This document shows, piece by piece, positions 1 to 64,000 of a stretch of DNA of 64,000 nt. The notes beneath the pieces are model-generated. The model had not been told where the DNA came from, did no database searches, and was given only the letters and a program-made list of their open reading frames with translations. How positions within the stretch are numbered: position 1 is the first letter of the stretch; each line of letters begins with the position of its first letter. This DNA is from Ectothiorhodospira shaposhnikovii (GTDB lineage Bacteria; Pseudomonadota; Gammaproteobacteria; Ectothiorhodospirales; Ectothiorhodospiraceae): assembly GCF_022227765.1 (NCBI RefSeq), contig NZ_JAJMLZ010000002.1, forward strand, positions 372,001 through 436,000, given 5' to 3'. A program made the position numbers and the translations under genes.

Positions 1-888
1 TCGGCTGACGCCGTGCTCCAGTAAAGAGCGAACCAGTTCACCGCGACGGCTCGACATGAACCGAAAGAGAATCTGCAGGATCAATTGACGGTCTGAGTTG
101 CGGAGTCCCTCAAGGGGTGTCCCGGGGTGAAGGCTAAGATCCTGGGGACTGACACCACCCACCTCCTTCATAAAATCGGACAACGCATTTTCTCCAATAC
201 TCCGACTCGCGGGTCTAACCAGCATCCCCATGTAATGGGCCAACTCAAACCATCGCGATGCACTGATCTGCTCGCCAAGGACTCTCCCATAACCGGTTCG
301 GATAACCCGGTCTGCCCAGCGCTGGAATGCCATGGCATCTTCAGAAAACAGTCGAGGGTGCGTCTGTCGAAGGTCTGCTCCGCAGCTCGCACAGATCGCT
401 AGGTTACCATCCTCTGGCTGTAGTCGATGAGGTTCTAAAGGCGAATCGCAGTGCCAGCAGCGATCCAACAAAGAGTTACCGTGTCGCTCACAGCCGACAT
501 GCCACACAAGACGCCAATGAACCCGATAAAACGGCGCGTGATCTTCAGTCAGGCAGTGAGGGCAATATTGGAGGCCCCCTTTACGCGAATGCCCCCGCGT
601 ACCCAGTGTAAGTAGCCATCGCCACTTCATTTTTTCGCTAGGCGGAGTGGGAACAACGCGATCTGCGATCCATCGTAAGGCGGCTTGCTCGATGGCTTCT
701 TCCGAGACGCCCGACACCGCGGCCAGGGCAGATGTGCGTTCCTCGTTGTACCCTCGGTCCGGATCGGCAGTCCATACCCGCCAGGTAGGCCATATTTGCT
801 GGGTCAGTGTCTTGGGGTCACAACCAAATGTCATAGCCGCGCGAATCAGCCAGGACGACAGCAGTTCGTCCGGATTTAGGGCAGGCAT
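1..888 (-). CDS. tniQ: TniQ/TnsD-family target-selection protein (3' part outside window)
   Basis: From ATG at 888 the frame stays open for 296 codons to the window edge, so the C-terminus is missing. The N-terminus reads MPALNPDELLSSWLIRAA, the hallmark start of TniQ proteins. Two zinc-binding clusters follow: C109-x2-C112 with C133/H136, then C144-x2-C147 with C166-x2-C169. TniQ proteins recognise the attachment site or a guide complex and recruit the TnsC ATPase. It starts 17 nt after the tnsC stop and is the last visible gene of the module. Given the insertion in comM, this protein is the likely comM-recognising factor (inference). The usual TnsD length of about 500 residues cannot be checked here. 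Confidence 0.88.
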   Translation of the reverse strand, partial: MPALNPDELLSSWLIRAAMTFGCDPKTLTQQIWPTWRVWTADPDRGYNEERTSALAAVSGVSEEAIEQAALRWIADRVVPTPPSEKMKWRWLLTLGTRGHSRKGGLQYCPHCLTEDHAPFYRVHWRLVWHVGCERHGNSLLDRCWHCDSPLEPHRLQPEDGNLAICASCGADLRQTHPRLFSEDAMAFQRWADRVIRTGYGRVLGEQISASRWFELAHYMGMLVRPASRSIGENALSDFMKEVGGVSPQDLSLHPGTPLEGLRNSDRQLILQILFRFMSSRRGELVRSLLEHGVSR

Positions 889-905
889 CAGCGGCCACTG
901 TGGGT

Positions 906-1796
906 TTACAGGGCGACTTCCCGAATGCCACGAGTCGGTCGTACCCATGTATTGCCCTCAATGATGGTCTTGTCGATCTGCTCTTGGCCATTGTTGATTG
1001 CATCCGTTGCGCAGACAACCAGTAGGCGATGCAGGTCGCCTAAGTTACCTCCACTGAGAGCATGAAGCCGCTGAGCCAGCTCAGGACGGTGGAGCATGGA
1101 TCGTTTTTTAAGCGGCAGCACCCTCTCAAAGCCCGCCAATAAATGCTGAAAATCCTTATCCAGCTTCCATGCCGACAACGCAATGACATCGAATCGGCTA
1201 GCGTGTTGCGGATCGGTGTGAAGGACTCGAACTGCATCCCGTGTCCCAACCCCGACAATGGGAATGGCCAGCTCATTGCAAAGCAGTTTGAGCGTATTCA
1301 TGACCTCACGCTGCTTGATGGCCGATCCGGTCAGCAGTGAGTGAAATTCGTCGATGACCAGCACTCGGGTTTGGCACAGCCGCAGCAAGTGAATTACCTG
1401 GTATCGCAGGCGGGATTTGGAATCTGTGGGGCGATAGGGGGTGAAGAATCGCTCCAGGATTGAAATGTACAAACCCTTTTCGTCGGCGCTAGGCGGTGCT
1501 TCTGCCAAGACCACGGGCTTTACCGGCTCTGAGTTTTCATCCACATAGCCTTCGCCGTGCAATTCCTTAAATCTTCGGACAATCGTGGTTTTACCATTAT
1601 TGGAATCCCCCACAATTAATAAATTTGGCATCCGAGGACGCTTGGGCTTTTCCATCAGTCCCCGCAGAGTATCCAGGATGTTGTTGGCTAAAGGGTAGGA
1701 AATCCATCGAGGCTGATCCATGAAGGCAATTCGATCCGCATTAGACATACCCATGATATGACGGAAGTCGGAGTGAATATGATCAAAGTCCATCAT
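906..1796 (-). CDS. tnsC: TnsC/TniB-type AAA+ transposition regulator
   Basis: This 296-residue protein is an AAA+ ATPase with Walker A GDSNNGKT at residues 63-70 and Walker B VLVIDE ending at residue 150, followed by FHSLL. The sequence is of the short TniB type rather than the ~555-residue TnsC of canonical Tn7. In Tn7-like systems the ATPase oligomerises on target DNA, connects the TniQ target selector with the TnsAB transposase and mediates target immunity. The ATG at 1796 overlaps the tnsB stop codon (ATGA), indicating translational coupling. A second Met follows directly and could be the start. Confidence 0.92.
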   Translation of the reverse strand: MMDFDHIHSDFRHIMGMSNADRIAFMDQPRWISYPLANNILDTLRGLMEKPKRPRMPNLLIVGDSNNGKTTIVRRFKELHGEGYVDENSEPVKPVVLAEAPPSADEKGLYISILERFFTPYRPTDSKSRLRYQVIHLLRLCQTRVLVIDEFHSLLTGSAIKQREVMNTLKLLCNELAIPIVGVGTRDAVRVLHTDPQHASRFDVIALSAWKLDKDFQHLLAGFERVLPLKKRSMLHRPELAQRLHALSGGNLGDLHRLLVVCATDAINNGQEQIDKTIIEGNTWVRPTRGIREVAL

Positions 1797-3727
1797 GAAA
1801 TATCACCCATGAAGTCAATCTCTCCGTCAATTAGCCCGTCCAAAATTGGCTGCTGCACGGTATCCGATTTCTCCTTTACAATGGGGGCGGCAGGAGTGGT
1901 TTTCTTTTCATGCTCCACACGCCGTTGGGCTTGCCTGCGGGCCTTCTTAGTTTTCCCCTTTGCCTCATCCACTTTGCCGCGCAACTCCGTGAGAGCGGCG
2001 AAGATCTGTTGTTCATTCACGCTTTCGGCACCTTGTTTTTTGAGCAATTCACGCGCTTGGCGATATTCCCAAATACTCATGGCAGGCAGCGTCAAATCAG
2101 CAAAGGGGATCTTGAAGTATTGCTTCAAGTCAGGATCAAAGAACCAGATCGCACTGATATCCCGGGGATCTCTGCGAAAAACAAACTCACGTTTCTTTTT
2201 GGGATCGTTTGCGCTGGTTGCGTTGATCCATGGGCGCAATGCCTCATCGTAATAGTGCATCCCATCAATGGTGACCCCGAAGGTCTGGATGGTACGATGA
2301 AAGGAGGGCAAGAAATCCAGGTAGACCGTATGACGATCTGCCGGGCGCGGTGGAATGCCAATGCCTGCCAAGTCGCCAACACCAAAAACACCAATTTCCC
2401 ACTTCTTGAGAGGCGACATCCCAATCCCCGAATGCAGTCGATGGTGGTAGACCTTGCAGATAAGGGTGACAAGCCATTCTTCAAATTCCGAAAGAGTCAT
2501 CGCTGCATGCTTTTCGGATTCGTAGCCTTCTTTGTGTTTCACCGATGAGAAAGTGGTTCCCGGTAGGTCGTGAATATCTCGAAGCAACGTGCCAAGCAGT
2601 CGTTCGATGTGTCCACCGTACTGGGGCTGCCCGACGGGCCGAAACTCCAGTTGGATGCCATGTGCCAAGCATGACTTCTGGAAGTTGTCGGATCGAAAAT
2701 CTGCGCCATTATCGACATGGATCTTCTTTGGGTAACCCCATACGGGCCAATCGGCGTCCACTTTGTGAAGTAGAAGCCATTCTTCCTTGGGCAACATGGA
2801 CTGGGATACGCACATAGCCACGGAAGTTTCCGAGGGTGGGTCAAAGGAGAGGTAGTAGCCAGTGACCATGCGGCTATAGATATCCATGGCAAGGGTAATC
2901 CACGGCCTGCCAATGGGCTTACGATGTGCATCATCCACCAGAATGATGTCTGCTGGGGTATGGTCAATCTGGATCACCGCCAAAGGGTAGTCCGCATCTG
3001 GGAAGCGCCCCGGGGTGGGTATGAACTTGTTTTTTGCTCGTTCCCTGTATCCGCGTTTACGCAGCCGCTCTTTTTCTGGAATGCGGCTGATTCGTGAGCG
3101 GATCGTTCCGGGGCTGGGGGGCGATACACCCCGTTCGGCGCAGATTCTTTGCACCTCAGTGACCGCCTTCTGATCAGTTGAACGCTGGTGGGTTAAGTAA
3201 TAATTTTGAATCACCTCTTCGATGATTTTTTCAGCAAATTCACCAATTCGACTTTTGCCGCGTTTCCACCCTCGGGTCATCGGGATGAGTGCGGTCATGG
3301 ACCCGTAGGCGTTGTAACGCTTGATCCATCGATACAGAGTGGCTGTGTCCACCCCCACCTCTTGGGCGCGTTTACTGACCTCGGATCGCCCTAACAGAGT
3401 ACCCTGCCTCAGCAATGGCTTGATAGCCTCAAATCGTCGTTCCGCCTCACGCCAATCCTTATCTCCTATTTCTAATAAGTCGTTGCGCTGCTGTGAGTGG
3501 CTGTTATTCTCCAGAGGACGCAGATCAGAGATGCGTAACGGTTGGCTTTGAAGGGTTTCGACATCGACACCGATCACCGATGAGAAATCCAGTATCTCAG
3601 TAATTCGATAAACTTTCCCATTGATTTGAACATAGGCCCCTATCTTGACATCGACCTTTTGCCGCTTGGGCGCAAAATCTGGACCATCAAACGCCATATC
3701 TATTTCGTATCCACAGGAATCACTCAT
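1793..3727 (-). CDS. tnsB: TnsB/TniA-family DDE transposase
   Basis: The product is a 644-residue member of the Mu/TniA/TnsB transposase family. The retroviral-integrase-type core is readable: first Asp in VIQIDHTPAD (about residue 255), second Asp in IHVDNGADF (about 339) and the Glu in GGHIERLLG (about 375). An N-terminal helix-turn-helix region (VDTATLYRWIKRY) precedes it, and a basic C-terminal tail probably contacts TnsC. TnsB binds repeats in the transposon ends and cuts and joins the 3' ends. The start at 3727 is chosen because its ATG overlaps the tnsA stop (ATGAGTGA); an upstream ATG at 3757 would overlap tnsA by 38 nt. Confidence 0.94.
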   Translation of the reverse strand: MSDSCGYEIDMAFDGPDFAPKRQKVDVKIGAYVQINGKVYRITEILDFSSVIGVDVETLQSQPLRISDLRPLENNSHSQQRNDLLEIGDKDWREAERRFEAIKPLLRQGTLLGRSEVSKRAQEVGVDTATLYRWIKRYNAYGSMTALIPMTRGWKRGKSRIGEFAEKIIEEVIQNYYLTHQRSTDQKAVTEVQRICAERGVSPPSPGTIRSRISRIPEKERLRKRGYRERAKNKFIPTPGRFPDADYPLAVIQIDHTPADIILVDDAHRKPIGRPWITLAMDIYSRMVTGYYLSFDPPSETSVAMCVSQSMLPKEEWLLLHKVDADWPVWGYPKKIHVDNGADFRSDNFQKSCLAHGIQLEFRPVGQPQYGGHIERLLGTLLRDIHDLPGTTFSSVKHKEGYESEKHAAMTLSEFEEWLVTLICKVYHHRLHSGIGMSPLKKWEIGVFGVGDLAGIGIPPRPADRHTVYLDFLPSFHRTIQTFGVTIDGMHYYDEALRPWINATSANDPKKKREFVFRRDPRDISAIWFFDPDLKQYFKIPFADLTLPAMSIWEYRQARELLKKQGAESVNEQQIFAALTELRGKVDEAKGKTKKARRQAQRRVEHEKKTTPAAPIVKEKSDTVQQPILDGLIDGEIDFMGDIS

Positions 3728-4391
3728 CGTTGGCCACCCACAATACGGTGTGTTCATTCAGTGGTCGGTAAATGTCGCAATCAAGCTGGCGGGTCGCCAA
3801 CAAGTGCCATAGGTGAGAAATCCCCTCGGCTCGATACAGGCCCATGAAGTATCGTGCCAAAAGATAATGAAAAGGAGCCGACCCCATACGGGCCAAGCCT
3901 TGGATAATCCAATCGCTTTCCTCCCTCGGAAATACCATACGCTTATATCGTTCCAGAAACTGGATATTGGCAAACATCTGATCCCGGATTCTGGATTCAT
4001 CGTGGATATGAAACTCCCACTCTTCCTGCTTGGCGTACCGGTAAGCGGCTTTCCATTTGGGTAGCCAGTCTCGCCAATGCTCGCGCCACTGTGATTCCGG
4101 TTTGACTTCAACCAATAACGGCCTGGGGAAGTCAGAGTGCGTCCGATTTCCGAGGCGGAAGTACACGAGGAAGTCCGGCGTGTAGGTATACTCTCGACCG
4201 CCCCGAAGGCTAAAGCGGATTTGGCAGGGCTGGGGGATGATGTCCAGAACCGTCCGGTTAAACTCATTTCGTGCGATAAAATCACGCTCTAACGTCGATT
4301 CGTAAGGAATGGCGGTCTCACCCCGAAAGGGGTAAATACCCGAAACACTTCGTCGGGTCGGTTTAATGGTTCGAGCCTGTGTCGGGATCAT
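3720..4391 (-). CDS. tnsA: TnsA-type endonuclease subunit of the transposase
   Basis: This is a 223-residue TnsA homologue. The restriction-endonuclease-like active site is visible as YESTLERDF (Glu31/Glu35), YTPDF (Asp73) and VEVKP (Glu95, Lys97), the same E...D...x-K layout as Tn7 TnsA. TnsA cuts the 5' strands at the element ends while TnsB cuts the 3' strands, giving cut-and-paste rather than replicative movement. It is the first gene of the module. Its ATG lies 2 bp from the innermost TnsB-type end repeat, so binding of TnsB to the end could also repress the operon (inference). Confidence 0.93.
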   Translation of the reverse strand: MIPTQARTIKPTRRSVSGIYPFRGETAIPYESTLERDFIARNEFNRTVLDIIPQPCQIRFSLRGGREYTYTPDFLVYFRLGNRTHSDFPRPLLVEVKPESQWREHWRDWLPKWKAAYRYAKQEEWEFHIHDESRIRDQMFANIQFLERYKRMVFPREESDWIIQGLARMGSAPFHYLLARYFMGLYRAEGISHLWHLLATRQLDCDIYRPLNEHTVLWVANDE

Positions 4392-4393
4392 GG

Positions 4394-4528
4394 CTGTCGC
4401 ACCTATTTTTGGAAAAAAGCAACGAAGTCGCGCCTATTTCTAGCAAATTCGTCGCATTAATTTCTGAAAAAGCGCCCTAAGCTGTTGATTTTTGGTTACG
4501 CCTGTCGCACTTTATCTAGTATATGACA
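4394..4528. repeat. Right end of the Tn7-like element: four TnsB-type binding repeats plus terminus
   Basis: Four similar ~18-bp direct repeats with core GTCGC, followed in three of them by an A/T-rich half close to CTATTTCTAG, start at about 4394, 4425, 4449 and 4502. The GTCGC cores are at 4396, 4427, 4451 and 4504. The outermost copy runs into the terminal TATGACA ending at 4528. Several repeats of a short TnsB site at unequal spacing are the normal structure of Tn7-family ends. The next five bases, GTGGT (4529-4533), are the candidate target-site duplication, which can only be confirmed from the unseen left end. Confidence 0.75.
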
Positions 4529-5202
4529 GTGGTTCACGCCCCAAACCCGGAGAGATTTCCCTGGCCCATAACGGAATTCTGTTCCTGGACGAACTGGCGG
4601 AGTTCGACCGCAAGGCCCTGGACGTGCTGCGTGAACCCCTGGAGACCGGCCGCATCTCCATCTCCCGCGCCGCCCGGCAGGCGGAGTTTCCGGCCCGTTT
4701 CCAACTGGTGGCGGCGATGAATCCCTGCCCCCAGGGCTATGACTGCGACCTGGGACCCCACTGCCGCTGCACGCCGGAACAGCGTCGGCGGCACCGGGGG
4801 CGCATCTCGGCCCCGCTGCTGGACCGGATCGACCTGTCCATCGAGGTGCCCCGGCTGCCGCGGGATGTGCTGATGGATCCGGGACCGCCCCCGGAATCCA
4901 CCGAGCAGGTCAGGTCGAGGGTGGCCGCCTGCCGGGACCGGCAACTGGCACGGCAGGGGAAACTGAACGCGGCCCTGTCCGGGCGGGAAGCGGAAGGAAT
5001 CTGTACGCTGGCCCCGGCCCACCAACAGTTGCTGGAAACGGCCATGGACCGTTTCAGGCTCTCGGCTCGGGCCTATCACCGCATCCTGAGGGTTGCCCGC
5101 ACCCTGGCGGACATGGATGGCGCGCCCCGGATCGAGGCGCACCACCTGATGGAAGCCCTGAGCTACCGGGCCATGGACCGCTGGCGGGCCAGTGAGGCCT
5201 GA
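4529..5202 (+). pseudogene. comM: comM (YifB, Mg-chelatase-like helicase), 3' fragment split by the transposon
   Basis: The reading frame beyond the transposon terminus encodes the C-terminal ~225 residues of ComM/YifB (intact proteins are about 500 residues). It starts inside the GGGS-x-P-x-PGEISLAHNG segment, continues through LFLDELAEFDRKALDVLREPLETG (Walker B and sensor region of the Mg-chelatase ATPase) and ends with the C-terminal helical domain. The frame is otherwise undamaged, so the insertion looks recent or the fragment is not long decayed. ComM is a hexameric branch-migration helicase used in natural transformation; separation from its Walker A half should abolish function. A TTG at 4492 inside the transposon end could give a chimeric start, but no strong ribosome site is seen. 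Confidence 0.9.
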
Positions 5203-5227
5203 GCATTCACGGCCGGGACTGGACGGA

Positions 5228-7048
5228 TCAGCCGCCGCTGGCGCGGGAGGCGCGCTTGCGCTCGTGCTCCAGCAACAGCTTCTTGCGCACCCGGATCGCC
5301 TTGGGGGTGACTTCCACCAGTTCATCGTCCTCGATGAATTCCAGGGCCTGCTCCAGGGACAGGCGCAGGGGCGGCGTCAGGATGATGTTCTCGTCGGAAC
5401 CGGCGGCGCGGATGTTGGTGAGCTGCTTGGCCTTGAGGGGGTTCACCACCAGGTCGTTGTCCCGGGTGTGGATGCCGATGACCATGCCCTCATAGACCTC
5501 TTCACCGGGGCCGATGAACATGCGGCCACGCTCCTGCAGGTTGAACAGGGCAAAACCCAAGGCCTTGCCGTTGCCGTTGGCGATCAGTACCCCGTTGTTG
5601 CGGGGGGCCACCGCGCCGGCGCGGAACTCGCCGTAACTGTCGAACACATGATGCAGGATGCCGGTGCCGGAGGTGGCGGTCAGGAATTCGGTCTGGAAAC
5701 CGATCAGGCCGCGGGAAGGCACCCGGTAGTCCAGACGCACCCGGCCCTTGCCGTCGGGGATCATGTCCAGCAGTTCGCCGCGGCGGCTGCCCAGCTTTTC
5801 CATAATGCCCCCCTGGTGCTGCTCCTCCACGTCCACCGTCACCATCTCATAGGGCTCTTCCTTGATTCCGTCGCGGGTGCGCACGATGACTTCCGGGCGG
5901 GACACGCCCAGCTCGTAGCCCTCGCGGCGCATGTTCTCGATCAGGATGGACAGGTGCAGCTCTCCCCGGCCGGACACCCGGAACTTGTCCGGATCGTCGG
6001 TCTCTTCCACCCGCAGGGCCACATTGTGCTTGAGCTCCTCCATCAGACGCTCGCGCAGGTTGCGGGAGGTGACGTACTTGCCGTCACGTCCGGCGAAGGG
6101 CGAGGTGTTGACCTGGAAGGTCATGCTCACGGTAGGCTCGTCCACCGTCAGGGCCTTGAGGGGCTCCACCGCAGCCGGGTCGCAAATGGTATCGGAGATA
6201 TAGAGTTCATCCATGCCGGTGAAGGCGATGATGTCACCGGCACGGGCCTCGGGCACTTCCATCCGGTCCAGCCCCCGGAAGCCCAGGATCTGGAGCACGC
6301 GCCCGTTACGCACGTTGCTTTCCCGGTCCATGACCTTGACGGCGGTATTGGTCCTGATCTTGCCGCGGGTGATACGGCCGATCCCGATCAAACCCTGATA
6401 GGTGTTGTAATCCAGGGAGGACACCTGCATCTGGAACGGGCCTTCCGGGTCCACGCTGGGGGACGGCACCTTGTCGATGATGGTCTGGAACAGAGGATCC
6501 ATGTTGCCTTCGGTCACACCCGGCTCCAGGCCGGCGAAACCCTTGAGAGCGGAGCAATACACCACGGGGAAGTCGAGTTGTTCCTCGCTGGCGCCCAGGC
6601 GGTCGAAGAGGTCGAAGATCTGATCCACCACCCAGTCGGGACGGGCGCCGGGGCGGTCGATCTTGTTCACCACCACGATGGGGCGAAAGCCCATGGCGAA
6701 GGCCTTGGCGGTGACGAAGCGGGTCTGGGGCATGGGGCCGTCGACCGCATCCACCAGCAACAGCACGGAATCCACCATGGACAGCACCCGCTCCACCTCG
6801 CCGCCGAAATCGGCGTGGCCGGGGGTATCCACCACATTGATCCGGTAGCCGTTCCACTCCAGGGCGGTGTTCTTCGCCAGGATGGTGATGCCCCGCTCCT
6901 TTTCCAGCGCGTTGGAGTCCATCATCCGCTCCACCACCTGAGCCCGGGCGTCCAGGGTCCCCGAATGCTGCAGCAGCTTGTCCACGAGGGTGGTCTTGCC
7001 ATGGTCCACGTGGGCGATGATGGCGATGTTGCGAAGCTTGTCGGTCAT
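5228..7048 (-). CDS. typA: TypA/BipA ribosome-associated translational GTPase
   Basis: This 606-residue protein has the translational GTPase G1 region [16 protein letters not shown] close to the N-terminus, G2 ERGITI, G3 [16 protein letters not shown] and G4 NKID, followed by EF-G-like domains and the BipA-specific C-terminal domain ([20 protein letters not shown], then [11 protein letters not shown]). BipA binds 70S ribosomes and assists large-subunit assembly and stress adaptation. The start [13 protein letters not shown] at 7048 matches the family; an upstream Met would add 34 unrelated residues. It is transcribed towards the comM fragment. Confidence 0.97.
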
Positions 7049-7221
7049 GGGGAAAACGGCCTGCCGCCGGGGGATTGTTGGGCAAAGGGGGCGAGGATTA
7101 TACAGCCCGCGGGGTTGCGCGGATATGGCAAGGCCATGGATTATCCGCACGAAAACGGGTATTCCGCGGGGAAATTGGGCATCATGAGGCCCTGCAACCC
7201 CTGTGCACAGGAGGCCTTCCC

Positions 7222-7581
7222 ATGAAGACCCGTTATCAGGACATTGCCCCCTATCAGACGCTGGACGGATCGGAAATCCGGGAACTCATGCATCCCCGCC
7301 TGAATGGGGAGGGCGCGCTGAGCCTGGCGGAAGCCCTGGTACAGCCCGGCGCCGACACCCGCCTGCACCGCCACATGCAGACCGAGGAGCATTATCACTT
7401 CACCCAGGGCGAGGGGATGATGTATCTGGGAGATCAGGCCTTCCCGGTCAATGCGGGAGATACGGTCAGGATACCGCCCGGGGTCGCCCACAAGGTCCGG
7501 AATACCGGTGATGTGCCCCTGCGCATCCTGTGTGCCTGCGCGCCCCCCTATCGCCATGAGGACACGCAGGTTCTGGACTGA
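7222..7581 (+). CDS. Small cupin-domain protein
   Basis: This 119-residue single-domain cupin carries the first motif as HRHMQTEEHYHFTQGEG and the second as PPGVAHKVRNTG, giving the usual His/His/Glu/His metal-binding set. Such stand-alone cupins are often sugar-phosphate isomerase-like or simple metal-binding proteins; the substrate cannot be told from sequence. The ATG at 7222 is preceded by an AGGAGG-type ribosome site (7208-7214). Its stop codon abuts that of the convergent ycgL gene with no spacer. Confidence 0.85.
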   Translation: MKTRYQDIAPYQTLDGSEIRELMHPRLNGEGALSLAEALVQPGADTRLHRHMQTEEHYHFTQGEGMMYLGDQAFPVNAGDTVRIPPGVAHKVRNTGDVPLRILCACAPPYRHEDTQVLD

Positions 7582-7848
7582 TCAGGCCGGTGTCTCGTTC
7601 TCCGCCGGCATCTGCAGATGAAATCCCCGGCTTCTGAGGTTTTCCATTACCTGGGCGGCATCCTCCCGGGCCAGCCTGCGTTCGGGGGTCAGTTCGAACT
7701 CCAGGGCAAACACCGGCGCGCCGAACACCCTCATCAGGGCCTCCGGCAGGGATGAAAAATCATCCTTGGCGGGCAGGTAGAGATAGGTATCCTGCTTGCG
7801 GCTGCTGCGATAGACGTAGCATGGCATGCCGTGGGTGTCGTGACTCAA
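7582..7848 (-). CDS. YcgL-domain protein
   Basis: The core MPCYVYRSSRKQDTYLYL, followed by KDDFSSLPEALMRVFG, is the signature of the YcgL family (about 90-100 residues, function not established). It is often found near cell-division or RNase D genes in gammaproteobacteria, which is not the case here. The start is a TTG at 7848, placed 8 nt after an AAGGAG ribosome site, giving 88 residues. Starting at the internal ATG (7827) would leave only the core and no good ribosome site. It is convergent with the cupin gene. Confidence 0.8.
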   Translation of the reverse strand: MSHDTHGMPCYVYRSSRKQDTYLYLPAKDDFSSLPEALMRVFGAPVFALEFELTPERRLAREDAAQVMENLRSRGFHLQMPAENETPA

Positions 7849-7971
7849 ACCATGTTCTCCTTCGCTCAAGCATCAATACGTTGGCAATCATACATTGGCA
7901 ATCCCGCAACCGCCCGTCATTCCCCCCCGCATCTGACCCGGCGCAAATTCCGTGCAAACCACGACAAGGAC

Positions 7972-8718
7972 TCAATCCGCCTCGAAGATCACATCAGGCT
8001 CATCGGACGGGGGCTGCACTTCAGCCGGCGGCGGTAACCGGGGCGCGGCGCCCACCCGGTCCCAGACCTCCATGCGCTGAATATCCCGGCGCCGGTACTC
8101 AAAGGCCACGTGGCCGCCCATGACGACCTGCTGCAGGTAGAGACTGGTGGGGGTGGTCGCAATCAGATTGCCCTCCCGAACCACCCCGTCACCCAGTACC
8201 AGCCGCATGCGCGCGCCCTCAAGCCGGGGCAGTTCGGCCGGCAAGGCCGTGCGATAGGCCCTGGGCACGGGCGCGGGATCGGCCTCCAGCCGGAAGCTGG
8301 AAGCCGGCGGCAGGGGCTGGACCGGTGCAAAGGGGTCGTACTCGGCAATCTCCAGCGGTTGCCCGATTTCTTCCTCAATCCGACGGATCAGGGCCTGATT
8401 GGGTAACTCCACATCCCAGGGGCGGGTGACGGGCATCTGGATTTCCACCCCCACGCCGAACCGATCCAGGGTTTGCTCCACGGTCCGATCCGCACCGCCG
8501 TACAGGGCTCCACCGAGTACCAGCAGCCCCATCACCGACACCAGAAAGCCGGTCCGGGCCCGACGCCAGTGCAGCAACACGAAGGCCAGCGAGACAATAG
8601 GGACGAGATTGATCACGCCCCAGATGAATTCCCGGCGAAATCCGGCCCGGACCACCAGCAGGTAACCCAGGAGCACCAGTGCCGACCCTGCCAGCAGGGC
8701 GCCGTCCAGTACCGTCAT
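7972..8718 (-). CDS. Hypothetical membrane protein with large soluble C-terminal part
   Basis: The 248-residue product has three predicted transmembrane helices in the first ~85 residues (LDGALLAGSALVLLGYLLVV, FIWGVINLVPIVSLAFVLL, GFLVSVMGLLVLGGALYGG). A Pro- and Arg-rich soluble region of about 160 residues follows, including a beta-rich segment MRLVLGDGVVREGNLIATTPTSLYLQQVVMGG that resembles a small barrel. No catalytic motif is recognised and no family is named. The start at 8718 is chosen over an upstream Met because the hydrophobic N-terminus begins there. Confidence 0.65.
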   Translation of the reverse strand: MTVLDGALLAGSALVLLGYLLVVRAGFRREFIWGVINLVPIVSLAFVLLHWRRARTGFLVSVMGLLVLGGALYGGADRTVEQTLDRFGVGVEIQMPVTRPWDVELPNQALIRRIEEEIGQPLEIAEYDPFAPVQPLPPASSFRLEADPAPVPRAYRTALPAELPRLEGARMRLVLGDGVVREGNLIATTPTSLYLQQVVMGGHVAFEYRRRDIQRMEVWDRVGAAPRLPPPAEVQPPSDEPDVIFEAD

Positions 8719-8848
8719 GCGCAGACCCTCGAACCGCCACTCAATCGCAGGATTATAACAGCGCCCATACCGGCCATTGTCGCTTGTCCCTACCACCCGC
8801 CCGGGTTAAGCTGCCGATCAGCGGTCAGAACCTCAAGGAGAGAGGCGC

Positions 8849-9367
8849 ATGTCCAGGGAATACGGCCTGACACTCACCGAACTGCTCATCACGCTCGCCG
8901 TTGCCGCGGTGCTTGCCACCCTTGCCATCCCCGGTTTTGCGGGCATGGTGCGGGAGCAGCAGTTGATTACCACCACCAACACCTTCATCAGTGCCCTCCA
9001 CACGGCCCGCTGGGAAGCCGTGAAGCGAGGTCGCCACGCCCTGCTCTGCCCGTCCACGGACGGGCAGCAATGTACCGACACCTCCTATGCGGAAGGCTGG
9101 ATCGTCGGCGTGGTGGAACACCCGGTCACCGGACCGGTGATCCAGCCCGCCACGGTCATTCGTCATTTTGGCCCCGTGCCCGCGTCGGTGACCATCCACA
9201 CCAATGGCACAATGGGGGAATACATTGCCTATCGCAACGACGGCCAGACCCGTCGTCTGAACGGCGCGCTGCAGATGGGGTCGGTGTGGCTATGCCATGG
9301 GGAGACGGGGCGGCGGATCGTCATCAGCCGAACCGGACGGGCGAGAGTGGAAATCACGTCCTGCTAA
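8849..9367 (+). CDS. FimT/FimU/GspH-like minor pseudopilin
   Basis: This 172-residue protein has the class III signal MSREYG|LTLTELLITLAV: a short basic leader, a prepilin-peptidase Gly at position 6, Glu at +5 and a hydrophobic helix. The C-terminal globular part ends with GRARVEITSC, and paired cysteines are typical of FimT/FimU minor pilins of type IV pilus or uptake machinery. It stands alone, far from the gsp operon, and may serve DNA uptake or pilus initiation (inference). A GGAGAG ribosome site precedes the ATG. It is followed by an intrinsic terminator shared with the HiPIP gene. Confidence 0.82.
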   Translation: MSREYGLTLTELLITLAVAAVLATLAIPGFAGMVREQQLITTTNTFISALHTARWEAVKRGRHALLCPSTDGQQCTDTSYAEGWIVGVVEHPVTGPVIQPATVIRHFGPVPASVTIHTNGTMGEYIAYRNDGQTRRLNGALQMGSVWLCHGETGRRIVISRTGRARVEITSC

Positions 9368-9383
9368 GTGAGGCAGGCTCATC

Positions 9384-9415
9384 GGAACCGCCCGGGCCTT
9401 GGGCCGGGCGGTTCC
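9384..9415. terminator. Bidirectional hairpin between pseudopilin and HiPIP genes
   Basis: A 12-bp perfect inverted repeat (GGAACCGCCCGG / CCGGGCGGTTCC) with an 8-nt loop lies between two convergent genes. No long T-run follows, so its strength as an intrinsic terminator is uncertain. Confidence 0.7.
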
Positions 9416-9425
9416 TGTCGGGGAT

Positions 9426-9752
9426 TTAACGGGCCACCCAGGCGGTGCACCAGCCGTTGGCGGATACCAGTTTGCCGGGGAACACGGAGCAAGGACCCCA
9501 GTCCTGGGCGCTGGCATCCGTGTACAGCAGGCAGTTCAGGCAGGTCTGCCCTTCCTCATAAGCGGGATGCTGCACACTTGAGGCATCGTGCCGGTATTCC
9601 AGGGCCTGAGCAGCGGGATCATCCTCGCTCAGGCGCTCCATGGCCTTGGCCGTCGTAGTCCAGCCCAGGCCTGCCACTGGCACGGCCAGCAGACCATAAC
9701 TGCCGAACTTCAGAAAACGGCGCCGACTCAGGGTATTGTCGCGATCTTTCAT
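9426..9752 (-). CDS. hip: High-potential iron-sulfur protein (HiPIP), Tat-exported
   Basis: The 108-residue precursor has a twin-arginine signal (LSRRRFLKFGSYGLLAVPVAG, ending near TAKA). The mature domain carries the four [4Fe-4S] ligands C71-x2-C74, C88 and C102 in the HiPIP spacing, with the family features CLNCLLYTD and NGWC. HiPIPs are periplasmic one-electron carriers between the bc1 complex and a reaction centre or terminal oxidase, common in purple sulfur bacteria and relatives. This supports an Ectothiorhodospiraceae-type host. It is monocistronic; the 200 bp up to the divergent ABC gene must hold its promoter. Confidence 0.95.
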   Translation of the reverse strand: MKDRDNTLSRRRFLKFGSYGLLAVPVAGLGWTTTAKAMERLSEDDPAAQALEYRHDASSVQHPAYEEGQTCLNCLLYTDASAQDWGPCSVFPGKLVSANGWCTAWVAR

Positions 9753-9953
9753 CGTCTCTTCTCCTGTGTGTTCGTCGTGTCAGTCTCGCAGCATGCCCCT
9801 GGCATTCGAGTCCCGCGCCGGTCCCTGATATTCTGTTGTCCCGCCTTGGCAGCGCAGGCTTACCACCTACATAAGCTGGGGGCACCGGATTCACCCTAGC
9901 GAACCCCGGCCATGGGCGCAAGTCTCCCGGAGACCACCTTCACGACCCTTATA

Positions 9954-10619
9954 ATGAATCGATTTCGCTCCTCGGAACCTCATCCCTCCCCTACCCTCAC
10001 GGAAGATTCGCCGGACACGCCCTTGCTGCTCCAGATCCAACAACTTCACACCCCCCAGGTCGGCCCCCTGGACCTCGCCCTTGGCGCCGGAGAACTGGCC
10101 CAGGTGGCCGGTCCGTCCGGTGCCGGCAAGTCCCTGCTGCTGCGCGCCATCGCCGACCTGGATCGCAATGAAGGCCTGATCCGACTGGAAGGACAACCCC
10201 GACAGGCCCTGAGCGGGTCCGACTGGCGACGCCGGGTGGGCTACCTGCCGGCGGACCCGGCCTGGTGGGCGGACACGGTGGGTGAACATCTGCAACCGGG
10301 CGGTGAACACTGGCTGGAAGCCCTGGGTTTCGGCCCGGATGTGCGCACCTGGACCGTGGACCGGCTCTCCAGCGGAGAACGGCAACGTCTGGCGCTGGTG
10401 CGGGTACTGCAGAACCGGCCCCGGGTCCTGCTGCTGGACGAACCCACCGCCAATCTGGACCCGGACAACACCCTGATCATGGAAGGCCTGATCCGGGATT
10501 ATCTGCGCGACAGCGATGCCGCCGCCCTGTGGGTCAGCCATGACGCGGAGCAGCGTAGCCGCCTGGGCGGCCGCCTCCTCCTGATGGAAAGCGGTCAACT
10601 GATGGAGTCAAACGGATGA
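9954..10619 (+). CDS. FetA-like ABC transporter ATP-binding protein
   Basis: The 221-residue ATPase has Walker A GPSGAGKS (residues 53-60), signature LSSGERQR, Walker B VLLLDEPTANLD and switch His in WVSHD. Size and the YLPADP Q-loop region (glutamine replaced) resemble E. coli FetA (YbbL). It overlaps the downstream permease gene by 4 nt (ATGA), so the two form one transporter. FetAB was described as an iron exporter that protects against peroxide; that role is inferred here from the pair. The start at 9954 is uncertain: an upstream ATG at 9912 is in frame, and neither has a clear ribosome site. Confidence 0.85.
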   Translation: MNRFRSSEPHPSPTLTEDSPDTPLLLQIQQLHTPQVGPLDLALGAGELAQVAGPSGAGKSLLLRAIADLDRNEGLIRLEGQPRQALSGSDWRRRVGYLPADPAWWADTVGEHLQPGGEHWLEALGFGPDVRTWTVDRLSSGERQRLALVRVLQNRPRVLLLDEPTANLDPDNTLIMEGLIRDYLRDSDAAALWVSHDAEQRSRLGGRLLLMESGQLMESNG

Positions 10620-11413
10620 ACGTCATCGCCCTGTCACCCCTGGACCTTACTCTGGCGGCCCTGCTGGTGATTGCCCTGGCGGCGCTGACCAGCCGGGTGG
10701 GCATGGGGCTGTCGAAGAGCCTGCTGGTCTCGGCCGCCCGCACGGTGGTGCAACTGCTGCTGATCGGCCTGGTGCTCAAGACCCTGTTCGAGCATGCCGC
10801 CCTGCACTGGGTGGCCATCATGGCACTGGTGATGCTGCTGGTGGCGGGCCGGGAAGTGGTGGCCCGACAGGGGCGACGATTCACCGGCTGGTGGGCCTAC
10901 GGCATCGGTACCCTGGCCATGTTCGTGTCCGCCTTCACCGCCACGGTGTTTGCGTTGACCGTCATCATCGGCCCGGCACCCTGGTGGGAGCCCCAGTACG
11001 CCATCCCCCTGCTGGGCATGCTGCTAGGCAACACCATGACCGGGATCGCCCTGGGCCTGGACCGTCTCACCCAGTCCGCCTGGCAACAACGCCGGGTGAT
11101 CGAGGGCCGCCTGATCCTGGGGCAGACCTGGACCGAGGCGATTCGGGACATTCGCCGGGATGCCGCCCGTAGCGGCCTGATGCCCATCATCAATGCGATG
11201 GCGGCGGCGGGCATCGTCAGTCTGCCCGGCATGATGACCGGTCAGATCCTGGCGGGCACACCGCCCATGGAAGCGGTGAAATACCAGATTCTGGTGATGT
11301 TTCTCATCACCGCGGGCACCGGATTCGGTACCCTGGGGGCCATTTGGCTGGGATCCCGGCGCCTGTTCGACGAGCGGGAGCGACTGCGGCTGGACCGCCT
11401 GAAGGCCGGATGA
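10616..11413 (+). CDS. FetB-like (UPF0014) ABC permease
   Basis: This 265-residue integral membrane protein has about six to seven hydrophobic helices and matches the FetB/YbbM family. Conserved stretches include SAARTVVQLLLIGLVL, PLLGMLLGNTMTGIALGLDRL and NAMAAAGIVSLPGMMTGQILAG. It pairs with the ATPase just upstream through an ATGA overlap. The likely role is metal (iron) export, as for E. coli FetAB. About 140 bp without a gene follows before speA. Confidence 0.88.
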   Translation: MNVIALSPLDLTLAALLVIALAALTSRVGMGLSKSLLVSAARTVVQLLLIGLVLKTLFEHAALHWVAIMALVMLLVAGREVVARQGRRFTGWWAYGIGTLAMFVSAFTATVFALTVIIGPAPWWEPQYAIPLLGMLLGNTMTGIALGLDRLTQSAWQQRRVIEGRLILGQTWTEAIRDIRRDAARSGLMPIINAMAAAGIVSLPGMMTGQILAGTPPMEAVKYQILVMFLITAGTGFGTLGAIWLGSRRLFDERERLRLDRLKAG

Positions 11414-11554
11414 AACCCATCGAGCCACCGGCTGTCGAAAAGCCCGTTGCAGGCTCCCCGGCGGCACGGCATAGGGAGTATCATACGCCCGCTTTACCGG
11501 GTCGGCGTCCCAGCGAGGCCGCCCCTTCATTCGCGCTGATCGACAAGGCCCATC

Positions 11555-13435
11555 ATGACAGATTGGACGACGGATAACGCCCGCCAGACCTACAATATCC
11601 CCCACTGGAACGGCGACTACTTTCACATCAATGAGCAGGGCCGCGTGATCGTCCGGCCGCCCGCCCATGCCCGGCATCCGGGCGTGGACCTGTTCGAACT
11701 GGTGAACCATGTATCCGGCCTGAACATCGACGTGCCGGTGCTGGTGCGCTTTCCGGACATCCTCTGCGACCGCGTGAAGCGACTCACCGAGGCCTTCGAT
11801 CAGGCCATCGAGGACAACGAGTTCCCCGGCCGCTACACCGCCGTCTATCCCATCAAGGTGAATCAGCAACGCAGCGTGGTGGAGCGCATCCTCACTTGTG
11901 GCGGCGAGCGGGTGGGCCTGGAGGCAGGCAGCAAACCGGAACTGATGGCGGTGCTGGCCCTGGCCCGCCCCGGCGGGGTGATCGTCTGCAACGGCTACAA
12001 GGACCGGGAATACCTGCGTCTGGCCATGATCGGCCAGCTGCTGGGACACCGGGTCTACATCGTCATCGAAAAACCCTCGGAGCTGAACGGCGTCATCGAG
12101 GCCGCCCGCGACCTGGGGGTCCGCCCCTCCCTGGGCATGCGGGTGCGGCTGGCCTCCATGGGCAAGGGCAAGTGGCAGAACACCGGTGGCGAAAAGGCCA
12201 AGTTCGGCCTCTCCGCCGCCCAGGCCCTGAAGCTGCTGGACCAGCTGCGGGACCACGACATGCTGGACTGCATGCAGCTGCTGCATTTCCACATGGGTTC
12301 CCAGATCGCCAACATCCGCGACATCCAGTCAGGCATGTACGAAGCCTCCCGCTTCTTTGCCGAACTGCATCGTCTGGGCGCCCCCATCCAGGTGGTGGAC
12401 GCCGGCGGCGGCCTGGGGGTGGACTACGAGGGCACCCGCTCCCGCAACCTGTGTTCCATCAATTACAGCCTGCAGGACTATGCCGACAGCCTGGTGCGCA
12501 TCCTGGCCAACACCTGCCGGGAATACGACCTGCCGCCACCGGAGATCTTCACCGAGTCCGGTCGTGCCATGACCGCCCATCACGCGGTGCTGATCACCAA
12601 TGTGATCGACACCGAGCGTGCGCCGGTGGCCGCCGACATCCAGCCCCCCGACGAGGAGGCCCCGGCGGTACTGCTGGACATGTGGAGCCTGTTCGAACGC
12701 ACTGCCGAGAGCGCCCCCACCGAAGTCTTCCACACCATGGTGGACTGGCTGCGGGAAGTGCAGTCCATGTTCACCCACGGCCTGCTGGACCTGGAGCACC
12801 GGGCCTTGGCGGAGCAGATCTACTTCGCCACCTGCCGACGCCTGCTGACCCGGCATGCCCAGCGCCTGCCCCGGGATATCGCCGACGAACTCACGGAAAA
12901 GCTCTCGGACAAGTATTTCTGCAACTTCTCCGTGTTTCAGTCCATCCCGGACGTCTGGGCCATCGACCAGATCTTCCCCATCATGCCCCTGCACCGGCTG
13001 GACGAGCGCCCCACCCGGTTGGGGGTGCTGCAGGATCTCACCTGCGACTCCGACGGCCACGTGGACCGCTACGTGGACGGCGAGACCATCGTCCCCAGTC
13101 TGCCCCTGCACGAGTTCCGCCCCGGGGAACAATATCTGCTGGGGATCTTCATGGTCGGGGCCTACCAGGAAATCCTGGGCGACCTGCACAATCTGTTCGG
13201 CGACACCGACGCCATCAACGTGGTGCTGACCCGGGACGGCGGCTACGAGGTGGTGGAACCGGAACAGGGAGACACGGTGGAGGAGCTGCTGCGCTACGTG
13301 CACTTCGACACCGAGTTGCTGGCGAGCGCCTATCGCACCAAGGTGGCGGCCGCGGGCCTGGACGAAGCCACGCAGCGGCAGATCCTCCAGGAACTGGACA
13401 ACGGCCTGTCCGGGTACACCTACCTGGAAGACTGA
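11555..13435 (+). CDS. speA: Biosynthetic arginine decarboxylase
   Basis: This 626-residue PLP-dependent fold-III decarboxylase converts arginine to agmatine, the first step of one putrescine route. The PLP lysine lies in YPIKVNQ (K101), the glycine-rich phosphate loop in DAGGGLGVDYEG, and a C-terminal cysteine is found in LQDLTCDSDGHVD. Length and motifs match SpeA of proteobacteria (about 630-660 residues). No agmatinase or agmatine deiminase gene is adjacent. The start ATG at 11555 gives the family N-terminus (TYNIPHWNGDYF). Confidence 0.97.
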   Translation: MTDWTTDNARQTYNIPHWNGDYFHINEQGRVIVRPPAHARHPGVDLFELVNHVSGLNIDVPVLVRFPDILCDRVKRLTEAFDQAIEDNEFPGRYTAVYPIKVNQQRSVVERILTCGGERVGLEAGSKPELMAVLALARPGGVIVCNGYKDREYLRLAMIGQLLGHRVYIVIEKPSELNGVIEAARDLGVRPSLGMRVRLASMGKGKWQNTGGEKAKFGLSAAQALKLLDQLRDHDMLDCMQLLHFHMGSQIANIRDIQSGMYEASRFFAELHRLGAPIQVVDAGGGLGVDYEGTRSRNLCSINYSLQDYADSLVRILANTCREYDLPPPEIFTESGRAMTAHHAVLITNVIDTERAPVAADIQPPDEEAPAVLLDMWSLFERTAESAPTEVFHTMVDWLREVQSMFTHGLLDLEHRALAEQIYFATCRRLLTRHAQRLPRDIADELTEKLSDKYFCNFSVFQSIPDVWAIDQIFPIMPLHRLDERPTRLGVLQDLTCDSDGHVDRYVDGETIVPSLPLHEFRPGEQYLLGIFMVGAYQEILGDLHNLFGDTDAINVVLTRDGGYEVVEPEQGDTVEELLRYVHFDTELLASAYRTKVAAAGLDEATQRQILQELDNGLSGYTYLED

Positions 13436-13456
13436 TCCGGCGCGGGACACCCCCCG

Positions 13457-14221
13457 TCAGTGGGCGGTCATGCCCCCGTCCACCAGATAATGGGCGCCGG
13501 TGATGCCACTGCCGGCGTCGGACAGAAGCAGCGCGGCCACGGCGGCGATCTCCTCGTTGGTGGAATAGCGCCCCAAGGGGATGCGGGTGACGAAGTCGTG
13601 CTTGACCTCGTCGCCGTGTCCCGGGTTTGCCTGCTCCTCGATGGAGCGCATCATCCGGTTGTCCACCGGACCGGGGTTGACCGTGTTCACCCGGATGCCC
13701 TCCGGCCCCAGTTCCACGGCGGCGCAGCGCATCATCCCCATCACCGCGTGCTTGCTGCTGACATAGGGCGCCAGCCCGGCCGCTCCCCGTACTCCGGCCA
13801 CGCTGGCGGTGATCAGGATGGCGCCCCCTCCGGCCCGACGCAGCGCCGGTACCGCCGCCTGCAGGCCATGACGCACCCCGTGCAGATTGACCGCGAAGAC
13901 CCGCTCCCAATCCTCATCGGTGGTGGATGCCAGCGGCCCCACACGGCCCTCGATGCCGGCATTGAGGAATACGCCGTGCACCGCCCCGAAACGCTGTTCC
14001 GCCGCCTGGATCATGGCCTGGTTCTCCTCCCGTCGACTGACATCCACGGCCATCCCCGCCGCCCGCTCCCCCAGCGCCGCGGCCAGCGCCTCCACCCCAT
14101 CCGCCTCCCGGTCCGTCAGCAGCAGCCTGGCCCCCTGGGCGTACAGCAGACGGGCGGTGGCCTCACCGATGCCCCCCGCCGCGCCGGTGATGACGATAAC
14201 CTTGTCATTGAATTGGCTCAT
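13457..14221 (-). CDS. SDR-family oxidoreductase
   Basis: The 254-residue classical short-chain dehydrogenase/reductase has a cofactor motif TGAAGGIG near the N-terminus, NAG in FLNAGIEG, and a catalytic Ser in ITASVAG followed by Tyr-x3-Lys in YVSSK. Acidic residues after beta-2 (TDRE) suggest NAD(H) preference. The substrate is unknown; the PGPVDNRMMRSIEEQ lid region is that of generic 3-oxoacyl-reductase-like members. It is convergent with speA, about 20 bp apart. Confidence 0.88.
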   Translation of the reverse strand: MSQFNDKVIVITGAAGGIGEATARLLYAQGARLLLTDREADGVEALAAALGERAAGMAVDVSRREENQAMIQAAEQRFGAVHGVFLNAGIEGRVGPLASTTDEDWERVFAVNLHGVRHGLQAAVPALRRAGGGAILITASVAGVRGAAGLAPYVSSKHAVMGMMRCAAVELGPEGIRVNTVNPGPVDNRMMRSIEEQANPGHGDEVKHDFVTRIPLGRYSTNEEIAAVAALLLSDAGSGITGAHYLVDGGMTAH

Positions 14222-14352
14222 GGTGATGCCTCCTCCGTTGAACGGTCTGTGTTGAGTCCTGACGCCTCATGCACTAAACTTAGCAGCCTTTCCACGCACC
14301 TGCCGCGCCCCTTCCGGCGGTCTGTGCAAGGATCCAACCGGTTTCGGTGCCC

Positions 14353-14428
14353 GCCGGCATAGCTCAGTTGGTAGAGCAGCGCATTCGTAATGCGAAGGTC
14401 GTAGGTTCGACTCCTATTGCCGGCACCA
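14353..14428 (+). tRNA. tRNA-Thr (anticodon CGT)
   Basis: The 76-nt cloverleaf has acceptor GCCGGCA/TGCCGGC, a D-arm with AGTTGGTA, anticodon loop TTCGTAA (CGT, reading ACG) and a T-arm with GGTTCGACTCC. CCA is encoded. Apart from two acceptor-stem pairs it is nearly identical to E. coli thrW. Confidence 0.97.
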
Positions 14429-14445
14429 TTTGCAGTGATGAAAAG

Positions 14446-14468
14446 CCCGGCAATGCCGGGTTTTTTTT
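14446..14468 (+). terminator. Intrinsic terminator of the tRNA-Thr gene
   Basis: A 6-bp stem CCCGGC / GCCGGG with loop AAT is followed by eight T residues, 18 nt after the tRNA 3' end. Confidence 0.92.
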
Positions 14469-14534
14469 CGCTCCGTGACCAGGATATGCTGCGGGAAACC
14501 CATGCCTTTCCCCCTCTCTCACGGAGCGCTCCCC

Positions 14535-15041
14535 ATGGCCGCCGCACCCGGCACTGTCCATACCTTCGAGGCCGACGACATTCAGGGCCGGACCCGCGCC
14601 CTGTCAGAATTCCAAGGCCGCGTCCTGCTGATCGTCAACGTCGCCAGCCACTGTGGATTCACCAAACAGTACAACGGCCTGCAGGCCCTGCAGGATCGTT
14701 TCCATGACCGGGGATTCGACGTACTGGGCTTTCCCTGCAATCAGTTCGGCAACCAGGAACCGGGCAACGAGGCCCGGATCGCCGACTTCTGCACCACCCG
14801 CTTCCAGGTGAGCTTTCCCATGTTCGCCAAGGTGGAGGTCAACGGCGCCGGCGCCCATCCCCTGTTCCGTCACCTCAAGGCCGCCGCGCCAGGTCTGCTG
14901 GGCTCCCAGGGCATCAAGTGGAACTTCACCAAGTTTCTGGTGGACCGCCACGGCCGGACCGTCCGGCGCTATGCCCCCAATGTGCCGCCGGAAGCCATCG
15001 CGGGGGACATCGAGCGACTGCTCGAAGCGCCACCGACCTAG
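14535..15041 (+). CDS. Glutathione peroxidase (Cys type)
   Basis: The 168-residue product belongs to the GPx/BtuE family. The peroxidatic residue is Cys40 in NVASHCGFTKQY (not selenocysteine), with the Gln-bearing FPCNQFGNQEPG motif and the Trp in IKWNFTKFLVDRHG. These enzymes reduce hydroperoxides using thioredoxin or glutathione. The start ATG at 14535 follows a GGAG ribosome site in the spacer after the tRNA terminator; an upstream in-frame start would overlap the terminator region. The TRAP genes follow after 89 bp. Confidence 0.94.
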   Translation: MAAAPGTVHTFEADDIQGRTRALSEFQGRVLLIVNVASHCGFTKQYNGLQALQDRFHDRGFDVLGFPCNQFGNQEPGNEARIADFCTTRFQVSFPMFAKVEVNGAGAHPLFRHLKAAAPGLLGSQGIKWNFTKFLVDRHGRTVRRYAPNVPPEAIAGDIERLLEAPPT

Positions 15042-15130
15042 TCGGCGCGAGGTTGTCACGCGCAACCGGTTTGGTTCATATTCCAAAAAACAACATCACA
15101 ATGAACCCACCACCGAGGAGCATCAAGGCC

Positions 15131-16249
15131 ATGTCCATCAAGCGTCGTGATTTTCTCAAGGCCGGCACCGCCGTGGCCACCGGAGCCGCCATCATCGGGG
15201 CACCGGCCATCGTCAAGGCCCAGGAGCGTTTCAACTGGCGCATGACCACCACCTGGCCCGCCGGCCTGCCCTTCTTCCAGACCGGCCCCGGCAGCGCCAC
15301 CGACTTCGCCCGACGGGTGGAGGAGATGTCCAATGGCCGTATCCGCATCCGGGTCTATTCCGCCAATGAACTGGTGCCCGCCTTCGAGGGCTTCGATGCC
15401 GCTTCCTCCGGCCGCCAGGTCCAGCTCAATCACGGCTGCGCCTATTACTGGGCCGGCAAATCCTTCGCCGCCCAGTATTTCACCACCGTCCCCTTCGGCA
15501 TGACCTTCCAGGGTCACAACGCCTGGCTCAACGAGGGGGGCGGCTATGAACTGTACGAGGAAGTCTACAAGCCCTTTGACCTGGTCCCCCTGGTGGTGGG
15601 CTGCACCGGGGTGCAGCCGGTGGGCTGGTTCCGGCGCCCGGTCGAGGGTCTGCGGGATTTTCGCGGCCTGAACATCCGCATGCCGGGACTGGCCGGAGAC
15701 ATCTACAATGCCATCGGCGCCAATGCCCGCCTGCTGCCGGGCGGTGAGCTGTTTGCCGCCCTGGAGCGGGGCGCCATCGACGCGGCGGAGTGGGTGGGTC
15801 CCTACTCCGATCGTGAACTGGGGCTGCACCGGGCCGCCAAGTTCTACTATTCCTCCGGCTGGCACGAACCGGCCACCAGCACCGAGGTGGTGGTCAACCG
15901 CCGTGCCTGGGAGTCCCTGCCCAAGGACCTGCAGGCCATCATGCGCAATGCCGCCGCGGCCTGCAACATCACCTCCCACACCTGGCTGGAGGCCAGAAAC
16001 GCCGATGCCCTGGACGACCTGGTGACCAATCACGGGGTGCAGTTCGGACCGCTGCCCGACGACGTGATTCAGGCCTTGCTGGAGGCCACCCGGGACATCC
16101 TCGGCGACCGGGCAGCCAGGGATCCCCTGGTGCGCAAGGTGCACGAGAGCTATTTCCGCTTCAAGGCCCGCCATGACCGCTGGCAGCAGAACTCGGAAAC
16201 GGCCTTCCAGACCCAAATCCGGGACCTGGGAGGAAAGATCCTGGCCTGA
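15131..16249 (+). CDS. TRAP transporter substrate-binding protein (DctP/TakP type), Tat-exported
   Basis: The 372-residue precursor starts MSIKRRDFLKAGTAVATGA, a twin-arginine signal ending around VKA/QERF. The mature part is a TRAP solute-binding protein with the family's RNIRMPG-like segment (LNIRMPGLAGDIYNAIGANARLL) and Arg/Trp residues of the carboxylate pocket. The Tat signal and EWVGPY motif resemble the alpha-keto-acid binder TakP and its relatives, so a mono- or oxo-carboxylate ligand is likely but not certain. It heads the dctPQM operon. A strong hairpin after its stop probably keeps it more abundant than the membrane subunits. Confidence 0.93.
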   Translation: MSIKRRDFLKAGTAVATGAAIIGAPAIVKAQERFNWRMTTTWPAGLPFFQTGPGSATDFARRVEEMSNGRIRIRVYSANELVPAFEGFDAASSGRQVQLNHGCAYYWAGKSFAAQYFTTVPFGMTFQGHNAWLNEGGGYELYEEVYKPFDLVPLVVGCTGVQPVGWFRRPVEGLRDFRGLNIRMPGLAGDIYNAIGANARLLPGGELFAALERGAIDAAEWVGPYSDRELGLHRAAKFYYSSGWHEPATSTEVVVNRRAWESLPKDLQAIMRNAAAACNITSHTWLEARNADALDDLVTNHGVQFGPLPDDVIQALLEATRDILGDRAARDPLVRKVHESYFRFKARHDRWQQNSETAFQTQIRDLGGKILA

Positions 16250-16258
16250 GCCTGCTCC

Positions 16259-16285
16259 GGAGCCCCACCCACGGGGTGGGGCTCC
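16259..16285 (+). terminator. Stable intercistronic hairpin between dctP and dctQ
   Basis: A perfect 12-bp stem (GGAGCCCCACCC / GGGTGGGGCTCC) with loop ACG lacks a U-run. Hairpins at this place in binding-protein operons usually attenuate transcription or protect the upstream message, raising the binding protein over the permease. Confidence 0.7.
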
Positions 16286-16318
16286 TCCGACCCACTGACG
16301 GGATCATCGGAGATCGTC

Positions 16319-16870
16319 ATGTCCCGCCTCCTCCTTCGCTTCGAGCATGTGCTGTACCGGATCACCAGTCTGGCCGGTGGAATCTCGGCCATCGCCATGG
16401 CTGCCATGATCCTGCTGATCTTCGGCAACATGACCGCCCGCTACGCCCTCGGCACCGGCGCCGTGTGGCTGCAGGAACTGGAGTGGTATCTGCTCTCCCT
16501 GAGCGTGATGACCGGCATTGCCTATGCCATGCGTTCCGATGAACACGTTCGGGTGGACGTCTTTTCCCATCGTCTGAGCCGCGTGGGCAAGCTGTGGCTC
16601 AACGGCATCACCATGGTGCTGGTGGCCATCCCCATCGCGGCCCTGGTCCTGTTCTACACCTGGCCCTTCGTCAGCATCTCCTATGTACGCGGCGAGGGCT
16701 CGCCCAACGCCGGCGGCATGCCCTGGCTGTTCCTGCCCAAGGCCATGATCCTGCTGGGCTTTGCCCTCATTATCAGCGAGGCCCTGCGGCAGACCCTGAG
16801 CATCGGCCGCCGCCTGCTTTTCCATTACCGTCGCCCCGGGTCCCGCCGGAGGATTGCCCATGCCCCTTGA
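16319..16870 (+). CDS. TRAP transporter small permease subunit (DctQ)
   Basis: The 183-residue protein has four predicted membrane helices, the DctQ pattern, with the conserved VWLQELEWYL and DVFSHRLS stretches. DctQ and DctM form the sodium-dependent membrane complex that accepts ligand from the periplasmic binding protein. Its 3' end overlaps the dctM start by 11 nt, so the two are translationally coupled. Confidence 0.92.
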   Translation: MSRLLLRFEHVLYRITSLAGGISAIAMAAMILLIFGNMTARYALGTGAVWLQELEWYLLSLSVMTGIAYAMRSDEHVRVDVFSHRLSRVGKLWLNGITMVLVAIPIAALVLFYTWPFVSISYVRGEGSPNAGGMPWLFLPKAMILLGFALIISEALRQTLSIGRRLLFHYRRPGSRRRIAHAP

Positions 16871-18185
16871 GTACATCGCGCTGATGATGGTGGGCGCCTT
16901 TTTCATCCTGGTGCTCACGGGGATGCCGGTGGCCTTCGCCATTGCCGCCGTGGGGTTCGTGTTCGGCTTCATCGGGTTCGAGGGCTGGCTATTCGAGCTG
17001 CTGCCCTCACGGATCTTCGGCACCATCACCAACTACACCCTGCTGGCCATCCCGCTGTTCGTGTTCATGGGGGTGATGCTGGACAAGACCCGGGTGGCGG
17101 AACGCATGCTGGAAGTGATCGGCCATGCCAGCGGCGCCCTGCCCGGCGGCATGGCCCTGGCGGTGATCCTGGTGGGCGTGCTCATGGGCGCGGCCACGGG
17201 CATCGTCGGGGCGGCCATCGTTACCCTCACCCTCATGGCCCTGCCCACCCTGATCCGACGGGGCTACAAGCCGTCGGTGGCCTGCGGCACCATCTGTGCC
17301 TCGGGCACCCTGGGGCAGATCATCCCCCCCAGCCTGGTACTGCTGGTGCTGGCGGATACCATGAACCTGTCCGTGGGCAGCCTGTTCGCCGCCGCCCTGG
17401 TGCCGGGCCTGCTGCTGGCCGGACTCTACGTGCTCTACCTCCTGTTCCTGGCCTGGTACAACGCGGCGGACGTACCGGCCATTGACGCCGCGGAACGGGC
17501 CACCATGAGCAAGGCCCAGCTCTGGAAGGATCTTTTCACCTCGGTACTGCCGCCCCTGGCCCTGGTGGGGGCGGTGCTGGGGGCCATCATCGGCGGCATC
17601 GCCGCCCCCACCGAAGCCGCCGCCGTGGGAGCCGTGGGCGCGGTGGTGGTGGCGGCGCTGATGCGGCGCCTGAGCCTGCCGGTGTTCAATGAGGCACTGA
17701 TCATCACGGTGCGCATCACCGCCATGGTGTTCTTCGTGCTGATTGCCTCCCAGGTGTTCGCCCTGGCGTTCCGGGGGCTGGACGGGGAGTTCCTGGTGGA
17801 GGCCATGTTCGACTGGGTGCCCGGCGGCCCCTACGGCACCCTGCTGTTCATGATGCTGCTGATCTTCCTGCTGGGGTTCTTCCTGGAGTGGATCCAGATC
17901 ACCTACATCGCCGTTCCCCTGTTCATGCCCTTCCTGGCCGGCTATCCGGAATTCTCCATGGTGTGGATTGCCATCCTCATCGCCATGAACCTGCAGACCT
18001 CGTTCCTGACACCGCCCTTCGGGTGGTCGCTGATCTTCATGAAGGGGGTGGCGCCCAGGGGGATACGAACCGCGGACATCTACCGGGGGGCGATCCCCTT
18101 CGTGATCATCCAGCTGCTGGCCCTGGGGCTGCTGATCCTGTTCCCGGGAATCGTGCTGTGGCTGCCGGGGGCGATCGGGTGGTAG
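16860..18185 (+). CDS. TRAP transporter large permease subunit (DctM)
   Basis: The 441-residue protein has about twelve hydrophobic helices and is typical of DctM, with conserved GMPVAFAI, IPLFVFMG, GTLGQIIPPSLVL and TPPFGWSLIFMKG. The start ATG at 16860 is chosen because a GGAGG ribosome site lies 8 nt upstream, within the 3' end of dctQ. It catalyses Na+-driven uptake of the ligand brought by DctP. The extended FLEWIQITYIAVPLFMP region suits the keto-acid/C4-acid subgroup (inference). Confidence 0.94.
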   Translation: MPLEYIALMMVGAFFILVLTGMPVAFAIAAVGFVFGFIGFEGWLFELLPSRIFGTITNYTLLAIPLFVFMGVMLDKTRVAERMLEVIGHASGALPGGMALAVILVGVLMGAATGIVGAAIVTLTLMALPTLIRRGYKPSVACGTICASGTLGQIIPPSLVLLVLADTMNLSVGSLFAAALVPGLLLAGLYVLYLLFLAWYNAADVPAIDAAERATMSKAQLWKDLFTSVLPPLALVGAVLGAIIGGIAAPTEAAAVGAVGAVVVAALMRRLSLPVFNEALIITVRITAMVFFVLIASQVFALAFRGLDGEFLVEAMFDWVPGGPYGTLLFMMLLIFLLGFFLEWIQITYIAVPLFMPFLAGYPEFSMVWIAILIAMNLQTSFLTPPFGWSLIFMKGVAPRGIRTADIYRGAIPFVIIQLLALGLLILFPGIVLWLPGAIGW

Positions 18186-18204
18186 GCCGCGGTTTGACGT
18201 CGAA

Positions 18205-18972
18205 TCAATGTAAAAAGAACAGCACCGTGGTCACCGCGCCGACCACCACGATGCCGTTGCGCAGGAGTGCCGGCGGCAGTACCCGGCCGATGCGGGCACC
18301 GGCCAGGCCACCCAGGACCGCCGCCAGGGCCATGGGGGGGATCTCGGGCCAGGAGATGGCGCCGCCCCAGGCATAGATGACCACCGCCATCAAGGTGAGC
18401 ACGGCGGAGAGCAGGTTCTTCAGCCCGTTGGCCACGTTCAGGTCATTGACCCCCAGCAGGCGGAACATGGCCAGCATGACAATGCCCATGCCGCCGTTGA
18501 AATAGCCGCCGTAGCCGCACACGCCCAGCACGCCGAGTCGCCCCCAGAAGCCGCCGGTGCCGTGGCTGCGTCGCGCCAGGTACTGGTTCAGACGCGGCCC
18601 GAAGGCAAACAGCAGGGTGGCAAAGAGCAACAGCCAGGGCACGATCACCCGGAAGGCCTCGTTGGAGGTCGCCAGCAGCAGCAAGGCCCCCACCGCGCCC
18701 CCGGCCGTACCGATGAGCACCACCCCCAGCACGGTCATTCCCCGGGGCGCCCGGATCAGGTCCCGGTAGGCCCAGGCGCTGGCCAGATAACCGGGCAACA
18801 GCGCCGCAGTGCCGGTGGCGTTGGCGGCCACCGGGGGCACGCCGGTAAAGACCAGGGCCGGCAGGGTGAGAAAACTCCCCCCTCCCGCCAGGGCGTTGAT
18901 GATGCCGGCCACAAAGGCGGCGATCACGATCAGGGCAAGATCAAGCAGTTCCAGTGTCACGGGAATGGACAT
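18205..18972 (-). CDS. TSUP (TauE/SafE) family membrane transporter
   Basis: The 255-residue protein has seven to eight predicted membrane helices and the two TSUP repeats, beginning FVAGIINALAGGGSFLTLPALV and mirrored by GYGGYFNGGMGIVML. Members export sulfite, sulfoacetate or other organosulfonates, or take up small anions. In a sulfide-oxidising host sulfite export is a reasonable guess, but nothing in the sequence fixes the substrate. It is convergent with the TRAP operon. Confidence 0.9.
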   Translation of the reverse strand: MSIPVTLELLDLALIVIAAFVAGIINALAGGGSFLTLPALVFTGVPPVAANATGTAALLPGYLASAWAYRDLIRAPRGMTVLGVVLIGTAGGAVGALLLLATSNEAFRVIVPWLLLFATLLFAFGPRLNQYLARRSHGTGGFWGRLGVLGVCGYGGYFNGGMGIVMLAMFRLLGVNDLNVANGLKNLLSAVLTLMAVVIYAWGGAISWPEIPPMALAAVLGGLAGARIGRVLPPALLRNGIVVVGAVTTVLFFLH

Positions 18973-19054
18973 CCTTCAGGGGGCGGCGGCGGCCGGGAGG
19001 GAACAACGCCCGGCAAGATGCGCTCCAATGATAACAAGCCCGGAGGACCTTCCC

Positions 19055-19198
19055 ATGGACATCCCCCTGTTGATCATCGGCGCCCTGCTGCTGGGCACAT
19101 TGACGGCCTGGCACGTGGGGATGTTCCCCTACCCGGTCGGCTGGCTGCTGCTGAGCGTGTTCTTCATCGCACGCTTGATCCAGATCAGCCAGGGCTGA
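19055..19198 (+). CDS. 47-residue hydrophobic membrane protein
   Basis: ATG at 19055 has a CGGAGG ribosome site 8 nt upstream and opens a 47-codon frame. The product has two hydrophobic segments (IPLLIIGALLLGTLTAW and WLLLSVFFIARLIQI) linked by HVGMFPYPVG, a helical hairpin. No family is recognised. It lies alone between a divergent TSUP gene and a 395-bp space; its good ribosome site and composition argue that it is translated. Confidence 0.6.
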   Translation: MDIPLLIIGALLLGTLTAWHVGMFPYPVGWLLLSVFFIARLIQISQG

Positions 19199-19593
19199 AC
19201 CCGGTAAACGGGCAAATCTTCCGCAAAGCCTTTATAATCATCCACAATCACCCGCACGGCCTTTCGTCTGTCAAGCAGGCCATACTGCCGGTCAGGCCTT
19301 GAAAGACCACGGACAAGGCACCATGAATCATCAGACCGTCGAGTCCCGGACCCGACGGTGATGCGGCCCCGCCTTCCCGGACGGGAAATGCTGTATTGCC
19401 GCCCGGGCGGCGTTAGGCGGATCATGACGTCCGCATACCGGTGACACCGGCACCCCAACAGAATCTCCCAGTCGGACCCGGCCCTGTCCGGGATAACGGG
19501 GTGTCAGCCCAGCCGATGGGCACCGTTCGTCCACATCATGAATGGCGACACGATGAACCCTTGTACCACCCAACCAGCCCCTGGAGCGATGCC
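19199..19593. other. 395-bp intergenic stretch with promoter-like box and inverted repeats
   Basis: No convincing gene is seen. A consensus TATAAT occurs at 19233-19238, without a good -35 hexamer. An inverted repeat ACCGTCG ... CGACGGT spans about 19332-19359 and overlaps a 12-codon frame (ATG at 19323). The DsbA-like gene starts after this stretch with its own GGAG ribosome site. A long structured leader or small RNA is possible but not shown. Confidence 0.4.
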
Positions 19594-20229
19594 ATGTCCC
19601 TGAGCCGACGCCGTTTCAACCAATTGCTTGCCGGTGGCCTGGGGGTCGCCCTGGCGCCCAACGTCCTGGCGGGACTGGTGGAAGGACAGGACTGGCGCGC
19701 CATCGCCCGGCCCCAGTCGGAAGCCCCCGAAGGCAAGATCGAGCTGGCCAAGTTCTTTTCCTACGGCTGCCCCTTCTGCGGCCAGCTGGCCCGGGTGATG
19801 AAGCCTTGGCTGGCGGAACTGCCCGACGACGTGGTGTTCCGACGCATCCCCATCTCCTTCAACCGTGCCGCCTGGGCCAATCTGGCCCGCCTGGCACTGG
19901 CCCTGGAGGAAACCGGCCTGGCCGCTGAACTGGATCAGGCGGTATTCGACGCCGTCGGCGTGGACCGGGAACCCCTGTTCACCGAAACCGCCATTCTGGA
20001 CTGGCTGGCGGACAAGGACGTGGATACCGAGGCATTCCGCCAGGTGTTCAATGCCTCCCATATTCGTGCCCAGGTGGCCCGCAACGATCGCCTGCAGGCC
20101 CGCTTCGGCATCAACAGCGTCCCCACTCTGGTGGTCGACGGCCGTTTCGTCGTGGTCGGCGAACAGGCCCGCAGCTTCGACGACATCCTTGAGATTGCCG
20201 GGGAACTCATTGACAAGGCCCGGGCCTGA
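19594..20229 (+). CDS. DsbA-family thiol:disulfide oxidoreductase, Tat signal
   Basis: The 211-residue protein begins MSLSRRRFNQLLAGGLGVALA, a twin-arginine signal. The thioredoxin-like DsbA fold has an active site C59-P-F-C62 and a cis-Pro loop SVPTLVV. CPFC differs from the classical CPHC of DsbA, suggesting a different redox potential. Tat export of a DsbA-like protein is unusual because DsbA is normally Sec/SRP exported. A GGAG ribosome site precedes the ATG. It may serve disulfide formation in exported type II or c-type cytochrome substrates (inference). Confidence 0.88.
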   Translation: MSLSRRRFNQLLAGGLGVALAPNVLAGLVEGQDWRAIARPQSEAPEGKIELAKFFSYGCPFCGQLARVMKPWLAELPDDVVFRRIPISFNRAAWANLARLALALEETGLAAELDQAVFDAVGVDREPLFTETAILDWLADKDVDTEAFRQVFNASHIRAQVARNDRLQARFGINSVPTLVVDGRFVVVGEQARSFDDILEIAGELIDKARA

Positions 20230-20336
20230 CCCGGACCGCTCTTCCTCCGATGAACAGGAGTCATGACCATGACAGATGCCCTGTCCCAGTCTTTTCCCGC
20301 AGCGCCCCAGGCGCCCAACCCCATGATGTCCTAGCC

Positions 20337-20648
20337 ATGAACGATACTTCCCAAGCGATTTCACCCCGTCGACGCCTGCAGACCCTGCTGGCAATCCCCG
20401 ACAACCAGCGCACTGAGGAGCAATGGGACGAGATCATCGAACTGGAGATCTCCCTGGCGCCCGTCAACCAGGTCTCCGGCGGTGAGAAGCAAGCCGCCGA
20501 AACACGCGGCAGCAGTCCGCGTCAGGCCCGCGGGGCCAGACAGCCAAGATCAGGAAGCAGCGGGAACGGTCCCCGCGCCAAAAAGACCTTCAAGAAGCCG
20601 GCGGGCGCCTCCAAGGGCGCGGCCCGAGGCGCCGTCAGCAGCGAATGA
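20337..20648 (+). CDS. Hypothetical basic protein, 103 residues
   Basis: The N-terminal half (about residues 1-45) is predicted helical and acidic (EEQWDEIIELEISLAP). The C-terminal half is low-complexity and rich in Arg, Lys, Gly and Ser (ARQPRSGSSGNGPRAKKTF), like an unstructured nucleic-acid-binding tail. No family is recognised. It begins 107 bp after the DsbA-like gene; an in-frame ATG at 20250 is an alternative start. Codon use looks native. Confidence 0.5.
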   Translation: MNDTSQAISPRRRLQTLLAIPDNQRTEEQWDEIIELEISLAPVNQVSGGEKQAAETRGSSPRQARGARQPRSGSSGNGPRAKKTFKKPAGASKGAARGAVSSE

Positions 20649-20723
20649 CGGCTGGGTGACAGCCAGCGGGGCCAGGACACCCTGCCCGGCCCCGAAAACC
20701 CCGCCCTCATCTCGCCCGGCTCG

Positions 20724-22919
20724 TCAGCCTCTGGCGCGAGCGATGCGCAGGACCTCGGGAATACGCCTCAGGCGACGCATGATGTCCGCCAGATGCTTGC
20801 GGTTACGGACGCTCAGGGTGAAGGTGATGGTGGTGGCGTGACCATCCCGTTCGTCGAAGGAAACGTGCTCGATATTGGAGCCCATGTCCGCGATCCCCGC
20901 CGCCAGACTGGCCAGCACGCCCCGCTTGTTGGCGGTCTGGATACGCACGCTGGCGGCATATTCCTGGCTGCCGTCCGGCGCCCACTCCACCGTGATCCAC
21001 TTGTCCGGCTTGTCCCGGTAATCGGCCACGTTGCGGCAGTGTTCCCGGTGGACCACCAGGCCGCGCCCGGTGCTCATGACCCCGACGATGGGATCGCCGG
21101 GGATGGGATTGCAGCACTTGGCAAAGGACAGCACCATGCCTTCGGTGCCCTTCACGGCCAGGGGCCGCCCCATGCCCGCCGGAGTGGTTTCCATGGCCGA
21201 GGCATCGGCATCCTCCGTCACGGACAGGCGTCGGGCCACCAAGGCGGCCATGCGATTGCCCAGCCCCACGTCCGCCAGCAACGCCTTGACGTCCGGTAGC
21301 TGTAATTCTTCGAGCAACGCCCTCAGGCGTTCCTCGGGCACCTGTTCCAGGGACAGTTCATAGACCGACAGGGCCTTTTCCAGCAGCCGGCGGCCAAGGC
21401 CGACCGCCTCGTCCTGCTGCAGGTTCTTGAGGTAATGCCGAATGGCCGTGCGGGCCTTGCCGGTGACCACGAAGTTCAGCCAGGCGGGATTGGGGCGAGC
21501 ACCGGGAGCGGTGATGATCTGTACCGTGCGACCACTCTCCAGCGGGGTGGAAAGCGGTGCCAGGCGACGGTCGATCTTGGCCGCCACGCAGGTGTTGCCC
21601 ACGTCGGAATGTACGGCGTAGGCAAAATCCACCACGGTGGCGCCCCGGGGCAGTTCCATGATGTCTCCCTGCGGGGTGAAGATGTAGACCTCCTCGGGGA
21701 ACAGGTCCACCTTGACGTTTTCCAGGAACTCCATGGAGTTGCCGGCGGCCTGCTGGATCTCCAGCACCCCCTTGAGCCACTCCCGAGCCCGGTCCTGGGC
21801 GGTGGCGGAGTGCCGGTCCCCGGCCTTGTAGAGCCAGTGGGCGGCGATGCCGGTCTCCGCCACCCGGTCCATCTCCTCGGTGCGGATCTGCACCTCGATG
21901 GGGATGCCGTGAGGCCCGAACAACACCGTGTGCAGGCTCTGATAACCGTTGGCCTTGGGAATGGCGATGTAGTCCTTGAAGCGCCCCGGTACCGGCTTGT
22001 AAAGATTGTGCGCCACCCCCAGGGCCCGGTAACAGGTATCCACGTCGGCGACGATGATGCGGATGGCGAAGACGTCATAGACCTCCGAGAAGGACAGACG
22101 TTTCTGCTTCATCTTGCGGTAGATGCTGTAGAGGTTCTTTTCCCGGCCGACGATGCGGGCCTCGATCCCCACTTCCTCCATGCGACCGCAGATGGCGGTC
22201 TCGATCTTCTGCATCACCTCCTTGCGATGGCCCCGGGATTTCTTGACCGCGGCATCCAGCACCTTGTGGCGCATGGGATAGTGGGCGGCAAAACCGAGCA
22301 GCTCCAGTTCCCGACGAATGGCATTCATGCCCAGGCGCTGGGCGATGGGGGCGTAGATATCCAGGGTCTCCCGGGCCACCCGCCGGCTCTTGTCCGGCCG
22401 CAGTGCGCCCAAGGTGCGCATGTTGTGCAGACGGTCGGCCAGCTTCACCAGGATCACCCGCAGGTCGCGGGTGATCGCCAGCATCATCTTGCGGAAATTC
22501 TCGGCCTGGGCCTCGGCCTTGGAGCGAAACTTGAGGTGGGTGAGCTTGGAAACACCGTCCACCAGCTCGGCCACGTCCTCGCCGAACTCCTCGATGATGC
22601 GTTCCTTGCTGATGTGGGTATCCTCCATGACATCATGGAGGATGGCGGCGATGATGCTCTTGTAGTCCATCCGCATCTCGGCCATGGTCTTGGCCACGGC
22701 CAGGGGATGGAAGATGTAGGGCTCGCCGCTCTGACGGGTCTGCCCTTCGTGGGCCTCCGCTCCGAACAGATAGGCCCGATAGACTTCCTTGATCTGCTCC
22801 GGCTCCAGATAGCATTCCAGATACGCGCACAGGTCGCCGGCCATGAATCGGGTGGAATCCAACGGCTGCGGGCTGGGTATCGTGGGGGTGGGGGCGCTCT
22901 CGACCATGGCGGCTGTCAC
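20724..22919 (-). CDS. spoT: Bifunctional (p)ppGpp synthetase/hydrolase SpoT
   Basis: The 731-residue RelA/SpoT homologue has an N-terminal HD hydrolase domain with intact metal motif HDVMEDT (residues 95-101), a synthetase domain beginning near VGREKNLYSIYRKMK, a TGS domain (VYIFTPQGDIMELPRGATVVDFAYAVH), a zinc-finger-like CCNPIPGD region and a C-terminal ACT domain. The intact HD box marks it as SpoT rather than RelA. It controls the stringent-response alarmone. It lies downstream of gmk and rpoZ, the conserved gammaproteobacterial order. The exact start is one of three close Met codons. Confidence 0.96.
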   Translation of the reverse strand: MTAAMVESAPTPTIPSPQPLDSTRFMAGDLCAYLECYLEPEQIKEVYRAYLFGAEAHEGQTRQSGEPYIFHPLAVAKTMAEMRMDYKSIIAAILHDVMEDTHISKERIIEEFGEDVAELVDGVSKLTHLKFRSKAEAQAENFRKMMLAITRDLRVILVKLADRLHNMRTLGALRPDKSRRVARETLDIYAPIAQRLGMNAIRRELELLGFAAHYPMRHKVLDAAVKKSRGHRKEVMQKIETAICGRMEEVGIEARIVGREKNLYSIYRKMKQKRLSFSEVYDVFAIRIIVADVDTCYRALGVAHNLYKPVPGRFKDYIAIPKANGYQSLHTVLFGPHGIPIEVQIRTEEMDRVAETGIAAHWLYKAGDRHSATAQDRAREWLKGVLEIQQAAGNSMEFLENVKVDLFPEEVYIFTPQGDIMELPRGATVVDFAYAVHSDVGNTCVAAKIDRRLAPLSTPLESGRTVQIITAPGARPNPAWLNFVVTGKARTAIRHYLKNLQQDEAVGLGRRLLEKALSVYELSLEQVPEERLRALLEELQLPDVKALLADVGLGNRMAALVARRLSVTEDADASAMETTPAGMGRPLAVKGTEGMVLSFAKCCNPIPGDPIVGVMSTGRGLVVHREHCRNVADYRDKPDKWITVEWAPDGSQEYAASVRIQTANKRGVLASLAAGIADMGSNIEHVSFDERDGHATTITFTLSVRNRKHLADIMRRLRRIPEVLRIARARG

Positions 22920-22964
22920 GCGGAGTGGCCCTGTTGCGGTTCCCGGAGCAATCCGCAGACGGGG

Positions 22965-23225
22965 CTAGATCTCCGAGTTGACCTCCTCGTCACTGATCTT
23001 GGACTGTGCGGCGTGGTCACGGGCGGCCACTTCGTCCAGGACTTCCGGCCCCACCAGACCGGCGGCGATCTCCCGCAGGGCGACCACGGTGGGCTTGTCG
23101 TTCTCCCACTCCACCTGGGGGTTGGTGCCTCCGGCAAGCTGACGGGCACGCTTGGCGGCCACCAGTACCAGGTGGAAACGGTTTTCCACGTTGTCGAGAC
23201 AGTCTTCTACGGTCACTCGTGCCAT
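22965..23225 (-). CDS. rpoZ: RNA polymerase omega subunit
   Basis: The 86-residue protein begins [30 protein letters not shown], the conserved omega N-terminus, and contains the [13 protein letters not shown] helix. Omega binds beta' and forms part of ppGpp site 1, consistent with its place between gmk and spoT. It is separated from gmk by 43 bp and from spoT by 45 bp. Confidence 0.97.
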
Positions 23226-23268
23226 GGCCGGCAGTACTCCTGAAAAAACGGCGGGAAAACGTTCAATA

Positions 23269-23946
<678 letters not shown>

Positions 23947-23980
23947 TCAAGGCGGGGGACCGATGCAGCCCGGACAGGGA

Positions 23981-25033
23981 TCAGTCCATCAGATCCACCT
24001 CGATCCCCTGCTCATAGAGGGACTGGGCGCGCCGGTCCAGGTAGCGCTGCAGCTCCGGCTCGTCCCGGTAGGCGCCGGTGAGCACATATTCCATCAGGGA
24101 TTGCACATGGAAGGTCCGCAGATAGCCTTCGGCCCGGATCACCTCGCCGTCCTCGGGGGTGTAGAAAGCCAGCGTGGGGGTGTAGAGCACACCGCTGTCC
24201 CGTGCCCAGGCCGCCGCGCTGGTCTGCTCGCCCTCGGGGGTGATGACCCTGTCACGGCCGGCGACATCGATCTGCGCCACCTGGAACCGGGCCAGCAGCG
24301 CCTCGCTGTCGGGGCGGGCCAGGATATCCAGGTGCAGTTCATCGCAGGCGGAGCACTGGGCCTGCTCGAACAACACCAGCAGGGGCCGGCCATCCTCTCT
24401 CAGGGCCGAGGCCAGGTCATGGGGCGGCTGCAGCCAGCCGTCGCGGGCATGCAGCACCCCCGTGGCGGGCTCCGGCGACAGTTGTTCGAAATACGCCTGG
24501 AAGCTGATGTCGTTTTCCCGCCGCTCCCCGATCCAGGATAGCGCCGCGCGGAATCGATGGGGCTCGAAATAGCCGTTGATCCGTCCGACCACCTGGAACT
24601 CCTCGTTGAACATCAGCAGGGTGGGGGTGAACTGGACATTCAGATCCCGGGCAAAATCCTTCTCGGTGGTGTCGTGCCCGGCCATGTCGGTGACTTCCCG
24701 ATCCCCCCACATGTTGATGGCAATGACGTTGAAATGCCGCCGGGTCAAGTCGGCGATGTCGCGCTGGCCGAAATTGTCCCGCACCAGCTTTTCGCAGTAG
24801 GGACAACCGTCCTGATAGAAATACAGCATGAGTCGCCGACCGGCATCCGTGGCCTCCTGAACGTCTTCCCGAATATCCAGAAAGGACTCATGGAACCAGG
24901 GCGGCGGTTCAACCCAGCCCGGGTTGACCATGCCCGGCTCCAGACGGGCTTCCTGGGCCGGTGCGACGCTCCAGGCGGACAGCGCGACCAGCAGCAACAC
25001 CGGGATGAGCGTGAACGATCGAACAGGGTTCAT
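23981..25033 (-). CDS. Exported protein with two thioredoxin-like domains (SoxW-like)
   Basis: The 350-residue precursor has an N-terminal signal peptide (LIPVLLLVALSAWSVAPAQ). Domain 1 carries a CPYC active site in YFYQDGCPYCEKLV and a cis-Pro loop FTPTLLMF. Domain 2, from about residue 190, has CSAC in FEQAQCSACDELH with cis-Pro YTPTLAFY. Single-domain thioredoxins of this type (SoxW) accompany sulfur oxidation; the tandem arrangement with two different dithiol sites is less usual. It probably acts as a periplasmic disulfide reductase or relay (inference). A terminator separates it from fbp upstream. Confidence 0.8.
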   Translation of the reverse strand: MNPVRSFTLIPVLLLVALSAWSVAPAQEARLEPGMVNPGWVEPPPWFHESFLDIREDVQEATDAGRRLMLYFYQDGCPYCEKLVRDNFGQRDIADLTRRHFNVIAINMWGDREVTDMAGHDTTEKDFARDLNVQFTPTLLMFNEEFQVVGRINGYFEPHRFRAALSWIGERRENDISFQAYFEQLSPEPATGVLHARDGWLQPPHDLASALREDGRPLLVLFEQAQCSACDELHLDILARPDSEALLARFQVAQIDVAGRDRVITPEGEQTSAAAWARDSGVLYTPTLAFYTPEDGEVIRAEGYLRTFHVQSLMEYVLTGAYRDEPELQRYLDRRAQSLYEQGIEVDLMD

Positions 25034-25086
25034 GGCAACCTCCTGGCCCGCTCGGGGCCGCTACGGTGGATGTTCCCCAAAACGGC

Positions 25087-25110
25087 GGGACCCGGCAAAA
25101 GCCGGGTCCC
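25087..25110 (-). terminator. Intrinsic terminator downstream of fbp
   Basis: A 10-bp perfect stem GGGACCCGGC / GCCGGGTCCC with loop AAAA is followed on the minus strand by CGTTTTGG, a short U-run. It sits just after the fbp stop. Confidence 0.85.
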
Positions 25111-25117
25111 GGTGACA

Positions 25118-26128
25118 TCATTCGTGGTGATAGGCGGTCACCCGCTCCACCTCGTGGCGCGACCCCAGCACCACCGGCACCCGCTGGTGGATGTCCTCGG
25201 GGTTCAGGGACATGATGCGCTCCCGTCCCGTGGTGGCGGCGCCTCCGGCCTGCTCGATGATGAAGCCCATGGGATTGGCCTCATACATCAGGCGCAACTT
25301 GCCGCCCTGGCCCTTGGCCTGAATTTTGGTATCCATGGGGTACATGAAGATGCCGCCCCGGGTGAGGATGCGATGCACCTCGGCCACCATGGAGGCGATC
25401 CAGCGCATGTTGAAGTCCTTGCCGCGGGGACCGTCCTTGCCTTCCAGGCACTCGCTGATGTAGCGCTTCACCGGCGCCTCCCAGAACCGCATGTTGGAGG
25501 TGTTGATGGCAAATTCCTGAGTATCCGCCGGGATCTGCACGTTGGAATGGGTGAGCAGGAATTCACCGAAATCCCGGTCCAGGGTGAACATGTTGGTACC
25601 CCGCCCCGTGGTCAGCACCATCATGGTGGAAGGGCCGTAGAGACAGTAACCGGCGGCCACCTGCTCGGTGCCGGGCTTGAGGAAGTCCTCCTTGGAAGGA
25701 TTCTTCACCCCCGGCGGGGCCTTGAGGATGGAGAAGATGGTCCCCACCGAGACATTGACGTCGATATTGGAGGAACCGTCCAGGGGATCGAACAGCACCA
25801 GGTACTTGCCCCTGGGGGCGCTCTCCGGCAGGTGATGGACATCATCCATCTCCTCCGAGGCCAGGCCGGCCACATGGCCGTTGTGGGCCAGGGCCTCGAT
25901 GAAGATCTCGTTGGAGATGATGTCCAGCTTCTTCTGCTGCTCCCCCTGGACGTTCTCGGACCCGGCGGTGCCCAGCACCCCCACCAGATCCCCCTTGTTG
26001 ACGAGATCGGAGATCTTCTTGCAGGCCACCGCGATGTCGTTCAGAAGGCCGGTGAACTCGCCGGTGGCCCCCTCGAACTGGCGCTGGGTCTCGATGATGA
26101 AATTGGTCAGCGTGGTACCGATATACAT
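25118..26128 (-). CDS. fbp: Class I fructose-1,6-bisphosphatase
   Basis: The 336-residue protein has the metal and catalytic signature [22 protein letters not shown] and the sugar-phosphate site [10 protein letters not shown]. It hydrolyses fructose-1,6-bisphosphate in gluconeogenesis and, in autotrophs, the Calvin cycle. No cbb genes are adjacent, so a specific Calvin-cycle role cannot be claimed. Transcribed from its own promoter region (26129-26261), which contains a perfect 13-bp tandem repeat. Confidence 0.97.
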
Positions 26129-26227
26129 GGATGGTGTTCCCTTGGTGGTGTTGAAGCCGTCCGGCGCGGCACTGTTATTGTGATGTTCCCCTATCGGGGA
26201 GCCGCGCCTTTGTGACGGTTATACTAT

Positions 26228-26253
26228 CAGAACCATCCGGCAGAACCATCCGG
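26228..26253. repeat. Perfect 13-bp tandem duplication upstream of fbp
   Basis: CAGAACCATCCGG occurs twice head to tail without spacer, about 100 bp before the fbp start and 9 bp past the DUF4399 stop. It could be a regulator-binding repeat or simple slippage. Confidence 0.6.
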
Positions 26254-26261
26254 GCTTACGC

Positions 26262-26705
26262 CTATTCCACGGTCACCGTGATCTGCTCGGACACCACCGG
26301 CGGATCAAAGCTGGCATGGCGATAATCCATGAACAGCAACTGCAGGGTATGCCGGCCCGGCGGCAGACTCACCTCGGCCTCGGTCTGCCCGCCGCCGAAA
26401 TGCAGGGTGTGGTCGGTGAACGGCAGCGGCATGTCCAGATTCACCGCGTCCAGATCCTTGTTGACCAGCAGATGGTGATGACCGGTATCGGGACGATCCA
26501 CACCGGCGGGCGCCACGCCGGCCCCCTTGAGCCCCATGCGCACGGTAAAGGGCGAAGTGACCGTATCACCGTCGGCCGGGCTGATGAAGTAGACCGAGGC
26601 CCCCTCGGGCGGAGCGATGCGCCCCAGGTCCGCCTGGGCGGTGCCCAGTGTCAATAGAGCCGGTATCGACAAGATGATCAATGCGGTCAGGATTTGACGA
26701 TGCAT
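26262..26705 (-). CDS. DUF4399-domain exported protein
   Basis: The 147-residue precursor has a signal peptide (LTALIILSIPALLTLGTAQA). The mature part has the DUF4399 pattern VYFISPADGDTVTSPFTVRMGLKG and DTGHHHLLVN, ending in a beta-rich segment. The His-rich DTGHHH motif suggests metal binding, but no function is established for the family. The start at 26705 is chosen for the GGGAGG ribosome site 8 nt upstream. Confidence 0.85.
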   Translation of the reverse strand: MHRQILTALIILSIPALLTLGTAQADLGRIAPPEGASVYFISPADGDTVTSPFTVRMGLKGAGVAPAGVDRPDTGHHHLLVNKDLDAVNLDMPLPFTDHTLHFGGGQTEAEVSLPPGRHTLQLLFMDYRHASFDPPVVSEQITVTVE

Positions 26706-26895
26706 GGAGAAAACCTCCCGGGATTGATGAACCATCAAAAGTTGATCATGCCGCCAGGATTATAGCCCTTCTCCTGATTTTGGCCGACGTCGCTTGAGAA
26801 ACCCCCGGCACCCATGGATACTCCCAGGCTTCAAGAAGATCATTGATGAGGGGATCCCCCCTCGGTCAGCCAACGCATCCGCAGGAGTTGCCGCC

Positions 26896-27906
26896 ATGTC
26901 CAGGACGATCACGTCACAGCCCTCGATCCAGTTTGCCCAGGCCGTCACGGGCGCTGCCGACAAGACCGGCACCCAGGCCCCACCGTCCCCACTGCCGTCG
27001 GCCCTGAGCGGCGAGCGACGCACCCTGGACAGCAAGGCGGGCTTGCTCTGTTACTACCAGGGTGGCCCGGCCCGATCCGAGGCACAGCACACCGTGCCCC
27101 TGCTGCTCATTCACAGCGTGAATGCCGCCGGCTCCGCCTACGAAATGAAACCCCTCTATGACCACTACAGCCGCCTGCGGCCCGTCTTTGCCCTGGATCT
27201 GCCCGGCTTCGGCGGCTCGGACCGCAGCGACCGGCCCTACACGCCCCGCCTCATGACCGATGCCGTTCATGCCATGGTGCAGGAGATCCGCCGGCTGATG
27301 GGCGACGGCCCCATCGATGCCATCGCCCTGTCCCTGGGCTCGGAGTTCCTGGCCCGGGCCGCCGCCGAATCCGCCGACGATTTTCGTACCGTGGCCCTGG
27401 TCAGCCCCACCGGCTTCCGGGGTACCGGTCGCCTGGACGGCCCACCGGAAAGCACCCGGGGCATGCCCTGGCTGCACACCCTGCTCACTCGGGGTCCCTG
27501 GAACCAGGGCCTGTTCAACGCCCTGACCAAGCGCAGCGTGATCCGCTACTTCCTCAACAAGGCCTGGGGTTCCCGTCGCATCGACCTGGGCCTGCTGGAG
27601 TACAGCGTGGCCACCACCCGCCAGCCCGGCGCCCAGCATGCGCCCTATCATTTCCTGGCGGGCAACCTGTTCAGCAAGGACATCACCCGGGTCTACGAAT
27701 CCCTGACCCTGCCGGTGTTCATGTGCCACGGCGAGCGGGGCGACTTCGTGGATTATCGCGGCAAGGCCGCGGTGGAACGCCTGCCCAACTGGCAGGTGGA
27801 AGAACTGCCGACCGGCGCCCTGCCCTTCTATGAACTGCCCGACGAGTTCACGCAGAAGTATGATGCCTTCGTGGAAAAGACCCTGGGCACCACGGGCGAA
27901 GCCTGA
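26896..27906 (+). CDS. Alpha/beta-hydrolase fold protein
   Basis: The 336-residue alpha/beta hydrolase has an oxyanion region LLLIHSVNAAGSAYEM, a DLPGFGGSDRS turn typical of the fold, a nucleophile elbow ALSLGSEF (Ser in A-x-S-x-G, not the usual G-x-S-x-G) and a late acid/His region. No signal peptide is visible and the first ~55 residues are low-complexity. The substrate is unknown. A GCAGGAG ribosome site precedes the ATG. It is followed by sohB 16 bp downstream and probably co-transcribed. Confidence 0.8.
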   Translation: MSRTITSQPSIQFAQAVTGAADKTGTQAPPSPLPSALSGERRTLDSKAGLLCYYQGGPARSEAQHTVPLLLIHSVNAAGSAYEMKPLYDHYSRLRPVFALDLPGFGGSDRSDRPYTPRLMTDAVHAMVQEIRRLMGDGPIDAIALSLGSEFLARAAAESADDFRTVALVSPTGFRGTGRLDGPPESTRGMPWLHTLLTRGPWNQGLFNALTKRSVIRYFLNKAWGSRRIDLGLLEYSVATTRQPGAQHAPYHFLAGNLFSKDITRVYESLTLPVFMCHGERGDFVDYRGKAAVERLPNWQVEELPTGALPFYELPDEFTQKYDAFVEKTLGTTGEA

Positions 27907-27922
27907 TCGGGACTGAGCACCG

Positions 27923-28936
27923 ATGGAATTCCTGTACGAGTACGGCCTGTTCCTGGCCAAAGCGGTCACCTTCGTGGTGGCCGCCCTGATCCTGCTGGGC
28001 AGCATCACCGCCGCCGCCGGCGGATCCCGGGAACGGGGCCAGGAACACCTGAACGTCCGGCATCTCAACCAGCGCTACCGGGACATGGAAAAGACCCTGG
28101 GCGAGCATCTCAAGACGCCCCGCAGCCTGGGTCAGCGCCTGCGGCGACTGGGCCGGAAACAGGATGACAAGAAGCCCTCCCCGCCGCCGGACCCGGATCG
28201 CAGCCGCATCTTCGTGCTGCGCTTTCACGGCGACATTCGCGCCTCCCGGGTGGAAAACCTGCGGGAAGAGGTGTCCGCCATCCTGACCCAGGCCCGCAAG
28301 GACCTGGACCAGGTGGTGGTCTGCCTGGAGAGCGGCGGCGGCATGGTGCCCCACTACGGCCTGGCGGCCTCCCAGCTGGTCCGGCTGCGGGACGCGGGAC
28401 TGCATCTCACCGTCACCGTGGACCGGGTGGCCGCCAGCGGCGGCTATCTGATGGCGGCGGTGGCCCACCGCATCGTCGCCGCGCCCTTCGCCATCGTCGG
28501 CTCCATCGGCGTGGTGGCCCAGCTACCCAACCTGCACCGCTGGCTCAAGCGCCGGGAGGTGGACGTGGAACTGCTCACCGCCGGCGAATACAAGCGCACC
28601 CTCACCGTCCTGGGTCAGAACACCCCGGAGGGACGGGCCAAGTTCCAGCAGGAGCTGGACGAGGCCCATGCCCTGTTCAAGGCATTCCTGGGCCGTTACC
28701 GGCCCCAGCTGCACCTGGAAACAGTGGCCACCGGGGAGCACTGGTACGGGGAGCAGGCCCTGCCCCTGAATCTGGTGGACGCCCTGAGTACCAGCGACGA
28801 TGAACTCATGCGCCTGTCCAGGGAGTTCGACCTGTACGAGGTCACCTACCGCCGCAAGCAGCCCCTGGGCAAGCGCTTCAGCGGCGCCGTGGACGGGGCG
28901 CTGGACCGCGTGATGCGGCTTCTCGGCAGAACCTGA
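27923..28936 (+). CDS. sohB: SohB-type inner-membrane peptidase S49
   Basis: The 337-residue protein has an N-terminal membrane helix (LAKAVTFVVAALILLGSI), a charged linker, then a SppA/SohB serine protease domain. The nucleophile Ser lies in VDRVAASGGYLMA and the general-base Lys in LTAGEYKRTL. SohB degrades membrane or signal-peptide fragments at the periplasmic face. Sixteen bp separate it from both the hydrolase upstream and the MFS gene downstream, suggesting one transcript. Confidence 0.93.
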   Translation: MEFLYEYGLFLAKAVTFVVAALILLGSITAAAGGSRERGQEHLNVRHLNQRYRDMEKTLGEHLKTPRSLGQRLRRLGRKQDDKKPSPPPDPDRSRIFVLRFHGDIRASRVENLREEVSAILTQARKDLDQVVVCLESGGGMVPHYGLAASQLVRLRDAGLHLTVTVDRVAASGGYLMAAVAHRIVAAPFAIVGSIGVVAQLPNLHRWLKRREVDVELLTAGEYKRTLTVLGQNTPEGRAKFQQELDEAHALFKAFLGRYRPQLHLETVATGEHWYGEQALPLNLVDALSTSDDELMRLSREFDLYEVTYRRKQPLGKRFSGAVDGALDRVMRLLGRT

Positions 28937-28951
28937 GATTCCAACCAACCC

Positions 28952-30364
28952 ATGACCCAGACCAGCAACCCACCTTCCGCGGTGAAAACCCACCGGATCG
29001 GTCCCATCTATCTGGCACCGGGCATCCTGCCCCTCCACGGCTGGACCTTCTTCTACGGTGGCTTCGTCTCCATCGGTCTGCTGGTGTTCATCACCATCGG
29101 CCAGACCTACATCCTCAACGAGCACCTGAACATCCCCCTGGACCAGCAGGGCACCCTCACCGGGGATCTGGTGTTCTGGACCGAGGTGGTGGCCCTGCTG
29201 CTGTTCATACCGGCGGGGATCCTCATCGATCGCATCGGCCGAAGGCCCATCTTCATTGCCGGCTTCATGCTGCTGGCGGCCACCTATGTGCTCTATCCGC
29301 TGGCGGGCTCCAGCGATGACCTGTTCCTGTATCGGGCCATCTATGCCATGGGCATCGTCGCCATTGCCGGCGCCCTGTCCACGGTGCTGGCGGATTACCC
29401 GGCGGAGCGTTCCCGGGGCAAGCTGGTGGCCATCATCGGCATGCTCAACGGCCTGGGGATCGTCATGATCGGCCAGATGTTCGGGGTGCTGCCGGAGGTG
29501 TTCACCGCCCGCGGGGTCAGCGGCACCGATGCCGGGCTCTACACCCATCTGCTGGTGGCGGGGCTGGCGGTGGTCTCCGCCATCATCATCGGCTTCGGTC
29601 TCAAGGGCGGGGTGCCACCCACCCGGGAGGCCCGCCCGCCGGTGCGCAAGCTGCTGGTCACCGGGGTGACCGAGGCCCGCAACCCGCGCATCCTGCTGGC
29701 CTACGGCGCGGCCTTCATCGCCCGGGGCGACCAGTCCATCAATGCCGCCTTCGTCGTGCTCTGGGGCACCACGGTGGGCATCGGCATGGGCATGAGTTCG
29801 CCCGAGGCCATCAAGCAGGCCACCCTCATCTTCGTCATCACCCAGGTGGCGGCCCTGCTCTCGGCGCCGCTGCTGGGGCCGCTGGTGGATCGCCTGAACC
29901 GGGTCACCGCCCTCGGCGTCTGCATGGGCCTGGCGGCCCTGGGCAACTTGGCGGTGATCTTCATGGACAATCCCCTGGGCGGCGGCACCACCTGGATCTT
30001 CTTCGTGCTGCTGGGCATCGGCCAGATGAGCGTGTTCCTGGGCGGGCAGTCCCTGATCGGCCAGGAAGCCCCCAAGGCCACCCGCGGCTCGGTACTGGCC
30101 ATGTTCAACATCAGCGGCGCCCTGGGCATCCTGCTGATCATGATGATCGGCGGCCGCCTGTTCGACCACATCGATCCCCGCGCCCCCTTCGTCCTGGTGG
30201 GCGTCATCAACATCCTGATGATGCTGGCCAGCTTCTATGTCCGGGCCAAGGCCCCCGGCATGAGCATCTCCCAGGTGGAAGCGGAGCGGGACGGCATGAC
30301 CTCCATGGAGTCCCAGGACCCATGGATCGACCCGGCCCACCGGCCGCGGGATCGCAAGACCTGA
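28952..30364 (+). CDS. Major facilitator superfamily transporter
   Basis: The 470-residue protein has about twelve predicted helices and the MFS loop motif IDRIGRRPIFIAGF between helices 2 and 3. The second half begins around VTGVTEARNPRILLAYG, and a charged soluble tail of about 40 residues ends the protein. The N-terminus (YLAPGILPLHGWTFFYGGF) is not diagnostic. The substrate is unknown. It follows sohB by 15 bp and precedes ppnP by 20 bp. Confidence 0.88.
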   Translation: MTQTSNPPSAVKTHRIGPIYLAPGILPLHGWTFFYGGFVSIGLLVFITIGQTYILNEHLNIPLDQQGTLTGDLVFWTEVVALLLFIPAGILIDRIGRRPIFIAGFMLLAATYVLYPLAGSSDDLFLYRAIYAMGIVAIAGALSTVLADYPAERSRGKLVAIIGMLNGLGIVMIGQMFGVLPEVFTARGVSGTDAGLYTHLLVAGLAVVSAIIIGFGLKGGVPPTREARPPVRKLLVTGVTEARNPRILLAYGAAFIARGDQSINAAFVVLWGTTVGIGMGMSSPEAIKQATLIFVITQVAALLSAPLLGPLVDRLNRVTALGVCMGLAALGNLAVIFMDNPLGGGTTWIFFVLLGIGQMSVFLGGQSLIGQEAPKATRGSVLAMFNISGALGILLIMMIGGRLFDHIDPRAPFVLVGVINILMMLASFYVRAKAPGMSISQVEAERDGMTSMESQDPWIDPAHRPRDRKT

Positions 30365-30384
30365 CCTTTTTCGGAGCACTTTCC

Positions 30385-30708
30385 ATGAGCATCACCCAAC
30401 AGTTCGACAACGTCACCCTGAACACCCAGGCCAATGTGTACTTTGACGGCAAGTGCGTCAGCCACGGCTTCACCCTGGCGGACGGCACCCGCAAGTCGGT
30501 GGGGGTGATCCTGCCCGCCCGCCTGACCTTCAACACCGGGGCGCCGGAGATCATGGAATGCGTGGCCGGTGCTTGCCGGGTCCGCCTGCCGGGAGAGGAT
30601 GCATGGCGCAGCATCGCTGCCGGAGAGTCATTCCCGGTGCCCGGCGACGCCAGCTTCGATATCGAAGTGGACGGCGAGCCCTTCCACTACATCTGCCACT
30701 TCGGATAA
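30385..30708 (+). CDS. ppnP: Pyrimidine/purine nucleoside phosphorylase PpnP
   Basis: The 107-residue cupin-fold protein matches PpnP/YaiE (UPF0345). Conserved parts are ANVYFDGKCVSHGFTL, GVILPARLTFNTGAPEIMECVAG and the C-terminal FHYICHFG. The enzyme cleaves many nucleosides by phosphorolysis. The start ATG at 30385 has GGAG 9 nt upstream. It is the last gene of the plus-strand run and is convergent with gspN. Confidence 0.95.
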   Translation: MSITQQFDNVTLNTQANVYFDGKCVSHGFTLADGTRKSVGVILPARLTFNTGAPEIMECVAGACRVRLPGEDAWRSIAAGESFPVPGDASFDIEVDGEPFHYICHFG

Positions 30709-30727
30709 TCGTTGCCGCGACGGCGGC

Positions 30728-31498
30728 TCAGAAGCGTCCGGACAGGTTCAGGGGAACCCTGCCTTCCGCGTCCGGCCGCCCCATGAAGCCCAGGGCCTGG
30801 GACAGCTCCCGACGGGCGCCTTCCCGCGTCCCCAGGCGCAGACGCAGCTGGTAGGCCCCGTCCGGGGCCAGTCCCGCCGTGCCTTCCGCGAACAACGGCC
30901 CGCCCTGATCGCGGATGACGGCCTCCAGATGACCCGCCTCGGTGGCGGTCAGGGTGGCCCGCAGATCCCCCAGGGGGAGGGGTTCGGGCAGTCCCGAGGC
31001 GGCATTGAGCCAGCCCACCACGCCCTCCACCTGACTGAAACGCCCCTGCCGGTCAAGCCGCAGGCTGGGGATGTCCGCCAGGACCCGCCCCTGCACGATC
31101 ACCGGCAGGGTCAGATAGGCCTCGGCCAGTGCCGCCGCCGGCAGGTCGGCCCGCAGATCCCGCAGGCGCAGGCCCGAAGGGTGAAGACCCAGGCGGCCGG
31201 CGGCCGTCCCGCCCGCCGGCCGCAGGGTGACATCCACCCGCAACTCCCCGCGCAGCCCCGCCAGGGGACGTACCCGCCATTGCAGATCCGACAGCATCAG
31301 TTCATCCAGCCGGACCTGTCGCGCCTGCCCCTGCCAGAGGGTGCCGGACATCCCCGCCGGCTCCACCCCGTCAGGCACCAGTCCCCGGTCACGGGCCAGT
31401 TGCCAGGCGAAGGATGCCGGCAGGGTCACCAGCAGGAAGATCAGATAGGCGATTCCCCCCAGTACCAGGTAATGCCACGACTTCAGACCCGACTTCAC
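30728..31498 (-). CDS. gspN: Type II secretion system protein N
   Basis: The 256-residue protein has an N-terminal membrane helix (YLVLGGIAYLIFLLVTLPA) and the GspN pattern GMSGTLWQGQARQV near residue 50, followed by a beta-rich periplasmic domain. GspN is an accessory inner-membrane component. Its ATG overlaps the gspM stop (ATGA); it is the last gene of the gspC-N operon. Confidence 0.9.
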   Translation of the reverse strand: MKSGLKSWHYLVLGGIAYLIFLLVTLPASFAWQLARDRGLVPDGVEPAGMSGTLWQGQARQVRLDELMLSDLQWRVRPLAGLRGELRVDVTLRPAGGTAAGRLGLHPSGLRLRDLRADLPAAALAEAYLTLPVIVQGRVLADIPSLRLDRQGRFSQVEGVVGWLNAASGLPEPLPLGDLRATLTATEAGHLEAVIRDQGGPLFAEGTAGLAPDGAYQLRLRLGTREGARRELSQALGFMGRPDAEGRVPLNLSGRF

Positions 31499-31986
31499 GC
31501 CCCCTGCCCCTCCAGCACCAGTCGTGCATTGACCCGGCCGGCGGCCGGCTGGCGGTCCACGACCAGACCGCTGACCTGAATCCCGTACTGCTGCCCCAGC
31601 CCGTCCAGCCAGCGTAACAGGTCATCGAAGGCGACATTCTCCATCCACACACGGACCGTCCCCGTCCCCTCCGGCTGGACCCGCCGCAGACTGGAGGCCA
31701 GGTTCGCCTGCCTGGCCGTGGCATCCACCAGCCCCAGCAGGGACTGGGTGCCCTGGGCCGCGGGCGCGGGACCGGACTGCCCCCTGGCGGCCCGCACCTG
31801 CGCCGAGGCCGCCTCCATCCAGCCCAGATCCCCCTGCAGTCGCTCCACCGTTCGCGCCGTGGCCTCCACCCGGTCATTGAGAGGTAGCCAGATCAGGCCA
31901 TAGGGCAGGATCAGCGCCAGGCACAGACCTCCCAGGGTCAGGATCCGCCGGTCGCGGGATGAGAGTGTTTGCCACCACGGGATCAT
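31495..31986 (-). CDS. gspM: Type II secretion system protein M
   Basis: The 163-residue protein has a short cytoplasmic N-terminus (WWQTLSSRDRRIL), one membrane helix (LGGLCLALILPYGLIWLPL), a coiled segment and a ferredoxin-like periplasmic domain, the GspM layout. GspM anchors GspL and GspE to the inner-membrane platform. It overlaps gspL by 4 nt and gspN by 4 nt. Confidence 0.92.
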   Translation of the reverse strand: MIPWWQTLSSRDRRILTLGGLCLALILPYGLIWLPLNDRVEATARTVERLQGDLGWMEAASAQVRAARGQSGPAPAAQGTQSLLGLVDATARQANLASSLRRVQPEGTGTVRVWMENVAFDDLLRWLDGLGQQYGIQVSGLVVDRQPAAGRVNARLVLEGQGA

Positions 31987-33239
31987 GACTCGTTGCTCCG
32001 GATCAGGATGCGGCTGTCCACCCGGTCTTCCCGGGTGCTGGCGGACTGGATCTCCACGCTCCAGCCGGGATTCGACTCCAGTTGCCGTCGCAGGCGGTCC
32101 AGACTCTGGAGGTCGGCCAGATGCAGGTCCAGATCCAGTCGACCCGGCTGGTAGCGCAGACTCTGGATCATCAGCCCCTGCTCGGCGGCCAGGGCCGGGC
32201 CGGCCACCGTCAGCAGGGCCTCCAGGCCGGAGGCTGTCGGGCCGCCGCCCTGGCCCTGGTGCAGGCTGTTGAGGGCGCTCTGCATCTGGCGCCGGGGGTC
32301 CACCACGCGGCTGCCGGGGAAAGTCCGCTCAAAAACCTGAGTGATCTCCCGCTCCAGCCGGTCCCGCTCCGCCTGCAGGGTGTGCAATTCCCACCCCAGG
32401 GCAATGAACTGGACCACGACCAGCGCCAGCAACAGGGCCGCCGCCGGACGCCAGGGGCGCCACCACCGGCCCAGGCCGTCGCGGGGACTGAAGGCACCAC
32501 TGGCCAGATTGAAGGGTGCCGATTTCGGCCAGGCTTCGACAATGGCGGCCGCCAGACCCGCGGCGGCAACAGGGCGTGCGACCGGTATCCCGAGCGCCGG
32601 CTCCAGGCGTTCCAGGGCCTGATCCTCGGGCAGTGCCGATCCATGACGGCGGATCTCCAGGCGCTCGGGACGCCGCTCCGGCGGGGTTTCATCCCAGTGC
32701 AGTTGCAGCAGGAAGGCAGCGTTGTCCCGCTCCATGGCCATGCCGTCGCCCTCGGCCGTGGCCAGCCAGGCCAGGCTTCCTTCCAGCCAGATCGTCCAGG
32801 CATCCGGCGCCGTGGGCAGGACGGCGGTCTCGGGCACCATCAGCCGAGGTTCCAGCCCCTGCCCGCGCAAGGCTTCCCGCCAGGCCCGCATGTCCTCCAC
32901 GGACACCACGGCCACCCGCAGGCGTCCATCCGGGTCCCGGGCGCCGGGGACGAAATGCAGGCTTTCCACATCGTCCGCCAGCTGGTCCTCCAGGGCATAG
33001 GGCAACGCCTTCATCATCGCCCGGCTGTTGCGAGTGGGCATTTCCACGCGGGTGAGCAGGACCCGCGATCCGGGAACCAGCATGATCAGACGACCGGCCG
33101 GGAGCTGCCCCGCCAGCACCTCCAGCCCCGCCGGGGACAGGGCCTGCACGGTGCCGTCCGTCATCTGCAGCAGGGCTTCCCAGGGCGCCCCGGGATTGCC
33201 GGCATCGGTGGGTCTCAAAAAGACCTGGCTGGGGTTCAC
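31983..33239 (-). CDS. gspL: Type II secretion system protein L
   Basis: The protein of 418 residues has a cytoplasmic actin-like domain that recruits GspE (VEMPTRNSRAMMKALPYALEDQLADDVE is the conserved GspL stretch), one membrane helix around AAALLLALVVVQFIALGW and a periplasmic ferredoxin-like domain. A GTG at 33239 is taken as the start because it lies 7 nt after a GGAG ribosome site; the frame extends further upstream but that part overlaps the end of gspK and shows no GspL similarity. Confidence 0.92.
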   Translation of the reverse strand: MNPSQVFLRPTDAGNPGAPWEALLQMTDGTVQALSPAGLEVLAGQLPAGRLIMLVPGSRVLLTRVEMPTRNSRAMMKALPYALEDQLADDVESLHFVPGARDPDGRLRVAVVSVEDMRAWREALRGQGLEPRLMVPETAVLPTAPDAWTIWLEGSLAWLATAEGDGMAMERDNAAFLLQLHWDETPPERRPERLEIRRHGSALPEDQALERLEPALGIPVARPVAAAGLAAAIVEAWPKSAPFNLASGAFSPRDGLGRWWRPWRPAAALLLALVVVQFIALGWELHTLQAERDRLEREITQVFERTFPGSRVVDPRRQMQSALNSLHQGQGGGPTASGLEALLTVAGPALAAEQGLMIQSLRYQPGRLDLDLHLADLQSLDRLRRQLESNPGWSVEIQSASTREDRVDSRILIRSNES

Positions 33240-33307
33240 GGATCGTCTCCGGTGATCGGGCAAGAAGGCATCATCATGGCAAATTTCATCAGGATCTGCA
33301 GGGGGCT

Positions 33308-34117
33308 TCAGGGCCCGCAGGCGGTCTGCTCCCGCAACACCACCCGCTGTTCCCGGGTATCCAGCACACTGCAGAGCAGGAAACGCCGCCCGGCCAGCTC
33401 CGTGCGAACCGCCAGACGGAAGTACCGGGACTCCACCGTCGTGTCCTCGGCGGTGCCGAAGGCCCGCTGCAGGATTTCCGGGGCCTCGTGCAGATTCATG
33501 ATGGAGGTGGTCTCCGGCAGGGCGGTCACATAGGGGGCCACGGCCCACCAGACCGGTGTCGTCACCCCCAGCACCAGCCGCAGTTCGCTGGGGCTGAGCA
33601 TGGACCGGTTCCCGCTCAGGTAGGGCGGGTCCAGGGCCCGATAGGCGGGGTCATCGGTCTCCGGATCGAGCCAGTCGGTGAGATGGACCAGCAGGCGTTC
33701 GGGATCCAGGCGCAGGTCCGGGGTTTCCCGGGCAATCTCCTCCAACAGCCGGACAAATCCCTGCCGCAGTTCCTCGTCTTCCCGGGCCAGGGCATTGAGA
33801 TTGAAGCGGCAATGCAGGTCTTCCAGCAGGACGACCAGCTCCGCCCCTTCCAGATAGACGGGAATCGCCGGAGACACACACCCCTCCCAGGGCAGTTCAT
33901 CATCCTCGTCGCGCTCCCCCAGCAGGCGCAGGGCATAGGCTTCCGCCCCCAGGGAGAGCTGATAGGCCTGGTCATGGGTGAAGACATTGGTGGTCCGGCG
34001 GATATCCAGATGCTGCCGGGTGGCCATGGAGACGGCGGCGATGGTGGCCAGGGCCACCACCAGCAGTGCGGTGATCAGGGCGACGCCCCGTTGACGGCGA
34101 TACATGGCGGCGGTCAC
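33308..34117 (-). CDS. gspK: Type II secretion minor pseudopilin GspK
   Basis: The 269-residue protein begins with a pseudopilin-like leader and helix (RRQRG|VALITALLVVALATIAAV); position +5 is Thr rather than Glu, as expected for GspK. The large globular domain contains the conserved DLHCRFNLNAL segment and Asp residues of the calcium sites. GspK caps the pseudopilus tip with GspI and GspJ. The Met at 34105 is an alternative start. Confidence 0.93.
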   Translation of the reverse strand: MTAAMYRRQRGVALITALLVVALATIAAVSMATRQHLDIRRTTNVFTHDQAYQLSLGAEAYALRLLGERDEDDELPWEGCVSPAIPVYLEGAELVVLLEDLHCRFNLNALAREDEELRQGFVRLLEEIARETPDLRLDPERLLVHLTDWLDPETDDPAYRALDPPYLSGNRSMLSPSELRLVLGVTTPVWWAVAPYVTALPETTSIMNLHEAPEILQRAFGTAEDTTVESRYFRLAVRTELAGRRFLLCSVLDTREQRVVLREQTACGP

Positions 34118-34124
34118 CGGCGGG

Positions 34125-34781
34125 TCATGAATGGGTCACGGGAAACAGCCGCGATACCCGGCCGATCCCTTCCAGGTCCAGGATGATCTCCACCGCCAAC
34201 GGCAGGGCCATGTCCTGTGAATCCCCCCCCAGGGGCGGCCAGAAGGCCGATGTGGTCAGGCCCTCGATCCCGTCCCGATGATGGAAGCGCAGCTCCCAGT
34301 CCCGCAACCCGAACCCCTCCCGGCGCAGGATCACGGGCATGCGGCCGACGGGAGTCTCCCCGCCCCCGTCCAATGCGGACCAGTAAAGCCGATACAAACT
34401 GCCCTCATCCATCTCCCAGGCCACCCGCTGCAGGCTGCTGCGACCGGCACCGCCCCGCACCCCGGCGCGGATCACCTCCAGCCGCGGCGGCACCCGGAGG
34501 CCGTCATGACGGATCGGCGGCTGGAACTCTCCCAGGCCGTCCCGGGCCGGGCGACGGGCCACCTGCTCCAGATCCCGCCCCAGCAGGGTCATGGCCATCT
34601 GCACCTCCGCCAGACGGGCGGCGGACTCATCCGTCAGGGCCCGCGCCTCCAGTACCGCCCGCAGGCCGCCGTAGGCCATCACCGAGACCAGGGCAAACAC
34701 GGCCAGGGAGACGATCAGCTCCAGCAGGGTGAAACCGCGTCCGTAGCGTGCAGAAGGGGGGCGACGGAGGCTCATTGCCAA
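34125..34781 (-). CDS. gspJ: Type II secretion minor pseudopilin GspJ
   Basis: The 218-residue protein has the prepilin leader ending RYGRG|FTLLELIVSLAVFALVS with Glu at +5. The globular part has the GspJ features RDLEQVARRPARDGLGE and a terminal VEIILDLEGIGRVSRLF. It forms the pseudopilus tip complex with GspI and GspK. It overlaps the gspI 3' end by 10 nt. Confidence 0.94.
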   Translation of the reverse strand: MAMSLRRPPSARYGRGFTLLELIVSLAVFALVSVMAYGGLRAVLEARALTDESAARLAEVQMAMTLLGRDLEQVARRPARDGLGEFQPPIRHDGLRVPPRLEVIRAGVRGGAGRSSLQRVAWEMDEGSLYRLYWSALDGGGETPVGRMPVILRREGFGLRDWELRFHHRDGIEGLTTSAFWPPLGGDSQDMALPLAVEIILDLEGIGRVSRLFPVTHS

Positions 34782-35167
34782 TTCAGGTACCCCACCAACC
34801 GGGCCAGGGGGGAGGTGTCCGGATCATCCCGGTCACGGACGCTGATCTCGATCCGGGGCACGGGTCCCAGTTCAAAACCGCCCACATCCAGCATGGCCGG
34901 ATCCAGACGCGCCTCCCAGAACCATTCCCGTTCCGCCATCATGCTGCTCCCCCGCACCACGGCCTCGGCCGGGGCATCCAGCCCGGCCCGATAGCGGTCC
35001 ATGACGTTGGAGGCCACCCAGTGGGCATAGGTGCGGTCACGCAGTTCGGCGGCGATGCGGGCGTTGTCACTGCCCAGCTTGATCACCGCGCCCAGGGCCA
35101 CCGCCAGGATGGTGACCGCCACCAGCACCTCCAGCAGGGTGAAACCCTGTTGCGGCCTCAGCGCCAT
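34772..35167 (-). CDS. gspI: Type II secretion minor pseudopilin GspI
   Basis: The 131-residue protein begins MALRPQQG|FTLLEVLVAVTILAVAL, a class III signal, and has the GspI feature YAHWVASNVMDRYR. The start at 35167 overlaps the last bases of gspH. It is part of the tip complex of the pseudopilus. Confidence 0.94.
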   Translation of the reverse strand: MALRPQQGFTLLEVLVAVTILAVALGAVIKLGSDNARIAAELRDRTYAHWVASNVMDRYRAGLDAPAEAVVRGSSMMAEREWFWEARLDPAMLDVGGFELGPVPRIEISVRDRDDPDTSPLARLVGYLNWQ

Positions 35168-35736
35168 GGCCGCAATTCCCTGCCGTGAGGGTCCGCCGGT
35201 TCCAGTATCTCGATCCGCCCCCCGGGATGACCTCGAATGACGAAGCGGGGTGTGCGGGCCTGATCGGTCAGCCACTGCAGTTCAAAGGGGGTGATCTCGC
35301 CGCTGATGCCCAGGTATACATGGGGCGCCGGATTGGCCGGCTCCCGCTCCAGGCTCACCGGCTGCCCCTCCAGAGACAGGGCCAGCTCGATGCCCAGCCC
35401 CCCGAGCTCGCGCCATTGCAACGGTCGATCCCCCGGCACCGGGAGCCACTCGTAGCTGCGGGCATCCACCTGATATTCGCGCAGAAAGCCGTACCCGTGC
35501 CGACCCACGCTCAGGGCGGTCTCCTCGGCGGTGAGGATGCCCTCGTCCCGGGCCAGGTCGACCAGGGCGACAAAGCGGCGCATTTCCTGTTCGATGTGAC
35601 GATCGCGGCCGCCGTCGCCCACCGCGATCACCGCAAAGGTGACCATGATGCCGACGATGAACAGCACCACCACCACCTCCAGCAGGGTGAAGCCGCGACA
35701 GGAATGGTCGGGGCCGGACGGGGACATCCGGATCAC
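35158..35736 (-). CDS. gspH: Type II secretion minor pseudopilin GspH
   Basis: The 192-residue protein has leader CRG|FTLLEVVVVLFIVGIMVTF and the GspH-type globular domain (LSVGRHGYGFLREYQVD, TPFELQWLT). GspH links the tip complex to the GspG fibre. Start Met at 35736 overlaps the gspG stop by 4 nt; Met at 35727 is an alternative. Confidence 0.93.
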   Translation of the reverse strand: MIRMSPSGPDHSCRGFTLLEVVVVLFIVGIMVTFAVIAVGDGGRDRHIEQEMRRFVALVDLARDEGILTAEETALSVGRHGYGFLREYQVDARSYEWLPVPGDRPLQWRELGGLGIELALSLEGQPVSLEREPANPAPHVYLGISGEITPFELQWLTDQARTPRFVIRGHPGGRIEILEPADPHGRELRPWR

Positions 35737-36173
35737 TGACCCCAGTTGCCGATCTCTGCGTTGATGCCTTCACCGCCCGGACGGCCGTCGGCGCCGAAGC
35801 TGTAGAGATCGAAATCGCCCCGGGTACCTGGATGCAGATACTGGTAAGGGTTGCCCCAGGGGTCCATGGGCAGGCGGTCGATATACCCGCCCTGGCGCCA
35901 GTTGCGCGGTTCCGGCTGGCCCGAGGGCCGCTGCACCAGAGCCTGCAGGCCCTGATCCGTGCTGGGGTAGACGAAATTGTCCAGACGGTAGAGGTTGAGG
36001 GCACTCTCCAGGGCGCGAATGTCGTTCTGCACCTTGGTGATACGGGCCTCGTCGGGACGATCCATGATCCGGGGCACGACGATGGCCGCCAGGATCCCCA
36101 GGATCACCACCACCACCATGACTTCGATGAGGGTGAAACCGCCTTGTCTGTGTGGATGGATGTTCATGCGCAT
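35733..36173 (-). CDS. gspG: Type II secretion major pseudopilin GspG
   Basis: The 146-residue protein has the leader HRQGG|FTLIEVMVVVVILGILAAIVVPRI, KVQNDIRALESALNLYRLDN and the C-terminal calcium-binding region typical of GspG (YPSTDQGLQALV, DPWGNPYQYL, DLYSFGADG). It is the main subunit of the pseudopilus that pushes substrates through GspD. The start may be Met1 or Met3. Confidence 0.97.
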   Translation of the reverse strand: MRMNIHPHRQGGFTLIEVMVVVVILGILAAIVVPRIMDRPDEARITKVQNDIRALESALNLYRLDNFVYPSTDQGLQALVQRPSGQPEPRNWRQGGYIDRLPMDPWGNPYQYLHPGTRGDFDLYSFGADGRPGGEGINAEIGNWGQ

Positions 36174-36198
36174 GCAATCCCCTTGTTGAATATGACCA

Positions 36199-37413
36199 CT
36201 AATTGACCAGCTGGTTGAGTTCGAAAATGGGCAACAGGATGGCCAGCACGATGACCAGCACCACCAGCCCCATCACCAGGATCAGCACCGGCTCCAGGAT
36301 GCCCATGATCATGGCGATGCGGGTTTCCAGTTCCCGCTCCTGGTTCACCGCCGCCCGCTCCAGCATCTCGTCCAGGGAGCCGCCGGCCTCGCCGCTACGG
36401 ATCAGGTGGACGGTCATGGGCGGGAAATAGCCGGACCGCTCCAGGGCCACGCCGATGCCGGAGCCCTCCCGCACCCGCTGGGCCACCGCCTGTACGGCTT
36501 CGCGCATGGGCCGATTGGAGATCACCTCGGCGGCGATGCGCAGGGATTCCAGCACCGCCACGCCGCTGGCCGAAAGAATGGACAGGGTGCGGGCGAAGCG
36601 GGCGGTATTCATGCCCCTGGTGAGGCGCCCCACCAGAGGCAGGCGCAGCAACAGGCGGTGCCAGGCCCGTAGCGGACCGGGCCGGCGCAGCAGATACCGA
36701 AACAGCAGACCGGCCGCCACCAGTGCCGCCAGCAGGATCAGACCATAATCCCGCAGGGCATCACTCACCGCGATCAGGGTGCGGGTGAGCCAGGGCAATT
36801 CCTGACCGATGCCGCTGAACACCTGGACCACCTCGGGGACCACGTAGGTGAGCAGGGCCACGGTCACCAGCACCGCCATGGTGGTGAGGATGGCCGGATA
36901 GAATAGGGCCAGCTGTATCTTCTGGCGCATCTGCTGACGATTTTCCGTGTAGTCGGCCAGACGCTCCAATACCACATCCAGGTGCCCGGACTGCTCCCCG
37001 GCGGCGACCGTGGTGCGATAGATATCGGGAAAGACATGGGGGAAATCCCCCAGGCCGCGGGCCAGGGAATGGCCTTCCATCACCCGGGTGCGCACGGCCA
37101 TGAGCATGCTGCGAATGCGGGCCTTCTCACTCTGGCGGGCCACCGTGCCCAGGGCCTCCTCCAGGGGCAGCCCCGAACGCACCAGGGTGGCCAGCTGACG
37201 GGTGAGCAGGGCCAGATCCATGGCACTGATGCCCCGAGACAGGCCCGGCAACCGTTGCCGCCGGCGTTCCCGCAACTGCACCGCCTCCACCGACAGCGGG
37301 GTCAGACCGCTCTCCCGCAGTTGCTGGCGGACCTGGCGGGGGGTATCCCCTTCCAGCACCCCGCGGACCTGACGTCCGGTGGGTTTCAGGGCTGTGTATT
37401 CAAAGGCGGGCAT
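36199..37413 (-). CDS. gspF: Type II secretion inner-membrane protein F
   Basis: The 404-residue protein begins MPAFEYTALKPTGRQVRGVLEGD, the conserved GspF start, and contains the two T2SSF repeats (LPLEEALGTVARQ and VLESLRIAAEVISN) with three membrane helices. It is the platform protein that couples GspE to the pseudopilus. The start at 37413 is set by the family N-terminus; 34 bp separate it from gspE. Confidence 0.96.
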   Translation of the reverse strand: MPAFEYTALKPTGRQVRGVLEGDTPRQVRQQLRESGLTPLSVEAVQLRERRRQRLPGLSRGISAMDLALLTRQLATLVRSGLPLEEALGTVARQSEKARIRSMLMAVRTRVMEGHSLARGLGDFPHVFPDIYRTTVAAGEQSGHLDVVLERLADYTENRQQMRQKIQLALFYPAILTTMAVLVTVALLTYVVPEVVQVFSGIGQELPWLTRTLIAVSDALRDYGLILLAALVAAGLLFRYLLRRPGPLRAWHRLLLRLPLVGRLTRGMNTARFARTLSILSASGVAVLESLRIAAEVISNRPMREAVQAVAQRVREGSGIGVALERSGYFPPMTVHLIRSGEAGGSLDEMLERAAVNQERELETRIAMIMGILEPVLILVMGLVVLVIVLAILLPIFELNQLVN

Positions 37414-37447
37414 GATTCGGTACGGGTATCCAGGGACGCATCGGCGG

Positions 37448-38992
37448 TCAATCTTCCTTGGTGACCCGCAGGACCTCCTCCGGCGTGGTGTGGCCGGCCA
37501 GGATGCGACGAATGCCGTCCTGGCGGATGCTGGCCGTACACTGGCGGGCGTGGCGTTCCATGGCCTGCTCGCCGGCGCCGTCATGGATCAGGGTGCGGAG
37601 GGTCTCGTCCACCTCCACCAGTTCGTAGATGCCGGTACGGCCCCGGTAGCCCAGGTGATTGCATTCGGGGCAACCCACGGCACGGAACAGGGTGTGTTCC
37701 CCCGGCGGCAACCCCAGCAGACGGCTGTCGGCCGCGGAGGCCCGGTACGGGGCCTTGCAGTGATCGCAGAGCAGGCGCACCAGGCGCTGGGCCAGCAGGC
37801 CCACCAGGGTGGAGGACAGCAGGAAGGGCTCCACGCCCATGTCCCGCAGCCGGGTCACCGCCCCCACCGCGGTATTGGTATGCAGGGTGGAAAAGACCAG
37901 ATGGCCGGTGAGACTGGCCTGGACGGCGATGTGGACCGTATCCACGTCACGGATCTCCCCCACCATCACCACGTCCGGGTCCTGCCGCAGGATGGCCCGC
38001 AACCCCCGGGCGAAGGTCATGTCCACCTTGCTGTTGATCTGGGTCTGGCCGATGCCGTCCAGATAGTATTCGATGGGATCTTCCACCGTGAGGATGTTGC
38101 GCTTGCGGTCATTGAGCTGGGACAGGGCCGCATAGAGGGTCGTGGTCTTGCCCGAACCGGTGGGGCCGGTGACCAGGATGATGCCGTGGGGCCGTGCAAT
38201 CACCCGCTGCATCACCGTCAGGGTGGCGGGGTCCATGCCCAGATGGCTCAGGTCAAGGCGCCCGGCCTGCTTGTCCAGCAGGCGCAGCACCACCCGCTCG
38301 CCGTGGCCGCAGGGCAGCGTGGAGACGCGCACGTCCACCGCCCGGCCCGCCAGCTTCAGGGAGATGCGCCCATCCTGGGGCAGACGTTTTTCCGCAATGT
38401 CCAGACGGGCCATGACCTTGATCCGCGAGGTGATCAGCGGTGCCAGGACCCTGGGCGGTTCCAGCACTTCACGCAACACCCCGTCCACCCGGAAACGCAC
38501 GGTAAGACGGTTCTCGAAGGGCTCGATATGGATGTCCGAGGCGTTTTCCTTGATGGCCTCGGTGAGCAGGGCATTGATGAGACGAATGATGGGGGCGTCA
38601 TCTTCCGTCTCCAGCAGATCTTCCGGTTCGGCCAGGCTCTGGGCGACGCTGTCCAGGTCCTCGTCTTCTCCCATGCCTTCCATCAGCTGCATGGCGTCGT
38701 TGCTGCTGCTCTCGTAGCGGGTGCGCAGCAGGAGGTCGAACTGTTCCGCCGGCACCGTTTCCAGGATCAGGGGGCGCCCCAGATGGCGACGCAGCTCGGC
38801 CAGGGTCTGACTGGCGACACCCGGTCGACAGACCACCCGCGGGACTCCGCCCGAGTCTTCCATGACCACGACCCCGTGACGCCGGGCAAAGCCGAAACTC
38901 ACCCCCCGCACCGGGGACGGAGCCGAGGCATCCCCATCCAGTGGAGTGACGGACAGCGCGTCCACGGCCTCCAGCGCGCCGCGGGCGTTCAT
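37448..38992 (-). CDS. gspE: Type II secretion ATPase GspE
   Basis: The 514-residue ATPase has Walker [12 protein letters not shown], Asp box [12 protein letters not shown], Walker B region and the GspE-specific tetracysteine zinc site CDHCKAPYR ... [12 protein letters not shown]. The N-terminal domain (about 100 residues) binds GspL. It drives pseudopilus assembly. The ATG overlaps the gspD stop by 4 nt. Confidence 0.97.
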
Positions 38993-40968
38993 TGACGCCC
39001 CGGTGGCGGCTGGATGGACAGGCCCCGCACCGTGGCGGCCGCGGAGGCCTCGAAGGGCGGTGGCAGATGCAGCAACGCTTCCCAGTCAGGCAGCACCGGC
39101 ACCGTGTCGTCGGGCATCATCAACACCCCCTGGGCACGGGACCGCAGCTGCTCGGCCCGGATGTAGTTGTACTTGGCCGCCGTCTGTCCGGTCATGTCAT
39201 TGTGGTCCCGAATGATCACCGGATGCAGGAAGACCATCAGATTGCGTTTTTCCTTGCTGGAGGTGTCGTAACGGAACAGCCGCCCGAGGCCGGGAATGTC
39301 GCCCAGGCCCGGCACCTTGTTGCGGGTCTGTACCAGGACATCATCGATCAGCCCGCCCAACACCACCATCTGCCCGTCGTCCACCATCACGCTGGTGCGC
39401 AGGCTGCGTTTGTTGGTGATCAGATCCGCGGCATCCTGGCCGCTGATCCTGGGGGCCACCTGGGAGACTTCCTGCTCGATCTCCAGTTTCACCGCATTGC
39501 CCTCGTTGATCTGGGGACGGACCGTGAGCTTCACCCCCACGTCCTGGCGCTGGATGGTGTCGAAGGCCTGACCGGACTGTTCGATGGCCCGACCGGAACG
39601 AAAGGGGACGTTCTGGCCGACGATGATCTCGGCCTCCTCGTTGTCCATGGTCAGCAGGCTGGGGGTGGAGAGGATGTTGCTGGCGGAATCTCCGGCCAAG
39701 GCCCGGATCAGGGTGGCGATGGTGGTCCCGCCGGACTGGCCGATGCCCCCCAGGGTCAGGCCATCCCCCAGGCTGGGCAGGTCCGTGCCGCCGGCCAGGA
39801 AACCCCGGGTCAGCTGATAAAGCCCGGAACCGGAGCTGCCGAAGTTGATGATCCCGACGCCGTCGCGCTCGGAGCCGATACCCCACTGAACCCCCAGTTC
39901 CCGGGCGCGCTCGGTGGACACTTCGGCGATGATCGCCTCCACCAGGACCTGGGCGCGGCGCACGTCCAGCTGCTGGATCACCGCGCGCATGTCCCGGATC
40001 ACATCCGGCGGCGCACTGATCACCACCGCATTGGTGCTCTCATGGGCTTGCACATGAATGCTGCCTCCTCGCCCGGCACCGGCCCCACCGCCGCCGGCCG
40101 CCTCCATGGAGGCGGCCAGCCCCCGAAGGACCTCGGCCACGTCCTCGGCCTTGGCGTAGCGCAGATAGATGACCCGGGTGTTGCCTCCCTCCATGGGAAT
40201 ATCCAGATGGGAAATCACCGCCCGCACGGGGATGCGGCGCTTGGGATCGCCGCTCAGCAGGATGCTGTTGGTGCGCTCGTCCGCCATCACCTGCAGGCGC
40301 GAGCCGGGGCGTTGACGACCTTCGGCCCCCTCCATGGTACTGATGATCCGCGCCACCTCCGCGGCGGCGGCATGCTGAAGCGGAATCACCTCCATGTCCT
40401 CCCGGCTTTCCTGGTCGATCCGGCCGATGATGCCCACCAACCGATTGACGTTGGCGGCGGTATCGGAGATGACCAGGGTATTGGATTCCGGGGACGCGGC
40501 CAGATGACCGCTCTGGGGGATCAGGGGCCGGAGGATGGGTACCAGCTGGGCCGCGTCCACGTGGGTCACCGAAATCACCCGGGTGACGTACTCATCCCCC
40601 TGCAACGGACTGCGCTCGGAGGCGGTGGGGACTTCCGCCTGCTTGGCGATGGCATCGGGTACCAGCTTGATCACTCCGTCGGTCTGGACGGCGGCAAAGC
40701 CATGAACCCGCAGTACCGACAGGAAGATCTCGTACAGTTCCGCGCGACTGACCGGACGACCCGAGACCAGGGTGACCCGACCGCGGACCCGGGGATCCAC
40801 GATGAAATTGGTCTGGGTCTCCTCGGAGACGTAGTTGATCAGGGCCTGGATATCCACGTCCCGGAAATTGAGGGTGGCGCCGTTTTCCTCGGCCACCGGC
40901 ACGACCGGCAGCAGGCAGGTGATCGCCAGCAGGCACAGGATCAAACACTTTCGGCAACGTCCACTCAT
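38989..40968 (-). CDS. gspD: Type II secretion outer-membrane secretin GspD
   Basis: The 659-residue precursor has a signal peptide, N0 domain ([20 protein letters not shown]), three N-domain repeats (one with a Gly-rich loop [11 protein letters not shown]) and a C-terminal secretin domain with [20 protein letters not shown] and VVLGGLIDD. It forms the outer-membrane channel. No pilotin gene (gspS) is adjacent. It follows gspC by 16 bp. Confidence 0.97.
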
Positions 40969-40984
40969 GTAATGCAGCTCTCCA

Positions 40985-41914
40985 TCACTGCCCGATGGGC
41001 AGGGTCAATGACATGGCGCGGCCCTGACGCTCAAGGTCCAGGGTGACCTCGGTGACCTGTGCCAACTCGGCCATCAGGGCCTGGGGATCGCTGATGGCGT
41101 TGACCGGGGTGCCGTTGATCCCGGTTACCACATCGCCGGGGCGAAGTCCCGCCTGGCGGAACAGGGCCGGATCCCTGCGGGGGGAAACGGCAAACCCCTT
41201 CATCACCCCCTGCTCCATCACCGGCCGCACCCGGATGCTTTCCATGAACTGGGAAGGTTCCTGCAGCCAAGTATCCCGTCGCGTTGCCAGGCTGGCCGCC
41301 AGCCCCGCATCCCGCAACGGCGGTGCCGGCGCGGCGGTGCCGACCTGGGCGGGTTGAGAGGCCGGCACCACCGCCGCACTGTCCAGGGTCTCTCTGGGCA
41401 GGCGCAGCATTTCAAAGCGGCCTTCACGGGAGAGGATCACCCGATCACTGAAAATCTGTTCCAGCCGGGCACCTCCCGGCAACTCCGCGCCCACCCGGTA
41501 ATGCCGCTCATTCTGGCGATCATCGGCGATCAAGGCCACGCCCAGGACGGGCTCGGCAGAGGAGGCCACCACGCCCTTCAGCGTCAGGCGCAGGCGGGTT
41601 TCCGGTGCCTCCGTGGGCACCACCGGGGCTTCGGCCACGGCTTGCGCATGGCCGAACAGTTGCAAATCGGCCACGGCGGCCAAGCGGTGGACCTCATCGG
41701 CTCGGGACGTCGCGGCAAGGGGGTATGAAGGCAAGTCCCGCGCCACCGGCAGGGGCCCCGTCTCCCGCGGCGCAAACAAGGTCCAGGTGAGCTGCGCCAG
41801 TGTCCAGGCCAACATCACCACCAGCAACAGGGCCAGCCACTTCCCCAGGCGAGCCATGACCTCCGGGGTCGGGCCGGCGCCGTGTGCGGAAATGATCCTG
41901 GATGCGCTCAACAT
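40985..41914 (-). CDS. gspC: Type II secretion inner-membrane protein C
   Basis: The 309-residue protein has a cytoplasmic N-terminus, one membrane helix (LGKWLALLLVVMLAWTLAQLTW), the HR domain (LFGHAQAVAE ... LRLTLKGVVAS) and a C-terminal PDZ domain (FRQAGLRPGDVVTGINGTPVN). GspC links the inner-membrane platform with GspD and helps select substrates. The start is set at 41914; Met at 41857 is possible. It heads the operon, divergent from the FHA gene across about 155 bp. Confidence 0.93.
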   Translation of the reverse strand: MLSASRIISAHGAGPTPEVMARLGKWLALLLVVMLAWTLAQLTWTLFAPRETGPLPVARDLPSYPLAATSRADEVHRLAAVADLQLFGHAQAVAEAPVVPTEAPETRLRLTLKGVVASSAEPVLGVALIADDRQNERHYRVGAELPGGARLEQIFSDRVILSREGRFEMLRLPRETLDSAAVVPASQPAQVGTAAPAPPLRDAGLAASLATRRDTWLQEPSQFMESIRVRPVMEQGVMKGFAVSPRRDPALFRQAGLRPGDVVTGINGTPVNAISDPQALMAELAQVTEVTLDLERQGRAMSLTLPIGQ

Positions 41915-42070
41915 GGCGATAACCTGATGAGAAATAAGGCCAAGTGCAGCCGATCCTAGCATGGGGACGGACCCTGCCACCATGCCAAGTCCGTGACAGC
42001 GCCCCAGGTTTGCCCACGGACGATTGGTTTATACTGAGACGGTTTACATCTTGTCGCGGAGCACACGGGC

Positions 42071-42613
42071 ATGGATCTCAGAAGAAAGGGAGAGCGACGT
42101 CGCTACGAAAGACGCCCCAACTACCCGTTTCGGGACAGCTCCGGTGAATGGGTCACCAAGAATCGGCGCCGTCTGGTGGATCGCCGCAGCGGTGACGTCA
42201 CCGAGGATCGGGAACACACAACAGCCCCAGTCAGTGCACCCAAGCCCTCAAAGTCCGCCGAACAGCCGTCCGGCGGCAGCCTGCTCCTGCATTACCGTGA
42301 CGCGGTGGTCAATCTCCAGCCCACGGATGAGAGTTTCATGATGGGACGGAACCGGCAGTGCGACCTGGTCGTGCCCAAGGAATTCGTCTCCCGCCGCCAT
42401 GCCCGGGTCGAATGCCGCGATGGCGGGTTCGTACTCATTGACCAGAGCCTCAACGGCACCTACCTGCAGGACAAGACCGGCAAGATCCGTTTCCTCCACC
42501 AGGATGCCGCCCCCCTCACCGGATCCGGCTATCTGAGTCTGGGCTCTCCACTGACGGAAAACGCCGACAACCTGGTGTATTTCTACTGTCGGGAAAGCGC
42601 GCTCGTCACCTGA
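42071..42613 (+). CDS. FHA-domain protein
   Basis: The 180-residue protein has a highly basic N-terminal third (MDLRRKGERRRYERRP, then KNRRRLVDRR), a linker and a C-terminal forkhead-associated domain with FMMGRNRQCDLVVPKEFVSRRHARVECRDG and DQSLNGTYL: the Arg, Ser, Arg-His and Asn residues that bind phosphothreonine are present. It probably reads a Ser/Thr kinase signal or acts as a scaffold. It is divergent from gspC and its end overlaps the gpmI end by 8 bp. Confidence 0.85.
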   Translation: MDLRRKGERRRYERRPNYPFRDSSGEWVTKNRRRLVDRRSGDVTEDREHTTAPVSAPKPSKSAEQPSGGSLLLHYRDAVVNLQPTDESFMMGRNRQCDLVVPKEFVSRRHARVECRDGGFVLIDQSLNGTYLQDKTGKIRFLHQDAAPLTGSGYLSLGSPLTENADNLVYFYCRESALVT

Positions 42614-44153
42614 CGAAGGTATCGAGCAGCAACGACCTGCCGGTCATCTCCCGGGGCTGATCCAGCCCCATGAGCTGCAGCACAGTGGGTGCGATGGCGC
42701 TCAGGCCCGCGCCGGTCAGCAGATGCTTGACTCCGCTGTCGATGATCAGACAGGGCACCGGATACATGCTGTGCTGGGTGTGGGGTTCGCCGGTGGCGGG
42801 ATCGATCAATTCCTCGCAGTTGCCGTGGTCGGCGGTGAGGATCACGGAATACCCCTTTGCCACGGCCACGTCCAGCACCCGTCCCACGGCGGTATCCAAG
42901 GCTTCCACCGCGCTCACCACCGCTTCATAGACCGCGGTATGCCCCACCATGTCGCCATTGGCGAAGTTCACCAGGATGAAATCGTACTGACCGCTTTCCA
43001 GGGCCTGGATGGTGGCGTCGGCCACCTCGGGGGCACTCATCTCCGGCTTGAGATCGTAGGTGGCCACCTTGGGCGAAGGGATCATGACATGTTCTTCACC
43101 TTCAGCGGGGGCCTCCACGCCACCATTGAAGAAGAAGGTGACATGGGCGTATTTCTCCGTCTCGGCGCAATGAAACTGTTTCAGGCCCGCCTCGCTCAGG
43201 ACCCGTGACAGGGTCACCCGGGGACGCTCGGGCAGAAAGGCCACCGGCAGTTCATAGCGGGCATCATAGAGGGTCAGGCAGGTCACGGCGGCCGGGGTGA
43301 AATCGCCCCGATCGAAGTGGGCGAAATTCGGGCCGCTCAGGGCTTCCGTGAGCTGGCGGGGACGGTCATTGCGGAAGTTGAAGAACAGCACCGGGTCGCC
43401 GCCGCGAATCAGACCACTCTTGTCGATGACCCGGGGCTTGATGAATTCATCGGTTTCGCCCGCCTCGTGGGCGGCGGACAGGGCCGCGGCCGCACTGGAG
43501 GCCCGCGCACCCTTGCCGTGCACCATGGCATCAAAGGCCAGCTGGGTACGGTCCCAGCGCTTGTCGCGGTCCATGGCGTAATACCGGCCCGTCACGGTGG
43601 CGATCTGACCACCGCAGGATTTCAAGGCCTTTTCCAGCGCGGGAACATAACCGGGAGATGACTTGGGCGCGGTATCGCGGCCGTCGGTGATCATGTGGAT
43701 CGCCGGCCGGGCACGATGGCGGGCGCACAGATCGATCAGGGCGTGCAGGTGACGAAGGTGGCTATGCACCCCACCGTCGGACACCAGCCCCACCAGATGC
43801 AGGGGACGGCCGGCAGCGGCAGCGGCCTTTGCGGCTGCCGTCAGGGCCTCATTGTCCATGAAACTGCCGTCCTCGATGGCATCATCGATGCGCACCAGGT
43901 CCTGCCGGATGACGGCGCCGCAACCCAGGGTCAGGTGCCCCACCTCGGAATTGCCCATCTGCCCGTCCGGCAACCCCACGGCCCGGCCCGACGCCTCCAG
44001 CAAGGTATGGGGGTGGTTGGCGAAATACTGATCCAGCCGGGGCGTGGCGGCATCGTGATAGGCGTTGTTGAGCTTGCCCGGATTGACCCCCACCCCGTCC
44101 ATGATGACCAGCAACGTGGGACGACGGGGGGTGTTGAGGGAAGGCTGCGTCAT
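42606..44153 (-). CDS. gpmI: 2,3-bisphosphoglycerate-independent phosphoglycerate mutase
   Basis: The 515-residue enzyme has the catalytic Ser in GQMGNSEVGHLTLG, the N-terminal metal site MDGVGVNPGK and the C-terminal metal site ILTADHGNCEEL. It interconverts 3- and 2-phosphoglycerate and needs Mn2+. It abuts tatC (1 bp apart on the same strand) and may be read through from the his-tat operon. Confidence 0.97.
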   Translation of the reverse strand: MTQPSLNTPRRPTLLVIMDGVGVNPGKLNNAYHDAATPRLDQYFANHPHTLLEASGRAVGLPDGQMGNSEVGHLTLGCGAVIRQDLVRIDDAIEDGSFMDNEALTAAAKAAAAAGRPLHLVGLVSDGGVHSHLRHLHALIDLCARHRARPAIHMITDGRDTAPKSSPGYVPALEKALKSCGGQIATVTGRYYAMDRDKRWDRTQLAFDAMVHGKGARASSAAAALSAAHEAGETDEFIKPRVIDKSGLIRGGDPVLFFNFRNDRPRQLTEALSGPNFAHFDRGDFTPAAVTCLTLYDARYELPVAFLPERPRVTLSRVLSEAGLKQFHCAETEKYAHVTFFFNGGVEAPAEGEEHVMIPSPKVATYDLKPEMSAPEVADATIQALESGQYDFILVNFANGDMVGHTAVYEAVVSAVEALDTAVGRVLDVAVAKGYSVILTADHGNCEELIDPATGEPHTQHSMYPVPCLIIDSGVKHLLTGAGLSAIAPTVLQLMGLDQPREMTGRSLLLDTFVR

Positions 44154-45191
44154 TCAGTTGTCCTGTTTTGGCTTGGGATTATCCGAACCACCCCGTAGCC
44201 GACGCTCCTCCGCCTCGGCCTGATCCAGGGCTTCATCCATCTCAGACGCCGAAAGTGGCTGATCGGTTTCATTTCCGCGACCTTGGCGGGCACGGGCGGC
44301 GGCGGTGGCGGCCTTGGCGCGGGCCTTGGCGGCGGCCGCCGCGGCCCTGGCCGACAGGTCGGATGCCTCTTGCGCGGCGGCGGGGCGACCCGGCGGATCA
44401 TCGGCGGGCGGAGGGTCTTCCCCTTCCGCTGCCTCCCGGGCTGCCTTCTTCTTGACCAGAATCTTCGACAACACGATCCCGATCTCGAACAGCAACCACA
44501 TGGGCAACGCCAGCAGGGTCTGGGAAATGATGTCCGGCGGGGTGAGGATCATGCCGACCACGAACACGCCGACGATGACATAGGGCCGCTTGGCCGCCAG
44601 CTGCTGAGGCGTGGTCAGCCCCATGGCCACCAGCAGGATGGTGGCGATGGGCACTTCGAAGGCGATGCCAAAAGCCAAAAACAGCAGGATGACAAAATCC
44701 AGGTAGCGGGAAATGTCCGTCATCACCGCGACCCCTTCCGGGGCCGAGGCGGTGAAGAAGGCGAAGATCAGCGGGAAAACCACGAAATAGGCAAAAGCCA
44801 TCCCCAGATAGAACAGGATGGTGCTGGAGATGAGCAGGGGCATGGCCAGCCGCTTCTCGTGCCGGTACAACCCCGGAGCGATGAACGCCCAGGCCTGATA
44901 CAGCAGGAAGGGCACCGAGATCACGATCGCCAGCATCAATACCAGCTTGAAGGGGATCAGGAACGGCGCCGCCACCTCGATGGCGATCATGCTGCTGCCT
45001 TCCGGCAGGTGCACCATCAGCGGCCCGGCCAGGAAGGTGTAGATGGGATTGGCAAAGGGGAACAGCACCAGGAAGACCAGCAGGATTGCCAGCACGCTGC
45101 GCAGCAGCCGGGTACGCAGTTCCACCAGATGGGACAGCAGGGTCCCCTCGGCCTCGTTCCCGGCCTGGGGGGACTCGGAATTATGATTCAT
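44154..45191 (-). CDS. tatC: Twin-arginine translocase subunit TatC with long Ala-rich tail
   Basis: The 345-residue protein has the TatC core with six helices and the conserved HLVELRTRLLRS, FLLYQAWAFIAPGLYRHEKR and FGIAFEVPI. After the last helix a ~100-residue cytoplasmic tail follows, rich in Ala, Arg, Glu and Asp (ARAAAAAAKARAKAATAAARA), which makes it longer than the usual ~255 residues. TatC recognises twin-arginine signals. Start at 45191 overlaps tatB by 11 nt. Frame and codon use continue smoothly, so the tail is not a frameshift artefact. Confidence 0.96.
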   Translation of the reverse strand: MNHNSESPQAGNEAEGTLLSHLVELRTRLLRSVLAILLVFLVLFPFANPIYTFLAGPLMVHLPEGSSMIAIEVAAPFLIPFKLVLMLAIVISVPFLLYQAWAFIAPGLYRHEKRLAMPLLISSTILFYLGMAFAYFVVFPLIFAFFTASAPEGVAVMTDISRYLDFVILLFLAFGIAFEVPIATILLVAMGLTTPQQLAAKRPYVIVGVFVVGMILTPPDIISQTLLALPMWLLFEIGIVLSKILVKKKAAREAAEGEDPPPADDPPGRPAAAQEASDLSARAAAAAAKARAKAATAAARARQGRGNETDQPLSASEMDEALDQAEAEERRLRGGSDNPKPKQDN

Positions 45192-45597
45192 GGTCTGATT
45201 TCCGGGTCTGATCGGACTCGGGGGGCGTCGACGAGGCGGGAGGTTTACCGGCCCCGGCATCACCAGACGCCGCCGGAGCGTTGCCTTCCTTGACCTCATC
45301 CTCCACGGACCTGACCCGATCCCGGGTCTTGTCCACCGACCGACGCAGATCCTGCTCCGTATCCTGCATCATGGTCTTGAGGCGGCCGATCTCCCGCTCC
45401 TGGTCCTCAAGCATCTTCTTGAGTTCTTCGGTCCGCAACTCCTGTTCGATATCGGAGCGCACGCTGCTGACGAAACGACGGATCTTGCCGACCCAGCGAC
45501 CGATTTCACGGGCCAGCTTGGGCAGGCGTTCCGGCCCCACGACCAGAAGCGCCACCAGGCCGATGACGATGAGTTCCCAGAATCCGAAATCGAACAT
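45181..45597 (-). CDS. tatB: Sec-independent translocase protein TatB
   Basis: The 138-residue protein begins MFDFGFWELIVIGLVALLVVGPERLPKLARE, the diagnostic TatB start with the GPERLP hinge, followed by a charged amphipathic helix and a Pro-rich tail. It forms the receptor with TatC. It lies 83 bp after tatA and overlaps tatC. Confidence 0.97.
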   Translation of the reverse strand: MFDFGFWELIVIGLVALLVVGPERLPKLAREIGRWVGKIRRFVSSVRSDIEQELRTEELKKMLEDQEREIGRLKTMMQDTEQDLRRSVDKTRDRVRSVEDEVKEGNAPAASGDAGAGKPPASSTPPESDQTRKSDHES

Positions 45598-45680
45598 GCG
45601 TCCGTATCAACCGCCGCGGTTATGAGGATGGGTCGGGCGGGGCCTGACGGCCGCCGCCCGGCATGAAGACCTGTCGGGAA

Positions 45681-45950
45681 TCAGGAGTGACGCTCGCCTT
45701 CCCGGGTCTTGTTCTCGGTGGTGGCCTCGGCCTCGAATACGCGACCGGGCTTGTCTTCCAGGGGCTTGTGCTGCGTATCTTCATTACCCTTGTCGGCCTC
45801 GGCTTCGCCTTCACGGACCGATTGCCGGAAATTCTTGATGGCGCTGCCCAGATCGCCGCCCATGTTGCGCAGCTTCTTGGTCCCGAACAGCAGGACCACG
45901 ATGACCAGGATGATGAGCAATTGCCAGATGCTGATGCCGCCAAAACCCAT
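45681..45950 (-). CDS. tatA: Sec-independent translocase protein TatA
   Basis: The 89-residue protein has the N-terminal helix [29 protein letters not shown] with the FGTKKLR hinge and amphipathic helix, then a charged tail. It forms the translocation pore. Gene order hisE-tatA-tatB-tatC is the common gammaproteobacterial arrangement. Confidence 0.97.
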
Positions 45951-46009
45951 GAGATGCCTCCAGATGTGTCAGTAATGTATCCGCTGTGATCCGTATCGTG
46001 AGCGGCGGA

Positions 46010-46336
46010 CTAGCGGGCGCCGCGCGCCGCCTTCTCCTCCAACCCCGACAGACCGAAACGCCGTTCCAGTTCCGCCAGCACCTGGCCCGGACCCAGCCCC
46101 TGCTGTGCCAGCATCACCAGGGTGTGGAACCACAGATCGGCGGTCTCATGGATCAGCTGCTCGGGATCGCCGTTCTTGGCGGCCACCACCGTCTCGGTGG
46201 CTTCCTCGCCCACCTTCTTGAGGATGCTGTCCAGCCCCTTGGCATACAGACTCGCCACATAGGAACTGGAGGCATCCGCGCCCTTGCGGGACTCCAGCAC
46301 CCGAGCCAGCTGTTCGAGGATGCGATCATCGGCCAT
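46010..46336 (-). CDS. hisE: Phosphoribosyl-ATP pyrophosphatase
   Basis: The 108-residue MazG-like enzyme has the [14 protein letters not shown] and [13 protein letters not shown] metal motifs. It carries out the second step of histidine biosynthesis. The start at 46336 ([18 protein letters not shown]) overlaps hisI by 11 nt. HisI and HisE are separate here, not fused as in enterobacteria. Confidence 0.96.
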
Positions 46337-46739
46337 GGGAAGGGGCCTCCTCACCGTAGATGGCCGCCGGATCCTTGAGAACCGGATCGACTTCCACCCA
46401 TTCACCGTCCCGATACTGATGATAGAAACAATGGCGCCGACCGGTATGACAGGCGATGCCGCCTTTCTGCTCCACCTTCAGCAGGATCACGTCGCGATCG
46501 CAGTCCAGCCGCAGGTCATGCACCACCTGCACATGCCCCGAGCTTTCCCCCTTGTGCCACAGCCGGGCCCGGGAGCGCGACCAGTAGACCGCCTCGCCGA
46601 TTTCCAGGGTACGGGCCAGGGCCTCGCGGTTCATCCAGGCGACCATCAGCACGCAGCCATCGGCATGGTCCTGGGCGATGACGGGGACAAGACCGTCGGC
46701 ATTCCATCGAATCATGTCCAGGGGAGTTTTCAGGGTCAT
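46326..46739 (-). CDS. hisI: Phosphoribosyl-AMP cyclohydrolase
   Basis: The 137-residue enzyme has the conserved [30 protein letters not shown] and zinc cysteines in LDCDRD and [14 protein letters not shown]. It hydrolyses PR-AMP in the third step of histidine synthesis. The start at 46739 gives the standard N-terminus. The 241-bp gap before it, within the operon, contains an inverted pair of REP-like repeats. Confidence 0.96.
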
Positions 46740-46858
46740 GCACCAAGTCTGGGGATATAGGTATCGGGCATGTACTTTAAACCGTTGGCGGGGGAATTTA
46801 CCAGCAACCGGGGAACATGCCCCCAAGGAAGTTCTACCCCGAAGGCCCTTTTGCCGTC

Positions 46859-46924
46859 CTCCCGCGAAGGCGGGAGTCCAGGATGTTCAATCCGCCGCTG
46901 GATTCCCGCTTTCGCGGGAACGAC
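46859..46924. repeat. Inverted pair of REP/dRS3-like palindromic repeats inside the his operon
   Basis: Two palindromic units, each a TCCCGC...GCGGGA stem flanked by TCCAG on one side and a GTC/GAC end on the other, face each other at 46859-46882 and 46898-46924. The same unit recurs at 62025, 62963 and 63006. The pair sits between hisF and hisI, whose message it would fold into a large hairpin. Confidence 0.85.
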
Positions 46925-46980
46925 ATGCCCAGAGGCGCCGATGACCTGCCCCGAAACGAAAATGACCTCTTCAGGTCACC

Positions 46981-47751
46981 CTACAGGCGAATCTCGACAC
47001 CCCGTTCGGCCATGTATTGCTTGGCCTCGCCCACGGTGTGCTCACCGAAATGAAAGATGCTGGCGGCCAGTACCGCGTCCGCGTGCCCCTCGGTGACCCC
47101 CTCCACCAGATGCTGAAGATGCCCCACGCCGCCGGAGGCGATCACCGGTACCGTCACCGCGTCGGCGATGGCCCGGGTGAGCGGCAGGTCGAAGCCCTGA
47201 CGGGTGCCGTCCCGGTCCATGCTGGTGAGCAGGATCTCGCCCGCTCCGTTGTCCACCATGCGCCGGGCCCAATCGATGGCATCCAGCCCGGTGGGCTTGC
47301 GACCGCCGTGGGTGAAGATCTCCCAGCGCAGGGGCTCCCCCGGCGCGGACACCTGCTTGGCGTCGATGGCCACGACGATGCACTGGGAACCGACCCGGTC
47401 CGCCGCCTCGCGCACGAAATCCGGGTTGAAGACCGCAGCGGTATTGATGGACACCTTGTCCGCCCCCGCATTGAGCAGGCGCCGGATGTCTTCGACCCGG
47501 CGAATGCCGCCCCCCACCGTCAGGGGGATGAACACTTGTTCGGCCACCTGCTCCACCACGTGCACGATGGTTTCGCGCTCATCGGAACTGGCGGTGATGT
47601 CCAGGAAGGTGAGTTCATCGGCCCCTTCGGCATCATAGCGCCGGGCGATCTCCACCGGATCACCGGCATCCCGGATCTCGACGAAGTTGACGCCCTTGAC
47701 CACGCGGCCACGGTCCACGTCCAGACAGGGGATGATTCTCTTGGCAAGCAT
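46981..47751 (-). CDS. hisF: Imidazole glycerol phosphate synthase cyclase subunit
   Basis: The 256-residue TIM-barrel protein begins [23 protein letters not shown], with catalytic Asp in CLDVD and a second Asp in LTSMDRDGT. It works with HisH to turn PRFAR into IGP and AICAR. The start at 47751 is fixed by the family N-terminus; hisA ends 14 bp upstream. Confidence 0.97.
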
Positions 47752-47765
47752 GGTCGACCCTGGGC

Positions 47766-48503
47766 TCAGGCGGCGTTCTGGTCCGCCAGGGCCTGGGCCT
47801 CGGCAAGACTGAGGGTACCTTCGTAAAGGGCGCGCCCGACGATGACGCCAGTGACTCCCTCGTCTTCCACCGCGCACAGACGGCGGATATCCTCAATATT
47901 GGTGACGCCGCCGGAGGCGAATACCGGGATGTTCACCGAACGGGCCAGGCTCACGGTGGAGTCCACGTTCACCCCCTGCATCATGCCGTCGCGGGAGATG
48001 TCGGTGAAGATGATGCCGGCCACGCCGTCCTGCTCAAAGTGCCTGGCCATGTCTTCCACATCGTGATGGGACAGCTTGGACCAGCCGTCGATGGCCACCT
48101 TGCCGTTCTTGGCATCCAGCCCGACGATGATGCGTCCGGGAAACTCCAGGCACAGGTCATTGACGAAGTGGGGAGCGCTGACGGCCTTGGTGCCGATGAT
48201 CACCCACTGTACGCCCGCATCCAGATAGGCCTGCACCGTGTCGTCGTCACGGATGCCGCCACCCACCTGCACCGGCAGGTCGGGGAAGCGCGACACGATC
48301 TCGCCGATGATGTCCGCGTTGCGGGGACGGCCGGCGATGGCGCCGTCCAGATCCACCAGATGCAGCCTTCTTGCACCTTCGTCCACCCAGCGCGCCGCCA
48401 TCTCCACCGGGCTTTCGGAAAATATCGTCGAGTCATCCATGCGCCCCTGGCGCAGCCGCACACACTTGCCGTCCTTGAGGTCGATGGCCGGGATCACCAG
48501 CAT
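47766..48503 (-). CDS. hisA: ProFAR isomerase
   Basis: The 245-residue TIM-barrel protein begins [20 protein letters not shown] with the catalytic Asp in AIDLKDG, and the second Asp lies in TDISRDGM. It isomerises ProFAR to PRFAR and is homologous in fold to HisF next to it. Confidence 0.97.
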
Positions 48504-48529
48504 GATCTAATTCCCCTGATTGACTGATT

Positions 48530-49177
48530 TCAGACGCCGCCGGTCCAGTGCATGAAATTGCGCAGCAGGGTCAGACCCGTGGCGGCGCTCTTTTCCGGAT
48601 GACACTGGATGGCGAAGATATGGTCCTTGGCGATGGCCGAGGTGAACGGCATCCCGTAGTCCGTGGTACCCGCCACCACCTGGAGGGCGGCCGGCTCGAC
48701 ATAATAGCTGTGCACAAAATAGAAACGACTGTCCTGCTCGATGCCGGCCCACAGTGGATGGGCATGGACCTGGTGGACCCGATTCCAGCCCATGTGGGGG
48801 ATCTTCAGGCGCTCGCCCCGGGCATCGGTCAGATCGACGCCAAACCAGTGCACCCGCCCCGGGACGATCCCCAGGCACCGGGTACCCCCGTTTTCCTCAC
48901 TGTGATCCATGAGCACCTGCATGCCCATGCAGATGCCCAGGAACGGCCGGGTCAGCGCCGTCTCGCGCAATACCCCCGACAATCCCCGCTGATCAAGGGC
49001 CTGCATGCAGTCACGGGCCGCCCCCTGGCCGGGGAAGACCACCCTGTCCGCTTCCAGGATGTCAGCGGGGCGATCCGTAAGCAGCACCCGGGTGCCGGCC
49101 GGGGCCGCGTGCTCCAGGGCCTTGACCACGGAGCGCAGGTTGCCCATGCCGTAATCCACCACCGCAACAGTATTCAT
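48530..49177 (-). CDS. hisH: Imidazole glycerol phosphate synthase glutaminase subunit
   Basis: The 215-residue class I glutamine amidotransferase has the nucleophile Cys in FLGICMGMQVL and the His/Glu pair in QCHPEKS near the C-terminus. It supplies ammonia to HisF. It lies 40 bp after hisB. Confidence 0.97.
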   Translation of the reverse strand: MNTVAVVDYGMGNLRSVVKALEHAAPAGTRVLLTDRPADILEADRVVFPGQGAARDCMQALDQRGLSGVLRETALTRPFLGICMGMQVLMDHSEENGGTRCLGIVPGRVHWFGVDLTDARGERLKIPHMGWNRVHQVHAHPLWAGIEQDSRFYFVHSYYVEPAALQVVAGTTDYGMPFTSAIAKDHIFAIQCHPEKSAATGLTLLRNFMHWTGGV

Positions 49178-49217
49178 AAAGGGTTCTTCGAAAGTCGGGC
49201 CGGGAAGACGGATACGT

Positions 49218-49811
49218 TCAGAGCACGCCCTTGGTGGAGGGCATCACCCCCTGCATGCGGGGGTCCGGCTCCAGCGCCATGCGCAGGGCGCGGCCGAAGG
49301 CCTTGAACAGGGTTTCGGCGATATGATGGGCGTTCCTGCCCCGCAGACAGTCCAGGTGCAGGGTGACGCGGGCATGATTGACGAAGCCCTGGAAGAACTC
49401 CTCGAACAACTCCACCTCGAACCGGCCGATGCGATCCCTGGGGTAGGTCACGTGATACTGCAGGCCCGGGCGACCGGAAAAGTCGACAACCACCCGGGAC
49501 AGGGCTTCATCCAGGGGCACATAGGCATGGCCGTAACGGCGTATCCCCTGCTTGTCCCCCACCGCCTGGGCCATGGCCTGCCCCAGGGCGATACCGATGT
49601 CTTCCACCGTATGATGGTCATCGATATGGCGATCGCCGTCCGCCTGAATGGACAGGTCGATACAGCCGTGGCGGGCCACCTGATCCAGCATGTGGTCCAG
49701 GAAGGGGACGCCGGTGGCGAATTCGCCGCGACCCTGGCCGTCCAGGTTGAGGGTGACCTGGATCCGGGTTTCCAGGGTATCGCGCGTGATCTGGGCTGTA
49801 CGGGAAGTCAT
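49218..49811 (-). CDS. hisB: Imidazoleglycerol-phosphate dehydratase
   Basis: The 197-residue monofunctional enzyme has the two metal motifs [13 protein letters not shown] and [17 protein letters not shown]. It lacks the HisB phosphatase domain found in enterobacteria, so histidinol phosphatase must be encoded elsewhere. It is the first gene of hisBHAFIE-tatABC and is divergent from fnr. Confidence 0.97.
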
Positions 49812-49985
49812 GGGCGCTGAAGCACTAATGAAGATTCAATGGGCCATCCTACCACAGCCTTGCGCCCACGGTGAGTCCTGCCGGCTTGTCTCCCGGCCCG
49901 GCTTTGGGTAAGGTGCCGAGTCAGTGCGTACCGAACCTCGGCAATGAGCTGGCGGCCGAAAGGCTGCAGGAGTGGTTGAACCCGC

Positions 49986-50768
49986 ATGTCCGCCCCGAAG
50001 ATCCTTGATCTAGGCAGTCTCAAGCAAGCCTGCAAGAGCTGCAGTCTCCACGATCTGTGCCTGCCCCTGGGGGTCGGCGATGAAGAGCTGCAGTTGCTCG
50101 AACGGATCATCAACCGAAAACGACCCCTGCAGCGCAAGGATCACCTCTATCGCCCCGGCGACCGTATGACATCCATTTACGCCGTTCGTTCCGGCACGGT
50201 GAAGACCTACACCCTCACCGATGACGGCCAGGAACAGATCACGGGCTTTCACCTGCCCGGCGAACTGCTGGGCCTGGACGCCATCAGCGACGGCGTCCAT
50301 CCCTGCGCCGCCCGCGCCCTGGAAACCACCAGCATCTGCGAAATCCCCTTCGACCGTCTCGAGGAGCTTTCGGTTCGCATCCCGGGACTCCAACACCAGC
50401 TTTTTCGCATCATGAGCCGGGAAATCCAGACCGACGAGCACTTCATGATGCTGCTGGGCAAGAAGGCCTCCGATGCCCGGCTTGCCGCCTTCCTCCTCAG
50501 CCTTTCCAACCGCCTGGGCATACGTGGGTTCTCGCGCACGGAATTCAACCTCACCATGTCGAGAAACGACATCGCCAACTACCTGGGCCTGGCGGTGGAG
50601 ACGGTGAGTCGACTCTTCACCCGCTTCCAGGCCGCCGGACTGATCCAGGTACGACGCAAGTTGATCACCATCTACGACCTGGATGGACTCTATACCGTGG
50701 CAGGCACCCAGCCGGTGGAAGACCTGCGCAACCACCACAACGGTAACGGCAAGTCGCCCCCGGCATGA
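49986..50768 (+). CDS. fnr: FNR/ANR-type oxygen-responsive transcription regulator
   Basis: The 260-residue Crp/Fnr protein has the iron-sulfur cysteines C16-x2-C19-x5-C25 and C107 needed for an oxygen-labile [4Fe-4S] cluster, a cyclic-nucleotide-like beta roll and the HTH MSRNDIANYLGLAVETVSRLF with the E-x3-R residues that read TTGAT half-sites. It should activate anaerobic genes. A matching site lies in front of fccAB about 4 kb away. No FNR box is seen in its own 174-bp promoter region. Confidence 0.96.
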   Translation: MSAPKILDLGSLKQACKSCSLHDLCLPLGVGDEELQLLERIINRKRPLQRKDHLYRPGDRMTSIYAVRSGTVKTYTLTDDGQEQITGFHLPGELLGLDAISDGVHPCAARALETTSICEIPFDRLEELSVRIPGLQHQLFRIMSREIQTDEHFMMLLGKKASDARLAAFLLSLSNRLGIRGFSRTEFNLTMSRNDIANYLGLAVETVSRLFTRFQAAGLIQVRRKLITIYDLDGLYTVAGTQPVEDLRNHHNGNGKSPPA

Positions 50769-50793
50769 GGGACGGCCAACGGCTCAAGGTGAT

Positions 50794-51234
50794 CTAGCGG
50801 GCCTCGATCCAGAAGGTCACGGGGCCGTCGTTGGTGAGGGATACGGCCATGTCGGCGCCGAACCGGCCGGTGGCCACCCGCGGCCAGACTTCCCGCGCCC
50901 GGACCACCAGTTGATCGAACAGAACCTCCCCGGCCCGCGGATCCGCCGCCGGGGTAAAGCTGGCCCGCATGCCCTTGCGGGTATCCGCCGCCAGGGTGAA
51001 CTGAGGCACCAGCAACAGGCCGCCCCCGGTCTCCCGCAGACTCAGGTTCATGCGCCCCTGCTCGTCCTCGAACAGGCGATAACCCAGCATCCGCTCCAGC
51101 AGACGCTCCACCTGGGCGGGACCATCCTCCCGCACCACCCCCACCAGGGCCAGGATGCCGGGGCCGATCTCGCCGACGGTCTCGCCGCTCACCACCACCC
51201 GGGCCTGACTCACCCGCTGCAGCAGGGCGATCAT
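50794..51234 (-). CDS. dtd: D-aminoacyl-tRNA deacylase
   Basis: The 146-residue protein begins MIALLQRVSQARVVV and contains PQFTLAADTRKGMRASFTPAADP and the C-terminal NDGPVTFWIE (cross-subunit Gly-cis-Pro motif). It hydrolyses D-aminoacyl-tRNA. Its ATG overlaps the pip stop by 4 nt, so the two are co-translated. Confidence 0.97.
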   Translation of the reverse strand: MIALLQRVSQARVVVSGETVGEIGPGILALVGVVREDGPAQVERLLERMLGYRLFEDEQGRMNLSLRETGGGLLLVPQFTLAADTRKGMRASFTPAADPRAGEVLFDQLVVRAREVWPRVATGRFGADMAVSLTNDGPVTFWIEAR

Positions 51235-52193
51235 GTCAGGCGATCCGCCAGCGCCTGGGTTGCCCTCACCAGCGCCTGGGCAATCCCCGGCTCACCGGCG
51301 GAATGGCCGGCGTCCGGCACGATGGTGAACTCCGCCCGGGGCCAGGCATGGTGCAGAGCCCAGGCCTGATCCACCGGGCACACCACGTCATAACGTCCAT
51401 GGACGATGTAACCCGGAATCTCCGCCAGACGATGGGCGTCGCGCAGTAGCTGCCCCGGCGCCAGGAAGGCCTGATGCCGGAAATAATGGCACTCGATGCG
51501 GGCCAGACTCAGGGCGGTGAAAGGGTTCTGAAAATGCCCCACCACGGCGGGATTGGTGATCAGGGTCGCCGTGCGCCCTTCCCACTCCGACCAGGCCTTG
51601 GCGGCCGCCATGCGGGCCACCTCGTCCGCACCGGTCAGACGCTGGTAATAGGCGGCCACCATGTCACTGCGCTCCGCTTCGGGAATCGGCGTCAGATAGT
51701 CGGCCCAGTAGTCGGGGAACAGGCGTCCGGCGCCCTCCTGGTAGAACCATCGGATATCCTCGTCACGGCACAGGAAGATGCCCCGCAACACCATGCCCAG
51801 CACCCGCTCGGGATGGGTCTGCGCATAGGCCAGGGCCAGGGTGGAACCCCAGGAACCGCCGAACAGGACCCAGCGATCGATCCCGAGCGACTCGCGAATG
51901 CGCTCCATGTCCGCCACCAGATCCCAGGTGGTGTTGCTTTCCAGGCAGGCATGCGGCGTGGAACGTCCGCACCCCCGCTGATCAAACAACACGATGCGAT
52001 AACGGTTGGGGTCGAAGAAACGCCGATGCCAGGGTTCACACCCGGAGCCGGGTCCCCCATGAAGAAACACCACCGGCAAACCCGCTTCAGACCCGCACTC
52101 TTCCAGATAGAGACGATGGGGAGGATCCACATCCAGATGCCGGGTGCGATAGGGGCGAATGTCGGGGAACAGGGAATCAACGGACATGGGCAC
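51231..52193 (-). CDS. pip: Proline iminopeptidase
   Basis: The 320-residue alpha/beta-hydrolase has the oxyanion motif HGGPGSGC, nucleophile Ser in GGSWGS, and Asp/His in the C-terminal GRYDVVCP and DAGHS. It releases N-terminal proline from peptides. The start is 52193 or the third codon at 52187. A GacA-type palindrome lies 40 bp upstream in the shared divergent region. Confidence 0.95.
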   Translation of the reverse strand: MPMSVDSLFPDIRPYRTRHLDVDPPHRLYLEECGSEAGLPVVFLHGGPGSGCEPWHRRFFDPNRYRIVLFDQRGCGRSTPHACLESNTTWDLVADMERIRESLGIDRWVLFGGSWGSTLALAYAQTHPERVLGMVLRGIFLCRDEDIRWFYQEGAGRLFPDYWADYLTPIPEAERSDMVAAYYQRLTGADEVARMAAAKAWSEWEGRTATLITNPAVVGHFQNPFTALSLARIECHYFRHQAFLAPGQLLRDAHRLAEIPGYIVHGRYDVVCPVDQAWALHHAWPRAEFTIVPDAGHSAGEPGIAQALVRATQALADRLT

Positions 52194-52232
52194 AAACCTT
52201 CTCCGGGTTCAGAGGGAGGCTCAAGGCACGCG

Positions 52233-52250
52233 TGTAAGAAAATCCCTACA
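52233..52250. promoter_or_regulatory. Candidate GacA/UvrY-binding palindrome
   Basis: TGTAAG-AAAATC-CCTACA matches the GacA upstream activating sequence TGTAAG-N6-CTTACA at 11 of 12 defined positions. It is centred about 90 bp before the proposed start of the GGA-rich RNA. Promoters of csrB/rsmZ-type sRNAs carry such a box and usually have poor -35 hexamers, as here (only a TATACC -10-like box at 52322). Confidence 0.65.
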
Positions 52251-52332
52251 GGTTTTCCGCCCTGAACCTCGTTTTTCATGGCTTTTGGGGAGTGTTCGCC
52301 GCCCCCGCCATTGTGAAATCATATACCCATGG

Positions 52333-52487
52333 TGCACGAAGCGCCTCCCAGGGATCCTGGGTTGATGGGGTAAGGGATGTCTCCGGACCAGGCGTGGAAT
52401 GGATCCACCAGGCAGGCAGGGAGCGCCGCTTCAATCACCGGACCCGGGATGGTCTCGCTCCCACCAGGGATGGTGGGAGTTTTTTTT
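52333..52487 (+). ncRNA. Candidate CsrB/RsmZ-type CsrA-sequestering small RNA
   Basis: About 155 nt lie between a -10-like TATACC (52322-52327) and a strong intrinsic terminator. It contains ten GGA triplets (starting 52352, 52375, 52385, 52396, 52401, 52420, 52440, 52447, 52468, 52476). Four lie in loops of simple hairpins: CCCAG-GGATC-CTGGG, GTGG-AATGGAT-CCAC, GACC-CGGGAT-GGTC and the terminator loop AGGGAT. A 5'/3' stem (GAAGCG at 52338, CGCTTC at 52427) can close the domain. CsrA/RsmA binds GGA in hairpin loops, and a GacA-type box lies upstream. An alternative is a ttcA leader attenuator. Confidence 0.62.
52458..52487 (+). terminator. Intrinsic terminator just upstream of ttcA
   Basis: An 8-bp perfect stem CTCCCACC / GGTGGGAG with loop AGGGAT is followed by eight T residues. 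It ends 18 nt before the ttcA ATG, so transcripts from the upstream promoter should stop there unless ttcA depends on read-through. Confidence 0.92.
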
Positions 52488-52505
52488 CCCACGGAAAGAC
52501 TTGCC

Positions 52506-53336
52506 ATGGATTCCGCCCAGTGGGTATCTTCGGCGGCCATGTCCAGCCCGATTCAACCCCCTCGTTCCCTGATCCGGGATACCGGTCGCGCCATCGGCGA
52601 TTTCCGCATGATCCGGGACGGCGACCGCATTCTCCTTGGCCTGTCCGGCGGCAAGGACTCCCTGACCCTGCTGCACCTGTTGTTGTATTTCCGGCAACGG
52701 GCACCGGTTCGTTTCGAGGTCGGTGCCGTCACCATCGATCCCCAGACAGGTCTGACCGACAAACGCGCCCTGATCCCCTACCTCCAGGCACTGGGCGTAC
52801 CCTATGCCTATGTGAGCGAGCCTATCCTGGCGCGGGCCGAAAAGCACCTGGACAACCACTCCTACTGTTCCTTCTGCTCCCGCATGCGGCGGGGCCTGAT
52901 TTACCGCACGGCCCGGGAACAGGGCTACAACGTCATCGCCCTGGGACAGCACCTGGATGATCTGGCGGAGAGCTTTCTCATGAGCGCCTTCCACGGCGGC
53001 CGACTCAAGACCATGAAGGCCCATTACCGGATCGAGGCCGGAGACCTGCGCGTGATCAGACCTCTGGTCTACGCCCGGGAGCGGCGGATCCGCGACTTTG
53101 CACACAAGGCGGGACTGCCCATCATGGAGGAAAACTGCCCCACCCGATTCGGCAAACCCACCCAGCGGCCCCACATGAAGGCCCTGCTGGCCCGGGAGGA
53201 GCAGGACAATCCGGGACTGTTCAAGAGCCTGATCCGCACCCTGACGCCGCTCATGTCGGTGGGACTGGAGGATGTCCCCGACACCGCCGGGGCTCTTGCG
53301 AACGCCCCCCAGGCGGAATCGCCATGGAATTCCTGA
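52506..53336 (+). CDS. ttcA: tRNA 2-thiocytidine synthetase TtcA
   Basis: The 276-residue protein has the PP-loop SGGKDSLTLLHLLL, the iron-sulfur ligand pair CSFC in NHSYCSFCSRMRRG and the third Cys in EENCPTRFGKPTQR. It thiolates C32 of several tRNAs. The start at 52506 is chosen because in-frame starts further upstream (52377) would run through the terminator hairpin. Its 3' end overlaps the acyltransferase gene by 13 bp. Confidence 0.95.
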   Translation: MDSAQWVSSAAMSSPIQPPRSLIRDTGRAIGDFRMIRDGDRILLGLSGGKDSLTLLHLLLYFRQRAPVRFEVGAVTIDPQTGLTDKRALIPYLQALGVPYAYVSEPILARAEKHLDNHSYCSFCSRMRRGLIYRTAREQGYNVIALGQHLDDLAESFLMSAFHGGRLKTMKAHYRIEAGDLRVIRPLVYARERRIRDFAHKAGLPIMEENCPTRFGKPTQRPHMKALLAREEQDNPGLFKSLIRTLTPLMSVGLEDVPDTAGALANAPQAESPWNS

Positions 53337-54199
53337 TCCGCCTCCTGTTTGCCCTGCTGGCCCGCATGCCCTTGCGGATGAACCATGCCCTGGGCGCCCT
53401 GCTGGGCTGGCTGGCCTGGATACTGAGAACCGAGCTACGCCGCATCTCCCTGATCAACGTGGCCGCCTGCTTCCCGGAACAGGATGCCGACTGGCATCAC
53501 CGCATCGCCCGTCAGAGCCTCATGGAAACCGGCAAGGCACTGACGGAGGCCCCCTGGCTCTGGCATGCCGGCAGCGCGCGGGTACAGGCCCTACTGAGGG
53601 GGGTGGAGGGCGAGGAACACCTGAATCAGGCACTGGCACGGGGCCGGGGCGCCTTCCTGGTCTCGCCCCACCTGGGGAGCTGGGAGTTCGCGGGGCTGCA
53701 CGCGGCCGGCTTCGGCACCATGACCAGCCTGTTTCGCCCCCCCCGACTGGCCGCCCTGGACCGCCCCCTGAGGGAGGCCAGGGCAGCCACCGGCGCCCGC
53801 CTGGTGCCGACGACGATGGCCGGCATCAAGGAAATCCAGCGGTCAGTCGCCCGCGGTGAGCTCATCGGCATGCTGCCGGACCAGACACCCAAGGGCGCCC
53901 GCGGCATCTTTGCCCCCTTCTTCGGGCGCCCCGCCCTCACCATGACCCTGCTCAACCGGCTGGCAGGGCCACGACGGGTGCCGATCGTGTTCGCGTTTGC
54001 GCAGCGCCTGCCGGCCGGAAAAGGATACCGCTATCGCTGCATTCCGGTGCCGGAAGCCGTGTACGCAGCGGATCCGCAAGTCGCGGCCCGCGCCATCAAC
54101 GAGGCCGTGGAAACGTTGATCAGGCTGTGTCCCGAACAATACGTCTGGAGCTACAAGCGCTTCGCCACCCGCCCGCCCGGAGTGGACCGAATCTACTAG
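53324..54199 (+). CDS. LpxL/HtrB-family lipid A acyltransferase
   Basis: The 291-residue protein begins with a hydrophobic region (LIRLLFALLARMPLRMNHALGALLGWL) and has the acyltransferase H-x4-E box as PHLGSWEFAG, then GMLPDQTPKGARGIFAPFFG. It adds secondary acyl chains to lipid A or a related lipid. Which LpxL/LpxM/LpxP role it has cannot be told. It overlaps ttcA and is presumably co-transcribed. Confidence 0.9.
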   Translation: MEFLIRLLFALLARMPLRMNHALGALLGWLAWILRTELRRISLINVAACFPEQDADWHHRIARQSLMETGKALTEAPWLWHAGSARVQALLRGVEGEEHLNQALARGRGAFLVSPHLGSWEFAGLHAAGFGTMTSLFRPPRLAALDRPLREARAATGARLVPTTMAGIKEIQRSVARGELIGMLPDQTPKGARGIFAPFFGRPALTMTLLNRLAGPRRVPIVFAFAQRLPAGKGYRYRCIPVPEAVYAADPQVAARAINEAVETLIRLCPEQYVWSYKRFATRPPGVDRIY

Positions 54200-54468
54200 G
54201 GAAGGAACTCCACCGCCACCCCTTCCGGCAGGCGCCTGACCACCCGGGCGTTGACCAGAGGCGGCGCCTCGCCATCCCCGAGCTGCCCGCAGACCCTCAC
54301 CTTCACTTCGGCCCCTTCCGCGGGAACCGATCCCTCCGGGATCAGCAGCATCACGCCGCCACCACTCAGATCAATGGTCTGCACGCGCCGGGGCGGTTCA
54401 TCATCACAGTGAAGCTCCACCGTGATTTCCATGGGTACCCGTGGGTGTCTGCGCTGATCATGACTCAT
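54196..54468 (-). CDS. PilZ-domain protein
   Basis: The 90-residue single-domain PilZ protein has the c-di-GMP binding motifs RRHPRV (RxxxR-like) near the N-terminus and DLSGGGVMLL (D/N-x-S-x-x-G). It should bind c-di-GMP and act as an effector or adaptor. It is convergent with the acyltransferase gene (4-bp overlap). The GGDEF-EAL gene about 2 kb away is a possible upstream enzyme. Confidence 0.9.
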   Translation of the reverse strand: MSHDQRRHPRVPMEITVELHCDDEPPRRVQTIDLSGGGVMLLIPEGSVPAEGAEVKVRVCGQLGDGEAPPLVNARVVRRLPEGVAVEFLP

Positions 54469-54616
54469 GGGTAGGCGTCTCTTGCATCCGCGGTCTGTGG
54501 AAAACTCATGCCCATAGGTTCTTATATCCGGATTATTGTGTATTAGCGGTATTTACCAGAGCAAATATATATTGCCCTTGAAGCCGTCCGCCGCCGGGAC
54601 CATGACCCCGCATCAG

Positions 54617-54630
54617 TTGACACAAATCAA
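54617..54630 (+). promoter_or_regulatory. FNR box upstream of fccAB
   Basis: TTGAC-ACAA-ATCAA matches the FNR/ANR consensus TTGAT-N4-ATCAA at 9 of 10 positions. An AT-rich -10 candidate (GTATAT at 54655-54660) puts the box centre near -42, the class II activation position. Confidence 0.75.
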
Positions 54631-54736
54631 TTCCCAAATGCCATGAAAGATTAAGTATATGTCTCGAAGTTATCATCAAGGAACGGAAGCGGATACACGG
54701 AGCCCGCCACCTTACATAAGGAGGACACTGAATTCC

Positions 54737-55054
54737 ATGAAACAGACCGTTTTGCGCCACACAGGCCGCGCCCTCGCAATCTTCCTGGTCGGCATGGGGC
54801 TGACCCAGACAGCAACCGCCGAAATCTCCCGCGGGGCCCTCATGGCCACCACATGCTATGCCTGCCACGGCACCGACGGACACAGTGCCGGCAGCATCCC
54901 CAGCATCTACGGGTATCCTCCGGAGATCATGATCTCGCAGATGAAGGCATTCCGGGACGGCACCCGGCCCGCCACCGTCATGGATCGCCATGCCACCGGT
55001 TACACGGATGAGGAAATCAAGCTCATCGCCGAATATCTCAGCACCCTGCGCTAG
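54737..55054 (+). CDS. fccA: Monohaem cytochrome c subunit of flavocytochrome c sulfide dehydrogenase
   Basis: The 105-residue precursor has a signal peptide (LAIFLVGMGLTQTATA) and one haem site CYACH (C40, C43, H44), with Met candidates for the sixth ligand (MISQMKAF, ATVMDRH). Chromatium-type FccA is dihaem, so this resembles the short monohaem form. An AGGAGG ribosome site lies about 13 nt before the ATG. It passes electrons from FccB to the periplasmic cytochrome pool. fccB follows after 16 bp. Confidence 0.88.
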   Translation: MKQTVLRHTGRALAIFLVGMGLTQTATAEISRGALMATTCYACHGTDGHSAGSIPSIYGYPPEIMISQMKAFRDGTRPATVMDRHATGYTDEEIKLIAEYLSTLR

Positions 55055-55070
55055 GAGAGGCACAGCGACC

Positions 55071-56363
55071 ATGAGACAGATGTCACGCAGAAATTTCCTC
55101 CGCGCCCTGGGCGCCGGCGGTGCCGCCACCGCACTGGCCGCCTGCGGCACCCTCCCGGACGGCCGCAAGGGCAAGGACCAGGTCGTGGTGATCGGGGGCG
55201 GCTCGGGGGGCGCCACGGCCGCCAAATATCTGAAGCGATTCGAGCCCGGCCTCAGGGTCGTGCTCATCGAGCCGAATGCACGCTATCACACCTGTTACGG
55301 CTCCAACTGGTATCTGGGTGGGCTGACCCGCATGGAAAACCTGGAGCAGACCTACGGGGCGCTTCGTGACAAGCACGGCGTCGAGATCATCCATGACACC
55401 GTCACCGCCATCGACCGTGATGCCCATACCGTGCATCTGGCCGGCGGCGAGCGGCTCAGCTACCGGAAACTGGTGCTCTCGCCGGGTATCGACTTCCGCT
55501 ACGATGCGGTGGAAGGTTACAGCCGGGACGTGGCGGAGGAGATCCCCCATGCCTGGAAGGCCGGTCCCCAGACCGTGACCCTGCGTCGCCAGCTGGAAGC
55601 CATGCCGGACGGTGGGGTCTTCGTCATGGTGGCGCCGGGCAACCCATTCCGCTGCCCGCCCGGGCCCTATGAGCGGGCCGGCATGGTGGCCCACTATTTC
55701 AAGCAGCACAAGCCGCGCGCCAAGATCATCATCCTGGACAACAAGGAAGCCTTCTCCAAGCAAGGCCTGTTCATGGACGGCTGGAAACAGCTTTACGGCG
55801 ACATGATCGAATGGGTGCCCAGTTCCCAGGGCGGGCAGGTGGAGCGGATGGACCCGGCCACCCGGACCGTCTACTCGGACGGCGGCCTCACCCGCTTCCG
55901 GGCGGATGTGCTGAACTTCATCCCTCCCCAGATGGCGGGCAGTATCGCCCGGGAGGCGGGGCTGACCGGCGCCACCGGCTGGTGCCCGGTCAACCAACTC
56001 ACCTTCCAGTCGGAGATGGACCCGGACATCTACGTGATCGGGGATGCCTGCATTGCCGGGGAGATGCCCAAGTCCGGCCATTCCGCCAATACCCAGGGCA
56101 AGACCGCCGCCGCCGCCATTGTCCGCGCCATGGCCGACCAGGACATGCTCGCCCTGTCGACGGTGAATACCTGCTACAGCCTGGTGGGACCGGAGTACGG
56201 TATCAGCATTGCCGCCGTCTACCGGTTCACCGACGGCACCATCACCGGCGTCCCCGGCTCCGGCGGCGTCAGCCCCGCCGACGCGGGTCCCAACTTCCGG
56301 CGCCAGGAAGCACGCTATGCCCAGGGCTGGTACGACAGCATCACCGCGGATATCTGGGGATGA
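55071..56363 (+). CDS. fccB: Flavoprotein subunit of flavocytochrome c sulfide dehydrogenase, Tat and lipobox signal
   Basis: The 430-residue protein has a twin-arginine signal SRRNFLRALG followed by a lipobox-like LAAC (Cys25). The FAD motif VVVIGGGSGGATAAKYL is at 38-54, the HTCYGSNW segment holds Cys75 at the place of the covalent FAD-linking Cys of FccB, and redox-active cysteines are in FRCPPGPYERAG and NTCYSLV. It oxidises sulfide to sulfur or polysulfide in the periplasm. The lipobox suggests membrane anchoring, unlike classical soluble FccAB. Confidence 0.93.
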   Translation: MRQMSRRNFLRALGAGGAATALAACGTLPDGRKGKDQVVVIGGGSGGATAAKYLKRFEPGLRVVLIEPNARYHTCYGSNWYLGGLTRMENLEQTYGALRDKHGVEIIHDTVTAIDRDAHTVHLAGGERLSYRKLVLSPGIDFRYDAVEGYSRDVAEEIPHAWKAGPQTVTLRRQLEAMPDGGVFVMVAPGNPFRCPPGPYERAGMVAHYFKQHKPRAKIIILDNKEAFSKQGLFMDGWKQLYGDMIEWVPSSQGGQVERMDPATRTVYSDGGLTRFRADVLNFIPPQMAGSIAREAGLTGATGWCPVNQLTFQSEMDPDIYVIGDACIAGEMPKSGHSANTQGKTAAAAIVRAMADQDMLALSTVNTCYSLVGPEYGISIAAVYRFTDGTITGVPGSGGVSPADAGPNFRRQEARYAQGWYDSITADIWG

Positions 56364-56376
56364 CGCCCTGAGGACA

Positions 56377-56406
56377 CCGGTCGTCGGTGGTTCCACCGAC
56401 GACCGG
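56377..56406. terminator. Strong bidirectional hairpin between fccB and ydcH
   Basis: A perfect 14-bp inverted repeat (CCGGTCGTCGGTGG / CCACCGACGACCGG) has only TT between the arms. It lies between two convergent genes, 13 bp after fccB. No long T-run follows on either side. Confidence 0.8.
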
Positions 56407-56410
56407 CATT

Positions 56411-56677
56411 TCAGGCATTCAGATCAGGGATGAGACGACTCTCCAGCCGGGCGATCACATCCCTGAGCTGAAGCTTGCGTTTTTTGAGGCGGGTCAGCCG
56501 GATCTGATCCACAAACGGCCCCTCCGCCAGACGGTGAATCGCATCGTCCAGCGCACGATGTTCTTCCTTGAGTTCGGCCAACCGGCCGCGCAGCGGCTCC
56601 AGATCTTCTGTATTCAAACCGTTCTCTCCGGCAACACTGACCCGGACATCATCCCAAAACCGGCATCTGGGCGCCAT
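56411..56677 (-). CDS. YdcH/SlyX-like DUF465 protein
   Basis: The 88-residue helical protein has the DUF465 pattern: LRGRLAELKEEHRALDDAIHRL, then LTRLKKRKLQLRDVIARLES. Family members are small coiled-coil proteins of unknown function. It begins 2 bp after the GGDEF-EAL gene ends, so it may be its last cistron. The start is uncertain within about 15 residues. Confidence 0.82.
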   Translation of the reverse strand: MAPRCRFWDDVRVSVAGENGLNTEDLEPLRGRLAELKEEHRALDDAIHRLAEGPFVDQIRLTRLKKRKLQLRDVIARLESRLIPDLNA

Positions 56678-56679
56678 GT

Positions 56680-59556
56680 TCAGGCGCTCACTCGCCCCAG
56701 GACTGACGCAAAGCACCCCTCGGCGCGCCTGGCCCAGGCCTCGGCCTGCTCCGCCTCCACCGCTGGAGAAAACAGGTAGCCCTGGCCGACGGTACACCCC
56801 AAATCCAGCAGACGGGCCACCTGCTCGGGGGTTTCCACGCCCTCGGCCACCAGTGACTTGTCCAGTTCCCGGGCAATCGCCGTCACGCCCCTGACAATAC
56901 CCACATGACGAGGATCGCTGGTCAACCGATGCACGAAGGACCGATCGATCTTGACCACATCGAAGGGCAGATCCCGCAACTGGCTCAAAGAAGAATAGCC
57001 GGTACCAAAATCGTCCATGCACAGGTCGATACCGATGTCCTTCAGGGCTCCCATGACCTCAAGGGCCTGGGCTCCGTTCTCCATCACGGCACTTTCGGTG
57101 AGTTCCACTTTCAGACAGCGCCCGGAGATGCCGTGGTGCTTCAGGGATTGCTGAATGACGGATACCAGCTCCGGATCACGGAACTGCTTGCCGGAAACAT
57201 TGATGTTGATGGGAAGAACGCCTCCGGCGGAAGGGAGTCCCATCCGTTGCCAACGTGCAGCCTGTTCAATCGCAAGCTCCACGACCCACCGTCCCATGGG
57301 AATGATGAGACCGGTCTGCTCCGCCAAGGGGATGAAATCCGCTGGTGATACCGGCCTGTCTCCCAGACGAGGCCAGCGCAGCAGGGCTTCGAAACCCAGC
57401 AGGCGCCCATCCTCCATGGAAACCAGCGGTTGATAATGCAGAACGAACTGATGTCGCTCCAGGGCATGGCGCATCGCGGTTTCCAGACTGAGCCTACGGA
57501 CCGCACTGGCCCGCATGCTGCCGCTGAAGAACATGCTGTTCCCGGGGTTGTGGATCTTGGCCTGGTACATGGCGGTATCCGCATTGCGCAGTACATCATC
57601 CGCGCTCCGGTCCTCGGGACTTCCCAGAGCGATACCCACGCTGAAACCGACGAAGATGTCCTGATCACCCACCCGGACGGGTGTCTGCATGGCGGACTGC
57701 AGCCGGGCAACCACCTGCCTCACTTCCTCCTCGGACGTGATGTCCTCCAGCAGCAGCACGAACTCGTCGCCGCCAAAGCGAGCCACGGAATCCCCTGGAC
57801 GCAGGCACTGCTGCAGACGCCGGCCCAGCTGGATGAGCATCTGGTCGCCGAGGATATGCCCCAGGCTGTCATTGACCGTCTTGAAGTTGTCCAGGTCCAG
57901 AAACACGACGGCATACCCGTTGCCGGATCGACGGTAACGGGAAATGGCGCGCTGCAAACGATCCACGAACAGGGTGCGATTGGGCAACCGGGTCAGATGA
58001 TCATGCAATGCGTCATGGCGCAGCTGCTCCTCGATGCGACGACGCTCGGTCACATCGCTCATGGAACCGGCGATGCGGTGGACCTTGCCGGCGCCATTGC
58101 GCACTCCAAGTCCCCGGAAATGCATCCAGCGATAGCCATCGATCGCATGACGCATGCGACACTCCATTTCCAGGCAGGGGCTACGGCCGGTCAGATGCGA
58201 TTCCAGTTCCTGCTGCAGCTGGAGCCGATCATCCGGATGCAGGCGCCCAAACCATTCGTCGGGATGGCTCGTCAACTCACCCGCCTCATACCCCAGCATG
58301 GTCTGCCAGCGGGGAGAATAGAAGATTTCATCGGTTTCCAGGTTCCAGTCCCAAATCCCGTCATTGGTGCCGGCCGCCGCCAAGGCGTAGCGCTCCCGCT
58401 CGATGGAAAGCTCCCGTACCTTCAGGTCCAGGGAGTCCCGCTGGCGGCGAACATCGGCCTCCAGCCGCTCCAACCGGTCTGCCAGCCTGAGCGTGGTACT
58501 TTCCAACAGACTCAGTTCGTCCGGGAAGAAGGGGCGCAGGGGACTTGCCAACCCGTTTCGGAACGCATCAAAACGCCGTTCGGCCAGCAACGGCAACTGA
58601 CGCGCCACACGACGCAGACGCACAAGCGGCGTTCGTGTCATTGCCACGACCGCCATGGCAAAGAGCATCAGCCCGGCCACGCCCATGAGCACATTCTGGC
58701 GCTGGGCGATGGTGATCTGGCGCCGTGCCTGTGTCACATCGGTGATCACCACGGCGAGGATCTGGTGGGCCGAAGCATCGTCCAGCAACAGAAAGGGGGT
58801 CAATTCCAGCTCACGACGACCATCCAGCTGAAATAACGTCACCACGCCAGGCGACAACGACTCCAGGACACCGGATTGCAGCAGGGGCTCCAATCGGTCA
58901 CGGCTGGTAATCCCCATCAACCGGGGTTGCCGGGCACCGGCCTCCACCTCTGCCGCGGCATTCAGGCTGAACATGGCCACGTCCAGGGCGGACAACTCGT
59001 TGAAGGACACCACCAGGTGAGACATGGGACGCGCCAGCACCACGGCCCCGACCGTCCGGCCATTGGCCAGCACCGGCGCCACGGCGTAGCTCAGGCAGAG
59101 AGGGTTGCAATCGGTGAACGTACTGGGTACTTCCGCCAGAAGCGCCTGGTCCACCGCGGACCACAGGCGTGGCGGCCATTCATGAGCCGCATCCAGGATC
59201 TGCACTTCCACCAGGAACCGGCCGTGAGCATCGATAAAACCCGCCATGACCAGATCCGTATCCACCTGCAGACTGGCCCACTGGGGTGCAAACAATCGAC
59301 CCAGTTCCCCGGCATCTCCCAGTTTTAGCGCCTGCCGAAGCCCGGACAAAGACGGAATGAGGTGCGCCAGGTTGAGCAGATCCGTCTGAGACTGCTGCAA
59401 CAGACCCTGCAACTGCATGCGGGAACGCTGCTGCTCCATGGCCCGAAGTTCCTCGTACTGGCCTTGCAGACTCTGGTGATTGAGCACGGCAAAGCCGGTG
59501 AACAGCCCCGCAAGCAGCACCCCCATCACCAGCAGCAGTTTCCATTTCAGACTCAA
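56680..59556 (-). CDS. Membrane sensor with PAS, GGDEF and EAL domains
   Basis: The 958-residue protein has an N-terminal helix, a periplasmic domain (about 28-285) with C150 and C154, a second helix near 288-308, a HAMP-like coiled linker, a PAS domain (about 390-505), GGDEF (motif intact at 595-599, with an RPGD inhibitory site five residues before) and EAL (EALLRW near 723, DDFGTGYSS). It could both make and degrade c-di-GMP. It is downstream of a porin and a PstS-like protein in one operon, which suggests the periplasmic domain senses their ligand. Confidence 0.93.
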   Translation of the reverse strand: MSLKWKLLLVMGVLLAGLFTGFAVLNHQSLQGQYEELRAMEQQRSRMQLQGLLQQSQTDLLNLAHLIPSLSGLRQALKLGDAGELGRLFAPQWASLQVDTDLVMAGFIDAHGRFLVEVQILDAAHEWPPRLWSAVDQALLAEVPSTFTDCNPLCLSYAVAPVLANGRTVGAVVLARPMSHLVVSFNELSALDVAMFSLNAAAEVEAGARQPRLMGITSRDRLEPLLQSGVLESLSPGVVTLFQLDGRRELELTPFLLLDDASAHQILAVVITDVTQARRQITIAQRQNVLMGVAGLMLFAMAVVAMTRTPLVRLRRVARQLPLLAERRFDAFRNGLASPLRPFFPDELSLLESTTLRLADRLERLEADVRRQRDSLDLKVRELSIERERYALAAAGTNDGIWDWNLETDEIFYSPRWQTMLGYEAGELTSHPDEWFGRLHPDDRLQLQQELESHLTGRSPCLEMECRMRHAIDGYRWMHFRGLGVRNGAGKVHRIAGSMSDVTERRRIEEQLRHDALHDHLTRLPNRTLFVDRLQRAISRYRRSGNGYAVVFLDLDNFKTVNDSLGHILGDQMLIQLGRRLQQCLRPGDSVARFGGDEFVLLLEDITSEEEVRQVVARLQSAMQTPVRVGDQDIFVGFSVGIALGSPEDRSADDVLRNADTAMYQAKIHNPGNSMFFSGSMRASAVRRLSLETAMRHALERHQFVLHYQPLVSMEDGRLLGFEALLRWPRLGDRPVSPADFIPLAEQTGLIIPMGRWVVELAIEQAARWQRMGLPSAGGVLPININVSGKQFRDPELVSVIQQSLKHHGISGRCLKVELTESAVMENGAQALEVMGALKDIGIDLCMDDFGTGYSSLSQLRDLPFDVVKIDRSFVHRLTSDPRHVGIVRGVTAIARELDKSLVAEGVETPEQVARLLDLGCTVGQGYLFSPAVEAEQAEAWARRAEGCFASVLGRVSA

Positions 59557-59593
59557 GACCTCGCCATCCTTTTATCGGTCAGGGAACTCATGC

Positions 59594-60820
59594 TCAGAAG
59601 GTGAAAGATGCCTGCAAGGCAAACAGATTCCAGCGCGCCCGTCCGCCGGCCTCATCGAATACCGGATTATCGGCCAGGGGAGTCAGCGCCGTACCGTCCA
59701 CATGGTGCCACTCGGCCCGCAGCAGCCATTGCGGCGTGATCCGCCAACCCGTGCCCAGGGTCCACTGATGCTGATAGAAACGATGGGGCGCCTGCGGGGC
59801 CAGGGAGCCCGGCCCCAGCGACTCCAGGGACTGACGCCGCCCCGAGCGGTCCGTGCGGTCGTTCCAGTGGGTGTCGTAGCGCAAAAAGGCCTCCCAGCCG
59901 TTGCCCAGACGATAGGTCCCCTGGATGTAATAACCCTGTTCATAGCGGGTGGCATCGGGTGCGGCCGGGATAAAGCCGCTGCGGCGGATGCGGCGATGGA
60001 CCGCCTCGGCCATGAGGCTGAAGTCTTCCCGGTTCCATTCCACGCTCAGCACCAGGGCATCCACCGGCGCAAGCCCGCGCTGCAGAAAGTCCGGCTCGGC
60101 CGGCCGGTACTCGGTGCGCACCCGCGAATAGGTGGCCGCCAGCCTGAGCTGACCTCCATCCTGTTCATAGAGTGCCCGAAGACTCTGTCCCGAGGTGAGA
60201 CGCAGATCGCCCGGCGCCGATACGGTGCGCAGGAAAGCGGCCTGCGTCTCGTCCTGCAGGGTGGTCGGCACGGCAATGCCGAAATCCAGCTGCAGGGTGG
60301 ATCTGGGCAGGAACCACTCTCCGTAAGCGGCCAGACCATCCACACCGATATAGAAGTCGCGGATGCCCAGACCCTCGACATAGATGGACTGAGGCAACAA
60401 GATACCCGGACGGGTGGTGGCCACGTCCCGGGTCTCGTTGTGGAAGCCGATGGGAATCTTGACCCTGCCGAGCCGGACGCCGCCGTAACCCTCCAGCGAG
60501 GAATAAAGACGATAATCCACAAAGGCGTAGTCGATCCGGGGATCGCCGTCATACAGTTCCCCGGCCCGGCGGCTGACCACCTGGGCCGCCAGGGACACGG
60601 GCGCGACGGGAGAGTGGAAGACATTCACCCCCAATTCCGTCAGATCGAAACTGCCCTGGGTGCTGTTGCCGTAATAATTGTTATGGGTGGAATACAGATA
60701 GCCCTGACTGACAAAGCCGTGGACATGAAGCGGCCGATCCGCGGCCTGCAGCGGTGGCACACACACCACCGACATGAATACTGCCATGGACCAGGACGCT
60801 GCCTTCCAGGGGCAAATCAT
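59594..60820 (-). CDS. Outer-membrane porin-like beta-barrel protein
   Basis: The 408-residue precursor has a signal peptide (ending VCVPPLQA) and an alternating beta-strand pattern, starting with LHVHGFVSQGYLYS and ending with the terminal Phe strand LFALQASFTF, the outer-membrane assembly signal. It resembles short-chain porins seen near diguanylate cyclases. The ATG overlaps the stop of the upstream PstS-like gene by 4 nt; the GGDEF-EAL gene follows after 37 bp. Confidence 0.85.
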   Translation of the reverse strand: MICPWKAASWSMAVFMSVVCVPPLQAADRPLHVHGFVSQGYLYSTHNNYYGNSTQGSFDLTELGVNVFHSPVAPVSLAAQVVSRRAGELYDGDPRIDYAFVDYRLYSSLEGYGGVRLGRVKIPIGFHNETRDVATTRPGILLPQSIYVEGLGIRDFYIGVDGLAAYGEWFLPRSTLQLDFGIAVPTTLQDETQAAFLRTVSAPGDLRLTSGQSLRALYEQDGGQLRLAATYSRVRTEYRPAEPDFLQRGLAPVDALVLSVEWNREDFSLMAEAVHRRIRRSGFIPAAPDATRYEQGYYIQGTYRLGNGWEAFLRYDTHWNDRTDRSGRRQSLESLGPGSLAPQAPHRFYQHQWTLGTGWRITPQWLLRAEWHHVDGTALTPLADNPVFDEAGGRARWNLFALQASFTF

Positions 60821-61311
60821 GGATGACTCCCTTCAATGTTCAGAACCCGGATACCGGCACCGGTGACCGGTTGACTCAGATATCCGATGCCGCCCACGGT
60901 ATTGGCCACGCGACGGCGCATTTCCGCTTCGGAACCCACGATCACCGGTCCCCTGCTGGCACCGGAAAAGATGCTTCGGTTCCAGGCGGCCTCAAGCTGG
61001 TAGGGAAAGACGCCCAAGACATCCTTGCTGAAGGCCGCATGAACCGGATCCCTTGAATCCAGGACGAACACAGTGACCTTGTGCCCGTTGAGTGACTGTA
61101 CGCGCAGACTGAAGATGGCCCGCACCGTGGCCAGGGGCAAGGCATTCTGTGTGATGGAGTCATTGACCACAACGACCTGGGCGGCGGCAATGGTGCCGGG
61201 CAGCAGGGCCGTGCCGACCCACAGCAGGCAGGTCAGGGTGACCAATCGCCGACCGGAGGCCCCCCATCCCCGACACCTCCGATATAAAACATCCCTCATG
61301 TCCCCTGCCAC
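60817..61311 (-). CDS. PstS-like periplasmic binding-domain protein
   Basis: The 164-residue precursor has a signal peptide (TLTCLLWVGTALLPGTIAAA). The mature domain has the phosphate-binding-protein-like pattern VVVVNDSITQNALPLATVRAIFSLR and VANTVGGIGYLSQPV. It is far shorter than true PstS (about 320 residues), so it is a single-lobe member. It is the first gene of the porin/GGDEF-EAL operon. Met at 61299 is an alternative start. Confidence 0.82.
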   Translation of the reverse strand: MAGDMRDVLYRRCRGWGASGRRLVTLTCLLWVGTALLPGTIAAAQVVVVNDSITQNALPLATVRAIFSLRVQSLNGHKVTVFVLDSRDPVHAAFSKDVLGVFPYQLEAAWNRSIFSGASRGPVIVGSEAEMRRRVANTVGGIGYLSQPVTGAGIRVLNIEGSHP

Positions 61312-61490
61312 CCCGCAACACCCACTTCCCTCACTCCATCACCTATAGCACATGCCTCAAGCGCTTTTGCCAATCACAATAGCCCGGCGTCAGAGTCGAG
61401 TCCATACCGGGGATCCGGCGTATTGCCCCTGATATCCCATGATCTGTGATATACCCTGGCGACACCGTCGCAGGCACACACCCGTTGGAC

Positions 61491-62015
61491 ATGACCATGC
61501 CAGACATCGCCGATCCCGGCCACAACCATGCGGCCTGCATCACCCAGGCCCTTGAATCCGCCGAACGCCTGTGCTCGGCGCGCGGAGCCAGACTGACGCC
61601 CCTGCGACGCCGGGTACTGGAACAGATCTGGCAGAACCACGAGGCCATCAAGGCTTATGACCTGATCCATCAATTAAGTTCTGATGACCATACGGTGAAA
61701 CCACCCACCGTGTACCGGGCCCTGGACTTCCTGCTGGCCCAGGGCCTGATTCACCGCATCGAAAGCCTCAACGGCTATGTGGGCTGCGCAAGGCCCGAGC
61801 ACGAACATCGCTGCCTGCTGCTGATCTGCCGACGCTGCGGCGTGGTCACGGAGATGGAAAACCCGGCCATCAACCGGGCGCTGGAAGACCAGGCGCGCAG
61901 GCAGGGTTTCCTGCTGGAGCATCAGATCATGGAAGGGCGGGGGCTATGCGCCCATTGCCGGGAACAGGGGCAGGCGCACGCCGGAGGGCAGGAAAACGCG
62001 GCGCTGAAAAGGTAA
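61491..62015 (+). CDS. zur: Fur-family regulator, Zur type
   Basis: The 174-residue protein has a winged helix (TPLRRRVLEQIWQNHEAIKAYDLI, TVYRALDFLLAQGLIHRIES) and Zn-site residues EHRCLLLICRRCGVV and CAHC near the C-terminus, the two CxxC pairs of the structural zinc site. HEH and Cys spacing favour Zur over Fur. No zinc-uptake genes are adjacent. The start at 61491 is one of three close in-frame Met codons. Confidence 0.88.
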   Translation: MTMPDIADPGHNHAACITQALESAERLCSARGARLTPLRRRVLEQIWQNHEAIKAYDLIHQLSSDDHTVKPPTVYRALDFLLAQGLIHRIESLNGYVGCARPEHEHRCLLLICRRCGVVTEMENPAINRALEDQARRQGFLLEHQIMEGRGLCAHCREQGQAHAGGQENAALKR

Positions 62016-62024
62016 GCCCCATGA

Positions 62025-62053
62025 CTGGATTCCCGCTTGCGCGGGAGTGACGG
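62025..62053. repeat. REP/dRS3-like palindromic repeat after zur
   Basis: A single TCCCGC...GCGGGA palindrome flanked by CTGGA and GTGACGG lies 9 bp past the zur stop. It is the same unit as in the his operon and upstream of tatD and could act as a weak terminator. Confidence 0.85.
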
Positions 62054-62102
62054 ACGGTTTCGGGCATGACCCGGGATATCCCAAGGTCACCGCGCCCCGC
62101 GT

Positions 62103-62843
62103 CTACCAGTAGTTTTCCGTGGTGATGTGACCGGGTTCACGACGCCGGTTCCTGGTCATGCCCCGTCCCTTGAGGACCTCGCTGGTATCCCGGACCATGT
62201 CCGGGTTGCCGCAGATCATGACCTGGGCGGCATCCGGGGTCAGCGGCAGTCCCGTATGCCGCTCCAGCAGGCCAGACTCGATGGCGGCGGGGATACGCCC
62301 GGGCAGGGCCCCCGGACTTTCCTCACGACTGACGAAGGGCACGAACTGGAACCGTGCTCCATGATCACGAAATGCGTCGATGGTGTCCTGATAGGTCAGT
62401 TCCTCCCGGGTCCTGACCGCGTGTACCAGCACGATGCGCTGAAAACGCCGCCAGGGCGCCTCGGTCTTGAGGATGGACAGGTGGGGACCCAGCGCGGTCC
62501 CGGTGGCGAACATCCACAGCACCTCACCATCGGGAACCTCTTCCAGGGTGTAAAAGCCGTTCGCCTTGGCCATCACGTCCACGGTGTCTCCGGGAGACAG
62601 AGTGACCAGGTGATTGGTAAGGGGACCTTCCGGAACGGTGATGAAGTAAAAATCCAGCGGACGCTCATCCGGGGCATTCACGTAGGAATAGGGGCGCGCC
62701 ACCCGCTCGCCGTCCACCATCACCGAGAGCCGGTTGAACTGACCAGCCCTGAAGGGATCCACGGGGGCCTCCACACGCAGGGAATAGAGTCGCTGCGTCC
62801 AGCGCTTGAGTTCCACCACCTCACCACTGAGCCATCCTGCCAT
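62103..62843 (-). CDS. fpr: Ferredoxin/flavodoxin-NADP+ reductase
   Basis: The 246-residue protein has the FAD motif RPYSYVNAPDE, NADPH-binding ATGTALGPHLSIL, and the C-terminal CGNPDMVRDTSEVLKGRGM ending with YW, the bacterial subclass I Fpr pattern. It moves electrons between NADPH and ferredoxin or flavodoxin and helps oxidative defence and Fe-S assembly. Confidence 0.96.
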   Translation of the reverse strand: MAGWLSGEVVELKRWTQRLYSLRVEAPVDPFRAGQFNRLSVMVDGERVARPYSYVNAPDERPLDFYFITVPEGPLTNHLVTLSPGDTVDVMAKANGFYTLEEVPDGEVLWMFATGTALGPHLSILKTEAPWRRFQRIVLVHAVRTREELTYQDTIDAFRDHGARFQFVPFVSREESPGALPGRIPAAIESGLLERHTGLPLTPDAAQVMICGNPDMVRDTSEVLKGRGMTRNRRREPGHITTENYW

Positions 62844-62962
62844 GGTTCCACCCTTAAATTATCCGGAGAATAGTCGTGGGATGATCCGGCCGCCGACGAT
62901 ATGCCCATCCGGGCGTATTGATCGATGGCGACCGAACAACCCTCCAGGGGTGTTCTGGACAA

Positions 62963-63035
62963 GTCATCCCCGCGCAAGCGGGAATCCAGTCACAGACTGG
63001 AAACCCTGGACTCCCGCCTTCGCGGGAGTGACGAC
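62963..63035. repeat. Inverted pair of REP/dRS3-like repeats upstream of tatD
   Basis: Unit one (62963-62989) has the TCATCCCCGCG...CGGGAATCCAG form; unit two (63006-63035) is its inverse. The pair is 16 bp apart. The rest of the 349-bp space between fpr and tatD holds the tandem repeat at 63037 and otherwise nothing recognisable. Confidence 0.88.
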
Positions 63036-63036
63036 A

Positions 63037-63081
63037 AAGGAACCTTCGTGGAATCACAACAAGGAACCTTCGCGGGGTCAC
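63037..63081. repeat. Imperfect tandem repeat, 24-bp period
   Basis: AAGGAACCTTCG-T-GGAATCAC and AAGGAACCTTCG-C-GGGGTCAC (18 of 21 identical) occur with a 24-bp period immediately after the REP pair. Each copy contains the palindrome AAGGAACCTT-like core. Confidence 0.65.
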
Positions 63082-63192
63082 GCAAGGTGCTTTTCCAGAA
63101 CTTTCCCAGCACCATAAGGTGACGCCGCGGACGGGATTTTTCAACACCAGGGGAAGTACGCCTTTGTCCAACCGCCTGCACGGAGTGAAGCC

Positions 63193-64000
63193 ATGCTCAT
63201 CGACAGCCACTGCCATTTCGACGTCCCGGCCTTTGACGCGGACCGGGAAGACTGCCGGCGACGTGCCCGGGAGGCGGGCGTGGAGGCCATGATCATCCCG
63301 GCCATCACGCGGGCCGGTTGGACACGACTCAGGGAAGTGGCGACCTCCCTGCCCGGACTTCATCCCGCCTACGGCTTGCACCCGGTCTATCTGCAGGCCC
63401 ACCGACCGACCGATATCCAGGCCCTGGATGACTGGCTGCGGCGCGAACCGGCCGTGGCGGTCGGGGAGTGCGGCCTGGATTTTTTCGTCCAGGGACTGGA
63501 TGAAAAAGCCCAGCAGGCCTGTTTCAGGGCACAACTGGATCTGGCGCTGACCCATGACCTGCCCGTCATCATCCACGCCCGACGGGCGGTGGATCAGGTC
63601 ACCCAGGCCCTGCGGCAACGACCGGGGCTCAAGGGTGTCGTACACAGCTTTTCCGGTAGCCGGCAACAGGCGGAAAAATTGCTGGAACTGGGATTTTTTC
63701 TCGGCCTCGGCGGCCCCCTCACCTACCCCCGGGCACAGCGCCTGCGCGCACTGGCGGCCTGGCTGCCGGCCCGTGCCTTGCTGGTGGAAAGCGACGCCCC
63801 CGACCAGCCGGGGCTGGCCCATCGGGGACAACGCAATGAGCCTGCCTGGCTGCCGGAAGTGGTCCGGACCCTGGCCGAACTGAGGGACGAATCCCCACGG
63901 GAGATCGCACGGATCACCCGCGACAACGCCATCCGGCTGTTCCGCCTGGACAGACCGGGCGGCATCCCCGATGATCCGCCCCTGACTCATCAGCCGCGGA
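63193..64000 (+). CDS. TatD-family metal-dependent hydrolase (cut by the window edge)
   Basis: The first 269 codons are visible and open to the edge. The protein begins MLIDSHCHFD, the D-x-H-x-H metal motif, and continues with GLHPVY, VGECGLDFF (Glu ligand), IIHARRA, VHSFSGS and LLVESDAPD (Asp ligand), the full TatD set. TatD enzymes are 3'-5' exonucleases or deacylases. A CGGAG ribosome site precedes the ATG. The visible part nearly covers the usual ~260-residue length, so the stop should be just beyond. Confidence 0.93.
   Translation, partial: MLIDSHCHFDVPAFDADREDCRRRAREAGVEAMIIPAITRAGWTRLREVATSLPGLHPAYGLHPVYLQAHRPTDIQALDDWLRREPAVAVGECGLDFFVQGLDEKAQQACFRAQLDLALTHDLPVIIHARRAVDQVTQALRQRPGLKGVVHSFSGSRQQAEKLLELGFFLGLGGPLTYPRAQRLRALAAWLPARALLVESDAPDQPGLAHRGQRNEPAWLPEVVRTLAELRDESPREIARITRDNAIRLFRLDRPGGIPDDPPLTHQPR

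Follow-up and report, generated by a model that had tools for sequence, protein, structure and literature searches.

What kind of element occupies comM in Ectothiorhodospira shaposhnikovii, and what directs it to this gene? The window, i.e. the whole stretch of 64,000 nucleotides that was analysed (G000:C12:372001-436000), begins within a set of transposition genes, which are followed by the 3′ part of comM. Tn6022 is the backbone of the AbaR islands in Acinetobacter, and a reading made from the window alone (the sequence-only reading) had claimed a tnsA-tnsB-tnsC-tniQ module of this kinship, inserted in the GGGS-x-P part of comM, with the cargo lying to the left of the window. Its leftward extension was made in locus L003 (C12:358001-377500); window positions are L003 positions minus 14000, and the features are listed in Table 1.

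The same contig also contains the other end of the element with its cargo and, next to it, the 5′ half of comM, whose absence there would have spoken against the claimed insertion. The element is a complete Tn7-like transposon of the Tn6022 family, which comprises 16,967 bp (L003:1562-18528, G000:C12:359562-376528) and is bounded by 26-bp terminal repeats (TGTCAT...TGCGACA). The left end is TGTCATTTCCAGAAATAATTGCGACA, and the right end, read inwards, is TGTCATATACTAGATAAAGTGCGACA. Window position 4528 is the last base of the element, where the terminal repeat ...ATATGACA is followed by GTGGT, a 5-bp duplication that is present at both flanks. Short repeats at both ends are the pattern expected of TnsB sites, known from Tn7. 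Here, a 16-nt repeat occurs twice at the left end, and the right end contains three related direct repeats of 21 nt. The putative TnsB-site motif AGAAATANNTGCGACA, with one mismatch at most, has three occurrences in the 3.34-Mb genome, all of them at the ends of the element, and the backward control gave none, showing that the ends are not due to chance and that the element is present as a single copy. The G+C fraction of the element is 0.523, compared to 0.593 in a stretch of 20 kb on its left side and 0.65 in the remainder of the window.

The 3′ part of comM begins directly after position 4528 and reads GSRPKPGEISLAHNG. When the two parts are joined with a single GTGGT, they form one open frame (...GIALVGGGSRPKPGEISLAHNG...), which aligns with the intact gene of the congener G401 over 1533 bases with 0 gaps and 87.7% identity. 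The insertion point is thus the GGGS-x-P part of the gene, as the sequence-only reading had it. A search of the genome with TIGR00368 revealed no uninterrupted comM; its matches were the two parts flanking the element and five short, weak ones. Among nine other genomes of the genus that were examined, seven have an undivided comM that scores above the family cut-off. The gene is split in G404 (see below), and in G405 it is represented by two pieces that end about 50 bases or less from contig ends and are therefore uninformative.

Table 1. Features of the element and its flanks. Positions without a prefix are window positions.
Feature	Position	Strand	Evidence or remark
comM, 5′ part	L003:698-1561	+	TIGR00368 residues 2-284 at C12:358728-359564
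Target-site duplication GTGGT, copy 1	L003:1557-1561		left of the window
Far-end gene, 597 aa (putative divergent tnsE)	L003:1600-3393	+ (opposite to Tns genes)	homology to the equally placed Acinetobacter gene
NA37 protein	L003:3501-4664	+	Pfam NA37
484-aa protein	L003:4665-6119	+	hydrophobic C-terminal segments; directly after the NA37 gene
Membrane protein, 168 aa	L003:6240-6746	-	
Ribbon-helix-helix protein	L003:7173-7448	+	
Type III Mod, 682 aa	L003:7492-9540	+	PADLOC MTase_III, 576 bits
Type III Res, two frames	L003:9542-10072 and 9969-12326	+	profile positions 1-133, then 133-594
TnsF-like zinc-finger protein, 478 aa	L003:12385-13821	-	homology to TnsF; left of the window
TniQ, 376 aa	L003:13818-14948; 1..948 (N-terminal 316 aa)	-	PF06527, 82.9 bits
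TnsC, TniB-type AAA+ ATPase, 296 aa	906..1796 (L003:14906-15796)	-	PF05621, 251 bits
TnsB, DDE transposase, 654 aa	1793..3757 (L003:15793-17757)	-	PF09299, marginal PF00665
TnsA endonuclease, 223 aa	3720..4391 (L003:17720-18391)	-	PF08722, PF08721
Right end of the element	4396..4528	.	TnsB-site-like repeats and 26-bp terminal repeat (4503-4528); motif scans, sequence
Target-site duplication GTGGT, copy 2	4529..4533	.	
comM, 3′ part	4529..5202 (from L003:18529)	+	about residue 287 to the end; TIGR00368 282-499 at C12:376528-377169

The four genes of the claimed module have Pfam matches, and TniQ, which is cut by the window edge, is whole in L003. All matches of the Tns genes pass the cut-offs except PF00665 in TnsB, which is marginal (31.5 bits versus 32.6); TnsB also matches solved TnsB chains in a phmmer search. 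Together with tnsA, tnsB and tnsC, the short TniQ agrees with the description of the Tn6022 family, for which a length of about 370 aa is typical. TnsC is 46.6-75.7% identical to its counterparts in Tn6022-type elements of Acinetobacter, Halomonas and Methylobacter, and the values for TnsA are 59% (Halomonas) and 68.6% (Methylobacter).

Phylogenetic trees of TnsB, TnsC, TniQ and TnsF were calculated to place the element, all of which contain long branches. In the TnsB tree (21 rows, midpoint-rooted for drawing), the protein groups with those of Methylobacter, halomonads, Pseudomonas putida, G237 and two A. baumannii elements with a support of 97/97, and the comM elements of G404, G302 and G433 form a neighbouring group (82/85). 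Tn402 and Tn5053 are outside, joining at an open fork (90/90), and Tn7, Tn552 and CAST I-F are distant. The TnsC tree (17 rows, without a CAST row) contains the same Tn6022-type group including the Acinetobacter elements (91/97), one of which (L059) we take to be Tn6022 from its uspA and SulP genes. Type V-K CASTs are not represented by a verified row, the type of the cyanobacterial relatives L060 and L063 being unchecked. Taken together, the trees support that TnsB and TnsC belong with Tn6022-type elements, apart from Tn402/Tn5053, Tn7 and, for TnsB only, CAST I-F. The proposed kinship with Tn6022/AbaR is thus borne out by TnsB and TnsC; the TniQ tree is mostly unresolved and not decisive, its best-supported grouping being the pairing with Methylobacter (93/97).

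Like Tn5053/Tn402 and canonical Tn7, the element encodes a DDE transposase, an AAA+ ATPase and a TniQ/TnsD protein. In contrast, the Tn402/Tn5053 loci L058 and L061 have no match to TnsA or TnsF. The TnsB of Tn7 is about 24% identical to the present one, and the element lies within comM, not downstream of glmS, and shows no sequence match to the TnsE of Tn7. A CAST is not indicated either, because PADLOC, applied to 10 ORFs of the element, found TniQ and the type III restriction-modification (R-M) genes and no Cas effector.

The gene that adjoins tniQ, with an overlap of 4 bases, offers an explanation for the choice of the target. It encodes a TnsF-like zinc-finger protein that is 35% identical to the proteins of two A. 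baumannii elements, 43% to that of Halomonas and 50% to that of Methylobacter, with equal gene order. An alignment of 11 sequences has 33 invariant columns, 24 of which are cysteines within the first 190 residues. Faure et al. 2023, who named TnsF (formerly orf3/tniE), describe in their work on AjTn6022 that transposition into comM was reconstituted with TnsA, TnsB, TnsC, TniQ and TnsF, that TnsF is essential for it, and that TnsF binds to TniQ and to comM DNA (PMC10293859). By analogy with this precedent, the presence of a TnsF homolog encoded next to TniQ would explain why the element has the choice of comM in common with Tn6022. It is very unlikely that we are dealing with a Tn7-like element outside of the Tn6022 family that acquired comM targeting on its own, the site being recognized by TniQ itself. 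The identity of TnsB to the Acinetobacter proteins, only 38-49%, and the TniQ tree would be compatible with such an origin, but the TnsF homolog after TniQ, the far-end gene shared with the Acinetobacter, Halomonas and Methylobacter elements, and the grouping of TnsB and TnsC argue against it.

According to the same source (PMC10293859), a TnsF homolog that targets comM is also found in the Tsy transposon of Zoogloea. This transposon differs in lacking Tns genes and in being moved by tyrosine recombinases. Locus L053 looks like a Tsy transposon, judged from the gene run next to its comM piece, i.e. proteins of 379 aa (tyrosine-recombinase-like, by eye), 130 aa, 640 aa and 109 aa (GIY-YIG-like, by eye). 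A profile of eight TnsF proteins, built without the Tsy row, matched the 640-aa Tsy-type TnsF with 99.9% probability over 403 columns. This homology and the equal target gene could suggest a Tsy-type transposon also at the present locus, with a tyrosine recombinase and an active TnsF in place of a Tn7-like machinery. However, TnsA, TnsB, TnsC and TniQ are present, the element ORFs that were run against Pfam gave no integrase-family match, and the 478-aa TnsF stops where the 640-aa protein goes on, i.e. the alignment shows that it is without the C-terminal stretch of the latter. Therefore, the probability of this alternative is minimal. A PDB sequence search starting from TnsF found no recombinase, and AlphaFold yielded just a poor model for a halomonad TnsF (mean pLDDT 47.5). 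TnsF was detected in eight of the 398 genomes of a phylum-wide sample, counting the own genome, and in three of 47 genomes of the family (own, G404 and G433), in each of which it adjoins a comM piece. No relatives were confirmed in viral contigs.

At the other end of the element, the 597-aa gene encodes a protein that is 27% identical to its counterpart in Acinetobacter and 41-45% identical to the far-end genes of Methylobacter and Halomonas. Profile comparison, PDB search and Pfam revealed no sequence relation to the TnsE of Tn7 and no TnsE_C match, and no relatives were confirmed in viral contigs. Faure et al. describe a remote tnsE that lies close to the left end, is encoded on the opposite strand and has <10% identity to Tn7 TnsE, in agreement with the missing relation here (PMC10293859). 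We therefore regard the gene as a putative divergent tnsE, a name that is taken from this description and not from the sequence. Insertions of relatives outside of comM, among them the plasmid-borne Methylobacter element described below, fit a putative TnsE-like route to mobile DNA. Of six halomonad loci with nearly identical ends, three are comM insertions at the same codons; the other three lie at different sites, two of them within an IS-type transposase gene (IS read by eye).

The comparison with individual elements underscores the family assignment. The order TnsA-TnsB-TnsC-TniQ-TnsF, the TniQ/TnsF overlap, the divergent far-end tnsE on the opposite strand and the comM insertion with a target-site duplication are all as in Tn6022/AjTn6022 (PMC10293859). 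In contrast, the host is different, the cargo consists of type III R-M and unnamed genes, and the proteins of the Acinetobacter elements L024 and L059 are only 27-52% identical. The closest relative found in a plasmid collection is located on a plasmid of Methylobacter sp. YRD-M1 (NZ_CP091425.1, ~53.6-85 kb). Its ends are nearly the same, and the identities are 76% (TnsC), 69% (TnsA), 66% (TnsB) and 50% (TnsF); however, it sits in a plasmid and not in comM, AGTGC is duplicated at its flanks, and its cargo is another one. The Halomonas/Vreelandella elements (L016-L021) share gene order and end motif, with identities of 63% (TnsB), 38% (TniQ) and 43% (TnsF).

In the congener G404, about 29.8 kb interrupt comM at the same position, with a duplication of GTGGC. 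The junctions are GGAGGTGGC followed by TGTGAATTCCAC... and ...GTGGAATTCACA followed by GTGGCTCACG. TnsA, TnsB and TnsC are just 37-43% identical to the present proteins and the ends differ, indicating a separate insertion at the same comM nucleotide; its TnsF of 528 aa retains a longer C-terminus. With the present element, TnsF-guided targeting of comM is extended to another bacterial genus, in which two species have quite different Tn6022-like elements at one and the same nucleotide. A 681-aa protein of G433, which belongs to the same family, unites TnsF-like zinc fingers with a TniQ domain and a SAM-like phage-integrase N-terminal domain (PF02899). The text of Faure et al. mentions one TniQ-TnsF-type fusion (SCZ64694; PMC10293859). 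With these two elements and the fusion in G433, the host family appears well suited for studying the change from a tyrosine recombinase to a target selector.

We have high confidence in the overall reading of a Tn6022-family Tn7-like transposon that is guided into comM by TnsF and has TnsE as a second route. The gene content, the ends, the duplication, the exact interruption, the homologies of TnsF and the far-end gene, and the tree positions of TnsB and TnsC are its basis, and the roles of TnsF, TniQ and TnsE are adopted from the literature. In this model, TnsB would bind the short repeats of the two ends and, jointly with TnsA, free the element; because TnsA is present, transposition is probably of the cut-and-paste type. 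TniQ would bridge the TnsC ATPase to TnsF, which, by homology, would carry an inactive tyrosine-recombinase domain and recognize conserved DNA around the GGGS-x-P codons. Insertion would occur in a fixed orientation, generate the 5-bp duplication and break comM. The TnsA-bearing end faces the 3′ comM part in all seven loci with a junction read (own, L019, L020, L021, L049, L051 and L054). The remote TnsE would be a second selector, with which the element leaves for plasmids and other mobile DNA. ComM aids natural transformation (PMC10293859), and its repeated capture therefore bears on the self-protection of such elements: the loss of ComM-assisted transformation may shield the element. The host would probably benefit from the type III methylase and the candidate defence genes.

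The element is probably mobile, judging from its sequence. That it transposed once and is now a fixed, immobile remnant is unlikely; the single copy and a frameshift in the type III res gene could be cited in favour, but the six transposition genes are open and of normal length, the ends and the duplication are intact, and the damage is confined to the cargo.

Type III mod is whole, and the two res ORFs match adjoining profile positions, indicating one gene that a single frameshift near L003:9966 disrupts. The frameshift may be a sequencing error, the genome being represented by one assembly. Weak PADLOC lines for Cas3b, DinG and Csm5 fall on the two Res pieces. In an account of Tn7-like elements, no defence cargo is more common than R-M systems (PMC8649781), so that the type III system is ordinary for such an element. 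Of the cargo types that the sequence-only reading had envisaged, a defence system was found to the left of the window, and scans of cargo ORFs with Pfam, NCBIfam and PADLOC gave no match to metal-resistance families, Cas effectors or resistance genes.

The element itself is ordinary, and the one item that is possibly new is the cassette of the NA37 gene and the 484-aa gene. An NA37-like gene directly precedes the 484-aa relative in seven of eight loci read, i.e. the own element, a Xanthomonas plasmid (L078), G286 (L080), G190 (L081), G178 (L082) and the IMG/VR contigs L085 and L086. Six of these NA37-like proteins score above the Pfam cut-off for NA37; that of L081 matches no Pfam family and aligns at just 19%. 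In the eighth locus, a Klebsiella plasmid (L079), IS26 is upstream of the 484-aa relative, and no NA37 was found. Relatives of the 484-aa protein are rare (four of 398 genomes, own included), it has no match in a phage collection, and the AlphaFold model of the family is poor (mean pLDDT 40.5). Searching viral contigs with patterns of NA37 itself led to no confirmed relative, although the two contigs found through the 484-aa protein do carry NA37. The pair matches no PADLOC model, and a literature search that covered few subscription papers and no preprints gave no publication in which NA37 or YejK occurs together with defence terms, and one in which PF04245 occurs.

From its context, the pair could be an undescribed two-gene anti-phage or anti-mobile-element system that might have spread with Tn7-like transposons, plasmids and prophage-like elements, a guess that we consider, as a whole, to have slightly less than even chances. 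This makes the cassette a tangible choice for testing in a defence assay. Beyond the present transposon, the pair is found in plasmids, chromosomes and prophage-like contigs: in L086, it lies between a phage-type repressor (by eye) and an integrase (Pfam), in L085 it is near a repressor-like gene, and in L081 it shares a stretch with two further genes, one for type I restriction and one that is SoFic-like.

The comM gene of the congener G404 carries a different Tn6022-like element, which is inserted at the identical nucleotide as the E. shaposhnikovii element, with GTGGC duplicated. Its TnsF comprises 528 aa and is longer than that of the E. shaposhnikovii element. Several transposase-like genes are nested within the G404 element. 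In a second congener, G405, comM is interrupted between residues 171 and 190, at the ends of contigs C21 and C28 (L083, L084), reflecting either another insertion or an assembly gap.

An element adjoining the 3′ part of comM in G433, of the same family, encodes a protein in which TniQ is joined to a SAM-like phage-integrase N-terminal domain and to zinc fingers of the TnsF type. It is similar to the one such fusion described by Faure et al. (PMC10293859).

In five halomonad loci (L016-L019, L021), TnsF identities between several Vreelandella/Halomonas species are 99-100% and the elements occupy different sites, suggesting that TnsF-bearing elements spread recently among halomonads.

A methylase gene and its partner are common to the G404 element and a Tsy-like element of G048 (47% and 28% identity), so that unrelated elements using one site, comM, appear to collect the same cargo.

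Features of comM-associated elements
Feature	Coordinates	Remark
Two-gene cassette, NA37 + 484-aa membrane-tailed protein	L003:3501-6119	inside E. shaposhnikovii element, left of window
Type III Res gene, frameshifted	L003:9542-12326	one frameshift near 9966
681-aa fusion protein	L051:7673-9718	G433
Different Tn6022-like element, ~29.8 kb	G404:C1:1289501-1323000 (L049/L050)	in comM
Methylase + partner pair	L049:16041-18445	Tn6022-like element, G404, at comM
Methylase + partner pair	L053:15093-17488	Tsy-like element, G048, at comM

Within the E. shaposhnikovii element, the type III Mod gene is whole and its partner Res is disrupted by a single frameshift; the system is either methylase-only or affected by an assembly error. 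The NA37 cassette matched none of the PADLOC models. It is a candidate defence module; the two genes are adjacent in 7 of the 8 loci read, and loci with the pair include a plasmid, chromosomes, and prophage-like contigs.

Follow-up and report, generated by a model that had tools for sequence, protein, structure and literature searches.

The gap between pip and ttcA in the 64,000-nt stretch of Ectothiorhodospira shaposhnikovii DNA analysed here (the window) raises the question of whether it encodes a small RNA of its own, able to titrate CsrA as a preliminary description had proposed, or belongs to ttcA as its leader. The upstream gene was identified as that of prolyl aminopeptidase (TIGR01249, 424 bits) and the downstream one by the TtcA model (215 of 272 bits), and the region between them is non-coding, since the lengths of the indels in the genus alignment are not multiples of three. 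Comparative analysis makes it very probable that positions 52331-52487 are a stand-alone sRNA gene of the Csr/Rsm type, activated by a GacA-like regulator and titrating CsrA, where transcription, activation and binding are what we infer from the DNA. The features of the locus are as follows:

52233..52250, + strand: inverted repeat TGTAAGAAAATCCCTACA of GacA/UvrY type, presumably the activator site (genome motif search, conservation and the UvrY consensus of PMC4682653)
52317..52328, + strand: promoter block AATCATATACCC, conserved and presumably the -10 region, with no -35 (nine-genome alignment)
52331..52487, + strand: candidate sRNA gene, predicted transcript of 157 nt with ten GGA (alignment, covariance-model matches and GGA counts)
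52331..52345, + strand: 5' hairpin GGUGC-ACGAA-GCGCC (compensatory changes in four of five pairs)
52348..52360, + strand: hairpin CCAGG-GAU-CCUGG presenting GGA (local fold, conservation in the genus)
52394..52408, + strand: hairpin GUGGA-AUGGA-UCCAC, whose loop GGA is not conserved (alignment)
52415..52427, + strand: hairpin GGC-AGGGAGC-GCC presenting GGA (local fold, arrangement shared by G006, G007 and G009)
52430..52439, + strand: unpaired linker UUCAAUCACC, nearly invariant (16 sequences and the box-first finds)
52441..52454, + strand: penultimate hairpin GACC-CGGGAU-GGUC presenting GGA (alignments of relatives)
52457..52487, + strand: intrinsic terminator with a 10-bp stem, a GGGA loop and a U8 tail (terminator prediction, compensatory change in eight of nine pairs)
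52501..52530, + strand: predicted ttcA promoter TTGCCA-N18-TATCTT, boundary of the RNA unit (promoter prediction and genus alignment)

Ten GGA triplets had been claimed for a candidate of about 155 nt, several times more than expected from its composition, and recounting gave the same ten within 52331-52487. Single-base shuffles hold 3.6 on average and none of 1000 reached ten, which agrees with the claim as far as base composition is concerned (2.8-fold), whereas over dinucleotide content the excess is only 1.7-fold (5.7 on average in dinucleotide shuffles, p = 0.011). The longer motif ANGGA occurs five times in the same interval compared to 1.0 in dinucleotide shuffles, a five-fold excess (p = 0.001). 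The terminator with a GGA in its loop was found as described, its run of eight T lying at 52480-52487. The transcript had been taken to start at 52333; in the alignment the AATCATA(T)TACCC block common to the genus moves the predicted start two bases upstream, near 52331. No sigma-70 consensus promoter for the RNA was found, the sole one in 52190-52560 being that of ttcA, in agreement with the promoter of activator-dependent type, with a weak -10 and no -35, proposed before.

The GacA-type box expected upstream of the RNA was located at 52233-52250 and differs by one base from the UvrY/GacA consensus TGTAAG-N6-CTTACA. In E. coli the 18-nt UvrY site TGTAAGN6CTTACA was obtained by footprinting and ChIP-exo (PMC4682653), and an inverted-repeat consensus for GacA/UvrY is also given in PMC8523701. 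Within the 3.34-Mb genome (G000), the box is the single exact match to TGTARG-N6-CYTACA, and this single-site pattern suggests that the sRNA gene is the chief target of the GacA-like regulator, as in E. coli (PMC4682653). The box is present at all nine Ectothiorhodospira loci aligned, in the form TGTARGAAAATCCYTACA, and is single-copy in six of the nine genomes of the genus that bear it. Additional exact boxes in G006, G007 and G009 precede ordinary protein-coding frames (L077, L078, L080, L081, L083 and L084), and the regulon of these genomes may have grown beyond the sRNA. As second sRNA copies these extra boxes were rejected, most of them preceding ordinary open frames and not GGA-rich RNAs.

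The RNA, the box and the promoter block are kept in eight of the nine other genomes of the genus. The nine aligned loci share the box, the AATCATA(T)-CCC block, the 5' hairpin, the linker, which reads TTCAATCACC in this alignment, and the terminator. In a four-helix structure of the nine RNAs, 98.9% of the cells were paired and 12 showed double changes, and none of 500 shuffles was as high. An RNA shortened to 84 nt was observed in G003 (L104, G003:C22:12000-15500), where the middle is lost and another gene replaces ttcA; it retains the box, the linker, the terminator and a compensated 5' hairpin, GGUAC-GGGAA-GUACC. In G005 GacA and CsrA are present and the RNA is absent; the 2.0 Mb of this genome, scanned in pieces, gave no pip, ttcA or exact box, and no model match above 14.3 bits. 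An intergenic region of G005 (L194 6680-6850, G005:C1:306680-306850) carries the motifs GACACGGAUGUC, GACAUGGAAGUC and GGACAAGGAUGUCC and by these looks like an unrelated CsrB-type RNA.

A covariance model (R1) built on the nine RNAs of the genus, with the box excluded, matched seven genomes outside it, namely G172 (65 bits), G191 (51 bits) and all five g4 genomes (43-51 bits). The match is preceded by an exact box at a distance of 81-135 nt in G172, G191, G012, G015 and G017, and by a one-mismatch box in G019 and G021; these boxes are independent support, because the box was absent from the model. Across the sixteen RNAs 98.8% of the cells are paired, and there are 50 double-change cells compared to 12.1 in shuffles and 6-11 with slid partners, in a fitted alignment that is hence biased toward the structure. 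Compensatory changes occur in eight of nine terminator pairs and in four of five pairs of the 5' hairpin, and the GGA of the terminator loop is invariant in all sixteen sequences. Alignment with relatives had been proposed as a check for covariation, and it revealed a GGA-loop structure that is conserved and covaries both in the genus and beyond.

When 369 genomes of the class were searched with a wider model (R2), 19 loci outside the genus were detected at E < 1e-3. Of these, 11 have an exact box at most 320 nt upstream (vs. 4 of 1120 background stretches). Weak R2 matches without a box, such as L162, are likely due to chance. A DNA match in G079 (E 7.5e-5) was discarded as a chance hit inside a cheA-like coding region. 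When 47 genomes of the family were searched with the box only and the finds in genera g2, g4 and g5 were followed, G010 and G013 yielded the order pip-box-RNA-ttcA, with a linker-like motif, an AGGA hairpin and a terminator in both RNAs, that of G013 being short and with few GGA. No box was found at the ttcA loci of Thioalkalivibrio.

At least four GGA had been placed in hairpin loops. The free minimum-energy fold gives this less support, as it is long-range, does not exceed shuffles in stability (z = -0.52) and leaves three GGA mostly unpaired; if pairs may span no more than 40 nt, six of the ten are mainly unpaired. Comparison of relatives makes the claim firm for the terminator loop and for the penultimate loop, whose GGA is constant across the genus and nearly all relatives outside it while the stem varies. 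The loop of the 5' hairpin reads AGGA in several relatives outside Ectothiorhodospira. The sequence of the hairpin at 52348-52360 is kept in five members of the genus, and G006, G007 and G009 keep its GGA with different flanks; its pairing varies between sub-clades and it was omitted from the covariance model. A long-range CCUGG-CCAGG pairing predicted by RNAalifold is invariant within the genus and so gives no covariation signal.

The protein partners of such an RNA were sought in the same genome. CsrA is encoded in G000 (gene at G000:C5:54656, 90.9 bits), is near-identical over 57 residues to CsrA 1y00 and also matches the RsmE entries 2jpp and 2mf0-2mfh. The top UvrY/GacA match of the genome (200 vs. 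61.5 bits) is a regulator with receiver and LuxR-type domains, encoded at G000:C22:176675-177391 and under the NCBI curated cut-off (200 of 280 bits), and a BarA-like kinase with Cache-like, HAMP, HisKA, HATPase, receiver and HPt domains is likewise under its own (418 of 890 bits). Orthologues of the GacA-like regulator (214 bits or more across the gene) are present in all 17 genomes of g1, g2, g4 and g5, and the box in 16 of these 17 (in two by one mismatch), the exception being G005. Neither a GacA-like orthologue nor an exact box was found in the 30 genomes of g3 (Thioalkalivibrio-type), 25 of which retain CsrA, so that the Csr system of g3 would appear to lack the Gac branch. For the co-occurrence of GacA and box, Fisher's p is 1e-11, a value that does not represent many independent tests, as the absence in g3 may be a single loss.

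The covarying GGA-loop structure, the box, the terminator and the independence from ttcA thus support the earlier reading of the locus as a CsrA-titrating sRNA. Several GGA and ANGGA, with loop GGA kept in the terminator and penultimate hairpins of relatives, a covarying structure with a terminator and an upstream GacA/UvrY repeat are all found here, in a genome that encodes CsrA and, below the NCBI equivalog cut-offs, GacA-like and BarA-like proteins. In the mechanism that we propose, the BarA/GacS-like kinase would phosphorylate the GacA/UvrY-like regulator, which would then bind the inverted repeat at 52233-52250 and activate the promoter, in which the -10 is poor and a -35 is lacking. The 157-nt RNA would end at its own terminator, and its GGA in hairpin loops and single-stranded stretches would capture CsrA dimers, which would in this way be drawn off their mRNA targets. 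The RNA would then be a global post-transcriptional switch of the organism, and would supply the RNA component of the Gac/Csr cascade missing so far in the purple sulfur genus Ectothiorhodospira.

An ordinary ttcA leader had been named as the finding that would speak against this proposal, and in its most specific form the RNA would be an attenuator, the terminator of which governs read-through into ttcA. The RNA is indeed directly upstream of ttcA and in the same direction, an order retained in several genera, with 51 nt between its terminator and the likely start of ttcA. However, the conserved terminator precedes a separate and also conserved ttcA promoter, and the RNA is retained without ttcA as the next gene in G003, G017, G019 and G021 (the downstream context of G019 and G021 was judged from their DNA match to that of G017), and in another neighbourhood in G191. 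Because ttcA has its own promoter past the terminator and is absent downstream in these relatives, the RNA is not expected to be its leader: it is not always upstream of ttcA, nor would ttcA, with a predicted promoter of its own, depend on that of the RNA. As an attenuator would moreover leave the GacA-type site and the constant loop GGA unexplained, we consider this reading very improbable. Of two candidate starts for ttcA, at 52506 and at the ATG 52539, only the latter is conserved in the genus alignment, and ttcA more likely starts there. From that start and the TTGCCA-N18-TATCTT promoter, a nearly leaderless ttcA mRNA would result.

What CsrA titration fails to explain is the linker UUCAAUCACC, whose primary sequence is better conserved than any other part of the RNA and is the same, or almost the same, in 16 sequences, well outside the genus; no description of a conserved non-GGA element in Csr/Rsm RNAs was found in the accessible literature. 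A dual-function Gac RNA, with GGA loops that titrate CsrA and UUCAAUCACC serving a second task (for example mRNA pairing, or as the site of a dedicated protein for decay or binding), is conceivable but rather unlikely. Far less probable still is a GacA-controlled sRNA acting mainly by base pairing through this linker, with CsrA binding minor or absent, that is, RgsA-like and not RsmY/Z-like. The linker is unpaired, as base pairing would have it, and RgsA provides a precedent, showing that control by Gac does not oblige an sRNA to titrate RsmA (PMC2375449). Nevertheless, RgsA has one GGA against the ten found here, GGA is fixed in two loops while the stems change, and the several GGA motifs that sequestration requires (PMC2375449) are present in the Ectothiorhodospira RNA. 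As for a chance richness in GGA of a conserved, unrelated intergenic terminator region, it would fit the 1.7-fold excess over dinucleotide shuffles (p = 0.011) and the unremarkable folding energy of the single sequence, but it leaves covariation, invariant loop GGA and box linkage across many genera without explanation, and can hardly be credited.

The stand-alone, CsrA-titrating sRNA was finally compared with known families. No Rfam family was matched at threshold by the window RNA or by 36 related loci, the sole signal from the Csr/Rsm clan being RsmV (12.6 of 100 bits). The check proposed earlier with the covariance models of CsrB, CsrC, RsmX, RsmY and RsmZ was negative, in that none of them recognised the RNA, which is outside these families as Rfam defines them and would be of the same functional kind only. 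A genome-wide search with RF00166 (RsmZ) gave two overlapping matches on opposite strands at 65 kb of G000:C2 (33.2 and 28.5 bits, cut-off 44), dismissed as chance. The RNA is thus probably a new CsrA-titrating sRNA of a known functional kind, from a family absent from Rfam. For this family, which spans several gammaproteobacterial families, a covariance model is now available, and the RNA can be annotated where genomes show an empty region.

With RsmX, RsmY and RsmZ of Pseudomonas (RF00166 and relatives) it shares a small size, multiple loop GGA, an intrinsic terminator and an upstream GacA box, together with the kinase, regulator and CsrA encoded in the genome; it differs in falling below the Rfam threshold, in its own order of hairpins, in the UUCAAUCACC linker, in its pip-ttcA site and in being present in one copy in G000. 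At 157 nt it is shorter than E. coli CsrB and, unlike CsrB and CsrC, has no Rfam match. It has in common with these two the upstream UvrY-type 18-bp inverted repeat (PMC4682653), CsrA and a GGA-rich RNA. RsmV (RF04320) aligns with the Ectothiorhodospira RNA at the GGA loop of the terminator and over a CAGGGAG stretch, but the score of 12.6 bits is below its gathering score of 100. The Pseudomonas RNA RgsA is also small and Gac-dependent, but it has one GGA motif and its Gac control is indirect (PMC2375449). In the open literature searched, no paper was found that links a CsrB-type RNA to Ectothiorhodospira, Halorhodospira or purple sulfur bacteria, and the RNA may have been listed earlier, for example in the sequence-based prediction cited by PMC5568370. 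In g4 genomes, another GGA-rich RNA, which also has the linker, lies behind a second box (L141 637, L142 674 and L146 201, all on the - strand), and the two RNAs would form a sibling pair, like RsmY/RsmZ.
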